Positions 1-60,424 of a stretch of DNA of 60,424 nt are shown here, piece by piece (the stretch's first letter is position 1; the number at the start of each line of letters is the position of its first letter). Below the pieces are notes generated by a model. That model searched no databases and was not told where the DNA came from. It worked only from the letters and a program-made list of their open reading frames with translations. The stretch covers positions 1-60,424 of the forward strand of contig PAOY01000032.1 in NCBI GenBank assembly GCA_002710135.1, written 5' to 3'. Both the position numbers and the translations under genes were made by a program. Source of the stretch: Dehalococcoidia bacterium (GTDB lineage Bacteria; Chloroflexota; Dehalococcoidia; Lucifugimonadales; Lucifugimonadaceae).

Positions 1-1
1 A

Positions 2-601
2 CTACACGACGTTCATGAAAGAATACCTCCTATACTAGGAGTGTGGTTTGCAAAAGAAGTTGAAAAATATCAGCTGTTTTTTTTAGAAGATCTATTTAGT
101 CCTGAAGATAATGAGTATTTCAAAATGGTTAGAAATCAAACCTCTACCCCAATTGCAATGGGAGAATTATATAGCTCTCCACATGAGATAATTCCAATGT
201 TAAAAGATAGATTGATAGATTTTATAAGAATTCATATTTCTGACATAGGGGGAATCTCTCCTGCAAAAAAAATTGCTGCTATGGGCGAAATAATGGGAGT
301 AAGAACTGCGTGGCATGGACCGGGAGATACCTCTCCAGTTGGGCATGCGGCTAATTTAGCATTAGACTTAAGTTGCTATAACTTTGGCATTCAAGAATAT
401 TCAATTTTCGGTGAAAATACTAAAGAAGTTTTCCCCGGTTGCCCTGAAGTAAAAAAAGGTATGATGTGGCCTAATGATAAACCTGGCCTTGGAATTGACA
501 TAGATGAGAAACTAGCTGAAAAATTTCCTCTCAAAGAAAGAGAATACGGCGGAGCATGGGATACAGTAAGAAGAGCAGATGGATCTATGGTAAAACCTTA
601 G
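2..601 (+). CDS. Enolase-superfamily sugar-acid dehydratase, ManD/RspA-like (5' end outside window)
   Basis: Frame is open to the window edge ([16 protein letters not shown]...), upstream of the listed start at 41. LHDVHER, FFLEDLF, GELYSS and [30 protein letters not shown] resemble the mannonate/gluconate dehydratase (RspA) family. Confidence 0.88.
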
Positions 602-2193
602 ACAAAATATCCATTAAGTTCTGTTACTTGTTTACCCTTTTCAAAAGCTAATTTTCCATTTACAAAAACTTTATATATTCCAGCAGATAAAACTTCAGGA
701 TCCTCAAATGTTGCCAAATCATTTATTTCATCAGAATTGAAAATAACTAAATCAGCAAAATTATTCTCTTTTATCTCGCCTCTATTCTTTATTCCTATTT
801 TGTCAGCAGGAAACTTAGTCATTCTATTAATTAATAGTTCAATAGGTATATTAAATCTTCTTCTCAATCTCCCTAATATTCTTGTAAAACATCCATAAGC
901 TCTTGGATGAATTGTTTGACCTGTTGGCACAGAATCAGATCCAACAAGATAATCAGGTCTTTGTAAAAGTTTCATTATATCTTCTTCAACCTGTCTCCAA
1001 GTTGAAATACTTGCAGGTGGAATTACTCTAAAACCACAATTTAATCTTGTCTTATACATTATGTCTAAAACATGTTGTATGGGAGATAAATTATCTTTTT
1101 TTGCGCCATCAACTACGCTTAATCCTGCATATTCATGCATATCTTCTCTACCTATTGATGTCCACATTGCACCTTCAATATCATGCCTAGGAGCATTCTT
1201 TAATAATTCTTTTTCCCAAAAATCTCTTTTTTTCTGATCTTCCAGTATAGACATAATGTTATCAATTCCACCAAGATGAAAATCTCCTGGAAAAAATATA
1301 AGAGGGATAGTACATCCCACAGGATAAGAATATGTCTCCATAGTAATATCTATACCTTCTTTTTTTGCTTTATCAATAGGCTCTAATAATGCATCAATTT
1401 GCCCAGCATTTTGTTCAACGGTTCTGTAATGCTCAACTACTAGTGAAACTTCTGATCTTCTAGCAACTTCGATAGCTTCTAGAATTCCACCATTCGCAAA
1501 AGCTCTATGCTTTTCATGGCTTCTTAGATGAACAGAATAAACTCTATTTTTTGATTTTGCGACTTTCGAAAGCTCAATTAGTTCTTCAGTACTTGAGAAT
1601 GTTTGAGGATAATAATCTAAACCTGTAGAAAATCCAGCAGCACCCTGCTCAAAAGATTCTTCTAATTTATATTTTGCTTTTTTTAATAATTCTCCTTCAA
1701 GGGGGATATCATTCATTCCAGTAAGATTTAATCTCAAAGGACCATGCCCGGCAAAAACAGCTACATTGATTTTACTTTTCTTATGATAGAATTTTTTTGC
1801 TGAATCAAAAGACGTTCCATCAAAATCTTCAGGCGGATGACCTAAAATTCCTGATAAATAATCTATGTGTTTCTTTGATTTAGATTTATCTAAAGGAACT
1901 ATACCAATTCCGTCTGGAGAAAGTATTTCTGTAGTAACACCTTGAGAAATACCATAAATATGTTGAGGATCTCTTAAGATATCAAAATCTGCATGAGAAT
2001 GAGTATCTATAAAACCAGGTGAAACACATAATCCTTCAGCATCAACAACAGTTTTAGCTTCCTGATCTTTTAAATCTCCAATAAATACTATTTTATCTCC
2101 CTTTATAGCAATATCTGATTTTTTAGGTTTATCACCTGTTCCATCAATTATATTTCCATTTTTAATAATTAAATCAAACATTCTATCCACCAA
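598..2193 (-). CDS. N-acyl-D-amino-acid deacylase / D-aminoacylase family amidohydrolase
   Basis: [37 protein letters not shown] and [18 protein letters not shown] motifs. Confidence 0.88.
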
Positions 2194-2255
2194 AGTTAAA
2201 ATTTTAAATAATCCATTTATACTATATTACATAAGAAAATAAACAATTATAAATA

Positions 2256-4703
2256 ATGCTTAAAGAAGAAAATTCTAACTCAGAGCCATACAAGCCAAGC
2301 GATGTTGAAAAAAAATGGCAAGATATTTGGAAAAAAGAAGATATTTATAAAACTTCTGATAGTGTTGAGTCGAAAAAAAACTGGTATGCATTATCAATGT
2401 TTCCTTATCCATCAGGAGATCTTCATATAGGGCATTGGTTTGCATTTGCACCAGCGGATGCTCATGCAAGATTCAAAAGACTTGAAGGTTATAATGTAAT
2501 GCATCCTCAAGGCTTTGATGCATTTGGATTGCCCGCAGAAAATGCTGCTATAAAAAGAAATATAAATCCTAAAAAATGGACTTTTGATAATATTCAAAAT
2601 ATGCAAAAACAGTTCGATATGATGGGGAATTCATATGACTGGAGCAGGAAATTGGTAACATGTACTCCCGATTATTATAAATGGAATCAAAAGTTTTTCA
2701 TCGAAATGTATAAGAACAAATTAGCATACAGAAAAAATGGTCCTGTATGGTGGGATCCTGTTGATCAAACAACCCTTGCAAACGAACAAGTTGTTGATGG
2801 AAAGTCTGAAAGATCTGGAGCTGAAGTTATAAAAAAAATGATGCCACAGTGGTATTTCAAAATAACAGATTATGCTGAAGAATTACTTAATATGGATGAT
2901 CTAGAGTGGCCTGAAAAAATAAAACAAATGCAAAAAAATTGGATAGGAAAGTCTGAAGGAGGTACAATAGACTTTCAAATTGAAGGGTCATCAGAAAAAA
3001 TTAGTACATTCACAACAAGAATTGATACACTTTTTGGAGTTACATTTTTAGTTCTAGCTCCAGAGCATCCTGCGATAAAAAAATTAAATTTGGAAAAAAA
3101 TGATGATGTAAAGAATTATATTTTGAATTCACAAAAACTATCTGAAATAGACAGAACTTCTACAGTTAGAGAAAAAACTGGAGTAAAGACAGATATTTAT
3201 TGTATAAATCCAATAAATCAGGAAAAAATTCCTGTGTTTATTGGAGATTACGTTCTTGCGTCATATGGTACAGGAGCGGTAATGGGAGTTCCTGCTCATG
3301 ATCAAAGAGATTTTATTTTTGCTAAGAAATATAACCTTCAAATAAGACTTGTTATATCTCCAGACGGATCGCATAACATTGAATTAAATAATGCATATAC
3401 GGATAATGGAACTCTTGTTAATTCAGGTGATTTTGATGGAATGAATAACACAGAAGCAAAAATAAATATTGCAAATTTAATTGAAAACAAAAATGTAGGT
3501 AAAAAAACAATTACTTATCATATACGTGATTGGTTGATTTCAAGACAAAGATATTGGGGAACTCCTATACCAATGTTTTATGATGAAAATGATGAAATTA
3601 TTCCTGTTGATGAAGAATTTTTACCTGTAGTTTTGCCTGACGTAAAGGAATTTATGCCTACTGGTCAATCTCCGCTTACTTTGGATGAAAATTTTCTTTA
3701 CTTTGATCATCCAAAATTTGGAAGACTAAGAAGAGAAACTGATACTATGGACACCTTCATGGATTCATCATGGTATCACCTTAGGTTCACTAGTCCCGGT
3801 GAATTAGATTCACCTTTCGACAGACAAAAGGTCAATAATTGGTCTCCTGTTGATCAGTATATGGGAGGAGCTGAGCATGCAGTTATGCATTTGTTATACG
3901 CAAGGTTTTTTAATAAAGTTCTTAGAGATTTGGGTTATTTGAATTTTGACGAGCCATATAAAAGATTGTTCAATCAAGGAGTAATGCTTGCAAGGCATAT
4001 GAAAATTTCTAAAAGAAATAACCCGTTAAATCCTGAACCCTTAGTTAAGCAATATGGAGCTGACTCTGTAAGAGCATACTTAATGTTTTTAGGGCCTTGG
4101 GATAGAGGTGGAGACTGGTCTGATTCTGGAATAAATGGAGTGTATAGATGGTTACATAGGATATGGGATTTGGCTAATTTTAAATATAAAGAAAAGGATT
4201 TAGATAAAGAAGAATCTAAAAATTTAATTCAAATAAGTAATATAACTACAAAAAATGTATTGCATGACATGAACAACTTTAAGTACAACACAACAATTGC
4301 CTCTTTGATGGAATACACAAACTTTCTATCTAAAATAAGAAGTAATGGACGAGTCTCTAAATCAGATTGGATAGATGCATTAAAAAGACTTCTAATACAC
4401 TTATCTCCAATTTGTCCTCATATTTCTGAGGAACTTTGGGAAAAATTAGGTCATAAAAATTCAGTTCATCTCCAGCAAAACCCAACTTATACTGAGAATC
4501 TTATAGAAAAATCAAGCTTTACACTAATAATCCAAGTCAATGGAAAGCTTAGAGACCAAGTTGAAATGCAAAAAAACACAAATATTGAAGAAATAAAGTC
4601 ATATTTAAATCAATCTGAAAAATTAAAAAAATATATTTCTGGAAAAGAAATAATAAAAGAAATTTATATTGAAAATAAATTAATCAATTTAGTTGTTAGA
4701 TAA
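2256..4703 (+). CDS. leuS: Leucyl-tRNA synthetase
   Basis: FPYPSGDLHIGHWFAF (HIGH), GYNVMHPQGFDAFGLPAENAA, DTMDTFMDSSWYHLRF, GADSVRAYLMFLGPWDRGG. Confidence 0.97.
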   Translation: MLKEENSNSEPYKPSDVEKKWQDIWKKEDIYKTSDSVESKKNWYALSMFPYPSGDLHIGHWFAFAPADAHARFKRLEGYNVMHPQGFDAFGLPAENAAIKRNINPKKWTFDNIQNMQKQFDMMGNSYDWSRKLVTCTPDYYKWNQKFFIEMYKNKLAYRKNGPVWWDPVDQTTLANEQVVDGKSERSGAEVIKKMMPQWYFKITDYAEELLNMDDLEWPEKIKQMQKNWIGKSEGGTIDFQIEGSSEKISTFTTRIDTLFGVTFLVLAPEHPAIKKLNLEKNDDVKNYILNSQKLSEIDRTSTVREKTGVKTDIYCINPINQEKIPVFIGDYVLASYGTGAVMGVPAHDQRDFIFAKKYNLQIRLVISPDGSHNIELNNAYTDNGTLVNSGDFDGMNNTEAKINIANLIENKNVGKKTITYHIRDWLISRQRYWGTPIPMFYDENDEIIPVDEEFLPVVLPDVKEFMPTGQSPLTLDENFLYFDHPKFGRLRRETDTMDTFMDSSWYHLRFTSPGELDSPFDRQKVNNWSPVDQYMGGAEHAVMHLLYARFFNKVLRDLGYLNFDEPYKRLFNQGVMLARHMKISKRNNPLNPEPLVKQYGADSVRAYLMFLGPWDRGGDWSDSGINGVYRWLHRIWDLANFKYKEKDLDKEESKNLIQISNITTKNVLHDMNNFKYNTTIASLMEYTNFLSKIRSNGRVSKSDWIDALKRLLIHLSPICPHISEELWEKLGHKNSVHLQQNPTYTENLIEKSSFTLIIQVNGKLRDQVEMQKNTNIEEIKSYLNQSEKLKKYISGKEIIKEIYIENKLINLVVR

Positions 4704-5681
4704 TGGTTCCCACACTCTAAAACTTGTCATTTCTCTGGGAGGAGAAAGAGTCCTTCCTACTTCAACATACGAGACTTCGGCAACAAATATTCTGCCATTA
4801 GAGTCTACTGAAATGGAGTGAGGCCATAAAAATTGATCTGCTTCTTCGCCTGGCAGTTCAGATCCTAGTCTTTGAATTAATTCGCCTTGTTTATTCCATA
4901 TCCCTACTGAATGCCCTAAATTTTTCACACCTTCCTGTACGGGAGGAGGACCCTGTTCTGCTATATAAATATTTCCATTATTATCAGAAGTTACGGCAGT
5001 AGCTTTATGAACATTCCATTCTTTAATAAATTCTCCTGAAGTAGAAAAAATTTGCACTCTATGATTTTCTCTATCGCAAACTATTAGCTCCTCTTCACTG
5101 ATCATACATAAATTATGAGGAAGTGAGAATTGACCAGGTTGCGTACCTGATTCCCCCCAACTCTTTATATGATTTCCTTCTGAATCATAGTGATGTATCC
5201 TTGAGTTCCCATAACCATCAGATATAAAAATATCTCCGTTAGCCTTATTTATTGTAATATCAGTAGGTCTATTAAAAGGCGCGCCACTTTCTCTTTCAGA
5301 AGGATTGCCATCACCCAAAGAAAATTGTAATTCTAAAGATTGATTAAATTTATAAATTTTATGACCACTGTCATCAACACACCAAATATTATCATCATAA
5401 TCTAGAAGAATTGAATGAGGCCTTACAAACCTAGATCCTGCCCATGTTTGAAGCTTATAATCAATTTTTATAGATTCTACTTTTATTTTTCCATAAGGAT
5501 CATCATTACCCCAAGACTTAATCAAATCACCATTTTTATCAAAAATTAATAAAGGAACATTTCCTCTATTAAAAATATAAACGTTATCATTACTATCTAC
5601 TGAAACGCTTGTTGCTTCTCTTAGCCATATTCCATGAGGAATTTTCGCCCAAAATTTTACTGGTTTGTATTTTTTATTCAT
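4689..5681 (-). CDS. NHL-repeat six-bladed beta-propeller protein (peptidyl-amidating-lyase-like)
   Basis: Repeated NHL blades (FNRPTDITINKANGDIFISDGYGNSRIHHYDSEG; FSLPHNLCMISEEELIVCDRENHRVQIFS). Confidence 0.8.
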   Translation of the reverse strand: MNKKYKPVKFWAKIPHGIWLREATSVSVDSNDNVYIFNRGNVPLLIFDKNGDLIKSWGNDDPYGKIKVESIKIDYKLQTWAGSRFVRPHSILLDYDDNIWCVDDSGHKIYKFNQSLELQFSLGDGNPSERESGAPFNRPTDITINKANGDIFISDGYGNSRIHHYDSEGNHIKSWGESGTQPGQFSLPHNLCMISEEELIVCDRENHRVQIFSTSGEFIKEWNVHKATAVTSDNNGNIYIAEQGPPPVQEGVKNLGHSVGIWNKQGELIQRLGSELPGEEADQFLWPHSISVDSNGRIFVAEVSYVEVGRTLSPPREMTSFRVWEPLSNN

Positions 5682-5700
5682 AATTTGTTTATATTACAAT

Positions 5701-8082
5701 TTATCCAAAATTTATATCAGCTGTAGCAGGGTTCTTTAGGGCTTTTTTAATTTTTGAATGAGTGGTTAAATTTGGATCTTGATTTATTATTTTTTCAACT
5801 TCTACATTGACATCCTTTATCAAGTCTAAGTCTAATGGATCTGCAATCTTATACTCAGATGACCAACCACTTTGTTTAGTCTTATCTATTTCTCCAGGAC
5901 CTCTTATTTTGAGATCTTCCTCTGAAAGCTTAAATCCATCGTTAGTTTTAACTAAAACTTCCATCCTTTTTGCAGTTAATTCATTAATTTCATCAGAAGA
6001 AACAATTATACATTTTGATTCTTTTTCTCCTCTTCCTACTCTACCTCTTAATTGATGAAGCTGAGAAATACCAAATCTCTCAGCAGAATTAATAACTATA
6101 AGAGTTGCATTTGGGATATCAACACCTACTTCAATTATAGGAGTTGTCACTAAAATATCTACTTCTCCATCTCTTAGCTTATCCATTATTTTATGTTTTT
6201 CTTCCATTTTCATTCTTCCATGTAAAAGCATAATATTAAACTTTGATAATTTACTAAGTTTTAATTTTTCAAACTCTTGAGTTACTGAAGATACTTCAAT
6301 TTTTTCTGAGGTGTCAATATGAGGACAAACATAAAAAACTTGAGATCCTAATTTTATTTCTTTTTCTACGTTATTTATAATTTCGTCAAATTGATTATTT
6401 TTCATCCAAAAAGTTTGAACATCTCTTTTTCTATTTGGCATCGTCTTAATAGTGGATAAAGATAAATCTCCATAAAGAGTCATACTCAATGTCCTTGGGA
6501 TTGGAGTTGCGGACATAGCCAGTAGATTGGGAATAGGGTTTCGTTTTAGTAATAAGTTTCTTTGCTCTACTCCAAATCTTTGTTGCTCATCAATCACAAT
6601 TAGGCCAGATAGATTTTTTGATATTTTTTCTTGCAGCAATGCATGAGTTCCAATAACTATATCTACCTCATTATTCATTATCATCGCCCTAGTCTTATCT
6701 TTGATTTTCTGATTCAATGAACCTGTTAATAAAGCTATTTTAATTTTTTTATTTATCTCACAAACTCTTATATTTTCATCATTTCCAAACTCTATTGAGG
6801 CGTTAATCAAATCAGATAAATTTAAAAAATGTTGCTCTGCCAAAACTTCTGTAGGAGCTAGTAAAATCCCTTGTTTATTTTCCATTGCACTACATAATAA
6901 AGAAATTAAGGCTATGATTGTTTTACCTGATACTACTTCCCCTTGAAGTAATCTTGCCATAGGAAGATTAGAAGAAAGATCATTTTTAATTTGTTCAAGA
7001 GTTGTTTTTTGATCTTTGGTTAAGTTGAAAGGAAGTAAATTAATTATATTTTTATAGTTTTCATTGAAAGATTCAAATTTGTATGAAGAAATATTTTTTT
7101 CTCTTTGTTTTTTTCTATACTTAACAGAAATCTGATTCTCAAAAACTTCATGGAAAGCAAAACTTCGAGAAGCTTTATCTCTTTCATCAATATTCTTTGA
7201 AAAATGTAATTTTTTTATTGAATCTCTTAAAGAAAAAAGACTATTTCTTTGAAGAACATCCTCTGGAATAAAATCTTCAAATTTTTCCAAAACTTTGGAT
7301 TTTATTGCACTAGAAATTCTTGTTTTGATTACTTCCTGGGATAATTTTTCAGTTGAATGATAAATAGGCTGAAGATAATCAAATCTCCTGATATTTGTGT
7401 CAAACAATTCATAATCGGGATTATTAAATTGTAAAGAATTTCTAAATCTTTTTACTAATCCAGCTAAAGCTATTTTTTGACCTACCTTAAACTTTTTTAC
7501 TAAAAATGCCATATTGAAAAATGTAGCTGTAATTGATCCTGAATCATCAGATACAATAATTTGTGGAGCATTCATTCTTTTGATTAATAATTTTTTTGTA
7601 ACAGTGCCTACTATCGTAGCTTCCTCATTTTCTTTCAAATTTTTTATTGATTTTTTGGCTGTGTAGTCTTTATATCTAAATGGAAAATGAAGCACTAAAT
7701 CCCCAAGATTAAAAATCCCTAAATTAGAAAATTTCATTACGTTTCTTTTTTCCATAAAAGGAAGTTGGTCTAAAGGAGTTTCTAATGGCAAATTTTTTAA
7801 AAGCAATTCGTGAGAAATCTTTTCTTCAATAATTTTTATTTCATAAAAAATTTTTGATAAAAGATTTTTAACCCATATATGTCTCTCGCCTATTCCTAAA
7901 TTTTTATAATTTCTTGATCTCATTGGATAAACATCTCTAATCCAATCTAAATCACTGTATGAATTTTGAATAAAATTGTCTATTCCAAGTTCAATTGATT
8001 GATCATTCAGGCCTAAATCATATTCTTGCGAAAGAATAGAAGACAAAATCTTAAGCCTATTTACTTTCTTTGAAGAATCCAA
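5701..8082 (-). CDS. recG: ATP-dependent DNA helicase RecG
   Basis: OB-fold wedge region, LLQGEVVSGKT, VIDEQQRFGVEQR, LAMSATPIPRTLSMTLYGDL, LHQLRGRVGRG; N-terminal extension before the wedge domain. Confidence 0.95.
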   Translation of the reverse strand: MDSSKKVNRLKILSSILSQEYDLGLNDQSIELGIDNFIQNSYSDLDWIRDVYPMRSRNYKNLGIGERHIWVKNLLSKIFYEIKIIEEKISHELLLKNLPLETPLDQLPFMEKRNVMKFSNLGIFNLGDLVLHFPFRYKDYTAKKSIKNLKENEEATIVGTVTKKLLIKRMNAPQIIVSDDSGSITATFFNMAFLVKKFKVGQKIALAGLVKRFRNSLQFNNPDYELFDTNIRRFDYLQPIYHSTEKLSQEVIKTRISSAIKSKVLEKFEDFIPEDVLQRNSLFSLRDSIKKLHFSKNIDERDKASRSFAFHEVFENQISVKYRKKQREKNISSYKFESFNENYKNIINLLPFNLTKDQKTTLEQIKNDLSSNLPMARLLQGEVVSGKTIIALISLLCSAMENKQGILLAPTEVLAEQHFLNLSDLINASIEFGNDENIRVCEINKKIKIALLTGSLNQKIKDKTRAMIMNNEVDIVIGTHALLQEKISKNLSGLIVIDEQQRFGVEQRNLLLKRNPIPNLLAMSATPIPRTLSMTLYGDLSLSTIKTMPNRKRDVQTFWMKNNQFDEIINNVEKEIKLGSQVFYVCPHIDTSEKIEVSSVTQEFEKLKLSKLSKFNIMLLHGRMKMEEKHKIMDKLRDGEVDILVTTPIIEVGVDIPNATLIVINSAERFGISQLHQLRGRVGRGEKESKCIIVSSDEINELTAKRMEVLVKTNDGFKLSEEDLKIRGPGEIDKTKQSGWSSEYKIADPLDLDLIKDVNVEVEKIINQDPNLTTHSKIKKALKNPATADINFG

Positions 8083-8086
8083 TTAT

Positions 8087-8923
8087 TTACTCCGAAGAAA
8101 TAAATCCTACTCCAAAAGATCCAGGACCAAGATGAGTCCCTACGACCGGCCCAAATTCAGCAATAATTATATTTTTTGAATCAACGATTTGTGATGCTTT
8201 ATCTTTTAGTAAATTGGCTCTTTCTGAATGATTTGCATGAACTATAAAAAGGGTTTTTATTTTATGATTTTTTAATTCTTCAACAATAAAATCCATTCCT
8301 TTTACTAATGTTCTAGCCTTACCAACAGATTGAATTTCACCATCTACTGCGCCTAAAATAGGCTTAATCTTTAGAAGTGATCCAATGAACTCTCGTGCTT
8401 TTCCAATCCTACCACCTTTAGCAAGATATTCAAGAGTGGGAACTAAACCCATAAACTTTGCATTGGGTATTAGCTTTTCTGATTCCTCTATTAAATTTTC
8501 AAAGGATTTCCCTTCTTGATTTAACTCAGCTAGTTTGTATATTATCGCACCTAAACCTAGAGTTCCGTTCATACTATCAATGACTTTTATATTTTCATTA
8601 CCTATTTCTTTTTGTGCTTGTAATGCTGAGCTATATGTAGCACTAAGCTTTCCTGATATATGAACTGAAATTATTGAATCATGAGTTTTCAGTAATTTTT
8701 CATAAGTTTCAACAAATCTTCCAACTGATGGCTGTGAGGTCTGAGGATGAATTTCTGATGAACTTAATTTTTCAAAAAACGCATCCGGTTTTATATCAAT
8801 TCCATCTAAAAATGTTTCTTCACCAAAATGTACATTTAAAGGGATTACTGTAATGTTTTTTTCTTTTACTACATTATTTGGCAAATCACATGTACTGTCT
8901 GTTACTATTGCTATTTTTGACAT
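8087..8923 (-). CDS. DegV family fatty-acid-binding protein (FakB-like)
   Basis: IAIVTDSTCDLP, TSQPSVGRFVETYE, KAREFIGSLLKIKPIL, GPVVGTHLGPGSFGVGF. Confidence 0.93.
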   Translation of the reverse strand: MSKIAIVTDSTCDLPNNVVKEKNITVIPLNVHFGEETFLDGIDIKPDAFFEKLSSSEIHPQTSQPSVGRFVETYEKLLKTHDSIISVHISGKLSATYSSALQAQKEIGNENIKVIDSMNGTLGLGAIIYKLAELNQEGKSFENLIEESEKLIPNAKFMGLVPTLEYLAKGGRIGKAREFIGSLLKIKPILGAVDGEIQSVGKARTLVKGMDFIVEELKNHKIKTLFIVHANHSERANLLKDKASQIVDSKNIIIAEFGPVVGTHLGPGSFGVGFISSE

Positions 8924-8932
8924 TTTCTAAAC

Positions 8933-10573
8933 CTATTCTCCTAGTATGAAATAATTATAGTATGGCTGATTGCCTTCTACAATCGTTAATTCATTATCAT
9001 TGTTTTTTTCATAAAAAGATTCTTCTAAATTTTTATGGTCATGTTCAATAGAATCATGACCTACTATTACTGTTAGAATTTCATTTCTATTAGACATATC
9101 ACTTAACAAAAATTCTAGTGATTTTTGAGGATTATCAAATGAATCTAAAATTTCATCATTTAGAATAGCAATATATTGATCCTTCTTAATTTGCTTTCCA
9201 GAAATTTTTACATCTCTTGTAGATTTAGTTATGGACGCTTCTTCAATTGAAGAAATCCCTTTTTTCATTGTTGATATGTTTTCATCTAGAGTTTTAGAAT
9301 CATCAAAATATACTAAACTTGAAATACCTTGCTGTATTGATTTTGTTTCTAAAATCCCTAAGCCTTCTCTGCCAGAAATTTCAATTAATTTTTTTACAGT
9401 TACTAAAATATTTGGATTATTAGGAAGTATAATTATATTTTTAGATTTTATATTTTCAATTACTTCTAAAATATCATTAATACTTGGGCTCTTTTTAGGA
9501 CCCCCAATTAAAACATGCATTGGATTTCCTGCAGTTTCATTAAAAATATTTATTATTCCTTTACCTTCGCATATTGAAAGAATAGATGTATTTATTTTTT
9601 TATAATCTTTTTGAGAATCAATTATCTCTTTTGTCTGCTCGTCCATATTCTGTATAAAAATATTTTCAACTACACCTATTTTTTTTGCGTATTCGATTAT
9701 AGGGTTAGTTTCTAAAACATGTATGTGTATTTTCATAAGAGATGAATCTCCTGTGATGACAGCAGATTTACCATATTCAGGAATAATTTCTCTGTGTTTT
9801 GAAATATCCATATTGTCACCTTTTACAGTAAAAACAGTACAGTTTCCCCATTCTATCTCTTCTGATTCATCATAAAAATCTTTAGAGACAGAGTCTGATA
9901 ATCCAGAAATCATTTCAAGATAAACTTCGTTGAGCTTTTTTTCTATATCGTCTTGATTAATGTAAATAGTAGAAAGGAACCATGCATTAATCATCATTGC
10001 AAACCCTAATCCACCAGAGTCAACCACATCTGCTTCTCTCAGGATTTCCAACTTATTTGGAGTTTCTTTTACAGATTTTATTGATTGATCAGAAAGTTCT
10101 CTCAAAAAATCTGATAAATTTTTAGAAGATTCACATTTTTCAATTGCTTTTGATCCAAGATCTTCATAAATACTCAGGAGAGTACCTTCAACAGGATTGG
10201 GGAGAGATTCTCTAGTAGTCCTAGCAGCATTAACAAATCCATCTGCTAATGTCCCAAAGGATAAAATTTTATTTCTTTTATATGCAGATAACAAACCAAG
10301 GAAAAATTGAGATAAGATTACACCTGAGTTACCCCTTGCCTCCATCAATGAAGAATTTTTTAACGCCAATAAAAAATCTTCAACATTCATATCATCCTCG
10401 AAACTCAAATCTAAACTTTTCATTGTAAGGAGCATGTTAGTACCAGTATCTCCATCAGGAACAGGAAAAACATTTAATTTATTTATTTTTTCTTTATATA
10501 AATTCAAGCAAAAAATAAAATTATTAATTCCTAAAATAAGCTTTTCGAGAGAAATCTCTTTATTTGTGTTCAT
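8933..10573 (-). CDS. fakA: DAK2/DhaL-domain fatty acid kinase FakA-like (YloV)
   Basis: NVFPVPDGDTGTNMLLTMKS, RGNSGVILSQFFLGL, adjacent to degV and divergent from rpmB. Confidence 0.9.
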   Translation of the reverse strand: MNTNKEISLEKLILGINNFIFCLNLYKEKINKLNVFPVPDGDTGTNMLLTMKSLDLSFEDDMNVEDFLLALKNSSLMEARGNSGVILSQFFLGLLSAYKRNKILSFGTLADGFVNAARTTRESLPNPVEGTLLSIYEDLGSKAIEKCESSKNLSDFLRELSDQSIKSVKETPNKLEILREADVVDSGGLGFAMMINAWFLSTIYINQDDIEKKLNEVYLEMISGLSDSVSKDFYDESEEIEWGNCTVFTVKGDNMDISKHREIIPEYGKSAVITGDSSLMKIHIHVLETNPIIEYAKKIGVVENIFIQNMDEQTKEIIDSQKDYKKINTSILSICEGKGIINIFNETAGNPMHVLIGGPKKSPSINDILEVIENIKSKNIIILPNNPNILVTVKKLIEISGREGLGILETKSIQQGISSLVYFDDSKTLDENISTMKKGISSIEEASITKSTRDVKISGKQIKKDQYIAILNDEILDSFDNPQKSLEFLLSDMSNRNEILTVIVGHDSIEHDHKNLEESFYEKNNDNELTIVEGNQPYYNYFILGE

Positions 10574-10663
10574 AAAATAATATTTCGGATTATAAGATTG
10601 AATGATAAACTATAGTCGTAAAAAAAAAAATAATTTAAATAATAAATTTACCGAGAGAGAAAA

Positions 10664-10876
10664 ATGTCAATCGATCCAAGAAAGCATTTAGGCTTAGGCC
10701 CATTAAAAAAACCTTTATTTGATCATAATAGATCACATGCACTTAATGCAACTCAAAAAATTTCAAAACCAAACGTACAAAAAAGAAAAATTACCATTGG
10801 TGAAAAAGAATATACTGTAAAACTAACAGCAAGAGAAATAAGAACACTGGACAAAAAAGGAATTGCTCTTAAATAG
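10664..10876 (+). CDS. rpmB: 50S ribosomal protein bL28 (Cys-free, variant N-terminus)
   Basis: NRSHALNATQKISKPNVQKRKI...KEYTVKLTAREIRTLDKKG matches the bL28 core; neighbourhood with fakA/recG is typical. Confidence 0.85.
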   Translation: MSIDPRKHLGLGPLKKPLFDHNRSHALNATQKISKPNVQKRKITIGEKEYTVKLTAREIRTLDKKGIALK

Positions 10877-11558
10877 ACTTTCTAATTTGATTAACAGCCC
10901 CAAGATATCCCAAGTCATTATTCAAAATACCTGTTCCTGAAACAAACATTCTTGCTCCACAATCATAAGGACTCTTTATAGTTTCAGATTTTATTCCACC
11001 ATCAACACCTATTAAAAAATCATTAGATTTGTTGATTTTTGCTAATTTTTCAATTTTTTCTTCTACAAAAGAAAGATAAGATTGACCACCTTCACCTGGA
11101 TAGACAGTCATAAATAATACTCTATCAATTATGTCTAAGAAAGGAAGTATTTTGGAAATCTCTGTGTCAGGGTTAATGGCTATTCCTTTTTTCATTTTTG
11201 TTTTACTTAGCATTTCAATTACATCCTTAGGATTATCTAATGACTCTATATGAAATGTAAATATATCTACTCCAATTTCAAAAAGACTATTTATATGATT
11301 AGCTGGATTATTTACCATTAGATGAGCTTCTATAGGAAGGCTAGTCAATGATCTTATTGTTCTAAGTAAAGGCTGCCCAAAGGAAATATTTTCTACAAAG
11401 TGTCCATCCATAATATCTATATGAAATTCATCTATACCAGAAAAATTTAGAGACTTAATTTCTTTTTCTAAATTCTTAAAATTTGAAGACAGTATTGAGG
11501 CACTTATAATAATATCTTTATCAGGCATTAGATTTAGCTTTGATAAAAAGTTTTGCAT
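10869..11558 (-). CDS. rpe: Ribulose-phosphate 3-epimerase
   Basis: ISASILSSNFKNLEKEI, HIDIMDGHFVENISFGQPLL, MTVYPGEGGQSYLSF, IGVDGGIKSETI. Confidence 0.93.
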   Translation of the reverse strand: MQNFLSKLNLMPDKDIIISASILSSNFKNLEKEIKSLNFSGIDEFHIDIMDGHFVENISFGQPLLRTIRSLTSLPIEAHLMVNNPANHINSLFEIGVDIFTFHIESLDNPKDVIEMLSKTKMKKGIAINPDTEISKILPFLDIIDRVLFMTVYPGEGGQSYLSFVEEKIEKLAKINKSNDFLIGVDGGIKSETIKSPYDCGARMFVSGTGILNNDLGYLGAVNQIRKSI

Positions 11559-12909
11559 TTTTAATCTGATTTTGAACAGAATTAGTAGAAGTTCCGCCTA
11601 AAGAATTTCTTTTTTCTACAGAATACTTAAGGTCAATCTGCATAACATCCTCTTCGAAAAGATCCGAAATATCCCTGAATTCATCAAAAGATAATTCATT
11701 TATAGATTTTTTTTCTTTAGTTAATTTCTGAGATACTCTTTTTATAATCCCATAAGCTTCCCTGAATGGGACTTTTTTATAAGCTAAGTAATCAGCAAAA
11801 TCAGTAGCAAGAATATCAGAATTTATAGATGATTCAAACATTATTTCCTTATTGAATGAAACCTCAGAAAACATCGTTCTTAATACTTTCAAGCTATCAA
11901 ATATCGTATCTAAAGATGACATTGCACCACTTCGATCTTCTTGTAAATCTCTATTATAGGTAAATGGCAAAGCTTTTAATGTTGTCATAAGACCCATAAA
12001 ATTCCCTAAAACTCCACCAGTTTTTCCTCTAATCAGTTCAAGATAATCAGGGTTTCTTTTTTGAGGCATTATGCTCGATCCTGTAGTAAATTGCTCAGGA
12101 AGATTTATAAAATCAAACTCATCCGTTGACCAAATAATAAATTCTTCGCATATCCTAGATAAATTTAATATAGCTGAGCTACATACATAGTGAACATCCA
12201 AAATATGATCTCTTGAAGATACTGAGTCAATTGAATTAGTTGATATTTTGCCAAAGCCTAATTCTTTAGCTAAAAATTCTCTATCAATAGGAATTGTTAC
12301 ACCTGCAAATGCACCGGATCCTAGTGGCATAATATCTAGATTATTAATACATTCATCAAGTCTATCTAAATCTCTGGATAACATCGTAAAAAATGACATT
12401 AAGTACTGAGAAAGAAGTACAGGTTGACCTTTCTGCAAATGAGTATAACCGGGCATAATAATAGAAATATTTTTTTCAGCAAGAGATACAATTTCTTCTA
12501 AAAATAATAATAATTCTTGCCTTACTTCATATAATCTATTTTTAAAGTAAAGCTTTACATCAGTTGCAACCTGATCATTTCTTGATCTTCCAAAATGTAA
12601 TTTACCTGCAGTGTCTCCTATTTTTTCATATAAAGCTTTTTCTATATTTAAGTGAATATCTTCCAAGCTACTATTCCAAGAAAAATCTCCACTTTGAATT
12701 TCATTCAAAATTTCAGTCAAGCCATCTATGATACTTTTACTTTCAGTTGATGATATCAAGTTTATTTTTTGCAGCATTTTGGAATAGGCAATTGAAACAG
12801 ATATATCTTCTTTATACATTCTTATATCAGTATCGAAAGAGGATGTAAATTCTCCAAAAATTTCTCCCCCTTGAACTGATGAGGTTTTATTTTTTTTATA
12901 TTTTTTCAA
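11521..12909 (-). CDS. argH: Argininosuccinate lyase
   Basis: LHFGRSRNDQVATD, GYTHLQKGQPV, GSSIMPQKRNPDYLELIRGKTG. Confidence 0.97.
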   Translation of the reverse strand: MKKYKKNKTSSVQGGEIFGEFTSSFDTDIRMYKEDISVSIAYSKMLQKINLISSTESKSIIDGLTEILNEIQSGDFSWNSSLEDIHLNIEKALYEKIGDTAGKLHFGRSRNDQVATDVKLYFKNRLYEVRQELLLFLEEIVSLAEKNISIIMPGYTHLQKGQPVLLSQYLMSFFTMLSRDLDRLDECINNLDIMPLGSGAFAGVTIPIDREFLAKELGFGKISTNSIDSVSSRDHILDVHYVCSSAILNLSRICEEFIIWSTDEFDFINLPEQFTTGSSIMPQKRNPDYLELIRGKTGGVLGNFMGLMTTLKALPFTYNRDLQEDRSGAMSSLDTIFDSLKVLRTMFSEVSFNKEIMFESSINSDILATDFADYLAYKKVPFREAYGIIKRVSQKLTKEKKSINELSFDEFRDISDLFEEDVMQIDLKYSVEKRNSLGGTSTNSVQNQIKNAKLFIKAKSNA

Positions 12910-12911
12910 AT

Positions 12912-14129
12912 TTATAAATCATTATATTTTTGTTTTTTTGCCTGCATTCTAGCTGGTAATGAATAAATATCTATAAAACCTTCAGCTGAACCATGATTAA
13001 AGCTATCAGTTGTAGAGTAGGTAGACATATTATAATCGTATAGTGAAAATCTAGATTTTCTACCAATAACAGTTGAGCTACCCTTAAATAACTTTAACTT
13101 TACATTTCCAGAGGTAAATTTCTGAGCATCATCCATAAAGGCTTGAATATTTTCTCTTAAATTTGTAAACCATCTCCCATCATAAACAAGATCAGAAAAT
13201 GTTGTAGAAAGAGAAGATTTAATTCTCTGTTGCTCTCTTGATAAAGTTGCTGTCTCAAGAGCTGCAAGTGCCTGGTATAAAACTACTGCAGCTGGAGTTT
13301 CATATACTTCTCTACTCTTTATTCCAACTAATCTATTTTCTAAATGATCTACTCTTCCAATTCCATGCTTTCCTGCAATAATATTAAGTTCATCTATCAG
13401 ATTTACTCCTGACATATTTTTGTTATTCAATGAAACGGGAATGCCTTGTTCAAATCCAATCTCTATAAATTCTTCTTCATTTGGCGCGTTTTCTATACTT
13501 GATGTCCATGAAAATGCATCTTCAGGTGGTGCTATCCATGTATCCTCCAAGTCTTCTCCTTCAATAGCTAAACCCCATAGATTTCTATCAATTGAATAAA
13601 CTCTATTATTGCCAACTTCTCTGATTTCTAACCCTGCTTTATTAGCATATTCTTTCTCTTCATCCCGGGTCATACCCCATTCGCGAGCTGGAGCGATAAT
13701 TTTAATAGAATCACCATCACCTGATAGGGTCATAATTGAAGCATCAAATCTAACCTGATCATTACCTTTACCGGTACAACCATGAGAAACATACTCTGCT
13801 CCATATTTTCTAGCAGTTTCAACTAATTTTTTTGACATAAGTGGTCTTGCAAAAGCTGTAGATAACGCATAAACATCCTCATACATTGCACCAGCCTTGA
13901 GGCCAGGAAAAACGTATTCGTTTACAAACTCGTCTTTTACATCTAAAATTACTGAATCAATAGCACCAGCTTTTTTAGCTTTTTCTGCTACTCCTTCAAT
14001 TTCTGGCCCTGCTCCAAGGTCAACAGTAAGAGTTATGACATCAAGGTCATAATTTTCTTTAATCCAAACAACTGATATAGTTGAATCCATACCTCCACTA
14101 TAAGCTAATACGCATTTACCTTTAGACAT
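12912..14129 (-). CDS. argG: Argininosuccinate synthase
   Basis: CVLAYSGGMDSTISVVWI, HGCTGKGNDQVRFD, IDRNLWGLAIEGEDLEDTW. Confidence 0.97.
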   Translation of the reverse strand: MSKGKCVLAYSGGMDSTISVVWIKENYDLDVITLTVDLGAGPEIEGVAEKAKKAGAIDSVILDVKDEFVNEYVFPGLKAGAMYEDVYALSTAFARPLMSKKLVETARKYGAEYVSHGCTGKGNDQVRFDASIMTLSGDGDSIKIIAPAREWGMTRDEEKEYANKAGLEIREVGNNRVYSIDRNLWGLAIEGEDLEDTWIAPPEDAFSWTSSIENAPNEEEFIEIGFEQGIPVSLNNKNMSGVNLIDELNIIAGKHGIGRVDHLENRLVGIKSREVYETPAAVVLYQALAALETATLSREQQRIKSSLSTTFSDLVYDGRWFTNLRENIQAFMDDAQKFTSGNVKLKLFKGSSTVIGRKSRFSLYDYNMSTYSTTDSFNHGSAEGFIDIYSLPARMQAKKQKYNDL

Positions 14130-14130
14130 A

Positions 14131-15339
14131 CTATTCCAATCCTTCTAATATTGATTCTATAATTTCAATTGCAGAATCAATTTCTTTTAAAGAAACATTA
14201 AGTGGTGGCATAAATCTAATCATATTAGGCCTTACTGCATTAATTAATAATCCTGCCTCTAAAGCTTCTGCTACGATTTTTGAAGAATAATCTTGATTCA
14301 TCTCAAGACCAATTAGTAATCCCATACCTCTAACTTCTGTTATGAAAGAGAATTTATTCATTAATGAAGATAATTTATCCTTCATATAGTCTCCTGATTT
14401 ATGAGCTAAAGCAGGAATATCATTTTCAACCATAAATTTTGCTGCTGCTGCGCCTGCAGCTGTTGTCAAAGCATTTCCACCAAAAGTAGACCCGTGGTCC
14501 CCTGGTTCTAAAACTGAACAAAATTCTTTTGAACAAAATGCGCCTAAAGGAGCTCCTGATCCTAATGCTTTCGCTAGAGTCATAACATCTGGTTCCACTC
14601 CATCAAATCTCTGGTAGCCAAATAAAGTTCCTAATCGTCCCATTCCTGTCTGAACTTCATCCAAAATGAACAATATATTTTTTGATTTACAAAAATCTTG
14701 AACTTCTTTGAGATATCCATCATTTGGAACATTAACCCCTCCTTCTCCTTGTAAGGGTTCAATCATAACAGCACAAGTATTGTCATTATATGCACTCTTA
14801 ATTTGTTCAATATCATTGTATTCAACATTTACAAATCCAGGCATAAGGGGCCTCCAGTTATCCTGATAATGTGGTTGACCAGTAGCAGCCATCATTGCTT
14901 GCGTTCTTCCATGAAAAGAATTTAGTGTGGTGATAATATCATAAGCACCATTTAATTTCTTTTTACCCCATTTTCTAGCAAGTTTAGCTGCACCTTCATT
15001 GGCTTCAGCTCCTGAATTGCAAAAGAATACTCTATCTAAGTCAGAATTTTCTACGATAGTTTCTGCTAATGAAAGTTGAGGAGTAGTGTAATATAGATTA
15101 CTCATTTGTAAAATTTTTCCAGCTTGATCTTTTATGGCATTTGTTACAGATTCATGAGAATGACCTAAGTTCAAAACTGCCCAGCCAGCTGTAAAATCTA
15201 AATATTCTTTCCCGTCATTGTCTCTAACAATGGTTCCTTCTCCCTCAACTAAAACAGGGGGCATTCTATTAACAACTTGCATGTAATATTTTTTTTCTAA
15301 ATTTTTGTAATCTTGCGTTGATGTCATATTTCTCTCCAA
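14131..15339 (-). CDS. argD: Acetylornithine aminotransferase
   Basis: Class-III PLP fold: FCNSGAEANEGAAKLARKWG, FILDEVQTGMGRLG, DVMTLAKALGSGAPLGAF; in the arg cluster. Confidence 0.92.
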   Translation of the reverse strand: MERNMTSTQDYKNLEKKYYMQVVNRMPPVLVEGEGTIVRDNDGKEYLDFTAGWAVLNLGHSHESVTNAIKDQAGKILQMSNLYYTTPQLSLAETIVENSDLDRVFFCNSGAEANEGAAKLARKWGKKKLNGAYDIITTLNSFHGRTQAMMAATGQPHYQDNWRPLMPGFVNVEYNDIEQIKSAYNDNTCAVMIEPLQGEGGVNVPNDGYLKEVQDFCKSKNILFILDEVQTGMGRLGTLFGYQRFDGVEPDVMTLAKALGSGAPLGAFCSKEFCSVLEPGDHGSTFGGNALTTAAGAAAAKFMVENDIPALAHKSGDYMKDKLSSLMNKFSFITEVRGMGLLIGLEMNQDYSSKIVAEALEAGLLINAVRPNMIRFMPPLNVSLKEIDSAIEIIESILEGLE

Positions 15340-15351
15340 AAAAAATGTTCT

Positions 15352-16125
15352 TTATATTATTCTAGTACCAATATTGTCATTAGTGAATGCTGATAACAAG
15401 GCTCCAGATTCTCTTCCATCAATAATTCTTCCTGTTTTTACATATTCTAAAGCATTTATACAAGCTCTTATCTTTGGAATCATTCCACCTTGAGCAATAC
15501 CTGATTCTATTAGTTCATTTGCTTGAACTTTAGTCATTTGAGGGATAACTCTTTTGTTTGCATCCATTATTCCCGGTACATCTGTTTGAAAAATTATATT
15601 TTCAGCTTTAATTTTATTTGCGATTATACCTGCAGCTGTATCTGCATTAGTATTATAAATTTGATTTTTCTTATCAATAGAAATGGCTAACGGTGATACT
15701 ATGGGCAAAAAGCCATTATCAACCAAATGCATCAAAACATCTACATTACAATTTACAATTTCTCCAACGAATCCTAGCTTTTCATCTAATTGTTTAGCTT
15801 CTAAGATTCCTGATGACCCAGATAGCCCAATAGCATTCACTTTCATATTTTGAAATTCAGTCACTATTTCAGAATTTACTTTACCAGCTAAAACTGCAAC
15901 AGCAACTTCTAATGTTTTTTGATCTGTAACACGTAGTCCTTCGACAAAATTAGGTTCAATTCCTTGCTTATTAATCCAGCTGGAGATTTCCTTTCCTCCT
16001 CCATGAACAATGATGAATTTCCATCCTCTTTTATAAAGAGTGATTATATCTTTGAAAGTGCTATCAGTTTCACCTAAGGTTGATCCTCCAATTTTGATTA
16101 CTGTTATGTTTGATGATTTATTCAT
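15352..16125 (-). CDS. argB: Acetylglutamate kinase
   Basis: VIKIGGS, IIVHGGGKEIS, NTNADTAAGIIANKIKAE, GGMIPKIRACINAL. Confidence 0.95.
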   Translation of the reverse strand: MNKSSNITVIKIGGSTLGETDSTFKDIITLYKRGWKFIIVHGGGKEISSWINKQGIEPNFVEGLRVTDQKTLEVAVAVLAGKVNSEIVTEFQNMKVNAIGLSGSSGILEAKQLDEKLGFVGEIVNCNVDVLMHLVDNGFLPIVSPLAISIDKKNQIYNTNADTAAGIIANKIKAENIIFQTDVPGIMDANKRVIPQMTKVQANELIESGIAQGGMIPKIRACINALEYVKTGRIIDGRESGALLSAFTNDNIGTRII

Positions 16126-16134
16126 TTCAAAAAT

Positions 16135-17349
16135 TTAAGTTGTATACGCAGAGTTAAATACAACATATTCCTCAGTTAACTCACTGCCCCAAGCTTTAGC
16201 TGTATTTTCGCCAACATTTAAGTTTACAGTCAAGCGAATTATTGGTTGATTCATTGCAATCACAACACTCTGGTGGTTATAAGGAGTTGCTATTCCATCG
16301 GCTACAATTTGAATATCATTTACAAAGATTTCTATTTTTGATTCATCTAAATCAATCTGAGAAGCACCAACTGCCATCATAATTCTTCCCCAGTTTGGGT
16401 CTCTTCCATAAACAGCTGTTTTTACTAAATTCGAAGAAACTATATATTTGGTAGCTTTTCTTGCATCATCTTCTGTTTTAGCTCCTTGAACAGTAGCTTC
16501 GATCAAACGAGTATTTCCTTCACCGTCTTTTGCTATTTCTTTTGCTAAGAAAATACAAACTTCGTCTAATGCTTCTAGAAATTTATCACAATCTTCTATT
16601 TTTGTTATTTTTTTATTATTTGCATTACCGTTTGTCATTATTAGAACAGTATCATTTGTTGATTGGTCTCCATCTACACTTATTTGATTAAAAGACCTAT
16701 TGACAGAACTGCTCAAGGTTTCTTTCAATACATTTTCATCAATTGAAATATCAGATGTAATAAACGCAAGCATAGTCGCCATGTTTGGATGAATCATCCC
16801 TGAACCTTTAGCTACACCCGCTACAGTAATTTCTGATCCATCAATATCAAATGAAACAGCAATCTCCTTAGTCCTTTTGTCAGTAGTAAGTATAGATCTT
16901 GCAAATCCTGGTCCATCACTATCAGAAAGCTCTATTTGTGGTATAAATTTCCTCATCAGGGCCATTGGTAGCTCTACACCAATAATACCAGTTGAGGCTA
17001 CAGCAATAGAATCTAGATCAATTGATAAAGATTTTGATGCAATTTCAGCCGTTTCCTTGGCATCTAAAAATCCCTGCTCTCCAACCGCACAATTAGCACA
17101 CCCAGAGTTTACAACCACGGCTCTCAATCTATTGTCTTGAAGTACTTTTTTTGTCCATGTAACCGAAGGGGATACAACTGAATTTTGAGTAAATGTTCCT
17201 GCACTTACACAATCAGTCTCAGAAAAAATTATTCCTATATCTCTTTTATCTTGGCCTGGTGACTTAATTCCTGCAAATATAGAGCCAGCGATAAAACCTT
17301 TCGGAGAACAAATATTTCCATTTTTAATATTTTTTATTTCATTTCCCAT
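16135..17349 (-). CDS. argJ: Bifunctional ornithine acetyltransferase / N-acetylglutamate synthase
   Basis: VVNSGCANCAVGEQGFLDA, AKGSGMIHPNMATMLAFITSD, YGRDPNWGRIMMAVG. Confidence 0.96.
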   Translation of the reverse strand: MGNEIKNIKNGNICSPKGFIAGSIFAGIKSPGQDKRDIGIIFSETDCVSAGTFTQNSVVSPSVTWTKKVLQDNRLRAVVVNSGCANCAVGEQGFLDAKETAEIASKSLSIDLDSIAVASTGIIGVELPMALMRKFIPQIELSDSDGPGFARSILTTDKRTKEIAVSFDIDGSEITVAGVAKGSGMIHPNMATMLAFITSDISIDENVLKETLSSSVNRSFNQISVDGDQSTNDTVLIMTNGNANNKKITKIEDCDKFLEALDEVCIFLAKEIAKDGEGNTRLIEATVQGAKTEDDARKATKYIVSSNLVKTAVYGRDPNWGRIMMAVGASQIDLDESKIEIFVNDIQIVADGIATPYNHQSVVIAMNQPIIRLTVNLNVGENTAKAWGSELTEEYVVFNSAYTT

Positions 17350-17738
17350 TTCAAACTCCTAGCGACTAATAAAATTAAATATTAGCTATAAAAACAATAA
17401 TATAATAATATTTCTTTAGATGACTCTATATATAAAAGCAGAATGATATGGTTTTATTTTTTAGATTAATAGTCAACTAATAAAAAATTATTTGAAAATA
17501 TTCAAAATAGGAACACTTATAGTCATAATCAAAAAAATTAAACCTATAAACCAACTTATTTTATTTAGCATGGACTCAAATTAGGTATATGAGAATAATT
17601 ATATACTCATGATAATCATATGGCTTAATTTTTAATCATTAATTAAATGGCTCAAAATAAAGTGTTGAAAAGAATTGTTTCAAAAAATAAAAATTATTAT
17701 TATTATCAGATAAACATAAATTATCAAAGAATTATTTA

Positions 17739-18686
17739 ATGACTCAGACTCAATCAAAAAATTTAGATGTCCTTATTGCAGGGCAAGGCGCAGCAGGATT
17801 TGCAGCAGGCCTATATTCGGCTAGATATCAAATGAAAACAGCTATTGTTGGTCAAGATTTTGGAGGTGAAACTGCAATAGGAGGTCTTATTGAAAATTAT
17901 CCCGGAAATATTGAGATAGACGGTTTTGATCTTATGTTGGAATTTAAAAAGCAGGTAACCGACCTTAAGGTTCCTATTATTGAGGATAATCTGAAATCTG
18001 TTACCAAGAATAAAAATCGTTTTTTATGCGAGCTTTACAATGGAGAAGTAATAGAGACGAAAACTTTGATTTTAGCAATTGGCAGAGAACGAAGAAAACT
18101 TGGTTTAAAGAATGAAGATGAATGGACTGGTAAAGGAGTGTCATATTGTTCAACATGCGATGCCCCTTTATACAAGAATAAAAATCTTGCAATAGTTGTA
18201 GGAGGAGGAAATGCAGCTGTTGAAGGAGCTATATTAATCGCAAAATATTCTAAAAAAGTGTTTCTAGTCTATAGAGGAGAAAAACTTTGGAGACCAGAGC
18301 CTATTTTGCTAGAAACATTAGAAAAGACTAAAAATGTTGAAGTAATTCTAAATAATAAAATTGCTGAACTTATTGGAAGTGATTTTGGAGGATTGCAAAA
18401 AATAAAATTAGAAAAAGCATATAAAAACGAGACTGAATATATAGTTGATGGATTAATGATTGAAGCAGGAGCTGATCCAAGAATAGAAATACCTAATTCA
18501 TTAGGAATAAATTTAGATAAAGATACAAATGAAGTTGAAGTTGATAAAGATCAGAAAACAAACATTCCTGGCATATATGCTGCAGGAGATTTAACAAATG
18601 GTTCAAACTTGAAGCAAACTATTACAGCTGCATCTCAAGGTGCTATTTCAGCATTAAGTGCATATAACTTTTGCTTAGAGAACTAA
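17739..18686 (+). CDS. trxB: Thioredoxin reductase-like FAD/NAD(P) oxidoreductase
   Basis: GQGAAGFAAGLYSAR, CSTCDAPLYKNKNLAIVVGGGNAAVEGA, GIYAAGDLTNGSNLKQTITAASQGA. Confidence 0.88.
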   Translation: MTQTQSKNLDVLIAGQGAAGFAAGLYSARYQMKTAIVGQDFGGETAIGGLIENYPGNIEIDGFDLMLEFKKQVTDLKVPIIEDNLKSVTKNKNRFLCELYNGEVIETKTLILAIGRERRKLGLKNEDEWTGKGVSYCSTCDAPLYKNKNLAIVVGGGNAAVEGAILIAKYSKKVFLVYRGEKLWRPEPILLETLEKTKNVEVILNNKIAELIGSDFGGLQKIKLEKAYKNETEYIVDGLMIEAGADPRIEIPNSLGINLDKDTNEVEVDKDQKTNIPGIYAAGDLTNGSNLKQTITAASQGAISALSAYNFCLEN

Positions 18687-19798
18687 GGTTTAGAAATTTT
18701 ATACATGCTTAATAATTTACCCCATTCAGACTTAAATGCATTCCTAACCCTTTTTTTTCCAATAAATCTTAACCAAAAAGAATTGTGATAAAGATTTGAT
18801 GCAAAATATGCCAAATGAACTAATGGGGTTCTTAGTAATAATTTTTCTAAAGGCTTAAAAGGTCCCCAGTAAATCATTTTTTGAACCTTGCTAGCAAATG
18901 TATTTTTATTCCTAGTAAAGTTCCAATTCTGGTTTTCTATTGAATCACCTATGATTTTTATCTCATTAGTTTTTGCAATACCAAGGCCATGCTCATGGGC
19001 TACTCTTAATTTAGGAATACTTAATGGATCAAAACCCATCATTTTTGCAGAAATAGAGTCTATCGCAACTTGGTCATAAGATGCCAAAATATAATTCTTA
19101 ACTCTAAAGGACATAGCTCTTGGTCCTGGACCATTTCCAACAAATGTACCATCCATCACAGCAAAAATATTTTCATGAATTTCATACTGTATTTTTAGTA
19201 AATCAACTAAGGTATTGTGAATATCTGTATGAGCCCAGTGTCTATTTTGATGAAGTAATCCTCCAAATGCATTTTTCATAGCACCAGTTATTGTAGTAAA
19301 AACATGTGTCTTTACCGTAGGAAGATGAATTATATTTGTGCCCAATAATTTCTTTGGAATATTTATGCCTTCAGGATAAATCTTATCTAGAACAATCATT
19401 TTTTGTTTCGGTTTATATTGAATCCAATTTTGACCAGGATCATCTAAAACAGTACTCTTTACAGATAACCTCTTTTCTATTCCCAAATAACCATTATTTT
19501 TTTTACCTTCATGGGCATTTACAACAACAGTTCCATTGTGAGCAACTTCTAAATTCTTAAAATCCAAACTCCTGAGTCCTCTTATTATTCCATCCAACTG
19601 CCAAGGAGCAGTGGAACAAGCAGGAAAATAATGCTGCCATGAAATATTAGCTTTCAATAAAGTTTTTATATCTTGATTAAGATGTTTGTTTATAGATGAT
19701 AATTCTAATAAACGAGCATAGTCTCCAATTACAAATTCTGGAGAGGTCTTTAGTACATAAACTTTACCAAATTTACTTTTATCAACGGTGTTTATCAT
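18683..19798 (-). CDS. DUF362 domain-containing protein (start trimmed to MINTVDKSKFGK)
   Basis: HLPTVKTHVFTTITGAMKNAFGGLLHQNRHWAHTDIHNTLVDLL and VMDGTFVGNGPGPRAM are DUF362-like. The upstream extension to 19987 antisenses the 19824 CDS and looks spurious. Confidence 0.78.
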   Translation of the reverse strand: MINTVDKSKFGKVYVLKTSPEFVIGDYARLLELSSINKHLNQDIKTLLKANISWQHYFPACSTAPWQLDGIIRGLRSLDFKNLEVAHNGTVVVNAHEGKKNNGYLGIEKRLSVKSTVLDDPGQNWIQYKPKQKMIVLDKIYPEGINIPKKLLGTNIIHLPTVKTHVFTTITGAMKNAFGGLLHQNRHWAHTDIHNTLVDLLKIQYEIHENIFAVMDGTFVGNGPGPRAMSFRVKNYILASYDQVAIDSISAKMMGFDPLSIPKLRVAHEHGLGIAKTNEIKIIGDSIENQNWNFTRNKNTFASKVQKMIYWGPFKPLEKLLLRTPLVHLAYFASNLYHNSFWLRFIGKKRVRNAFKSEWGKLLSMYKISKP

Positions 19799-19823
19799 AA
19801 TGATTAAATTATAGAATAAAAAA

Positions 19824-20648
19824 ATGATTATAGATTCACTTACACATATACTACCGAGAGAAGTTTCGGCAAATATAGAAAAATTCAAAAAAATTGATAA
19901 ATTATTTGACTGTTTATTTGATGAAAAAAGCACGATTTCTAACTCAGATGATCTTATAGAAAACATGAAAAATAATAATATAGACAAATCTATAGTTGGA
20001 GGTTTCGGCTGGAAAGATCATGGATTAGCGTCCTTGGTAAATGATTATATATATGAATCTGGGAATAAACATAAAAGCAAAATAATACCTTTATGTTCAT
20101 TGGATATATATTCAAAATTTTCAGAAGAAGAATTATTAAAATGTATTTCTAGAGGAGTAAAAGGAATTGGGGAATTACATATTGATTATGATAATAAATT
20201 AGAAAAGAATTCTAATTTCAAAAATATTTTGGCAATTGCTTCTGAAAACAATATCCCTATTTTGGTACATGGATCTGAACCAGTTGGGCACTTATATAGA
20301 GGAAAAGGAATAAACGATCCAAAAAAATTATATAATTTAGTAAAAAATAATCCTTCAAATAAATTTGTTTTTTCTCATTTTGGAGGTGGATTAGTTTTTT
20401 ATGAACAAATGCCCGAAGTCAAAAAAACATTAATAAATGTTTTCTATGACAGCTCTGCTCAACCTTTTTTATACAACAAAAATGTATATAGGAATGCGAT
20501 AAATTGCTCTTCTATAAATAAAATACTTTTTGCTACCGATTATCCACTAATTAACACAAAAAGGTGTTTATCAGAGACAGATTATCTTGATAATGAAGAA
20601 AAAAGTCAAATTTTTTCACATAACTCAATATCTGCTTATGATTTATAG
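19824..20648 (+). CDS. Amidohydrolase-2 (TIM-barrel) family protein
   Basis: MIIDSLTHILP, NIPILVHGSEPVGHLYRGKG, FVFSHFGGGL, LFATDYPLI. Confidence 0.75.
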   Translation: MIIDSLTHILPREVSANIEKFKKIDKLFDCLFDEKSTISNSDDLIENMKNNNIDKSIVGGFGWKDHGLASLVNDYIYESGNKHKSKIIPLCSLDIYSKFSEEELLKCISRGVKGIGELHIDYDNKLEKNSNFKNILAIASENNIPILVHGSEPVGHLYRGKGINDPKKLYNLVKNNPSNKFVFSHFGGGLVFYEQMPEVKKTLINVFYDSSAQPFLYNKNVYRNAINCSSINKILFATDYPLINTKRCLSETDYLDNEEKSQIFSHNSISAYDL

Positions 20649-20684
20649 TCAAAAAAAACTAGTTGAAATGTAAAATTAGTAAAC

Positions 20685-23600
20685 ATGAAAGAAAATAATA
20701 AAAAATACTATCCAGAAATCGAACCTAGCGTAAATTTCTCAAAAGTTGAAGAATCCATATTAAAGAAATGGAATTTAGAAAAAACATTTGATAAATCAAT
20801 TTCTAATAGAGATGGATCAGATGAATTCGTATTTTATGATGGGCCTCCATTTGCCAATGGATTACCTCATTATGGTCATATTCTTACAGGATTTGTAAAA
20901 GACATTATTCCTCGATTCAAAACAATGACCGGTTCTAAAGTTGATAGAGTATTTGGCTGGGATTGTCATGGCTTGCCTGCAGAAATGGAATCTGAGAAAG
21001 AACTCGGAATAACAGGTATAAAACAAATTCAAGATTTTGGTGTAGAGAAATTTAACAATCATTGCCAAGAATCTGTAATGAAATACACTAAAGAATGGGA
21101 AGTTACCGTTGGAAGGCAAGCAAGATGGGTAGATTTTGAAAATGATTACAAAACTATGGATCTTGACTACATGGAATCCGTGATGTGGGCATTCAAGCAA
21201 CTATGGGATAAAGGCTTAGTTTATGAAAAAGATAGAGTGATGCCATATTCTTGGAAAGCTGAAACTCCTCTTTCAAACTTCGAGACAAGATTGGATGATT
21301 CATACAGAGAGAGAAAAGATCCTGCAGTTACTGTAAAGTTTGAAATTGATAATACAAGCATAAAATTTGAAAATGACAACAAATCCTTTTTACTAGCATG
21401 GACAACAACTCCATGGACGCTTCCTTCTAACTTAGCATGCGCTGTTGGTAAAGATATAGAATACTCAATAGTAAATCTAAATAATGAAAACCTTATTTTA
21501 GCATCTTCTGTTTTAGAAAATTTCCAAGAAGTTTTAGAGGGTTACAAAATTATAAAAACTGTCATGGGTAGTGAAATAATAGATACGAAATATTTTCCTA
21601 TATTTGATTATTTCAAAGATACAAAAAATGCATTTAGAGTTCTTGAAGCTGACTTTGTAAACACTGAAGAAGGAACAGGTATTGTTCATATGGCTCCAGG
21701 ATTTGGTGAAGATGATCAGATGGTTTGTGAGCAAAACAATATACCAATTATTTGTCCTGTAGATGATCAAGGGAAATTTACAAGTGAAATAAAAGAATAT
21801 GAAAACTTGCTAGTTTTTGACGCAAACGAAAAAATCATCTTAGATCTAAAACAAAGAAATATTATCGTAAAAAAAGAAAATTATCTTCATAATTATCCAC
21901 ATTGCTGGAGAACAGATGAACCACTAATTTATAAATCTGTAAATTCATGGTACGTTGAAGTTTCATCATTTAAAGACAGAATGGTTGAACTAAATCAAGA
22001 AATTTCATGGACGCCAGATCATATTAAAGATGGAACATTTGGTAAATGGCTTGCCGGTGCAAGAGATTGGTCTATCAGCAGAAACAGATTTTGGGGAACA
22101 CCAATTCCTGTATGGAAGTCAGATGATCCAAAATATCCTAGGGTAGATGTTTATGGAAGCCTTGATGAAATTGAGAAAGATTTTGGAATAAGGCCTGACA
22201 ACCTACATCGACCGCATATAGATCAATTAACAAGACAAAATCCAGACGATCCTACTGGCAAAAGTAAAATGATAAGAGTAACAGAGGTATTTGATTGCTG
22301 GTTTGAATCAGGATCAATGCCATTTGCTCAAGTTCACTATCCATTCGAAAATAAAAAATGGTTTGAATCTCATTTTCCTGCTGATTTTATAGTTGAATAC
22401 ATAGGACAAACAAGAGGTTGGTTTTATACTATGATGGTATTGAGTACAGCCATATTTGATAAACCTCCTTTCAAAAATTGTATTTGTCACGGAATAGTTT
22501 TAGATACTAACGGAGTAAAGCTATCAAAAAAATTAAGAAATTACCCTGAACCTGAAATGATTTGGGAAAAATATGGTGCAGACTCATTGAGATGGTTCCT
22601 TTCCTCTTCTGCTGTATTGAAGGGACAAAATTTACAAATAGACATGGATGGAAAAGGTATTTCTGATGCTCAAAGGCTAATAATAACTCCATTATGGAAT
22701 GCATTTTATTTCTTCTGTTTGTATGCAAACGCAGAAAGTGTTTCAGCAAAAGAGAATTATGATTCAAAAAATCCTCTAGATATATATGCTTTATTAAAAA
22801 CTAGAGAACTAATTGAAAATATTGAAAAAAATCTTCAAGATTATGATATTTCATCTGCATGTCAGGCTGTACCAAATTTTATTGATGCAATTAATAACTG
22901 GTATATTAGGAGAAGCAGGCCAAGATTTTGGAAACATGCTGACGACACTGACTCTAAAAATGCATATGATACTTTGTATACTATTTTATTGAATGCAACT
23001 AAGGTACTATCTCCCCTAATGCCCTTAATCTCAGAAGAAATTTATACAAAACTTTCTTCAGAAGAAAGTGTTCATCTATGCGATTGGCCTAAAACAGACA
23101 AGTTTCCAAATAACCCAAAATTTCTTGAACAAATGGACTTAGTAAGAGATATTTCGTCTGCCGGATTAGGAATTAGAAAAACAAATAATATTAGAGTAAG
23201 GCAGCCTCTGAAGGAAATTACTATAGTTGGAGATGATATTTCATGGTTGAATGATTTTGAAAATTATATTTTAGAAGAAGTGAATGCTAAAAGTATGATT
23301 TTAGATGAAAATTCTGACTCTCTATACAGAAATAAAATCAAGATTAACTTAAGAAAAATGGGGCCAAAATTAGGTAAAAATACTAAAAAATATATGGAAG
23401 CTGCAAATAATTTTAATTGGCAAATGAACGAAGATAAAACTATTAATATTTTGGATATGGTTCTTCAAGAAGATGAGTATATTTTAGAGAAAGAGTCAAA
23501 CCCAGGGACTGAAACAAGAGAAATAAATGATGGAAAAATTATTGTTTCACTAAATATTGAAATAGATGATGAATTAAGGGTAGAAGGAGTTGCAAGAGAT

Positions 23601-23828
23601 ATTCTAAGAGCCGTACAAAATAAAAGGAAAGATGAGAATCTAGATATTTCTGACAAGATAATAATTAATATCACCGGGGAAAAAATAGTTAAAGAAGCTG
23701 TGTCAAAATTTGGAAATTATATTACAACTAATTCTCTTGCCGAAGGTATAAAGATCACTGCCATTGAAGGTGATTTAATAAAAATCTCTGATGAATTATC
23801 GATAGGCTTAAGTATAGAAAAAATTTAA
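20685..23828 (+). CDS. ileS: Isoleucyl-tRNA synthetase, type 2 (eukaryote-like)
   Basis: DGPPFANGLPHYGHILTG, GLPAEMESEKELGITG, GVKLSKKLRNYPEPEMIWEKYGADSLRWFL; 1047 aa. Confidence 0.96.
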   Translation: MKENNKKYYPEIEPSVNFSKVEESILKKWNLEKTFDKSISNRDGSDEFVFYDGPPFANGLPHYGHILTGFVKDIIPRFKTMTGSKVDRVFGWDCHGLPAEMESEKELGITGIKQIQDFGVEKFNNHCQESVMKYTKEWEVTVGRQARWVDFENDYKTMDLDYMESVMWAFKQLWDKGLVYEKDRVMPYSWKAETPLSNFETRLDDSYRERKDPAVTVKFEIDNTSIKFENDNKSFLLAWTTTPWTLPSNLACAVGKDIEYSIVNLNNENLILASSVLENFQEVLEGYKIIKTVMGSEIIDTKYFPIFDYFKDTKNAFRVLEADFVNTEEGTGIVHMAPGFGEDDQMVCEQNNIPIICPVDDQGKFTSEIKEYENLLVFDANEKIILDLKQRNIIVKKENYLHNYPHCWRTDEPLIYKSVNSWYVEVSSFKDRMVELNQEISWTPDHIKDGTFGKWLAGARDWSISRNRFWGTPIPVWKSDDPKYPRVDVYGSLDEIEKDFGIRPDNLHRPHIDQLTRQNPDDPTGKSKMIRVTEVFDCWFESGSMPFAQVHYPFENKKWFESHFPADFIVEYIGQTRGWFYTMMVLSTAIFDKPPFKNCICHGIVLDTNGVKLSKKLRNYPEPEMIWEKYGADSLRWFLSSSAVLKGQNLQIDMDGKGISDAQRLIITPLWNAFYFFCLYANAESVSAKENYDSKNPLDIYALLKTRELIENIEKNLQDYDISSACQAVPNFIDAINNWYIRRSRPRFWKHADDTDSKNAYDTLYTILLNATKVLSPLMPLISEEIYTKLSSEESVHLCDWPKTDKFPNNPKFLEQMDLVRDISSAGLGIRKTNNIRVRQPLKEITIVGDDISWLNDFENYILEEVNAKSMILDENSDSLYRNKIKINLRKMGPKLGKNTKKYMEAANNFNWQMNEDKTINILDMVLQEDEYILEKESNPGTETREINDGKIIVSLNIEIDDELRVEGVARDILRAVQNKRKDENLDISDKIIINITGEKIVKEAVSKFGNYITTNSLAEGIKITAIEGDLIKISDELSIGLSIEKI

Positions 23829-24736
23829 TCTAATCTTTCTAAACTCATTTCTAAAATTTTATTCTGATGGTTTTGTTTTCTAATATTTAGATAAATTGTA
23901 AACCTTGCGCAAACCTGAGCACCAATCAACAAAATTATAGAAGAAATATAGATGAATGCCATAAATACAATTATTGCACTAACACCACCATATATTGATC
24001 CAGATACACCGCTATAATTCCTAAGGTACAAAATAAATACCATCTTGTTGATTTCTTCAGCAAGTGTAGCCAATACAGCAACCGGTAAAATATGCAAAAA
24101 ATTTAATCTAATATTTGGGAGCCACCAAAAACAAATAGCAAATACAGAAAATGTTAGTAGAGGAGGTACAAGCAAAGCAAGTCTATTCCATATATTTGGA
24201 TCAATGTACGGTGAGTCTGGAAAATTTATTTGTATTAGTTCACTTAAAAAACTTAATCCTGTGGTTAATATGAATGAAATTAACAGTAATGAAGATGCTA
24301 CAAAAAGCAAAGTAAAATCTATAACTCTTTCCTGAAAAAAACTTCTTTTTTTATCTATTTCCCAAATAAAATTTATACTTTTTCTAATACTTCCAAAAAC
24401 AGCACTAGATGCAAATATAAGTCCAATAGCTGCAACTGTACTTGTTGCTAATCTGTTGGATGTCAAACTATCAAAAAATCCTTTCAAAAACTCATCATCT
24501 TGTTCATCAAATATTGGAATAAGATTTTTAAGAGAATCCAATATAGTCTGTTCAAAATCAGGAAGTCCAAGAAATATTGAAAAAATCATTATTATTGCCA
24601 GTAATAAAGGAAATATTGAAAAGAAAGCATAAAAGGATATAGCTGCACTCAATAAAGGAACATTTTTATCAATAAATTCATTGGTTATATCGGCTATTAG
24701 AGAAAAAAGCCAAAGAAAAAAACGGATTATAAACAT
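23825..24736 (-). CDS. YihY/virulence factor BrkB family membrane protein
   Basis: LLSAAISFYAFFSIFPLLLAIIMIFS, RKSINFIWEID, YLRNYSGVSGSIYGGVSAIIVFMAFIYISSIILLIGAQ. Confidence 0.9.
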   Translation of the reverse strand: MFIIRFFLWLFSLIADITNEFIDKNVPLLSAAISFYAFFSIFPLLLAIIMIFSIFLGLPDFEQTILDSLKNLIPIFDEQDDEFLKGFFDSLTSNRLATSTVAAIGLIFASSAVFGSIRKSINFIWEIDKKRSFFQERVIDFTLLFVASSLLLISFILTTGLSFLSELIQINFPDSPYIDPNIWNRLALLVPPLLTFSVFAICFWWLPNIRLNFLHILPVAVLATLAEEINKMVFILYLRNYSGVSGSIYGGVSAIIVFMAFIYISSIILLIGAQVCARFTIYLNIRKQNHQNKILEMSLERLD

Positions 24737-25732
24737 TTAGATTCTATTTTCTCTATATGCAGAAAGATAGTTTACACAGAACTCATCTTTACCTTCCAGC
24801 ATATCTTTTGTAATTGAAAAAGCCTCGCTATTTTTATCTATATTTAAAATTCTATCTATCTTAGATTCTACAGGATTAATGATTCCTGAGTTAGCACCAC
24901 AATCTATTGCCAAACTAATAAAAACATCATTAACTAGTCTTCTTTTAGGCAAGCCAAAAGATACATTACTCATTCCTCCAGTAATATTTATATCTGGCCA
25001 TTTATCTTTAATCATTGATATAGCATCTAGAGCGTCTTTACCGTATGCAGATGATACTGAAATAGGAAATATCAAAGGGTCTACAAATAAATCTTCTATT
25101 TTTAGTCCTTTAGTTACTGATAATTCTACTAGATTTATCAGATTATCAAGTCTTTCATTAGAATCTTCAGGCATACTGCTCTCACTTGCAGCACTTACAA
25201 CTACTTGAGCATCATAATCTAGAATACTTTCAATTAAGTCTTTTCTCTCAAGAGATAAAGAGTTTACCATAGGTCTCATATGGTTATTGTATTCTTCTAA
25301 GCCTGCAATTATGATATCTGGATTTGAAGAATCAATAGAGACAGGCACTGAAGAGTTTTGTTTAATAACATTCACTAGCCACTTCATTGCAACTATTTGC
25401 TCATCTAATTTATAGCTATATTCATCAACATTTATATCTAAATATGATGCTGAGTTAGAAATCTGTCTTTCTATTTCCCACTTAATATAGTCAATACCTT
25501 GATCTTTATTTCCATTCATCCCATGCCAAATAGCAATCATAAAATGCTTTAATTGCCCTTGTTTATATGGTTGAGTATTTTCAAAGTGGTCAGGAATTTC
25601 CATGATGGAGAAATTATCACCTTTTTTTCTATATGTAATAACATCTTTGGAATCAATCTTTTTTGTTCTAATCCCACCTAATTTTATAGATCGAGTTGTG
25701 TGTATATTTTCTCCAATAATTTTAAAATTCAA
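24737..25732 (-). CDS. Methyltetrahydrofolate:corrinoid methyltransferase-like (pterin-binding, AcsE/MtrH-like)
   Basis: IIGENIH, SASYLDINVDEYS, PVSIDSSNPDII, NITGGMSNVSFGLPKRRLVN. Confidence 0.8.
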   Translation of the reverse strand: MNFKIIGENIHTTRSIKLGGIRTKKIDSKDVITYRKKGDNFSIMEIPDHFENTQPYKQGQLKHFMIAIWHGMNGNKDQGIDYIKWEIERQISNSASYLDINVDEYSYKLDEQIVAMKWLVNVIKQNSSVPVSIDSSNPDIIIAGLEEYNNHMRPMVNSLSLERKDLIESILDYDAQVVVSAASESSMPEDSNERLDNLINLVELSVTKGLKIEDLFVDPLIFPISVSSAYGKDALDAISMIKDKWPDINITGGMSNVSFGLPKRRLVNDVFISLAIDCGANSGIINPVESKIDRILNIDKNSEAFSITKDMLEGKDEFCVNYLSAYRENRI

Positions 25733-25736
25733 TATA

Positions 25737-26519
25737 TTATCCTTCTTCTTTTTCTATCCAACTATTGAGTTCTTTTATTCCACCAAATGGAAAAAAATGA
25801 AGTTGATCATAATTCTTAAGACCTGAGATAATCTCCGAAGGATTATGTTTTACTAATTTTGTTAGACCAAATTTTTTATTTCTTACGATTAAAGCGGTTG
25901 CAGATACTCCACAAATTTTCGCATAATTTATCAAAGTTGTAAGTTTTGCAGGACCAGCAATGCCAATTTTTATATCAATATTATCTACCAGAACATTTTT
26001 TTTGAGTTCATTTTTGATTTTTAAAATCCATGTATTAGTTTTATCTATATCAAGAGTCCATTGAGTAACTATGGAAAAATTAATATTATTTTCATAGAGC
26101 CATTTGGACTTTTCGATTAAGTTTTTATCAGACTCAACATCATCTGGGTTCCCTTCAGGATGGCCAGCTATATTTATCTTAAAACTATATTTTTGAAAAT
26201 AACCTGTCTCGAATAAATCCATTGTCCTAGAAAAAGGACCTTCTTGTTTCTTTGGACTTCCTCCGATTACTAAAATTTCTTTTACTCCAACAGAATCTAG
26301 TTTAGCCAAAAAGTCTTCTAACTGATAACGATCTAAAATCGTTCTAGCTGGAAGATGAGGTATGGGATTATATCCTAAATCAAAAAGTGATTTAGAAGCA
26401 TCAACTATATTCGAATAACTATCTCCTGGTATAAAAGCTACAAAAATATCTTTAAACTTTTTTTCAGGAAGAAATTTTAACCTATCTAATTGTTTAGGAA
26501 CTATTTCTAGTGAATGCAT
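25737..26519 (-). CDS. Methylenetetrahydrofolate reductase family protein
   Basis: LGYNPIPHLPARTILDRYQLEDFL, EILVIGGSP, INIAGHPEGNPD, FSIVTQWTLD, IGIAGPAKLTTLINYAKICGVSAT. Confidence 0.8.
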   Translation of the reverse strand: MHSLEIVPKQLDRLKFLPEKKFKDIFVAFIPGDSYSNIVDASKSLFDLGYNPIPHLPARTILDRYQLEDFLAKLDSVGVKEILVIGGSPKKQEGPFSRTMDLFETGYFQKYSFKINIAGHPEGNPDDVESDKNLIEKSKWLYENNINFSIVTQWTLDIDKTNTWILKIKNELKKNVLVDNIDIKIGIAGPAKLTTLINYAKICGVSATALIVRNKKFGLTKLVKHNPSEIISGLKNYDQLHFFPFGGIKELNSWIEKEEG

Positions 26520-26600
26520 ATGGACATAAAAATGTTATAAAAACTTAATTGTGTGTTACAAGTATAATCTATATATGACTAAATAAAAATTATTTAATCA

Positions 26601-28085
26601 ATGAATCAAAATAAAAATATTAATATCGATGGGAATATAACCCATAAAATAAAAAGATCCCTAGAATTAGCACCTGAAATAATAAAACTAGAATCTAGAA
26701 AAAGGTCAAATAGAGGAATAAATTCACCTTTAATAATTCTATACGGTTTAGTTTTATTTATTATTTTAGGAACATTTTTACTATTTTTACCTTTCTCTAC
26801 GAAAACTGGAGAAAATATTTCTTTAGTTGATAGTTTTTTTGTAGCAACATCTGCAGTAACGGTTACAGGATTGACTCCATTTCAATCTGAAACGACTTGG
26901 AGTACTTTTGGACTTTATGTAATAATGATCTTGTCATTTATAGGTGGATTAGGGTTCATGATGGGCGCAGGATTCATAATATATATATTTTTCGGTAGAA
27001 AATTAAATTTAGAACAAAAAATACTTATCAATGAAAGTCTTTCTGATGCCACTCCTTCTAAAATAGCCCCAGGAAGCTCAATTAAATTAGTACTTAATAT
27101 TTTTATAATGAGTCTAATTTTTCAGTTTATTGGCTTTATTATTATGTATCTACTTTGGCAAGAAAAAAGCTTTAGCAATGATCATGGAGCATTTTTTAAT
27201 GCAATGTTTCATTCAATTTCTGCATTCAACGGAGCAGGGTTTGATATATTAATGGATTCAAACGGAGGGAGTATAGGTACTATAAAAGAAAGCCCATATA
27301 TCCTCAATATTACAATGATTTTAATTATATTAGGAAGTATTGGATATCCTTTTATTCTAGAATTATTTGCTAATGGAAAACTTTTTCTCCAATCAAAATA
27401 TAAAGAGATTTTCTTCACATTAAATTTCAAAGTAGTTTTATTTGGAACTGCATTTATTATAATTCTAGGTTCTGCTCAATTTTTATTTTCAGAATGGTCA
27501 AATATAGGAACTATATCTGAAGAAAAAATAAAAGAAAAAATTGTACTATCAATTTTTCACAGTATAACTAGGACAGCAGGGTTTTCATTGATTGATTATA
27601 ACTTGATACATAACAGTACGAGTATTACTACTATTGCACTAATGTTTATTGGTGGAAGCTCTTTATCAGTTGCAGGAGGAATAAAAATAGGCACACTATC
27701 AATAATAATTATTTCTTTGATATCTACAATTATAGGTAAAGAAGAGGTCACAATTTTTAAGAGAACTATCAATAAAGATATTATTAGAAGATCTTTAACT
27801 ATATTTATATTTTCTATATTTCTAATAATATTTTCTTTTATGATTATTTCATCTTTTGAACCTGATACCATATTTAGAGAATTACTTTTTGAGTGCGTAA
27901 GTGCATTTGGAAATGTTGGACTGACTACTGGAATTACGGGTAGCCTAAATGACTCCTCCAAAGTGCTTATGTCATTCTTAATGATAATTGGCAGGTTTGG
28001 GCCAATGGTGTTGGCTATTATGTTCGTTGGAAAAACTAAAAGAGAAAATGCAAAACCTGCCTATGAAATAGTAAGGATTGGATAA
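26601..28085 (+). CDS. TrkH/KtrB-type potassium uptake membrane subunit
   Basis: SAVTVTGLTPFQSE, HSISAFNGAGFDIL, FIGGSSLSVAGGIKIGTLSI, VSAFGNVGLTTGITG. Confidence 0.93.
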   Translation: MNQNKNINIDGNITHKIKRSLELAPEIIKLESRKRSNRGINSPLIILYGLVLFIILGTFLLFLPFSTKTGENISLVDSFFVATSAVTVTGLTPFQSETTWSTFGLYVIMILSFIGGLGFMMGAGFIIYIFFGRKLNLEQKILINESLSDATPSKIAPGSSIKLVLNIFIMSLIFQFIGFIIMYLLWQEKSFSNDHGAFFNAMFHSISAFNGAGFDILMDSNGGSIGTIKESPYILNITMILIILGSIGYPFILELFANGKLFLQSKYKEIFFTLNFKVVLFGTAFIIILGSAQFLFSEWSNIGTISEEKIKEKIVLSIFHSITRTAGFSLIDYNLIHNSTSITTIALMFIGGSSLSVAGGIKIGTLSIIIISLISTIIGKEEVTIFKRTINKDIIRRSLTIFIFSIFLIIFSFMIISSFEPDTIFRELLFECVSAFGNVGLTTGITGSLNDSSKVLMSFLMIIGRFGPMVLAIMFVGKTKRENAKPAYEIVRIG

Positions 28086-28744
28086 TGAAATTAAAACCTC
28101 AAGTCGTAGTTATAGGACTAGGAAGATTTGGAACAAGCTTTGCAAGCAAAATGTATCAACTAGGATATGATGTTATGGCTATTGATCATGATGAAGAAAA
28201 GGTACAATCTATGATTGGGCAAGTAACATATCCTGTAACAGCTGATGCATCCTCAGAAACTGCATTGCGAGAATTGGGAGTTCAAGACTTCGATGTAGGA
28301 GTTGTTGCAATTGGTTCAAATATAGAAGTTTCCGTAATGGTTACTGTTTTACTTAAAACATTAGATCTAAATACTGTGATTGCTCGAGCATCTTCCACAC
28401 TTCATGAAAGTACATTGAGTAGACTTGGTTGCGACAGGGTTATATTCGCTGAGGAAGAAATGGGAGATAGACTAGCAAATACTTTGTTCACGCCCATTGT
28501 TGAAGAATACTTAGAGCTTTCTACTAATCTTGGGATAAGCAAAATGAGAGTCCCAGATAGGCTTATAGGTTTTACATTGACTGAAGCAGGTTTTGAAAAT
28601 AAACCAGGTTCTCAAAAGTTAACAGTAGTTTCTATAAAAAGAGGAGATTCTTTAGTTCTTTATCCTTCATCAGATGAGGTTCTAACTGAAAATGATGAAT
28701 TGTGCATAATAGGTAACAATAATAGTATAAATAAGTTGCTCTAA
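28085..28744 (+). CDS. TrkA/KtrA-type K+ uptake regulator (RCK_N and RCK_C)
   Basis: VVVIGLGRFGTSFASKMYQLGYDVMAIDHDEEKVQ, VTADASSETALRELGVQDFDVGVVAIGSN. Confidence 0.93.
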   Translation: MKLKPQVVVIGLGRFGTSFASKMYQLGYDVMAIDHDEEKVQSMIGQVTYPVTADASSETALRELGVQDFDVGVVAIGSNIEVSVMVTVLLKTLDLNTVIARASSTLHESTLSRLGCDRVIFAEEEMGDRLANTLFTPIVEEYLELSTNLGISKMRVPDRLIGFTLTEAGFENKPGSQKLTVVSIKRGDSLVLYPSSDEVLTENDELCIIGNNNSINKLL

Positions 28745-28745
28745 A

Positions 28746-29160
28746 ATGAATCCCCAAAAAATAATATTATTATTGGAAAAAGAAAAAAATGAAGAAATAA
28801 TTGATTTCGTAGTTCCATTCATCAGAGAGTACTCAACTGTTGTTTATTTTTTGTACGTCATTGAAATACCTGTAAAATATGAGATTGATTATGAAATAGG
28901 AAGTGAAATCAATATTGGAGAAAATGTTCTTAGCGATGCAAATAAATATTTGATGTCAAAAAAAAATAAACTATGACTTGAACGGAGAAAATTTTATTCT
29001 CTTGCAATCAAGAAATTCTGGAGTAGGAATAGTAAAAGAAGCAAAAAGATTGGGCACTGATATGATTTTTTATAAAAAAAATAAAAATGACTCAAATTAT
29101 AAATTTGAATATATAAATAAACATTCTGATGCCGATACAATACAACTACTAAAAAGTTAA
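28746..29160 (+). CDS. UspA-like stress protein, split by a +1 frameshift at an A9 tract (28958-28966)
   Basis: ORFs 28746-28976 and 28978-29160 join if one A is removed: ...ANKYLMSKKINYDLNGENFILLQSRNSGVGIVKEAKRLGTDMIFYKK, a UspA-like layout. Confidence 0.6.
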
Positions 29161-29164
29161 ATTT

Positions 29165-29563
29165 ATGGAAATATCAATAATAGGAACATCTCAAATTACA
29201 GATTTTGTAATAAATAAAATAATAAATCATTCTGAGAAAATTAGAGTTTACTCTGAAGAGCGTGATTATAACTTTGAAAATAAAAATAAATCAAAGAAGA
29301 ATTTAGAAATAATATTAATGAAGAATATAGAAGATAAAATTCAAGAAATAGCTAAATCTTCGGAAATTATTTTTTTATTAAATCAATCAGATTCGTTCAA
29401 CTTATTTTGCTATGAAAAAATCTTAGCCGATGAAGAAAATAAAAAAATTATAGTCTTAATAAATGACACGGAAATTTACAGTATATTTAAAAATAAAAAT
29501 ATTCCAGTAATAACCCCCACAGAAATTAATGAACAAGATTTTTCATACTTAGTAAAAGGGTAA
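29165..29563 (+). CDS. Degenerate TrkA-N-like/hypothetical protein in the K+ locus
   Basis: Begins ISIIGTSQITDFVINKI, Rossmann-like beta-alpha-beta; lies between UspA-like and TrkA-like genes. Confidence 0.5.
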   Translation: MEISIIGTSQITDFVINKIINHSEKIRVYSEERDYNFENKNKSKKNLEIILMKNIEDKIQEIAKSSEIIFLLNQSDSFNLFCYEKILADEENKKIIVLINDTEIYSIFKNKNIPVITPTEINEQDFSYLVKG

Positions 29564-29568
29564 TTTAA

Positions 29569-30207
29569 ATGTACATTATTATATCTGGAATGAACAATAT
29601 AACTATAAATTTAGCCAAAAAATTAATAGCTGAAGGAAATGAAATAACATTTATTGATGATGATAAAAGTAAGTCAGAAAAAATAGAAAATGAAATCGGA
29701 TTTGTAAGTCTTTTAGGGACTTCTACCAGTAAAAGTACATTAATTGAGGCAGGATTAGAAAGAGCTGATTACTTCGTAGCATCAAACATTGAAGATGATA
29801 TAAACTTTTTATCAATCAAAATAGCTAAAAGCCTAAATAACGATATAACTACTGTAGCCCTTATAAACAAGACTTCTAATAAAAAATACTTTGCCGGGGA
29901 CGATTTTGACTTCGCTTTAGAATATGACGAAATGATAAGCGAAACTCTAAATTCTTTCATATCAAATAATTTTGATCAATTGATTTTTACAAATACAGAT
30001 AATCACACAGAAATAAGAGTGATATCTGTAGGAAATGATTCAAGCTTAGTTGGAAAAACAATTAATGATATTGATTTAAGTACTGAAACCCAAGTTATAG
30101 CAATTATTTCATCTTCTGGTTCTATATCTCACAATTTCAGCAACACATTGAATCCACTTGATAAAATATTAATTCAAAGCACTATAGTTTATAAAAAAAA
30201 TGAATAA
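29569..30207 (+). CDS. Second TrkA family protein (RCK domains)
   Basis: MYIIISGMNNITINLAKKLIAEGNEITFIDDDKSKSEKI, LLGTSTSKSTLIEAGLERADYFVASNIEDD. Confidence 0.82.
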   Translation: MYIIISGMNNITINLAKKLIAEGNEITFIDDDKSKSEKIENEIGFVSLLGTSTSKSTLIEAGLERADYFVASNIEDDINFLSIKIAKSLNNDITTVALINKTSNKKYFAGDDFDFALEYDEMISETLNSFISNNFDQLIFTNTDNHTEIRVISVGNDSSLVGKTINDIDLSTETQVIAIISSSGSISHNFSNTLNPLDKILIQSTIVYKKNE

Positions 30208-31042
30208 AGAAGAATCAAAATTAAGTTACCTAGGTCCCAAAGGAACCTATAGCGAAGAAGCTGCTTTAATTTATACAAATTATAAAGAGAATATTCTTTC
30301 TCCTAAAAAAAATATTTTTGATGTTTTAGATAGTGTGGAGACTTCAGATGAAAATAAAGGAATAGTTCCAATAGAAAATTCTAGAGTAGGAACAATACTT
30401 GAAACTATAGATTACCTAATAAATTCAAAAAATATTTTTATAAACAAAGAAATATTACTACCAATCGAAGCATGCCTAATCACAAAAGAAAAAACGACTG
30501 ATCTTAGTGAAATCAGAGAAATTATTAGTAAACCAGAAGCAATTAATCAATGTAACTTATGGATTAAGAAAAACTTAACAAAAAACATTAAATTAACTGA
30601 ATATCCATCAACTGCTGAGGCTGTTTCTGACTTAAGAAACTTAGACTCAAGTGTTGCAGCTATTGCCAATTCAAGATCTGCTGAAATAAATAATTGCAAT
30701 ATTTTAGTTAAGGGTATCCAAGACTATAAAAACAATATTACTAGATTTGCTATAGTGTCCAATTACAGAAACGATAGATCAGGAAACGACAAAACATCTA
30801 TTGCTTTTGACTTTAAGGTTTCTGATGAGGCTGGACTACTTTTCAAGGCATTGGAATGTTTCGCAAAAAGGAATATAAACTTGGCTAAAATAGAAAGTAG
30901 GCCCAAAGGAAATGAAATTGGTAATTACATTTTCATAATTGATTTTGATGGACACATAGAAGATAAATTGATTGCCGAAGCCTTAGATGAGTTATCAAGA
31001 ATAACTTCATTACTAAAAGTACTTGGATCCTATCCTAAATAA
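30200..31042 (+). CDS. pheA: Prephenate dehydratase with ACT domain
   Basis: LSYLGPKGTYSEEAAL, GIVPIENSRVGTILETIDYL, TRFAIVSN, ALECFAKRNINLAKIESRPKGNEIGNYIFIIDFDGH. Confidence 0.94.
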   Translation: MNKEESKLSYLGPKGTYSEEAALIYTNYKENILSPKKNIFDVLDSVETSDENKGIVPIENSRVGTILETIDYLINSKNIFINKEILLPIEACLITKEKTTDLSEIREIISKPEAINQCNLWIKKNLTKNIKLTEYPSTAEAVSDLRNLDSSVAAIANSRSAEINNCNILVKGIQDYKNNITRFAIVSNYRNDRSGNDKTSIAFDFKVSDEAGLLFKALECFAKRNINLAKIESRPKGNEIGNYIFIIDFDGHIEDKLIAEALDELSRITSLLKVLGSYPK

Positions 31043-31043
31043 A

Positions 31044-31286
31044 CTACTCTTCGTACAAATCTTGTCTATACCTCTTTGACTCTTCTGCACCCTCTTGCAC
31101 AGCATTATTTAATCTTTCTTTCGCTGAATCAACGAGGTCGTTAGCCTTGAGTCTCCAATCCTTAATATTCTCCCCTAAAAGCTCTCTGGTTTCATTTCCT
31201 GTTTTAGGAGCATATATTATGCCTGCAATGAAGCCCAATGTAGCTCCATAAAAAAAGCCTTTATAAAAAGAGTCTTCTGAAGACAT
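31044..31286 (-). CDS. YtxH domain protein
   Basis: GFFYGATLGFIAGIIYAPKTGNETRELLGE. Confidence 0.8.
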   Translation of the reverse strand: MSSEDSFYKGFFYGATLGFIAGIIYAPKTGNETRELLGENIKDWRLKANDLVDSAKERLNNAVQEGAEESKRYRQDLYEE

Positions 31287-31295
31287 TTTACCTTC

Positions 31296-31535
31296 CTATT
31301 CTTTATTTGTTTTTGAGTTTCCAAAAATTGATCTAAATAAATCTACAGATTTATTTATGACATTTAAGGATTCTTTAAAAGATCCAATTTTTTCATTGGC
31401 TGTATCTAGCTCAACTTTAATTTTCTTAATTGTTCTAAGTATAAAAATCAAGAAAATTATAGTAAAAATACCTAAAAATGAAAAAATAGCTAAAAATGCT
31501 ACCATTAAATAATTTTCAAGTTCCGCAAGTGTCAA
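31296..31535 (-). CDS. Small membrane protein, DUF948-like
   Basis: Single N-terminal TM followed by a coiled-coil-like segment; adjacent to YtxH. Confidence 0.55.
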   Translation of the reverse strand: MTLAELENYLMVAFLAIFSFLGIFTIIFLIFILRTIKKIKVELDTANEKIGSFKESLNVINKSVDLFRSIFGNSKTNKE

Positions 31536-31627
31536 AATATACCTTTATATTAAATCTTGTATATATCAAATATATAAAAATTTAAGTATAAAATCAAACT
31601 TCAAAGCGTTTAGTTAATAACCAATGG

Positions 31628-33127
31628 CTAAAAATCCAGATAATCTCTTAGTGTAAGAGATCTGGTTGGATGCCTTAGCTTTCTAAGCGCTTTAGCTTCG
31701 ATTTGTCTTATTCTTTCTCTTGTGACTCCGAATGTTTGGCCAACCTCTTCTAATGTCCTAGGTCTGCTATCATTTATTCCAAATCTATATTCAATTACCT
31801 GTCTTTCTCTTGGAGAAAGGGTTTCCAATACTTCAATAATCTGAGATTTTAACAAATTTTTAGATGCAGAATTTTGAGGAGATTCAGCATTCTGATCTTC
31901 TATAAGGTCTGCTAAATTCAAATCTTGCTCTTCTCCGATAGGAGCCTCCAAAGATATTGGATCCTGAGATGCTTTCAAAATTTCATTTACTTTATCTGTA
32001 TCCATATCAAGCTCTTTAGCAATATCGTCTGAAGTTGGCTCAGCGCCTTTTTCTTGAACTAACCTTCTTGATACTCTTAGTATCTTGTTTATTTGCTCAA
32101 CCATATGTACTGGTATTCTAATTGTTCTTGATTGATCTGCTACAGCCCTTGTAATTGATTGTCTGATCCACCATGTTGCATAGGTTGAAAACTTAAATCC
32201 TTTTCTGTAGTCAAATTTTTCTACAGCTCTAATCAAACCAATGTTTCCTTCTTGAACAAGATCTAGCAGAGTTAATCCTCTACCAATATATTTTTTTGCT
32301 ATAGAAACAACTAATCTTAAATTTGCTTCAGCTAAATGATTTTGAGCCAAATCAGATCTATTAAGGATTTGATTAAAATGGCTATCAATTATCATTTTGT
32401 ACATAGAAAGTTGATCTAAAAAGTCTTTATTCTTTAAAACGTTTTTTAGATTAGATTTAGTAAAATTATCATCAAGTAACTCTGTAAGGTCTGGAGGAAT
32501 AAGACCTAATAAATCTGAAAGTTCTTTTACTTTTTCAGTAACCTCATCATTTGAAATATTATTTACATCTGCAACATATTTTATTAAGTCTTCAGAGTAC
32601 ACTCCATGAATTTTATTCATCTCTGATTCCTGGGAAGCTAAGTATGTTAATGAAAGCGCATCTGTTTTAGTTACACCATAAAATTTTCCTATAGATTCTA
32701 AAATTGGCTTTAATGCAACTATTGACTCAAAAATTTGCTTAATTAAGTCTATTGAATTAATTAAATCTGAACTTGATTCATCTAGTTCATCATGCATATT
32801 TTTATACTTATACTTTAGGTCAATTGTCCTTGCCAAAACCTCTTCGTCTTTCCTAGATAAGAGTTTCACATCACCAATTTCTTTTAAGTACATCCTTATA
32901 GGATCTTCATATGTATCTTTAAACTCTTTTTTACCCTTAGAAAGAATATTCATAAGATCATCATTTTGAGCATATGAATCTCCCGATGGAGATGATGACA
33001 AATCTTCTTCATCATCTAAACTAGAAGACGTTGAAATTAAGACTTTGTCAATTCCTGCATTAGTATCTACATTATCAATATATAGATTGTCATTTAAGTT
33101 ATCATTTTCGCTAGTATCTTCTTTCAA
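31628..33127 (-). CDS. rpoD: Primary sigma factor RpoD/SigA
   Basis: [112 protein letters not shown]. Confidence 0.97.
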
Positions 33128-34986
33128 GTTACCTCGCTCCTTTCTAGTTCTTTTATATTTTCAGTAATTCTAACCAACTCATCCATCAAAGATGTAATTG
33201 CAACTTCATCTTTATGTTCATTATTTTCAAGCTCTAGTAAGCGCATTTCAGCTTCATTGAGCTTTCTTTTTTGATAATCAATGGCAAGCCTATTCTTAAC
33301 ATTTTCAAGCTCAATATCTTTACTTAAATCAGGATCAACTACAAAATCATTTTTTAAGTAATCCTCTATTTCATCATAAATAAAAATAAGATCTTCCGAT
33401 AGTCTTTTTCTATCAATTACTTCCTGTGATTTTTTCCAGAGCTTAAAAACTGACCTATAGTGTAAATCTGAAAAATAAACATCTTCTATATCTTTAACAT
33501 TTTCAAATAATTCATTAGAATCCATAAGAATTGCTAAAAAATGTTTCTCTTGAGCTTTTTCAGGATTAAATATTACTCTTCTTATTCTGTCTTCATCTTT
33601 AATTGTTTTAGTGTTTTTTCTATATTTTGACTTACTTAGATTAGAAGACTCTGATTTTAATAGATCAAAGCTCAAGTCTGTCAGTTTAGATATTTTAGAT
33701 AGATAAAAAGATTGCTGTACTTCATCGCATGATTCAATAATGAATGGTAGTAGTAAATCTAAAAACTTATAAGTATCTTTCTGTGGACCTTTTAAGTGCA
33801 TATCTGAGTAATATTCAATAAGATAATCAATAAAGTTTTGGGCCAAACTAATCATCTCTTCCCACTCAACTGGGTTTGTGCGAAAAATTTCATCTGGATC
33901 TTTTCCTGTAGAAGGAAAGCAAATCTTAATGCGTATATTTTTTCCTACATTTTTTGTAGCGCTAGAAATATTATCTTTTAATTTATCTATTGTATCTATA
34001 GCTGCCTTTTTCCCCGCAGAATCATTATCAAAACAGAAAATTATCTCCCCAAGTGAAGAATCATAGGTAACAAGTCTTCTTAATTTCTCAAAATTATCAG
34101 AGCTTATCTGGGTTCCCATTGCAGCAACTAAATTATTGTATCCCCTATCATATCCAGAAATACAATCAAAATATCCTTCAACAACAACTACTTGGGACTT
34201 AAGTTTTATATTTTCTGTAGCCCTATCAAGACCATAAAGTATAGATGATTTATTAAATGCTTCACTGTCTCTAGAATTAATATATTTACTCTTTGAGTTT
34301 TCACTTAAGGATCTACCAGAAAAACCAACTATGTTTGATTTTTCATCTAAAATAGCAATGGTGACTCTATTTCTAAAAAAATCAATCCAATCATTATCAT
34401 CAGTTTTTGAAAGAAGGTTAGAGTTTATTACTCCTCTTTTATTTACTTTATTTGATTGAAAGAAGCTCATCAGGCTACCCATATTTCCATCAGGACAATA
34501 GCCTATAAAATTATTCTTTATTGATTCTTTAGAAATGCCTCTTTCTTCAAGATATGCTCGAACATTTTTTGAATTTTCAGAGGATTCATCAAAAATTTGT
34601 TTAGAAAAATAATTTTGAGCTAAATTATTTACCTCAAAAACTTCATTTAGTAGAATATTTGATTTCTTTCGTTTTTCTATTTCATCAGAGAATGTATTAT
34701 CATCGTAATCTAGAGACAAGTAAGATGAGAGCTGCCGCATAGCTTCAACAAAGGTGAGTTTTTCTGCAGACATCAAATAATCAAACACATCTCCACTTTC
34801 ATTGCATCCATAACATTTGTATCTCTTACGGTCCTTACTTAATGTGAAAGATGGAGTCTTTTCTTCATGAAAAATACAAAGGGCTTTAGGTATAGATCCT
34901 TGATTTTGCCAGACAATTCCTTTGGTCCCAAGAAATTCTAAAAGATCAATTTTTTCTTTAATTGTATCTTTCAAATCTGAGGGCAT
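33124..34986 (-). CDS. dnaG: DNA primase
   Basis: CHC2 zinc finger ([37 protein letters not shown]), [26 protein letters not shown]; followed by rpoD. Confidence 0.95.
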
Positions 34987-34999
34987 TTATAATTTCCTA

Positions 35000-35018
35000 T
35001 ACACTTTCCCCTAGTGTA
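35000..35018 (-). promoter_or_regulatory. Small perfect hairpin in the dnaG leader (TACACT-AGGGGAA-AGTGTA on the minus strand)
   Basis: 6-bp perfect stem with 7-nt loop ending about 13 nt upstream of the dnaG ATG. Confidence 0.3.
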
Positions 35019-35091
35019 CATATTATTAGAAAAGTTGCACAGCTTTTAATGTTAATTTTTTGTGAAATTTTTTTTAATTTAAAATAGAAAA

Positions 35092-36171
35092 TTAAATATT
35101 CTCAAATTTTAAGTTTTTAGATATACCTGGAGAAATATTTTCTGCAATATTAATAGCATAATGGTCTGTCATACCACATATAAAATTTGATATTACTTCT
35201 TCATTATTTTGATCTTTTCTTAAATATTTTTTCGGAATTTTATTGAAATTGTCTGAAAAATAATTAAATAAAAATTTTATTATTTTATTTGCAGTTTCCC
35301 CCTGTAAAGAATCGCTTACAGGAAGATAAAAATTTTCGAACATATAGTCTCTAAGTTCTGTCATAGAAGATGAACATTTTTCAGACATTTTGACATAAGG
35401 AATCTCTTTAGATTTTTTTCCAGTACAATCCCAAGAACTAACAATTACATCAGTCACAAAATAATTTATTCTCTCTGATCTAGAAAAATTAAAAAAATAT
35501 TCTATGCTACTTGGGATATTTTTAGTATTTATAAAATTTGATCTTTTTGCGTCTTCTATATCATGACTCAAGTATGCCAAGGCATCAGAGATTCTAACAA
35601 TTTGAGCCTCTAGAGACATTCCTTGAACAGATTCTTTGGTCAAAAAATTTCCTTGCTTTTTTGAATGTCTTCTTATTGCATCCACAACATAATTTGTTAG
35701 ATTTAAGCCTTTTCCATTTTTTTCTAGTGATTCTATAATTTTTACTGAGTGAACAGAATGATGAAATCCATTTTCCAATATGTCATTAAGTGCAGATTCT
35801 CCTATATGGCCAAAAGGGGTATGACCTAGGTCATGACCTAATGATGCAGCCTCTACTAAATCTTCATTCAAATTTAGTGCTCTAGAAATTGTCCTTCCGA
35901 TTTGAGAGACTTCGATTACATGAGTCAGCCTTGTGGTGTAATGATCACCTTCTGGTGCTACAAAAACCTGACTTTTATGCTTTAATCTTCTAAAAGAATT
36001 AGTATGAATGATTCTATCTCTGTCTATTTGGAATGCGTTTCTATATAATCCTTGTGTTGGCTCGTCAACTAATCTAATAGCACTTTCTTCATTAACTGCA
36101 AATTTTGACAATTGAGATTGCTTTAGAGAATTGAGGGAAAAAAAGTATGATGAAATATCATCTAGTTTCAA
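35092..36171 (-). CDS. dgt: Deoxyguanosinetriphosphate triphosphohydrolase-like HD protein
   Basis: FQIDRDRIIHTNSFRRLKHKSQVF, TRLTHVIEVSQIGRTI, LGHDLGHTPFGHIGE. Confidence 0.93.
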   Translation of the reverse strand: MKLDDISSYFFSLNSLKQSQLSKFAVNEESAIRLVDEPTQGLYRNAFQIDRDRIIHTNSFRRLKHKSQVFVAPEGDHYTTRLTHVIEVSQIGRTISRALNLNEDLVEAASLGHDLGHTPFGHIGESALNDILENGFHHSVHSVKIIESLEKNGKGLNLTNYVVDAIRRHSKKQGNFLTKESVQGMSLEAQIVRISDALAYLSHDIEDAKRSNFINTKNIPSSIEYFFNFSRSERINYFVTDVIVSSWDCTGKKSKEIPYVKMSEKCSSSMTELRDYMFENFYLPVSDSLQGETANKIIKFLFNYFSDNFNKIPKKYLRKDQNNEEVISNFICGMTDHYAINIAENISPGISKNLKFENI

Positions 36172-36172
36172 T

Positions 36173-36838
36173 TTAAATTGTCCTTGTATACTTATATATT
36201 ATTTTTTTATTTTCTTCTTTTAAATATTCTTTAGGTAAGAGGTCTGATATTCTATGCATAATTTCCTGTGTAATTTTATCGTATAAATCTTTGTTTTTAC
36301 TCTCAGAAATAGAATTTATCTTAAACGGTTTCCCAATCTTGATTTTTACTGACATTCTAGGAAAAACAAATTGCAAATAATTTTTACACTTTTCTGATCC
36401 AGAGATTGATACAGGTAAAATTGTACTATCTGTATCAAGGGCAATCATAGTAGCTCCATTAAATCCTTTTTGTAACTTAAGATCTTTACTTCTTGTTCCT
36501 TCAGGAAAAATCAAAAGAGAATTGTTTTTAGATGACAATTGTTTTTTAGCCCAGTTTATTGCTGATAAATTTAGGTTCCCTCTATTTATAGGAAATGCAC
36601 CATAAAATTTCAAAAAAATATTAAATGGAAATCTAAATAATTCTTTCTTCGCTAAAAATTTTGACTCTTTTCCTACAGCTGATGCACATAAAGCTGGATC
36701 AATAATTGAAAGATGATTTGAAACAGTCAAAACACTTTTGTTCTTAGGAATATTTTCGAATCCTTCAATTCTTAGATCTCCAAAAAGAAAAAAGGTAAAC
36801 TTTAATCCAAAATCACATATCTTAAATAGTTTACTCAT
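36173..36838 (-). CDS. plsC: 1-acyl-sn-glycerol-3-phosphate acyltransferase
   Basis: VSNHLSIIDPAL (HX4D), FPEGTRSKDLKLQKGF; adjacent to cmk. Confidence 0.92.
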   Translation of the reverse strand: MSKLFKICDFGLKFTFFLFGDLRIEGFENIPKNKSVLTVSNHLSIIDPALCASAVGKESKFLAKKELFRFPFNIFLKFYGAFPINRGNLNLSAINWAKKQLSSKNNSLLIFPEGTRSKDLKLQKGFNGATMIALDTDSTILPVSISGSEKCKNYLQFVFPRMSVKIKIGKPFKINSISESKNKDLYDKITQEIMHRISDLLPKEYLKEENKKIIYKYTRTI

Positions 36839-37475
36839 CTTGGTATAGCTCTATTATATTTTTTACAACTTGTTCTATAGTAAAATCATCTGTGTTTATT
36901 ACAATAGCGTCTTTGGCTATAGCTAAAGGAGAATTTGATCTACTTTTATCAATTACATCTCTAGACTCTAGCATTTTTTTTATTTCCTCTTCTGATGATT
37001 CATTTAAATCTTTTGATCTTCTTGATGCTCTAATTTCAATAGACGCATCCAAGTAAATCTTTAGCCTAGAACTAGGAAGTACTTTTGTACCTATGTCCCT
37101 GCCTACCATAACTATATTAGTGTTATTAGAAATTTTCTTTTGCATGGAAACTAAGTTTTCTCTAACAGATTTGATCTTTGAGAAATCAGAAACTTTTGAG
37201 TCGATTTTATTAGTAAATAAAAAACTAGAAATATCTTTTTCTTGAAATATTATTTTGTTTTGAAGATTTGAAAAATCTATAATAAGCTTAGAGTCAAAAA
37301 ATAATTTAGAGGCTTCAACAGGGTCTAAATTAAATTCTTGAATCAAGTAGGTTACTGCCCTATACATAATTCCTGTATCTAAAAAATCGTATGACAACTT
37401 TTCTGCAAGAAGCTTTCCTACTACAGATTTTCCAGATGCTGCTGGGCCGTCAATAGCTATTGAATTATATTCCAT
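36831..37475 (-). CDS. cmk: Cytidylate kinase
   Basis: SIAIDGPAASGKSVVGKLLAEKLSYDFLDTGIMYRAVTYL, VGRDIGTKVLPSS. Confidence 0.95.
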   Translation of the reverse strand: MEYNSIAIDGPAASGKSVVGKLLAEKLSYDFLDTGIMYRAVTYLIQEFNLDPVEASKLFFDSKLIIDFSNLQNKIIFQEKDISSFLFTNKIDSKVSDFSKIKSVRENLVSMQKKISNNTNIVMVGRDIGTKVLPSSRLKIYLDASIEIRASRRSKDLNESSEEEIKKMLESRDVIDKSRSNSPLAIAKDAIVINTDDFTIEQVVKNIIELYQDE

Positions 37476-38484
37476 TTAACTTTTCTTTCTGAAATACAGG
37501 AAGGTTTAATCCCATGACATCAAAAACTAACCTAGGATTTGCATTACTTCTTAAATTACTGATAGTCTTGATTAGCTCCAATACAAAATTATTAATTTCT
37601 TCTGTGTCAAACATATCAAATAAATCCGTGTCAAATAATTGAGAATTTTTATCTTCATAAAAATTATTTAATGAAATTTTGCAGAAATCAATCCATAGAT
37701 TCAATTCATTGAAAATAGCATTTCTATCTGTTCTAAATCTAGTTGAAAATTTTTGAGCAAAATTCATCCTTTCACTTATATCTGACGTACAAAACTCTAA
37801 AAACCTATCATAAGACTCATAATATCCATCAATTAAGGTAGTGTCGGATGATAACTTCTCAGCGATTTCTATTTTTCCAAGTGAAAATTGTAAGATTTTT
37901 TGTATTACTGAATCATCAATATCAAAATTTGAAGAAATATATTTTTCCATTTCTTCTTCACTTATCTCCAAAATGTTTATTTTTTGAGCTCTAGACAAAA
38001 TTGTTGGATAAATTGAGGATAAATCATTAACTAAAAATAGAAATATAGAACTTTTAGGCGGTTCTTCCAAGAGTTTTAAAAAAGCATTTGAAGCTTCATT
38101 ATTTAATTTTTCAGCACCATCTAATATAAATATTTTATATTCACTCATAAAAGGCCCTAGGTTAGCAATCCTGCTAATTTCTTGAACGTGAGCTAACTTA
38201 ATTTGGTCTGACTTATTGTCTTCCACACCATCTACTGGTGACTTGGAATCCATAATTACAAGATCATAATGTTTACCATCGTCTATTTTTTTACAATTTA
38301 TACAAGTTTCACTAACTAAACAATCTTTAGTATTTTCTTTACAGAATAAAAGCTTAGCAAATGATATTGCTAGATTTTTTTTCCCTACATTATTAGGACC
38401 ATGAAAAATGTAGAAATGAGAAAGAGAATTTTTTTTTATTGAATTTTCTAAAATTTTATAAGCTTTTTGATTGATAATAGTCAT
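37465..38484 (-). CDS. holB: DNA polymerase III delta-prime subunit (HolB-like AAA+)
   Basis: HFYIFHGPNNVGKKNLAISFAKLLFC, zinc-module cysteines, NEASNAFLKLLEEPPKSSIFLFLV. Confidence 0.85.
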   Translation of the reverse strand: MTIINQKAYKILENSIKKNSLSHFYIFHGPNNVGKKNLAISFAKLLFCKENTKDCLVSETCINCKKIDDGKHYDLVIMDSKSPVDGVEDNKSDQIKLAHVQEISRIANLGPFMSEYKIFILDGAEKLNNEASNAFLKLLEEPPKSSIFLFLVNDLSSIYPTILSRAQKINILEISEEEMEKYISSNFDIDDSVIQKILQFSLGKIEIAEKLSSDTTLIDGYYESYDRFLEFCTSDISERMNFAQKFSTRFRTDRNAIFNELNLWIDFCKISLNNFYEDKNSQLFDTDLFDMFDTEEINNFVLELIKTISNLRSNANPRLVFDVMGLNLPVFQKEKLNGI

Positions 38485-39812
38485 AAAATGGATGTACTTA
38501 AAAGATCTCCATAACTTTCTCTTCTTCTAATTAAAAAATGAGATCCGTTTTTTATCATTACAACTGCTGGTCTTACTTGCATATTGTAATTACTAGCCAT
38601 TGCTAAATTATAAGCTCCAGAAGCTGGTAATGCCAATAAATCATCAATTTCAGGATTCGGGATTTCTACATCTCTTGCAAGGTAGTCCCCTGATTCACAA
38701 AATTTACCAGATATTGTAGATTTCATTGTATTTTCTTTTTCTAAAGCTTTAGTAATAGAAAACACAGAATAATCAGAGCCATAAAGTGCTGGCCTTATAT
38801 TATCTCCCATGCCACCATCTACTGACACATAATTTCTCACATTGGGAATAGTCTTAATTGATCCAATTCTGTATATACTAACTCCAGACCTCCCAACTAA
38901 TGCTCTTCCTGGCTCAAGAATTACTTTCGGAAGACTAAAATTATGAGTTTTACATGATTTCTTAATAGAATCACCAATGACTTTTGCATAATGTGAAATT
39001 GGCAGAGGCTGCTTATCTACTTCATAACCAATTGCAAAACCACCCCCTGGACTAAATTCTTTTATATCTAGTCCATACTTATCTCTCATATTTGCTGCAA
39101 AATCATAAACATAATCTATAGCTTCAGAATAAGGTTCAAGCTCAAAAATTGGAGATCCTAGATGGAAATGAAGCCCCAAGAGATTAAGTGATTTAATTTT
39201 CATTAGTTGCTCAATAGCTTTTTCTGCATGACCTGTTTCAATTGAAAATCCAAACTTAGAATCTAGAACCCCTGTTGTAGTTAACAAGTGAGTATGAGGA
39301 TCTATAGATGGAGACACTCTCAACATTACATCCTGAGTTTTATTTATTTCTTCAGTAATAGTTCTCAGGTTTTCTATTTCATTAAATGAATCAATCGTTA
39401 TGTGGCCAATTCCATAGTCAATTGCATCTCTAAGCTCTTCTGGAGATTTATTGTTTCCATGAAAATTTATTCTACTAGGAGGGAATTTTACATGCTTAGC
39501 TATTGCAAGTTCGCCACCAGTAACAACATCTATATTCATTCCATTTTCGTCTAATAGCTTTAGGAGATAAGGATTTGAAAAAGCTTTTGTAGAATAAGAA
39601 ATTACGCTATTTTCAATCTCAGAATTAAATGAATCTTGAAAATCCTTAATCGTAGTCAAAATAGTATTCTCATCATATACATATAATGGAGTTCCGTAAG
39701 TATCTGCTAATTCCTCTAAATCAACACCCCCAATTGAAATGTTATTTTTATCATTAACAAAAGTGTTGTTAGGAAATATATCACTTCCTGAAAATTGAAT
39801 CTTTTCTGTCAT
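38481..39812 (-). CDS. lysA: Diaminopimelate decarboxylase
   Basis: YGTPLYVYDENTI, SYSTKAFSNPYLLKLL, FHGNNKSPEEL, LGLHFHLGS, EPGRALVG, CESGDYLARD. Confidence 0.95.
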   Translation of the reverse strand: MTEKIQFSGSDIFPNNTFVNDKNNISIGGVDLEELADTYGTPLYVYDENTILTTIKDFQDSFNSEIENSVISYSTKAFSNPYLLKLLDENGMNIDVVTGGELAIAKHVKFPPSRINFHGNNKSPEELRDAIDYGIGHITIDSFNEIENLRTITEEINKTQDVMLRVSPSIDPHTHLLTTTGVLDSKFGFSIETGHAEKAIEQLMKIKSLNLLGLHFHLGSPIFELEPYSEAIDYVYDFAANMRDKYGLDIKEFSPGGGFAIGYEVDKQPLPISHYAKVIGDSIKKSCKTHNFSLPKVILEPGRALVGRSGVSIYRIGSIKTIPNVRNYVSVDGGMGDNIRPALYGSDYSVFSITKALEKENTMKSTISGKFCESGDYLARDVEIPNPEIDDLLALPASGAYNLAMASNYNMQVRPAVVMIKNGSHFLIRRRESYGDLLSTSIL

Positions 39813-39879
39813 AATCTACCCTATTTTTTGTTCACTGAATAATATAAATTCTATAACTTTTAATTAAAAAAAACATTAA

Positions 39880-40923
39880 ATGGATAAAGAAATAAGACTT
39901 ACAAACTTTTCTAGTTGCGGTGGTTGAGCTGGAAAAGCTTCCATAGAAGTACTGGACAGGGTTCTGGGCCAGATAAACAAATCAATTTCGTCAGAAAAAA
40001 TTTTAGTTGATCAAAAAACTAAAGATGATGCAGCTGTTTACAAAATATCTGATGATAAAGCCATTATTTTTACTACTGATTTTTTTGCACCTGTAGTAGA
40101 TGATCCATTTTTATTTGGTCAAATTTCTGCCACAAATGCAATCTCTGATGTTTATGCCATGGGAGGAGATCCTACTCTAGCGCTAAATATATGCTGCTTT
40201 TCGGATAATATTCCTGAAAAATTTATTGAAGAAATAATTAATGGAGGTATATCCAAAGCTAATGAAGCAAATGTAATAATTGCAGGAGGCCATACAATAA
40301 ATGACAAAGAGCCAAAATATGGATTAGCAGTTATTGGAGAAATAAATCCTGAAAAATTAATGAAACTTGATAATGCAAAGCTAAATCAAGATATCATTCT
40401 TACAAAACCTCTTGGGAATGGAATTTTGATAACAGGATCTAAAAATTCAAATATAAATTTAGATGATTATCCTGAAGGAATCTCATATATGCTTGAATTA
40501 AATAAATCAGCTTCCGAAACTGCAAAAGAATTTAACATTAAAGCTTGTACAGATGTAACAGGTTACGGACTTATTGGTCACTTAAAAAACATTCTTAATG
40601 CTAGTAACATTTCTGCTGAACTAAATTTTTCAAATATTCCAATAATTGATGGAATACTTGAAATTTCAAAACCTGAAAATTGGTCATCTGGTGCTATGAA
40701 CAATGAAAAATACTTTAATAAAAATATTATTTGGAATAACTCTATATCTTTATCAGAAAAGATGATTTTATTCGATCCTCAAACTTCAGGGGGCTTATTA
40801 TTTACTGTTGACAGAGATAAATCTGAGGCATTTCAAAAAAAATTATCGGAAAATGAAAATTTAGTTATTAGTAAAATTGGGCAAACAATTAAGAGAATGA
40901 ATCAGGAAATAAAATTTGTTTAA
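39880..40923 (+). CDS. selD: Selenide, water dikinase with in-frame UGA (predicted Sec) at 39925-39927
   Basis: From ATG 39880: MDKEIRLTNFSSCGG-U-AGKASIEVLDRVLGQINKS...DQKTKDDAAVYKI...FFAPVVDDPFLFGQISATNAISDVYAMGGDPTLALNI... Same frame as the truncated track ORF at 40159; CGGUAGK aligns with the SelD catalytic Cys/Sec motif. Confidence 0.92.
39952..39972 (+). promoter_or_regulatory. Candidate bSECIS hairpin of selD
   Basis: CTGG-a-CAG-GGTT-CTG-gg-CCAG: 4 bp + bulge + 3 bp, GGUU apical loop, loop beginning about 32 nt after the UGA. Confidence 0.6.
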
Positions 40924-41587
40924 TCTTACTTTTATCTAATTTATCTAAGCTTGAGTTATCCTTTTTTTCGAGTTTTCTTATTTCTTTTTTTATTTCTTCC
41001 AGTTTATTTCTAAATTCTATCTCTGGACTTTCACCTCTTTGAATCATCAAAAAATAAATAAAAAACAGAGAATTTTTAGGATCTTTTGATAAATTATCTA
41101 AAATTTCTTTTTCATCAAATTTTATATCTAATTCAATTAAAGTTTTTATCATACGTTCCGCTGTGATACCCGAAGGTCCATTAAAGTTTAAATCATTAGA
41201 AGTATCTGACGATTTCTTTTTTAGACTTTTCCAATTTTGTTCAACTTCGTCTGCTGAACTAAATTTTTTATCGTATGTTTCATCAAAAACATGAGGATGC
41301 CTTTCAATAAGCTTATTAATAGCATGCTCTATAACTGTTTCTTTGTTGTATCGACTTAAGGAATCACCAATTTGAAAGTAAAAAATCATATGAGTTAATA
41401 AGTCTGATAATTCGTCAATTATTTTATTATTATCTTTCTTTTCTACAGCATCTAATAATTCGTAAGATTCTTCAATTGTCAGTTGGGACAATTTTTCTAA
41501 TTTAAGGTCTCTATCCCAAGGGCACCCTTTATCAGATCTAAGTTCTTCAATGATTTTTTCTAATTTATTTATGTCGTTTTTTTTCAT
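40889..41587 (-). CDS. mazG: MazG family nucleotide pyrophosphohydrolase
   Basis: LEKIIEELRSDKGCPWDRDLKLEKLSQLTIEESYELLDAVE, ELSDLLTHMIFYFQI. Confidence 0.93.
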   Translation of the reverse strand: MKKNDINKLEKIIEELRSDKGCPWDRDLKLEKLSQLTIEESYELLDAVEKKDNNKIIDELSDLLTHMIFYFQIGDSLSRYNKETVIEHAINKLIERHPHVFDETYDKKFSSADEVEQNWKSLKKKSSDTSNDLNFNGPSGITAERMIKTLIELDIKFDEKEILDNLSKDPKNSLFFIYFLMIQRGESPEIEFRNKLEEIKKEIRKLEKKDNSSLDKLDKSKIKQILFPDSFS

Positions 41588-41610
41588 AATTTAAAAAGTT
41601 ATAATATTGT

Positions 41611-42306
41611 ATGACTAAAAAAATCTTCCCCTTATTGAAAGTTCTTACTTATATTCTCTGGGTTCCTTTTATAATAACTATTAGTTTCGAAATGATAACA
41701 TTTTCTGATTGGATTTATGAATTTAATTGGGAAAGGAATAATATTTCATATAAGACCAACTTAAATAAAGACCAGCTAAATTCAGCTTCAGACCAAATAA
41801 AAGATTACTTTAAGAATGATCAAGAAAAAATAAAAATCTCAGTTGTGCAATCAGGTAGAACTATACTTAATTTATTCAATCAAAGGGAAATAGACCATAT
41901 GATTGATGTAAAAAATCTAGTGAAAACAACTCTATTATTTGAAAAAATATCATTATTTTTTATATTTTTTTTCTTTGTAATAATTTCTTATAAGAATGGT
42001 TTTAAAAAATTATTTAGATTTCTATACAAGACTGTTTATAAATCTCTATTAATTTGGAGCGGTATTTTTCTTATAATTTTATCCGGAATAATAATAAATT
42101 TTAATGCATCTTTCATTTTGTTCCATAAAATTTTATTTAGGAACGATTTATGGATCCTTGATCCAAGAACCGATTATTTATTAATGATGTTTCCTGAAAG
42201 ATTTTTTTTAGAGGTATGCTTGGCCATTTTATTCATTTTTGTGATTATAAATTTTCTGATTTTCATCACTTCTTATTTATTAGATAGAAAATTAAATCCA
42301 AGATGA
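41611..42306 (+). CDS. DUF1461 (TIGR01906-like) integral membrane protein
   Basis: NLFNQREIDHMIDVKNLV, FHKILFRNDLWILDPRTDYLLMMFPERFFLE; several TM segments. Confidence 0.75.
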   Translation: MTKKIFPLLKVLTYILWVPFIITISFEMITFSDWIYEFNWERNNISYKTNLNKDQLNSASDQIKDYFKNDQEKIKISVVQSGRTILNLFNQREIDHMIDVKNLVKTTLLFEKISLFFIFFFFVIISYKNGFKKLFRFLYKTVYKSLLIWSGIFLIILSGIIINFNASFILFHKILFRNDLWILDPRTDYLLMMFPERFFLEVCLAILFIFVIINFLIFITSYLLDRKLNPR

Positions 42307-43032
42307 AACAATGTCAATTGAAAAGGAAATATTGTCTATGACAGCTTTATGCTTTTGATTTATTGGTTTTTTTGAATTATTTTTAGATATCAATACAGCA
42401 TCCATCCCTACATTTATAGCACCTAAAATATCTGCAACTGGATTATCTCCAAAATGGATAACATTTTCAGGAATTGTATTTAATCCTTTTAATGTCTCTA
42501 AAAAAATCAATGAGTGAGGTTTTGCAGTTCCTAACTCATTAGATAAAGATAAAGTGTCATAAAGCAATTGGTTTTCAGATAAAAATCTACGATAAACTTT
42601 AGGAGAATTAAATCCTGTATTTGAAATTATTCCTATTTTTAGTTTTTTAGTCCTGCAGAATTCTAACAATTCATATGTACCGTCAAAAATATGAGGAGGA
42701 TTTTCTAAAAATGCTCTATCCAATTCATCGCCTAACGAAATTATTTCCTTTGGCTCTAGTTTATTTATAAGATTTGTATCAATTTTATTAATAAAAATTT
42801 CTAACCAATTTTTAAAAAGTCTATCTGAATGAAATCTTGAAAATACATTTATTTGATAAGTAACAAAATCAAGAGCTAATAATACATCAGAATAATCAAT
42901 GCTATCAGAAAATTTCAATAAATACTCATATGCATAATGCGCCTTGATTTCTCTTCGAGTTTTAGAAAAAGAAGAAAAATCTTTTTCTCCTATAATGGTT
43001 TCCCATAGGTCTAATGTTACTGATTTATTCAT
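42292..43032 (-). CDS. HAD family hydrolase
   Basis: TLDLWETIIGE, LKIGIISNTGF, LGTAKPHSLIFLETL, VIHFGDNPVADILGAINVGMDAVLIS. Confidence 0.85.
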   Translation of the reverse strand: MNKSVTLDLWETIIGEKDFSSFSKTRREIKAHYAYEYLLKFSDSIDYSDVLLALDFVTYQINVFSRFHSDRLFKNWLEIFINKIDTNLINKLEPKEIISLGDELDRAFLENPPHIFDGTYELLEFCRTKKLKIGIISNTGFNSPKVYRRFLSENQLLYDTLSLSNELGTAKPHSLIFLETLKGLNTIPENVIHFGDNPVADILGAINVGMDAVLISKNNSKKPINQKHKAVIDNISFSIDIVSSWI

Positions 43033-43135
43033 AAAATTTAATAAATTTTTAATTCCTTACAAAAACAAAGCTAAAAAACCAAATACTTATAGCAGAAAAA
43101 AACTATCATATTAAAAAAGTATATAAGGCATAAAG

Positions 43136-44290
43136 ATCAAAATAAAAACATTATCTCTTTCTAATTATAGAAATCATAAAAATTCTTCGATAGATCTTCA
43201 GGATGGATTTAATATTTTTTCTGGACTAAACGGACAGGGAAAAAGCAATTTATTTGAGGGTATATATCTTTTATCTATAGCAAAATCTTCTAGGGTTTCA
43301 AACGATAAATTTCTAATTAATAATTCTCTTTTGGATACAGGAGGGCATACTCAAGTATTAGGTATAGCTGAGGAAAAAAATAGAAATATTAAAGCCCAAA
43401 TAGACTATGATATTTCAAAAAATTCAGATTTAGTTAAAACATTTAGAATCAATGGGGTTTTAGTTTCTAATCAAGAATTTGTTGGAAATATTAATTCTGT
43501 ATTTTTTGATACTGATGATATTTCAATAATATCTGGCCCCCCACTTATTAGAAGGAAATATCTAAATATACTTCTAAGTCAGATCAATAACGATCATGTA
43601 AAAAATTTGCAAAGATATCAAAAGGTTTTATATCAAAGAAACAGTTTGCTCAAAAATATTAAGGATGGAAAAAGTAACGAAAAAGAAATTGAGTTTTGGG
43701 ATAATAGATTGTCTGAAGAAGCTGCAAATATTTTCTTTGAAAGAAACAAAATCATAAAAACTATTAAGAATAGTAGTAATGATTTTGCTAAAAATTTTAA
43801 TGAAAAAATTGATCTTAATATTAGATATCTACCAAAGATAGGAAAAAATATAGAAAATAAATTTCTTGAAGAAGAACCAAGTATAGATGAAATAAAACTA
43901 ATATTTTACGAATCTCTCAAAAAAACTCATTCAAGAGATATTGATCAAAGAATAACTACAATTGGTCCGCATAGAGATGATTTTGAAATAATTTTTAATA
44001 ACGCTCCAGCTTCTATAACTGCTTCTAGAGGTCAATCTAGAATAATTTCTTTGTCATTAAAATTATCAGAGGCAAAAGAAATAAGAAATATTACAAATAG
44101 AAAACCTATATTAATTTTGGATGATATTTTTTCAGAATTAGACGAAAAAATGAGAGAAAAAGTTGTAACTGAGATTTTAGATTTTGATCAAATTTTATTA
44201 TCTACTGCAGATATTTCCCTAATAGATAAAAAAAATATTAAAGACGGTAAATATTTCAAAATAAATGATGGAAAAATAGAACCTAATTGA
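43136..44290 (+). CDS. recF: DNA replication/repair protein RecF, with apparent ATC (or ATA 43130) start
   Basis: (I/M)KIKTLSLSNYRNHKNSSIDLQDGFNIFSGLNGQGKSNLFEGIYLLSIAKSSR; C-terminal ILDDIFSELDEKMREK; in-frame TAA at 43124-43126 bounds the 5' end. Track ORF (43331) starts downstream of Walker A. Confidence 0.88.
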   Translation: MKIKTLSLSNYRNHKNSSIDLQDGFNIFSGLNGQGKSNLFEGIYLLSIAKSSRVSNDKFLINNSLLDTGGHTQVLGIAEEKNRNIKAQIDYDISKNSDLVKTFRINGVLVSNQEFVGNINSVFFDTDDISIISGPPLIRRKYLNILLSQINNDHVKNLQRYQKVLYQRNSLLKNIKDGKSNEKEIEFWDNRLSEEAANIFFERNKIIKTIKNSSNDFAKNFNEKIDLNIRYLPKIGKNIENKFLEEEPSIDEIKLIFYESLKKTHSRDIDQRITTIGPHRDDFEIIFNNAPASITASRGQSRIISLSLKLSEAKEIRNITNRKPILILDDIFSELDEKMREKVVTEILDFDQILLSTADISLIDKKNIKDGKYFKINDGKIEPN

Positions 44291-44294
44291 ATCC

Positions 44295-45521
44295 TTATTC
44301 CTTATCTAGTTCAAAAGTTGAATGAAGAGCATTTACTGCTACATTAACATCCTTTTCGTTAATAAGGCATGTAATTCTAATCTCAGATGTCGTAATCATT
44401 TCAATATTTATTTCTTTTTTACCAAGTGCATTAAACATTTCAGTTGCATATCCAGGAGCATTTTGCATCCCAGTTCCTACAAGGCTTATCTTTGCAAAAC
44501 CTTTTCCTTTTATAATTTCTTCAAAATCTAAGTTTTTTTGATCCATTAGTATTTCATAAGCTCTCTGTAAATCATCATCTGAAACTGAAAATGAAAAGTC
44601 TATATAGCCATCCATAGGTATATTTTGAACAATAACATCAATACTAATAGATCTATCAGATAAAGGTTTCAGTATTGATGCCGCTGTTCCAGGTACATTC
44701 TTAATCTTTTTTACTGTTATTTTTGAAACATTTTTATCGATAGCTATACCTGTAACTGTTTTATTATTTTCCATGTTTTCTCCTTTTACTATAAGCGTAC
44801 CTTTGGTTTCTGAAAATGTTCCTGCAACATATACCGGGACATTATAAACCGAAGCTAATTCAATTGATCTTGGATGCATTTTTGCACCCAAAACAGCCAT
44901 TTCAAGCATATCTTCATAGTTAATATAATCAATTTTTCTTGCAGTTGAGACAACTCTTGGATCTGTTGTATAAATTCCCTCTACATCAGTAAAAATTTCA
45001 CAAACATCAGCCCTTAATGCAGCTGCTAGAGCCACTGCAGTGGTATCAGAGCCTCCTCTGCCTAGAGTAGTAATATCACCTTCAGTATTTATGCCTTGAA
45101 ATCCCGCGATAATTAGAATTTTATTTTTATTTATTTCATTCATCATTCTTTCTGTATTAATATCAGATATTCTAGCCGATCCATGAATTTGGTCTGTAAA
45201 AATTCCTGCCTGAGGGCCAGAAAGACTTATTACATCTTGTCCCAAAGACTTAATAGACATTGCAAGTAATGTTGCAGATACAAGTTCTCCAGTAGAAAGC
45301 AATGTATCTTTCTCTCTTAAGTCAGGCTCTGTTTCATTAAATATTACTTTTTCAGACATCTCAACTAATTGATCGGTAGTCTTTCCCATTGCAGATACTA
45401 CAACTACAGGAGAAAAACCTTCTGATTTTTTTTCAACGACCTTTTTAGCAATAAGCTTAAGCTTGTCTACATCACCTATCGAAGTTCCACCATATTTCTG
45501 TACAACAATTTTATTTCTCAA
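44295..45521 (-). CDS. lysC: Aspartate kinase (likely TTG start at 45521)
   Basis: IVVQKYGGTSIGDVDKL, GRGGSDTTAVALAAALRADVCEIFTDVEGIYTTDPR, two ACT repeats; AAAGGAG upstream of TTG. Confidence 0.95.
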   Translation of the reverse strand: MRNKIVVQKYGGTSIGDVDKLKLIAKKVVEKKSEGFSPVVVVSAMGKTTDQLVEMSEKVIFNETEPDLREKDTLLSTGELVSATLLAMSIKSLGQDVISLSGPQAGIFTDQIHGSARISDINTERMMNEINKNKILIIAGFQGINTEGDITTLGRGGSDTTAVALAAALRADVCEIFTDVEGIYTTDPRVVSTARKIDYINYEDMLEMAVLGAKMHPRSIELASVYNVPVYVAGTFSETKGTLIVKGENMENNKTVTGIAIDKNVSKITVKKIKNVPGTAASILKPLSDRSISIDVIVQNIPMDGYIDFSFSVSDDDLQRAYEILMDQKNLDFEEIIKGKGFAKISLVGTGMQNAPGYATEMFNALGKKEINIEMITTSEIRITCLINEKDVNVAVNALHSTFELDKE

Positions 45522-46413
45522 GAAGATAAGCTCCTTTTGTAGAAATTGAAGAAATAATACCAATGCCAGGTATATCAAGCTTGTTGGCAGCGTCTAGCAT
45601 TTCATAATTTATTGTTAGTTCTTTTCCTAGCGTTATTGCAGAAATAGTAGGACCTGAACCTGAAAGATAAGAAGATATAGCACCTGCATTCATAGCTGCA
45701 TTGCTTATAGTTGAATATCCCCTAATTTCAGGTGTTCGATACTGTTCATGAAGCTTATCCTGAAAAGCATATTTTAGAAGATCAAAATCATTTGTATTAA
45801 GTGAATTTACCAAAAGAGCAGATCTCGTAATATTGTACACTGCATCCTCTCTTGTAATTGTATTTGGCAGTGCGGCCCTTGATTCACTGGTGAGTATTTT
45901 TTGGTCTGAAACAAAAGAAACTATTTTAATATTATTATCAAATTTAATATTACTTATAAACCATTTTTCTAAATCCTTGAAACCTAATGTAATACCTCCA
46001 TACAAAGCAGGACCAACATTATCTGGATGACCTTCAATATCAGAAGCAATTTGGAAAATATCATCATGATTTAAATCTACATTATGAACACTATAAGCTA
46101 ATAAAATCCCAGCTATAATCGCTGAAGAGCTACTGCCTAATCCTCCTGAAGTTGGAATTGAATTATTACACCTAAGTGAAACTTCTATTTCTTTTTCACC
46201 TAAAATGCTTGTTGTGTGTAGAAAAGATTTATAGATTAGATTATCTTTTGTTATGTTTAGGGTGTCAGCTCCATATCCTATGTTTTCTATATTGAACTTT
46301 GATCTTCGAAAACTAATCTCATTCCAAACATTTAGACATGCACCAATTACATCAAATCCTGACCCTAAATTTGCCGATGAAGCAGGAACCATAATTGTAT
46401 TGAAATTATTCAT
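45511..46413 (-). CDS. thrB: Homoserine kinase
   Basis: VPASSANLGSGFDVIGACLNVWNE, PTSGGLGSSSSAIIAGILLA, GAISSYLSGSGPTISAI. Confidence 0.94.
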   Translation of the reverse strand: MNNFNTIMVPASSANLGSGFDVIGACLNVWNEISFRRSKFNIENIGYGADTLNITKDNLIYKSFLHTTSILGEKEIEVSLRCNNSIPTSGGLGSSSSAIIAGILLAYSVHNVDLNHDDIFQIASDIEGHPDNVGPALYGGITLGFKDLEKWFISNIKFDNNIKIVSFVSDQKILTSESRAALPNTITREDAVYNITRSALLVNSLNTNDFDLLKYAFQDKLHEQYRTPEIRGYSTISNAAMNAGAISSYLSGSGPTISAITLGKELTINYEMLDAANKLDIPGIGIISSISTKGAYLLEK

Positions 46414-46417
46414 AATC

Positions 46418-47674
46418 TTAAGACCTTAATTGCCCCTCTCCTGTTACTACCCATTTATAAGTCATTAAGTCATTTATACCCATCGGACCTCGAGCGTGTA
46501 ATTTATCAGTTGATACAGCAACTTCTGCACCCAAACCTAGTTCAAAACCATCATTGAATCTAGTTGAAGTATTATGAAAAACTGCAGAAGCATCAACTCT
46601 ATCCAAAAAATATTTTGCTTGTTTTTTATCAGTTGATATTATTGCTTCTGAATGCTTAGAACCAAAAGTATCAATATGAGAAATTGCTTCATCTATATTT
46701 TGAACAGTCTTTATACTAACTACTAAATCAAGAAATTCTTCTCCAAAATCAGAATCTTTTGCTAACTTTATTTTAGATTTATTTTCATATTTTTCAAAAG
46801 AAAATTTATCAGCTCTTATTTCAACTTTTTTTTCTAAAAATAAATCAAATAATGGATTTACGATGTCTAGAGAATCATGATGAATTATTATTGTATCCAA
46901 AGCATTACATACTGAAGTATTTTGAGTTTTGGCATTATCAAGTACACTTAAGGCTAAATCTACATCAATTGCACTATCAACGAATGTGTGACAAACCCCA
47001 ACTCCACCTGTTATTGATGGCATCTTTGCTTTTTCATTTACTAGATTCACCAAAGATGAAGATCCCCTAGGAATAAGAAGATCGATGTATTTATCCATTG
47101 ATAAAATCATATCGACAGCTTTTCTATCAGTAAAATCCAAAAAGTACATTGATTTTTCTGGCAAACCTGCTTCTTTCATTGCTTCTGATACAAGTTTAAA
47201 CAATGCTAAATTAGTTTTTATACAATCGCTTCCACCTCTCATAACCAATCCATTGCCTGACTTTATTGCTAATGATGCTATTTCAACAACAACATTAGGT
47301 CTACTTTCAAAAATCACACCCAGTACACCAAGAGGTACTCTAACTTTATTTACAAGAAGCCCATTATCTCTAATATTGGTATTAATTAGTTCTGAAACTG
47401 TATCATCCAAATTTGACACATTTTCTAATGAGGTAACCATTCTAGAAATAGTATTTTCGGTAATTTTCATTCTTTGTATTACATGGTTTTCAATACCATT
47501 CTTAGATGCATTTTTTAATTCTTCAGAGTTTATTTCAATAATTTTTGAACTATTTGATAAGAGTTTCGAAGATAAAATATTGAGGCATGATTTCCTTATT
47601 TCAGAATCAAAAAGAGGTAATTCTGAGGAAAATTTCTTAACATCTATTAATTTTTTTTCTAAATTTTCTATCAT
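46418..47674 (-). CDS. proA: Gamma-glutamyl phosphate reductase
   Basis: VPLGVLGVIFESRPNVVVEIASLAIKSGNGLVMRGGSD, NTSVCNALDTIIIH, GLGAEVAVSTDKLHARGPMGINDLMTYKWVV. Confidence 0.96.
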   Translation of the reverse strand: MIENLEKKLIDVKKFSSELPLFDSEIRKSCLNILSSKLLSNSSKIIEINSEELKNASKNGIENHVIQRMKITENTISRMVTSLENVSNLDDTVSELINTNIRDNGLLVNKVRVPLGVLGVIFESRPNVVVEIASLAIKSGNGLVMRGGSDCIKTNLALFKLVSEAMKEAGLPEKSMYFLDFTDRKAVDMILSMDKYIDLLIPRGSSSLVNLVNEKAKMPSITGGVGVCHTFVDSAIDVDLALSVLDNAKTQNTSVCNALDTIIIHHDSLDIVNPLFDLFLEKKVEIRADKFSFEKYENKSKIKLAKDSDFGEEFLDLVVSIKTVQNIDEAISHIDTFGSKHSEAIISTDKKQAKYFLDRVDASAVFHNTSTRFNDGFELGLGAEVAVSTDKLHARGPMGINDLMTYKWVVTGEGQLRS

Positions 47675-47679
47675 CTACT

Positions 47680-48807
47680 TTAAATTGTTATAACCAAGTT
47701 ATTTCTATGGATTATTTCTGAACCAAAGTTTTTATCAACATAATTAATTATATCTTTCGTTTTCATGCCTTTAATTTTACTTATTTCTAAGGAAGAATAA
47801 TTAGCTATTCCCCAACCAATAATTTTTTTTTCTAAATTTTTTATTCCAATAATATCCCCTCTATCAAAATCTCCTCCAACTTCTAAAATACCTGCCGGTA
47901 AAAGGCTAGAATTTCCTATTGCTTTTATTGCACCTTCATCCAAAATCACATCTCCTTTTGAGGAAGAATAACCCGTCATCAACCATCTTTTCCTAGATTC
48001 TTTTAAGGATTCTTTTGCAATAAATTTTGTTCCAATGCTTTCACCAGAAATTATTCTAGGAATAACATTTTTTTCATATCCCGAAGCTATGTACATATCT
48101 ATTCCTGAATTTACAGCGATAGTCGCGGCTTGAATTTTAGATCTCATTCCCCCAGAACCTACCTTGTCAGCAGGCCCTTGACCATAACTAATTATATCCT
48201 CAGAAATATTATCAACAGTTTTGATTTTTGTAGCATTATGGTCGATTGTCGGATCAGAAGTATACAATGCATCAATTTTACCTAATAAAATGAGCATGTC
48301 ACCGTCAACTGCGTTTGCAACCATTGCAGAAAGCCTGTCGTTATCTCCATATGCTCTGTCTTCAAGCTCATCTGTTGAAACAACATCGTTTTCATTAATA
48401 ATTGGAATAATATCTACACTCAATAATTCATTAAGTGTATTTCTAATGTTTAGGTAACCAGATCTATTTTCAAAATCTTCTCTTGATAACAATCCTTGTG
48501 AAATACCCTTTGATTTATTTGAAAAATATTTTTCATATGCTTTCATAAGCAAAGGCTGACCTATAGATGCTAAAACTTGTTTGTGAATTAGATAAGAATC
48601 ATTCATTTTAATTTGTTTATTCAGAGCTCTTAGGTACTGCCTTCCAGCGGCCACGGCTCCAGAGGATACAACTATAACTTGAAAACCCTGATCATGAATA
48701 GAGGAAATTTGATTACATAAATCCTCGATAGCAGAATCATTTAATATATTTTCATTTTCTGTTATTAGATTGCTTCCAATCTTAATTATTATTCTTCTAT
48801 GATCCAT
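47680..48807 (-). CDS. proB: Glutamate 5-kinase with PUA domain
   Basis: IIIKIGSNLITE, VIVVSSGAVAAGRQYL, IINENDVVSTDELEDRAYGDNDRLSAMVA, GSGGMRSKIQAA. Confidence 0.96.
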   Translation of the reverse strand: MDHRRIIIKIGSNLITENENILNDSAIEDLCNQISSIHDQGFQVIVVSSGAVAAGRQYLRALNKQIKMNDSYLIHKQVLASIGQPLLMKAYEKYFSNKSKGISQGLLSREDFENRSGYLNIRNTLNELLSVDIIPIINENDVVSTDELEDRAYGDNDRLSAMVANAVDGDMLILLGKIDALYTSDPTIDHNATKIKTVDNISEDIISYGQGPADKVGSGGMRSKIQAATIAVNSGIDMYIASGYEKNVIPRIISGESIGTKFIAKESLKESRKRWLMTGYSSSKGDVILDEGAIKAIGNSSLLPAGILEVGGDFDRGDIIGIKNLEKKIIGWGIANYSSLEISKIKGMKTKDIINYVDKNFGSEIIHRNNLVITI

Positions 48808-48878
48808 AATGGCTATTAAAAGTCTTTGTTATATAAAACATTTTATTTTTTTTCTAATAAAATATATTTTATCTGATT

Positions 48879-51800
48879 ATGAAATCGAATCATTTAGTAG
48901 AGATTCACGAGTTTTTACATAATAACACCACATTTTCAAGTGTGGTTAGTGGTTTGCGTAAAAAATCACCTCAAAAAATTTCATCAAATAAATCAAGTTT
49001 TGGATTTATAATCTCCACGTTAAGTAAATTACTTAAAGTTCCTTCAGTAGTAATCACATCTAATCCAGAAGAGTCCATTGAAATATTAGATAGTATCAAT
49101 TTTTGGAGTACATCAACTTCAAATCTAAACTTCACAGAAAGAAATGAAATCTTTCTTGAAAAATATAAGCCTGATAATAAAAGCGTAAAAGATAGAATGA
49201 GATGCCTTGAGGCATTATTTACAGATAAATTTCAGAATAAAACTCCTATCATTTGCACATCAATTCAATCATTAAGCACAAAAACACTATCAAAGGATAA
49301 CTTTGAAAATCTTTCAATAAATCTTCAAATAGGAAATAAAATAAATCAAAAAGATTTTATAGATTCATTGATAAAAGCTGGATTTAAAAATTCTTCTATT
49401 GTTGAATCCGTAGGACAATTTGCCAAAAGAGGAGATATAGTAGATTTATTTTGCTTGTCAGAACAAAATCCTGTTAGGATAGATTTTTTTTATGATGAAA
49501 TTGAAAGTATAAAAATATTTGAAACATCAACTCAAAAATCTTATAAAAATATTAAAAAGATTTTTATTTCTCCAGTTCAAGAAACTTTTATTTTTCAAGA
49601 CTTGAATAAGGTAAAAGATCTAAATCACAAATTCTTTGATCAAATTCAAATAGATGAAGAGAAAAAAATATTTGAAGATTTTAAGTCAATTAGAAGGTCA
49701 GAAAATGACGAATTGATAAATTATTACTCTGGTTTTTTTGATAACGGATCATTATTTGATTACATGAAAAATGAAACATTAATAGTAAAAATAGATGACT
49801 ATAACTTGGATCTAGAATTAAATCTAACTGATAAAAAAAGAGAAGAAAATTATATTTCAAAGCTTGAGCAAAAAACTATAAAAAAAATGTTCCCAATTCC
49901 ATACTTAGAAAAAAACGAAATAACAAAAGCATTTAATTCTAAAAAAAATTTACTTGTACTCAATCAAAGAAATGATGGGGAAGTAGCTAGCAGAAAAATT
50001 AATTTTACTATACCTAAAATATTTGATTTCAATAAAGATAATATTTTCAGATATATAGATACAAAAAATAAAGATGAAAAAATCATAATAAGTACTGATT
50101 ATCCATCAAGAATAAAAGAAATTATTGGCTCAGATAAAACAAAAATTTTTAGCGATATAAAAGAATTTTCAAAAGATAAAATAAACATAATTTCTAAAAA
50201 TGCAGGAGAAGGTTTTAGGCTAATAAGCAATGACAATTCTTTATTATTACTGACTGATAAAGAAATTTTTGGAAGAAAGAAAAAAAGAGTATTTAAGTCA
50301 TATTCTAATAATATTCCCTCGAATGTTTCATCTGAACCTTTCAAGCTAAATGATTATGTAGTACATATAGATCATGGAATTGGCAAATTTACAGGGACTA
50401 TACAAATGGGTTCATCAGATAAAGAATTTATCGTACTAGAGTATAAAAATGAGGATAAATTATACGTACCGTCTGATCAAATCGATAGAATTCAGGTATA
50501 TAAATCTTTTCAAAAGAATGAAACTAAACTTGACACATTAGGTTCAAATAAGTGGGTTAAGACTAGAAGTAAAGTTAAAAAATCAATAGAAATACTTGCA
50601 GGAGAACTGCTTCAGATTTATGCTGCTAGAGAAAATATAAAAGGCAAAAGCTATAAAAAGAGCACAGATTGGTATAAAGTTCTTGAAGAATCTTTTGAGT
50701 TTGAAGAAACAACAGATCAATTAAAATCTATAGAAGAAATAAATCTAGACTTGGAATCAAAAAACCCAATGGATAGATTACTTTGTGGAGATGTAGGTTT
50801 TGGCAAAACAGAAGTAGCTTTAAGAGCTGCTTTTAAGGTTGTAGAAAACGGTTTTCAGGTAGCAATATTAGTACCTACAACAGTTTTAGCTCTTCAGCAC
50901 TTTAAAACCTTCAAAGAAAGATTTGAGCCATTCCCTATCCAAATAGAATATATGTCTCGATTTGTTTCCAATAAAAAAAATAATGAAATTCTTTATAAGT
51001 TGAAAAATGGAAATGTAGATATAGTTATAGGCACTCATAAATTACTAAGTGAAAAAATACAATTTAACAATTTAGGGTTACTGGTTATCGATGAAGAACA
51101 TAAGTTTGGAGTAGAGCAAAAAGAAAAAATAAAGAAAAAAGAAATTGATATTGATATTCTAAGTCTTAGTGCAACTCCAATCCCTAGAACCCTAAGCTTA
51201 GCACTTAATGGAGTAAGGGATTTGAGTGTGATAAATACTCCTCCTGAGAACAGAATTCCTGTAAATAATTATCTATCCGTATATTCAGAAAGCCTTATTA
51301 GGCAAGGTATATTAAGAGAGATGGAAAGAAAAGGGCAAGTTTTTTTTGTAAATAATGAAATATACAATATTGAAATTATTGCTAACCAAATAAAAAAAAT
51401 TATCCCTGAAGCTAAAATAGAGATTGCTCACGGCCAAATGGATAAAAAACAATTAGAAAGCATAATCACAAATTTTATGGAGAATAAATTTGACGTGCTG
51501 GTCTGCACTACAATCATTGAATCTGGAATAGATATGCCAAATGTTAATACTTTATTTGTAAATAATTCTCATAAATTTGGATTATCACAACTTTATCAAA
51601 TGAGAGGTCGGATAGGAAGAAGTGAAAAAAGTTCTTATGCTTATTTTTTACTTCCTAAAGATTCTAGAATAAATGACTTGTCAGAACAAAGATTGAATGC
51701 ATTAATAAATACCGCAGAGTTTGGAAGCGGGTACGATATTGCACTCAGAGATCTAGAGATAAGAGGAGCAGGTAATATTTTAGGAAAAGAACAAAGTGGA

Positions 51801-52361
51801 AACATAACTTCTATAGGACTTGAATTATACAATTCTTTATTAGAATCTGCTATTGAATCTCTAAAAAATGGGAATGAAGAAGAATTAAACTTTTTCCTAA
51901 TTAATACTGTTGATATAGATATAGATTCAAGAATTCCTGAAGAATATATTGAGGATATTAAGATAAGACTTAATTTGTACATGCGTCTATCTAAAATAAG
52001 AGAAATTAAAGATTTAGAAGAAATCAAGAATGAAATAGAGGATAGATTTGGAGAGATCCCTACTGAATTAGAAAGACTAATCAGAATAACTAAAATAAAA
52101 ATACTCTGTCATAAGTCAAAAAACATTATTTCTATCTCAGGAAACAATGAAGGCATTACAATAAAATTCAAAGATTCTCTTCTTGACATAAAATTTATTC
52201 TTGAAAATCGTATAGAACATAATATAGATATTAAATCAAAAACTATGTTGTTTATTCCTGATGATTCTGAGATGGTTTTAGAGGAAACAGAAAAATTGAT
52301 TTACCAAATGATAAAAATCCAAGATGAAATAATTGAAAAGTTTAAAAATATTTCAGAGTAA
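48879..52361 (+). CDS. mfd: Transcription-repair coupling factor
   Basis: [71 protein letters not shown]. Confidence 0.97.
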   Translation: [1160 protein letters not shown]

Positions 52362-52384
52362 ATTGTTAGATAAAGGGAAGAAAA

Positions 52385-53191
52385 ATGAAACTTACAAATC
52401 CAGAAATTATAAAGTCTATAACAAGCTCTTGGAAGGGTAATCGTGATAAAAATTCTAGACCTTTAGTACCGAAGGATATTATTGATCGAATGAAATTAGT
52501 TACTACTGAAGAAGCATGGGGAACTTGTAGAAAAAATGGGTATCATCATCAGTTTGCAGGTAATTGGCATAACTTACATCCAGATAGAGTAATTGTAGGA
52601 AGAGCTGTGACTTGTAGATGGGTTCCAAAAAGACCTGACCTTGATGATGCAATTGAGAACCAGGGTAAAAAAGAAAATAGAATAGGGTTTCAAAATTCAT
52701 GGGTTATAGATGAGTTAGAGGAAGATGATTTAATTGTTGTGGATCTTTTTGGAAAAATTTTTGATGGAACATTTGCAGGAGATAACTTAACTACTGCAAT
52801 AAAATCCAAGTCGGGAACAGGCATGGTGATAGACGGAGGAATAAGAGATACTCAAAGAATATATGATATGGATAATTTCAACGCATTCGTTAAAGGATTT
52901 GATCCAAGTGCAATTAATGACGTTAGTATGCCTGAAATTAACGGAGTTACAAGAATAGGAGAAGCAACTTGTATTCCAGGAGATATTGTTTTGGGAACAA
53001 TGTCTGGTATTATTTTTATTCCACCTCACCTAGCAGAAGAAGTAGTACTGTCATCAGAAAACGTTAGATTGAAAGATGAGTTTGGACAGCAAAGAATTAT
53101 GGAAGGCAAATATACTCCAGGGGAAGTTGATAGAGAGTTCTCTGATGAAATGAATAAAGATTTTGAAAATTGGAAAAATAATAGAAAGTAG
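52385..53191 (+). CDS. RraA-like family protein (possible HMG/sugar-acid aldolase)
   Basis: VIVGRAVTC, DDLIVVDLFGK...GDNLTTAIKSKSGTGMVIDGGIRDTQRI, PGDIVLGTMSGIIFIPPHLAEEV. Confidence 0.82.
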   Translation: MKLTNPEIIKSITSSWKGNRDKNSRPLVPKDIIDRMKLVTTEEAWGTCRKNGYHHQFAGNWHNLHPDRVIVGRAVTCRWVPKRPDLDDAIENQGKKENRIGFQNSWVIDELEEDDLIVVDLFGKIFDGTFAGDNLTTAIKSKSGTGMVIDGGIRDTQRIYDMDNFNAFVKGFDPSAINDVSMPEINGVTRIGEATCIPGDIVLGTMSGIIFIPPHLAEEVVLSSENVRLKDEFGQQRIMEGKYTPGEVDREFSDEMNKDFENWKNNRK

Positions 53192-53197
53192 AAGAAT

Positions 53198-54547
53198 ATG
53201 TCAAATAAAGTTAAATCACATTCAAATCCTTCAGACTTAAGAATAACTGATATGAGAATATCGGTTATTGGAGAAGGGGGATGGAGATGGCCTATAATCA
53301 AAATTTACACAAATCAAGATATTATTGGTCTAGGAGAAGTGAGAGATGGAGCAAGTGCTAGATATGCATTAATGCTTAAGAGTAGGCTTTTAGGTGAAAA
53401 TCCATGTGATGTAGAAAGATTATTTAAAAAAATAAAACAATTTGGAGGTCATGGTAGACTTGGTGGAGGCGTATGTGGAGTAGAAATGGCTCTAATGGAT
53501 TTAGCCGGCAAAGCTCATGGAGTTCCAGCCTATATGCTTGCTGGAGGTAAATATAGAGATCAAATTAGAGTTTATTCTGACACACCTTCAAAAAAAGATC
53601 CAGTAGAGATGGGAAATGCACTCAAAGAACGAATGGATAGAGGATTTACTTACCTAAAAATGGATATAGGAATTTGGATTTCTGAAAATGTTCAGGGAGG
53701 ATTAATTTTCCCTAATGATTATACTAATGACAAAAATATCGAAGCCTCAACAGGAGGTTCTCTCAAGAGTATGATTGCAGAATCTCAAAATGTAATGCAC
53801 CCTTTTACAGGAATACAGCTAACTGATAAAGGTATTTCTGAAATATCTGAATATGTAAAAGTTGTTAGAGACATAGTAGGTTATGAGATTCCTATAGCTA
53901 CAGATCATTTTGGACATATAGGATTGGAAAGTTGCATTAGATTAGGAAAAGAGTTAGATAAATATTCTCTTGCTTGGTACGAGGACATGATTCCATGGCA
54001 GTATACAAATCAGTGGAAACAGTTAAAAAATTCTGTAGATACACCTGTTTGTACTGGTGAAGATATTTATTTATTAGAAGGATTTAAACCATTAATTGAT
54101 AATGAAGCAGTTTCAATTATTCATCCTGACTTAGCAACTTCTGGAGGTATATTAGAAACAAAAAAAATTGGTGATTATGCTCAAGAAAAAGGAATACCTA
54201 TGGCACTTCATCAAGCGGGTTCCCCAATAGTTGCTATGGCAAATGTTCACTGTGCAGCAGCTACAGAAGGTTTTATAGCATTAGAAATGCATTCTGTAGA
54301 CAATCCATGGTGGGATGAAATTGTAAATTTTGAAACAGAAAAAATTATAAACAATGGGTTCGTTAAGGTGCCGGAATCTCCTGGATTAGGAATAGAACTA
54401 AATGAGGAAGCAGTAAAAGAACATCTTGCAAAATCATCTGAAGGGGTTCATGGTGCTAACAAGAAATTTTCTATATATCCTCAAGGAGCATTCGAGGATA
54501 CATCAGAATGGGATAATCTAGATTCTCATGATAGAACTTGGAGTTAA
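53198..54547 (+). CDS. Mandelate racemase/muconate-lactonizing (enolase superfamily) protein
   Basis: GLGEVRDGAS, GVCGVEMALMDLAGKAHGVPAYMLAGGKYRD, TYLKMDIG, PIATDHFGHIG, YEDMIPW, CTGEDIY, MALHQAGSP. Confidence 0.9.
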   Translation: MSNKVKSHSNPSDLRITDMRISVIGEGGWRWPIIKIYTNQDIIGLGEVRDGASARYALMLKSRLLGENPCDVERLFKKIKQFGGHGRLGGGVCGVEMALMDLAGKAHGVPAYMLAGGKYRDQIRVYSDTPSKKDPVEMGNALKERMDRGFTYLKMDIGIWISENVQGGLIFPNDYTNDKNIEASTGGSLKSMIAESQNVMHPFTGIQLTDKGISEISEYVKVVRDIVGYEIPIATDHFGHIGLESCIRLGKELDKYSLAWYEDMIPWQYTNQWKQLKNSVDTPVCTGEDIYLLEGFKPLIDNEAVSIIHPDLATSGGILETKKIGDYAQEKGIPMALHQAGSPIVAMANVHCAAATEGFIALEMHSVDNPWWDEIVNFETEKIINNGFVKVPESPGLGIELNEEAVKEHLAKSSEGVHGANKKFSIYPQGAFEDTSEWDNLDSHDRTWS

Positions 54548-54596
54548 GATTTATAAACCAGGTTATTCTTACTTAAATTTCTGATTTCAATAGGTT

Positions 54597-54653
54597 GAAT
54601 TGTGTAGCTATCAATAGATTCTGGCTGGAATATTAATAGCTACCATCCAATTC
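54597..54653. repeat. Nested inverted repeats (GAATTG...CAATTC enclosing GTAGCTAT...ATAGCTAC)
   Basis: 54597-54602/54648-54653 and 54604-54611/54636-54643 are reverse complements. Confidence 0.6.
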
Positions 54654-54679
54654 TATCAATTATTTATGAATGAAATTAG

Positions 54680-54713
54680 AAATAGCTGTTTTAGGTTCAT
54701 GTATCAGCTATTT
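54680..54713. repeat. 9-bp perfect inverted repeat AAATAGCTG...CAGCTATTT
   Basis: 54680-54688 and 54705-54713 are exact reverse complements; overlaps the 3' end of the minus-strand ORF 54704-54937. Confidence 0.6.
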
Positions 54714-54937
54714 AGATCTATATCAGCCCCATAAAGATGTTCAAGAACCAAAGCAAAACCTCTGATCTCATGAGGCTTTCCAGTTGTAAGAAGCATTTGA
54801 CCTTTTTTTATTGTTTCAGGAGGAATTTTTGAAGAAAAATCAATTCCTCTTTGATCGCACTTAATTTGAATATCCTCAATTACTGAATTGAGCTTATTGA
54901 CTGCTTCTGAATATAGTTCATAGCTAGATTTATTCAT
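54704..54937 (-). CDS. Hypothetical protein, 77 aa
   Basis: Non-overlapped ORF in an otherwise unexplained gap, coupled by ATGA to an upstream 40-aa ORF; no family recognised. Confidence 0.5.
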   Translation of the reverse strand: MNKSSYELYSEAVNKLNSVIEDIQIKCDQRGIDFSSKIPPETIKKGQMLLTTGKPHEIRGFALVLEHLYGADIDLNS

Positions 54938-55056
54938 CCAAGATATACATTTGTTTCATCATCTGGTTCAAATACTTCATTTAGAAACTTAAATTTATCT
55001 TTTCTATTAATCGGCATTTCTGAATTAGGTTCTTCTTTTTTACTCTTATCGGTCAT
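54934..55056 (-). CDS. Hypothetical small protein, 40 aa (not in ORF track)
   Basis: MTDKSKKEEPNSEMPINRKDKFKFLNEVFEPDDETNVYLG*; stop overlaps the start of ORF 54937 as ATGA. Confidence 0.45.
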   Translation of the reverse strand: MTDKSKKEEPNSEMPINRKDKFKFLNEVFEPDDETNVYLG

Positions 55057-55112
55057 ATAAATATTATGAGTCAATTAGAGTAATTATTCAAATATAATTA
55101 TGGTGTAAATTA

Positions 55113-55153
55113 ATTTTCAACGTGATTTTCAAGCTCAGATACTGGTTGAAAAT
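55113..55153. promoter_or_regulatory. 9-bp perfect inverted repeat ATTTTCAAC...GTTGAAAAT upstream of the YjhG-like dehydratase
   Basis: 55113-55121 and 55145-55153 are exact reverse complements with a 23-nt spacer, about 75-115 nt upstream of the 55227 start. Confidence 0.35.
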
Positions 55154-55226
55154 CTAATAATTACGTAATTTATATCAATAGATATATATCTCTCTTTATA
55201 ATAATTTATTATTAAGTCATAAGAGA

Positions 55227-57245
55227 ATGATCGGAGAGAATGTGGTACAAGATAAAAACTTAAATGTCTCGTTTTTAGACATCATAGAGGGACCCTCAGA
55301 AGCAACATACAAAATTCAAACACATGCAGATGGGCCTTCAGGAAGTATTCCTTTTACACCAGAAATATTAATTAATGAACCAAGCGGTAACCATTTTGGA
55401 TTAACTCAGAATGCAGGTATGGGATGGAATCCAAGTGAATTACTAAGAAAACAATTTTTAATTTTATCCACAAGCGGAGGATTAAAAAATAAAGATGGAG
55501 AACCTATCGCTTTAGGATTTCACACAGGACACTGGGAATTATCCACATTAGTAGAAAATGCGGCAAATACTATTAACGAGATGGGAGGTTTGCCTTTTTC
55601 TGCATATTGTTCAGATCCTTGTGATGGAAGAACTCAAGGAACAACTGGAATGTTCGATTCTTTGCCATATAGAAATGATGCCGCAAAAGTTTTTAGAAGA
55701 ATTGCTAGGTCATTACCAACATCAAAGGCTGTCATGGGGATTGCATCATGTGACAAAGGATTACCTGCTATGATGATGGCCTTAGCAGGCATGAAGAACA
55801 AACCTTCAATAATAGTACCAGGAGGTTCAACATTAGCACCTAAAAACGGAGAGGATGCAGGAAAAATTCAATCTATCGGTGCAAGATTTGCTCAAGGAGA
55901 GATATCCCTAGAGTATGCTCAAGACATGGGATGCAGAGCTTGCGCTTCCCCCGGAGGAGGTTGTCAATTTTTAGGAACTGCTGGAACCTCTCAAGTTATC
56001 GCTGAATCTTTAGGAATAGCATTAACTCATTCTGCTTGTACACCAAGTGGTACTCCAGCATGGATAAATAATGCAAAAAGATCTGCAAAAGCTCTAATGA
56101 ATTTGGAAGAGAAAAAAATCAATATTGAACAAATTCTTACAGATAAAGCTTTTGAAAATGCAATGGTTCTTCATGCTGCTTGTGGAGGATCTACTAATTT
56201 ATTACTTCATTTACCAGCAATAGCTCATGCTGTAGGAAGAAAAAGAATGAATGTTGAAGATTGGGCTAGAATTAATAGCTATGTACCAAGACTTGTTGAT
56301 GTTTTACCAAATGGACCTGTTGGGCATCCAACTGCACAATTTTATGCAGCTGGCGGAGTTCCTGAAGTAATGCTAAACCTAAAAAAATTAGGATTGCTAA
56401 ATTTAGACGTAATTACAGCAACGGGAAAAACACTAAGAGAAAATTTGGAATGGTGGGAAGAATCAGATAGAAGAAAATATGTAAGAAATTTTCTATCCGA
56501 AAACGATAAAGTTGATCCAAACAATGTAATAATGAGTAAGTCTAATGCAACTCTAAAAGGGCTTACTTCAACAGTAACTTTTCCTTTAGGAAATATTGCC
56601 CCTGAAGGATCTGTCATTAAATCCACAGCTATAGACCCTGATGTAATTGATGAAGATGGAGTTTACAGGAACACGGGATATGCAAGAGTTTTCAACTCTG
56701 AAAATGATGCAATGAGATCTATAAAATCTACAGGTCCAGATAAATTAAAAAAAGGTGAAATACTGGTAATAATTTGCGGAGGACCTAATGGAACAGGAAT
56801 GGAAGAAACTTACCAAATTACAGCTGCTCTAAAACACTTATCCTACGGTAAAGAGATAGCATTACTTACAGATGCAAGATTTTCTGGAGTTTCTACTGGA
56901 GCGTGTATAGGACATATAGGACCTGAAGCATTAGCAGGAGGCCCTATTGGATTACTCAAGGAAGGAGACCTGATAGAAATTATTATTGATACAAAAAAAT
57001 TATCTGGCTCGATAAATCTTGTAGGAGAAAATGGTGAAAATAAGGGAAAAGATTGGGGAGATAAAGAATTTAGCCACAGGAGTGCTTCATTAGAAATAAA
57101 AGCAAATAAAAACTTACCTGATGACACAAGATTATGGGCTGCTTTACAGGATGTTAGTGGAGGCACTTGGGGAGGATGTGTTTATGATGTTGATAAAATT
57201 ATTGAAACTCTTAAGGCAGGAAAAGAGGCTCTAAGGAAAAAATAA
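55227..57245 (+). CDS. IlvD/Edd family dehydratase, YjhG-like (D-xylonate dehydratase type)
   Basis: YKIQTHADGPSGSIPFTPEILINEPSGNHFGLTQNAGMGWNPSEL, YCSDPCDGRTQGTTGMFDSLPYRNDAAKVFRR, GIASCDKGLPAMMMALAG, GCRACASPGGGCQFLGTAGTSQVIAESLG; resembles YjhG over its full length. Confidence 0.9.
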   Translation: MIGENVVQDKNLNVSFLDIIEGPSEATYKIQTHADGPSGSIPFTPEILINEPSGNHFGLTQNAGMGWNPSELLRKQFLILSTSGGLKNKDGEPIALGFHTGHWELSTLVENAANTINEMGGLPFSAYCSDPCDGRTQGTTGMFDSLPYRNDAAKVFRRIARSLPTSKAVMGIASCDKGLPAMMMALAGMKNKPSIIVPGGSTLAPKNGEDAGKIQSIGARFAQGEISLEYAQDMGCRACASPGGGCQFLGTAGTSQVIAESLGIALTHSACTPSGTPAWINNAKRSAKALMNLEEKKINIEQILTDKAFENAMVLHAACGGSTNLLLHLPAIAHAVGRKRMNVEDWARINSYVPRLVDVLPNGPVGHPTAQFYAAGGVPEVMLNLKKLGLLNLDVITATGKTLRENLEWWEESDRRKYVRNFLSENDKVDPNNVIMSKSNATLKGLTSTVTFPLGNIAPEGSVIKSTAIDPDVIDEDGVYRNTGYARVFNSENDAMRSIKSTGPDKLKKGEILVIICGGPNGTGMEETYQITAALKHLSYGKEIALLTDARFSGVSTGACIGHIGPEALAGGPIGLLKEGDLIEIIIDTKKLSGSINLVGENGENKGKDWGDKEFSHRSASLEIKANKNLPDDTRLWAALQDVSGGTWGGCVYDVDKIIETLKAGKEALRKK

Positions 57246-58520
57246 ATGTCAGTAAAAATTATACCGGTAGATAAATCAAATATATTCAATTGGAGAAAAT
57301 CAGTAAGAACCGTTTTTGGAGATATACCAGATGATGATGTCGTAAAAAGAATGGTTAGAGACAGGTTCATGATAGATTTTGATAATTGGAATGAACCTAG
57401 TGATAGGTTATTGGCTGCTATGGATACGAAAACAGGCCAAATTGTAGGCACAGGAGGTGCAGATCAATATGTACTTACAGTTCCTGGTGGAAATACAATT
57501 GGTATGGCAGGAATAATGGGTATGGGCACCTTGCCAACCCATAAAAGAAAAGGTATTTTTTCTTCTGTGATAAATAAATTACATTCACAGGCAAAAGAAA
57601 GAGGAGATGTTATTGCGGGTTTATGGGCATCTCAATCTTTACTCTACACAAGGTTTGGTTATGGCCTTTCGACTTTAAGAGAGGACTGGACAATTAATAC
57701 AAATCATACCAATTTATTAAAACAAAAAAGAGAATCTATAAGATTTGAGCTAGTTGATAAAGAAAAAGCATTAATTGAGATTCCTAAAATTTATGATACT
57801 TTCAGAAAATGTCAAAATGGAGCCACTGACAGAACTGAAGGTTACTGGAATTACATACTTTATGAAGATGACTCAGCTAAATACAATAAATCAGGGAATT
57901 GTGGTTTCTTTTTTGTTTTAGCATACAAAGATAATAAGCCTTCTGGATATGCAATTTATAATTTTAATAAAGAATCAGGAGTTGCTCATGAAGATGACAA
58001 AGGCACGCTTGATGTACAAGAAATAATTTCAACAGATAAAGAAACAAATATTGCTTTATGGCATTATATATTTGGTATTGAATTAGTTGAAGAAATAAAA
58101 ATTAATCAAAGAGCTCCAAGCGATCCGCTCTACTTAATGTTAGAAAATCCTAGAAAATTAAAGAGAGAAACTATAGATGGTTTATGGGTACGAATAGTAG
58201 ATCCTATTAAGATGCTTGAAAAAAGAAAATATAATTCTGAAGGAAATATAACGATTTGTATTGCTGGCCAAAACCAAAAAGATATTGAAGGAACCTACTC
58301 AATTGAAACAGACGGAACTAACACTGAAGTAAAGAAAGTAAATAAGAAACCAGATATTTCTATGAAGGCTTCTGATCTAAGTTCTATATATTTTGGGGCT
58401 GTTTCACCAGGAGAATATTTTCAAGCAGGGAATCTTGAGATTGAAAATCAGAATTCTCTAATTGAATTATCAAAAATGTTTTTTGTACAACAAGCACCAT
58501 GGTGCAACACGGACTTTTAA
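57246..58520 (+). CDS. Eis-like GNAT N-acetyltransferase with SCP2-like C-terminal domain
   Basis: AGIMGMGTLPTHKRKGIFSSVINKLHSQAKERGDVIAGLWASQSLLYTRFGYGLS; C-terminal SCP2-like MKASDLSSIYFGAVSPGEYFQAGNLE. Confidence 0.82.
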   Translation: MSVKIIPVDKSNIFNWRKSVRTVFGDIPDDDVVKRMVRDRFMIDFDNWNEPSDRLLAAMDTKTGQIVGTGGADQYVLTVPGGNTIGMAGIMGMGTLPTHKRKGIFSSVINKLHSQAKERGDVIAGLWASQSLLYTRFGYGLSTLREDWTINTNHTNLLKQKRESIRFELVDKEKALIEIPKIYDTFRKCQNGATDRTEGYWNYILYEDDSAKYNKSGNCGFFFVLAYKDNKPSGYAIYNFNKESGVAHEDDKGTLDVQEIISTDKETNIALWHYIFGIELVEEIKINQRAPSDPLYLMLENPRKLKRETIDGLWVRIVDPIKMLEKRKYNSEGNITICIAGQNQKDIEGTYSIETDGTNTEVKKVNKKPDISMKASDLSSIYFGAVSPGEYFQAGNLEIENQNSLIELSKMFFVQQAPWCNTDF

Positions 58521-58528
58521 TTAAATTG

Positions 58529-59248
58529 ATGAATAAATCCATATATAAAATTAAAGGAATGACGTGCGATGGATGTGTTTCCACAATAAAAACAAAATTA
58601 GAACTAGAAATAGATATTTCTGAAGCTATTATCGACTTAGAAACAGAGAATCTAGAGCTTTTATCAGACAAAATATATACACCTGATCAGCTCACTAAAA
58701 TTATAAGTTCCGTTGGAAATTATAGTATCTTGGAGAATAAAGGGAAAAAAACTAACCGAATTATAGACTACTTCAGTACATATAAGCCGATTTTTATAAC
58801 TCTGGGACTCGTATCTCTTCTATCATTAATTTCATTTGTTAATTATGGAAATAAAAATGATGAAATAATGAGATATTTTATGGGCTATTTTTTCATAATT
58901 TTTTCATTTCTAAAGCTTCAGGATATAAAAAGCTTTTCGATATCATTTTCAAATTATGACCCCATTACTAATAGAATCAGTTCTTTTGGAATCATCTATC
59001 CTTTTATTGAATTGAGCTTAGGTATATTTTTTCTATTAGGACAGTTCTTAGTAACTGCAAATCTAATAACTTTAATAATATTGCTGCCCCAAACTTATGG
59101 CATAGTTAAAAAATTAAGAAAAAATGAGATGATTAATTGTGCATGCCTTGGCTCATCATTTAACATCCCTCTATCAAATCTTACGGTTATTGAAAATCTG
59201 CTAATGTGTGTAATGGCTTTATATTTTCTAGTTGATATTATAATTTGA
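58529..59248 (+). CDS. HMA (metal-binding) domain fused to MauE/DoxX-like membrane domain
   Basis: MNKSIYKIKGMTCDGCVSTIKTKLE (HMA, MTCxxC) followed by four or so TM segments and NCACLGSSFNIPLSNLTVIENLLM (MauE-like). Start may also be 58499. Confidence 0.72.
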   Translation: MNKSIYKIKGMTCDGCVSTIKTKLELEIDISEAIIDLETENLELLSDKIYTPDQLTKIISSVGNYSILENKGKKTNRIIDYFSTYKPIFITLGLVSLLSLISFVNYGNKNDEIMRYFMGYFFIIFSFLKLQDIKSFSISFSNYDPITNRISSFGIIYPFIELSLGIFFLLGQFLVTANLITLIILLPQTYGIVKKLRKNEMINCACLGSSFNIPLSNLTVIENLLMCVMALYFLVDIII

Positions 59249-59338
59249 TTATGATTCTAAAAAATATTAGATCAACAAACGTCTTATTTACAGCTTAGGT
59301 AATTTAAAAAAATAATTTAATTTAGCAGAGGAGAAAAA

Positions 59339-59554
59339 ATGAGTAGATTACAAATAATGATGATTGAAATAGGAGGGTTATTAATTATTTCTTTTGTTAT
59401 AAGAATTTTACTGAATATGTATGGTGTTGAAGAAGGAATTTTTACAAGATGGTTTCCAATAGTAGCTGCACTATTGATTGTTTACGGAATTAGGTTTAAA
59501 ATTAGAAAAAAAATAATCACAAAAAATCAAAGTAAAAATGACAACGAAAAATAA
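59339..59554 (+). CDS. Small two-TM membrane protein
   Basis: Two hydrophobic segments plus basic tail; preceded by GAGGAG; overlaps the next CDS by 17 nt. Confidence 0.6.
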   Translation: MSRLQIMMIEIGGLLIISFVIRILLNMYGVEEGIFTRWFPIVAALLIVYGIRFKIRKKIITKNQSKNDNEK

Positions 59555-60424
59555 GACAAAGAAAGAAGAAATAGCTCATCTATTGAGAAGAGTATCCTTT
59601 GGAGGTTCCAAAAAAGAAATAGATTTTTTATCGGAAAAAAACTTCGAAGATGCGGTTGATTACTTGCTTGATAACGAGGATAAAAATCCTGTTCCTACAG
59701 ACTTGTTAAGACGATATCAAATAGACCTTTCAGACGTTAGAAGCGTTAACAGCTCAGGTGCATATTGGATGTATAGATTAGCTCATTCAAAATTCCCTTT
59801 TGATGAAAAAATTGCATTATTTTGGCACAGAGTTTTTGCAACTGGCCAGCATAAATTAATACAGGGAAAAGTTATGACCTCTCAGATTGAGATGTTTAGA
59901 GACTATGGACTTGGAAGTTTTGAAAATATATTAATTCAGTTATCAAAAGATCCTGCTATGATTATGTGGCTTGATAATCAAGATAATCATAAAACCAACA
60001 TAAATGAAAATTATGGTAGAGAAATCTTAGAATTATTTTCAATGGGTGTAGGAAGTTATACTGAAAAAGACATAAAGGAGTGCTCAAGAGCATTTACCGG
60101 ATGGACAATAGAAAATATGCCATATATGGCCATCAAAATGAGAAATAATACTGCTAGGCCATACAATTATGTTGCTTGGCAATTTAAGTTCGATAAAAAT
60201 GATCACGATTATGGAGAAAAAGAGTTTTTGGGAGAAAAAGGTAATTTCAATGGCGAAGATGTCATAAGTATAATTTGTAAGCAAGAATCTACTGCAAAAT
60301 ATATAGCAAGACATATTTATCATTTTTTCATAAAAGACGAACTACCTGTTCCTCAATGGCCTCACAAAAAACCGTTAGATGAAGAGGTTATTGATTTTAT
60401 AGTAGATTCTTATTTCAAAAACTC
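59538..60424 (+). CDS. DUF1800 domain protein (3' end outside window)
   Basis: HLLRRVSFGGSKKEIDFL, EKIALFWHRVFATGQHKL, LGSFENILIQLSKDPAMIMWLDNQDNHKTNINENYGREILELFSMGVGSYTEKDIKECSRAFTGW; not in the ORF track because it is open at the edge. Confidence 0.9.
   Translation, partial: MTTKNKTKKEEIAHLLRRVSFGGSKKEIDFLSEKNFEDAVDYLLDNEDKNPVPTDLLRRYQIDLSDVRSVNSSGAYWMYRLAHSKFPFDEKIALFWHRVFATGQHKLIQGKVMTSQIEMFRDYGLGSFENILIQLSKDPAMIMWLDNQDNHKTNINENYGREILELFSMGVGSYTEKDIKECSRAFTGWTIENMPYMAIKMRNNTARPYNYVAWQFKFDKNDHDYGEKEFLGEKGNFNGEDVISIICKQESTAKYIARHIYHFFIKDELPVPQWPHKKPLDEEVIDFIVDSYFKN

Follow-up and report, generated by a model that had tools for sequence, protein, structure and literature searches.

The window analysed here, the whole stretch of 60,424 nucleotides from contig PAOY01000032.1 of a marine, SAR202-type Dehalococcoidia bacterium (Chloroflexota), carries recF on the forward strand at 43136-44290. 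The gene encodes a complete RecF ATPase of 384 aa when it is read from the ATC codon at 43136-43138, an AUC that the initiator tRNA would be expected to read as fMet, as the comparison of start-codon columns below suggests. Read from there, the protein scores 266 bits against TIGR00611 (cut-off 172) and belongs to RecF by that model, its Walker A motif GLNGQGKSN occupies residues 30-38, and solved RecF structures align with it from query residue 3 (5z67, E 1e-48). Direct reading of the 5' end of the frame gives TAA (43124-43126) GGC ATA (43130) AAG ATC (43136-43138) AAA ATA AAA ACA TTA, with the in-frame stop on the forward strand four codons 5' of the start and a Shine-Dalgarno (SD) core, AAGG, at 43125-43128 on the same strand, 7 nt before ATC.

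An earlier note on this DNA had found no ATG, GTG or TTG between the stop and Walker A, had placed the AAGG at this same distance from ATC and had warned that the automated ORF loses the ATPase motif, and all of this is borne out. The earliest in-frame ATG, GTG or TTG 3' of the TAA is the TTG at 43331, and a gene finder limited to these three codons would report a truncated ORF of 319 aa (43331-44290, forward strand) that lacks Walker A and scores 205 bits against TIGR00611 in place of 266. The 64 codons 5' of this TTG (43139-43330, forward strand), Walker A included, are nevertheless very probably translated, judging by their pN/pS. A gap of this length is not remarkable in itself: recF is AT-rich in this genome, and sampling from its own codons would leave 64 of them free of a canonical start about 31% of the time. 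The striking point is the combination of a missing start with its conservation.

Upstream of the frame, the hexamer TATCAT (43104-43109, forward strand) is likely the promoter -10 element, which would make the leader short, at about 20 nt. It lies inside TATCATAT, which is invariant in all nine aligned leaders of the genus and is found about 26-30 nt before the recF start. A consensus promoter and terminator scan of 42950-43250 returned no full sigma-70 site and nothing else. A search of the leader against Rfam yielded sub-threshold matches only, and therefore no known riboswitch or thermometer in the recF leader.

The start-codon column across Chloroflexota

Several hundred Chloroflexota genomes yielded a RecF. 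The codon standing 29 residues before Walker A, and 9 ahead of the N in the N[FY]R motif, was read as the start column, with AUA, AUC and AUU taken together as AUH. In most relatives other than those described next, this column holds ATG, GTG or TTG, and CTG in none, and it is therefore the homologous recF start site. A different placement of the start accounts for the other codons seen in this column in 14 genomes, of which almost none belong to the class.

Within the family the column is AUH in 37 of 37 genomes, the window's own included, and canonical in none. The window genome has ATC, and the eight other species of its genus have ATA (seven) or ATT (one), while the family members outside the genus carry ATC (16), ATT (9) or ATA (3). 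Beyond the family, AUH occupies the column in 9 of 22 genomes of the order and in 13 of 87 of the class outside the order, where GTG (34), ATG (21) and TTG (19) are found as well; it is absent from all 86 genomes of the phylum outside the class. In 27 of the 37 family genomes, moreover, the frame contains no ATG, GTG or TTG between its preceding stop and codon +15. Taken together, these comparisons strongly support initiation of recF translation at an AUH codon, which in the window would be AUC 43136.

Two further observations were made in the same survey. Several complete genomes of 1.4-1.9 Mb in one family of the class (f38, e.g. G072, G107 and G125) yielded no RecF at a threshold of E 1e-30, which suggests that the gene may have been lost from them. 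In three other families of the class (f44, f57 and f58, e.g. L091, L094 and L202), many recFs that start with GTG or ATG and have no SD carry a TATAAT-like hexamer some 6-12 nt upstream of the start. A hexamer resembling a -10 element at such short distance was counted in 14 of 86 canonical recFs versus 0 of 21 with AUH (Fisher p = 0.067), which is only suggestive of canonical-start recFs being often leaderless in part of the class.

Apparent selection on the start codon and competing readings

A RecF tree built from 230 genomes requires at least 10 changes of the start between AUH and canonical codons. Among AUH recFs it shows a minimum of 17 changes of the third base, none of them to G. In the family this base tracks GC content, with ATA or ATT at low GC3 and ATC at high, over a range of recF GC3 from 0.13 to 0.81 across the 37 genomes. 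All 11 invariant fourfold columns of the family recF have G in 3-11 of the 37 genomes, whereas the start codon has it in none. With a mean fourfold G frequency of 0.22, the chance of seeing no G in 17 changes is about 0.014, a crude figure, and AUG therefore seems to be selected against at the recF start, by a test that becomes modest once corrected for relatedness.

An SD-like core stands 5-9 nt upstream of the start in 57 of 59 AUH recFs. Outside the family, the median anti-SD duplex is -9.8 kcal/mol for AUH recFs versus -5.0 for ATG, -2.6 for GTG and -6.4 for TTG, and all 21 AUH recFs there pair at -5.7 kcal/mol or better. The difference between AUH and canonical starts is large when genomes are treated as independent and not corrected for relatedness (Mann-Whitney p = 8e-10); in tree-based tests of AUH with a strong SD by independent pairs, the supported pairs were too few to reach significance. 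The SD of the window genus is moderate, at -2.7 to -4.0 kcal/mol, and weaker than that of other AUH recFs.

These data bear most directly on the strongest of the competing readings, namely that the AUH start is real but purposeless, a weak start that was tolerated, became fixed through drift and was then inherited. GTG or TTG is common in the other recFs of the class, so that a weak start may well suffice for this gene. Yet AUG is a single mutation away and the codon has stayed AUH in 37 genomes spanning that whole range of GC3 through many third-base changes, and the repeated gain or loss of AUH on the tree, together with its company of strong SDs outside the family, speaks against drift; we consider this reading improbable, though it keeps more weight than any other alternative.

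It could also be asked whether translation begins elsewhere, at another non-canonical codon or in an upstream frame through coupling or frameshifting from an upstream ORF, such that the isoleucine codon is internal. The earlier note had left the choice between ATC 43136 and ATA 43130 undecided, and the latter does fall within a short open stretch upstream, just as in-frame canonical codons occur further 5' in a few relatives. Only ATC stands up, since ATA 43130 is 1 nt from the SD, which is too close, and is not conserved. In two genomes (G015 and G021) the ATT or ATC follows immediately after a stop codon, and stops lie one or two codons before AUH in eight AUH genomes; the SD spacing suits the AUH codon in nearly every case, and it is exactly in this column that most non-AUH relatives place their canonical start. 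Translational coupling fails as a general explanation: in the genus the gene upstream of recF is divergently oriented, elsewhere several AUH recFs are closely preceded by an ORF on their own strand, and no single arrangement covers both. A start elsewhere is accordingly very unlikely.

The two remaining alternatives retain next to no probability. A point error at the start codon, the other option raised in the earlier note, or a fresh ATG to ATC mutation confined to this genome might be imagined for an assembly that is 64.9% complete and in 35 contigs, but it is refuted by relatives: an ATG differing by a single base was looked for and is absent in all eight other species of the genus, whose assemblies were deposited separately (e.g. 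NAT118, OSU_BB06, TMED70 and H12BWF), and the 28 further family genomes are AUH too. Equally negligible is the notion that the protein from TTG 43331 is alone made while the N-terminal part decays, for although a canonical codon is present there, the product would lack Walker A, other family members have no canonical codon near that position, and codons 2-64 show pN/pS of 0.02-0.19 in nine species pairs, similar to the remainder of the gene, and are under strong purifying selection.

infC and other genes with AUH starts

How unusual such a start is within the genome was gauged by comparing genes in the genus, using the window, some 360 kb of other contigs of the same genome and 200 kb from each of two relatives, which gave 139 orthologous clusters. 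Apart from selD, which was flagged because a Sec UGA interrupts its frame, recF and infC are the only two whose conserved N-terminus cannot be reached from any canonical codon. Most of the flagged pairs could be put down to selD, to antisense shadows or to chance 5' matches that end where a canonical start lies. For recF this goes with the conserved AUH column, a third base that is never G in the family and the SD spacing; the control recR frames in the genus have a nearby ATG on offer. All nine genomes of the genus start infC with AUA, and most of the related infC loci that were read are compatible with an AUH start, whether AUA or another (L125-L154 in both cases).

The selD gene (selenide, water dikinase; 39880-40923, forward strand; TIGR00476, 327 bits) has an in-frame UGA at 39925-39927, and the same TGA is found in a second genome (G002). 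Its automated ORF starts late, at 40159. Because the UGA falls in the active-site motif SCGG-U-AGK, SelD is probably itself a selenoprotein.

The AUH start of infC is the classical textbook example of a start controlled by IF3. The likeness to recF is close, as both combine AUH and a normally spaced SD with a variable third base and conservation over large groups, and infC occurs as AUA in the very genomes that have an AUH recF. However, infC (AUU, AUC or AUA) encodes the rejecting factor itself and is autoregulated in translation by direct feedback, whereas RecF is a repair ATPase on which any control by IF3 would be one-way.

Chromosomal AUH starts are otherwise extremely rare; in one reconstruction of ancestral AUG starts, a single switch to AUU was recorded among 61,358 (PMC5622118). 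The AUU start of E. coli pcnB (Binns and Masters 2002, as cited in PMC13009471) offers a non-translation gene kept low, as proposed here for recF, though in a different gene of a distant group. In Streptomyces, the GTC start of sigR is conserved, has a strong SD, limits a protein that is harmful in excess and is misannotated in databases (PMC5472188); it differs in being GUC and not AUH, and in serving a sigma factor that is paired with an anti-sigma factor. The AUH starts of Staphylococcus aureus cvfC1 (AUU), ccpN (AUA) and citZ (AUA) have an extended SD and yield roughly 10-30% of AUG output, and those of cvfC1 and ccpN are conserved in relatives, as in recF (PMC13009471). These are unrelated genes of Bacillota, established by Ribo-seq, while the recF start is supported by sequence comparison. 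Among the open-access papers searched, none described recF as starting with AUH. With AUH starts already known for infC, pcnB, ccpN and cvfC1, recF would add a further gene, in which the codon is conserved over a whole bacterial family.

A proposed model for scarce RecF and its implications

We propose that the intact recF starts at AUC 43136, placed there by the AAGG, and that weak initiation subject to discrimination by IF3 keeps RecF low, a reading that we hold to be likely. The AAGG 7 nt upstream would position the ribosome at the AUC, where fMet-tRNA would pair with the first two bases of the AUH codon only. IF3 would then reject most of these initiation complexes and the SD would let a minority through, such that RecF output would be low, sensitive to IF3 and a fraction of that expected from AUG. 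Of the two options in the earlier note, the non-AUG start is supported and extends to the whole family, while its regulatory purpose, to keep RecF scarce through low-level translation, is probable and still a matter of inference.

Precedents for such a purpose come from other bacteria. E. coli has about 50 RecF molecules per cell, and an excess of roughly 14-fold reduces survival by one log, an effect that depends on the ATPase (PMC10287930). The likely motive for low RecF would be that excess destabilises replisomes, a result from E. coli whose extension to SAR202 bacteria is an extrapolation. The Streptomyces sigR start, for its part, is repressed by IF3, and the gene becomes harmful once given a canonical codon (PMC5472188), and the output quoted above for S. 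aureus AUH starts indicates the range that might be expected (PMC13009471).

That a core repair gene has AUH throughout a family suggests that scarce RecF is selected for, and the family offers a natural test of whether RecF has to be limited, an idea derived from E. coli. For genome annotation, gene finders limited to ATG, GTG and TTG would shorten recF or misplace its start in SAR202-type bacteria, losing the ATPase motif. More tentatively, and with the balance somewhat against it, recF may be the second widely conserved gene after infC with an AUH start controlled by IF3, both in this family and, as separate cases, in several further lineages of Dehalococcoidia type, with the level of RecF following the state of the translation machinery. 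Were that the case, gap repair and replisome stability in these bacteria would, through the level of RecF, follow the state of the translation machinery as well.
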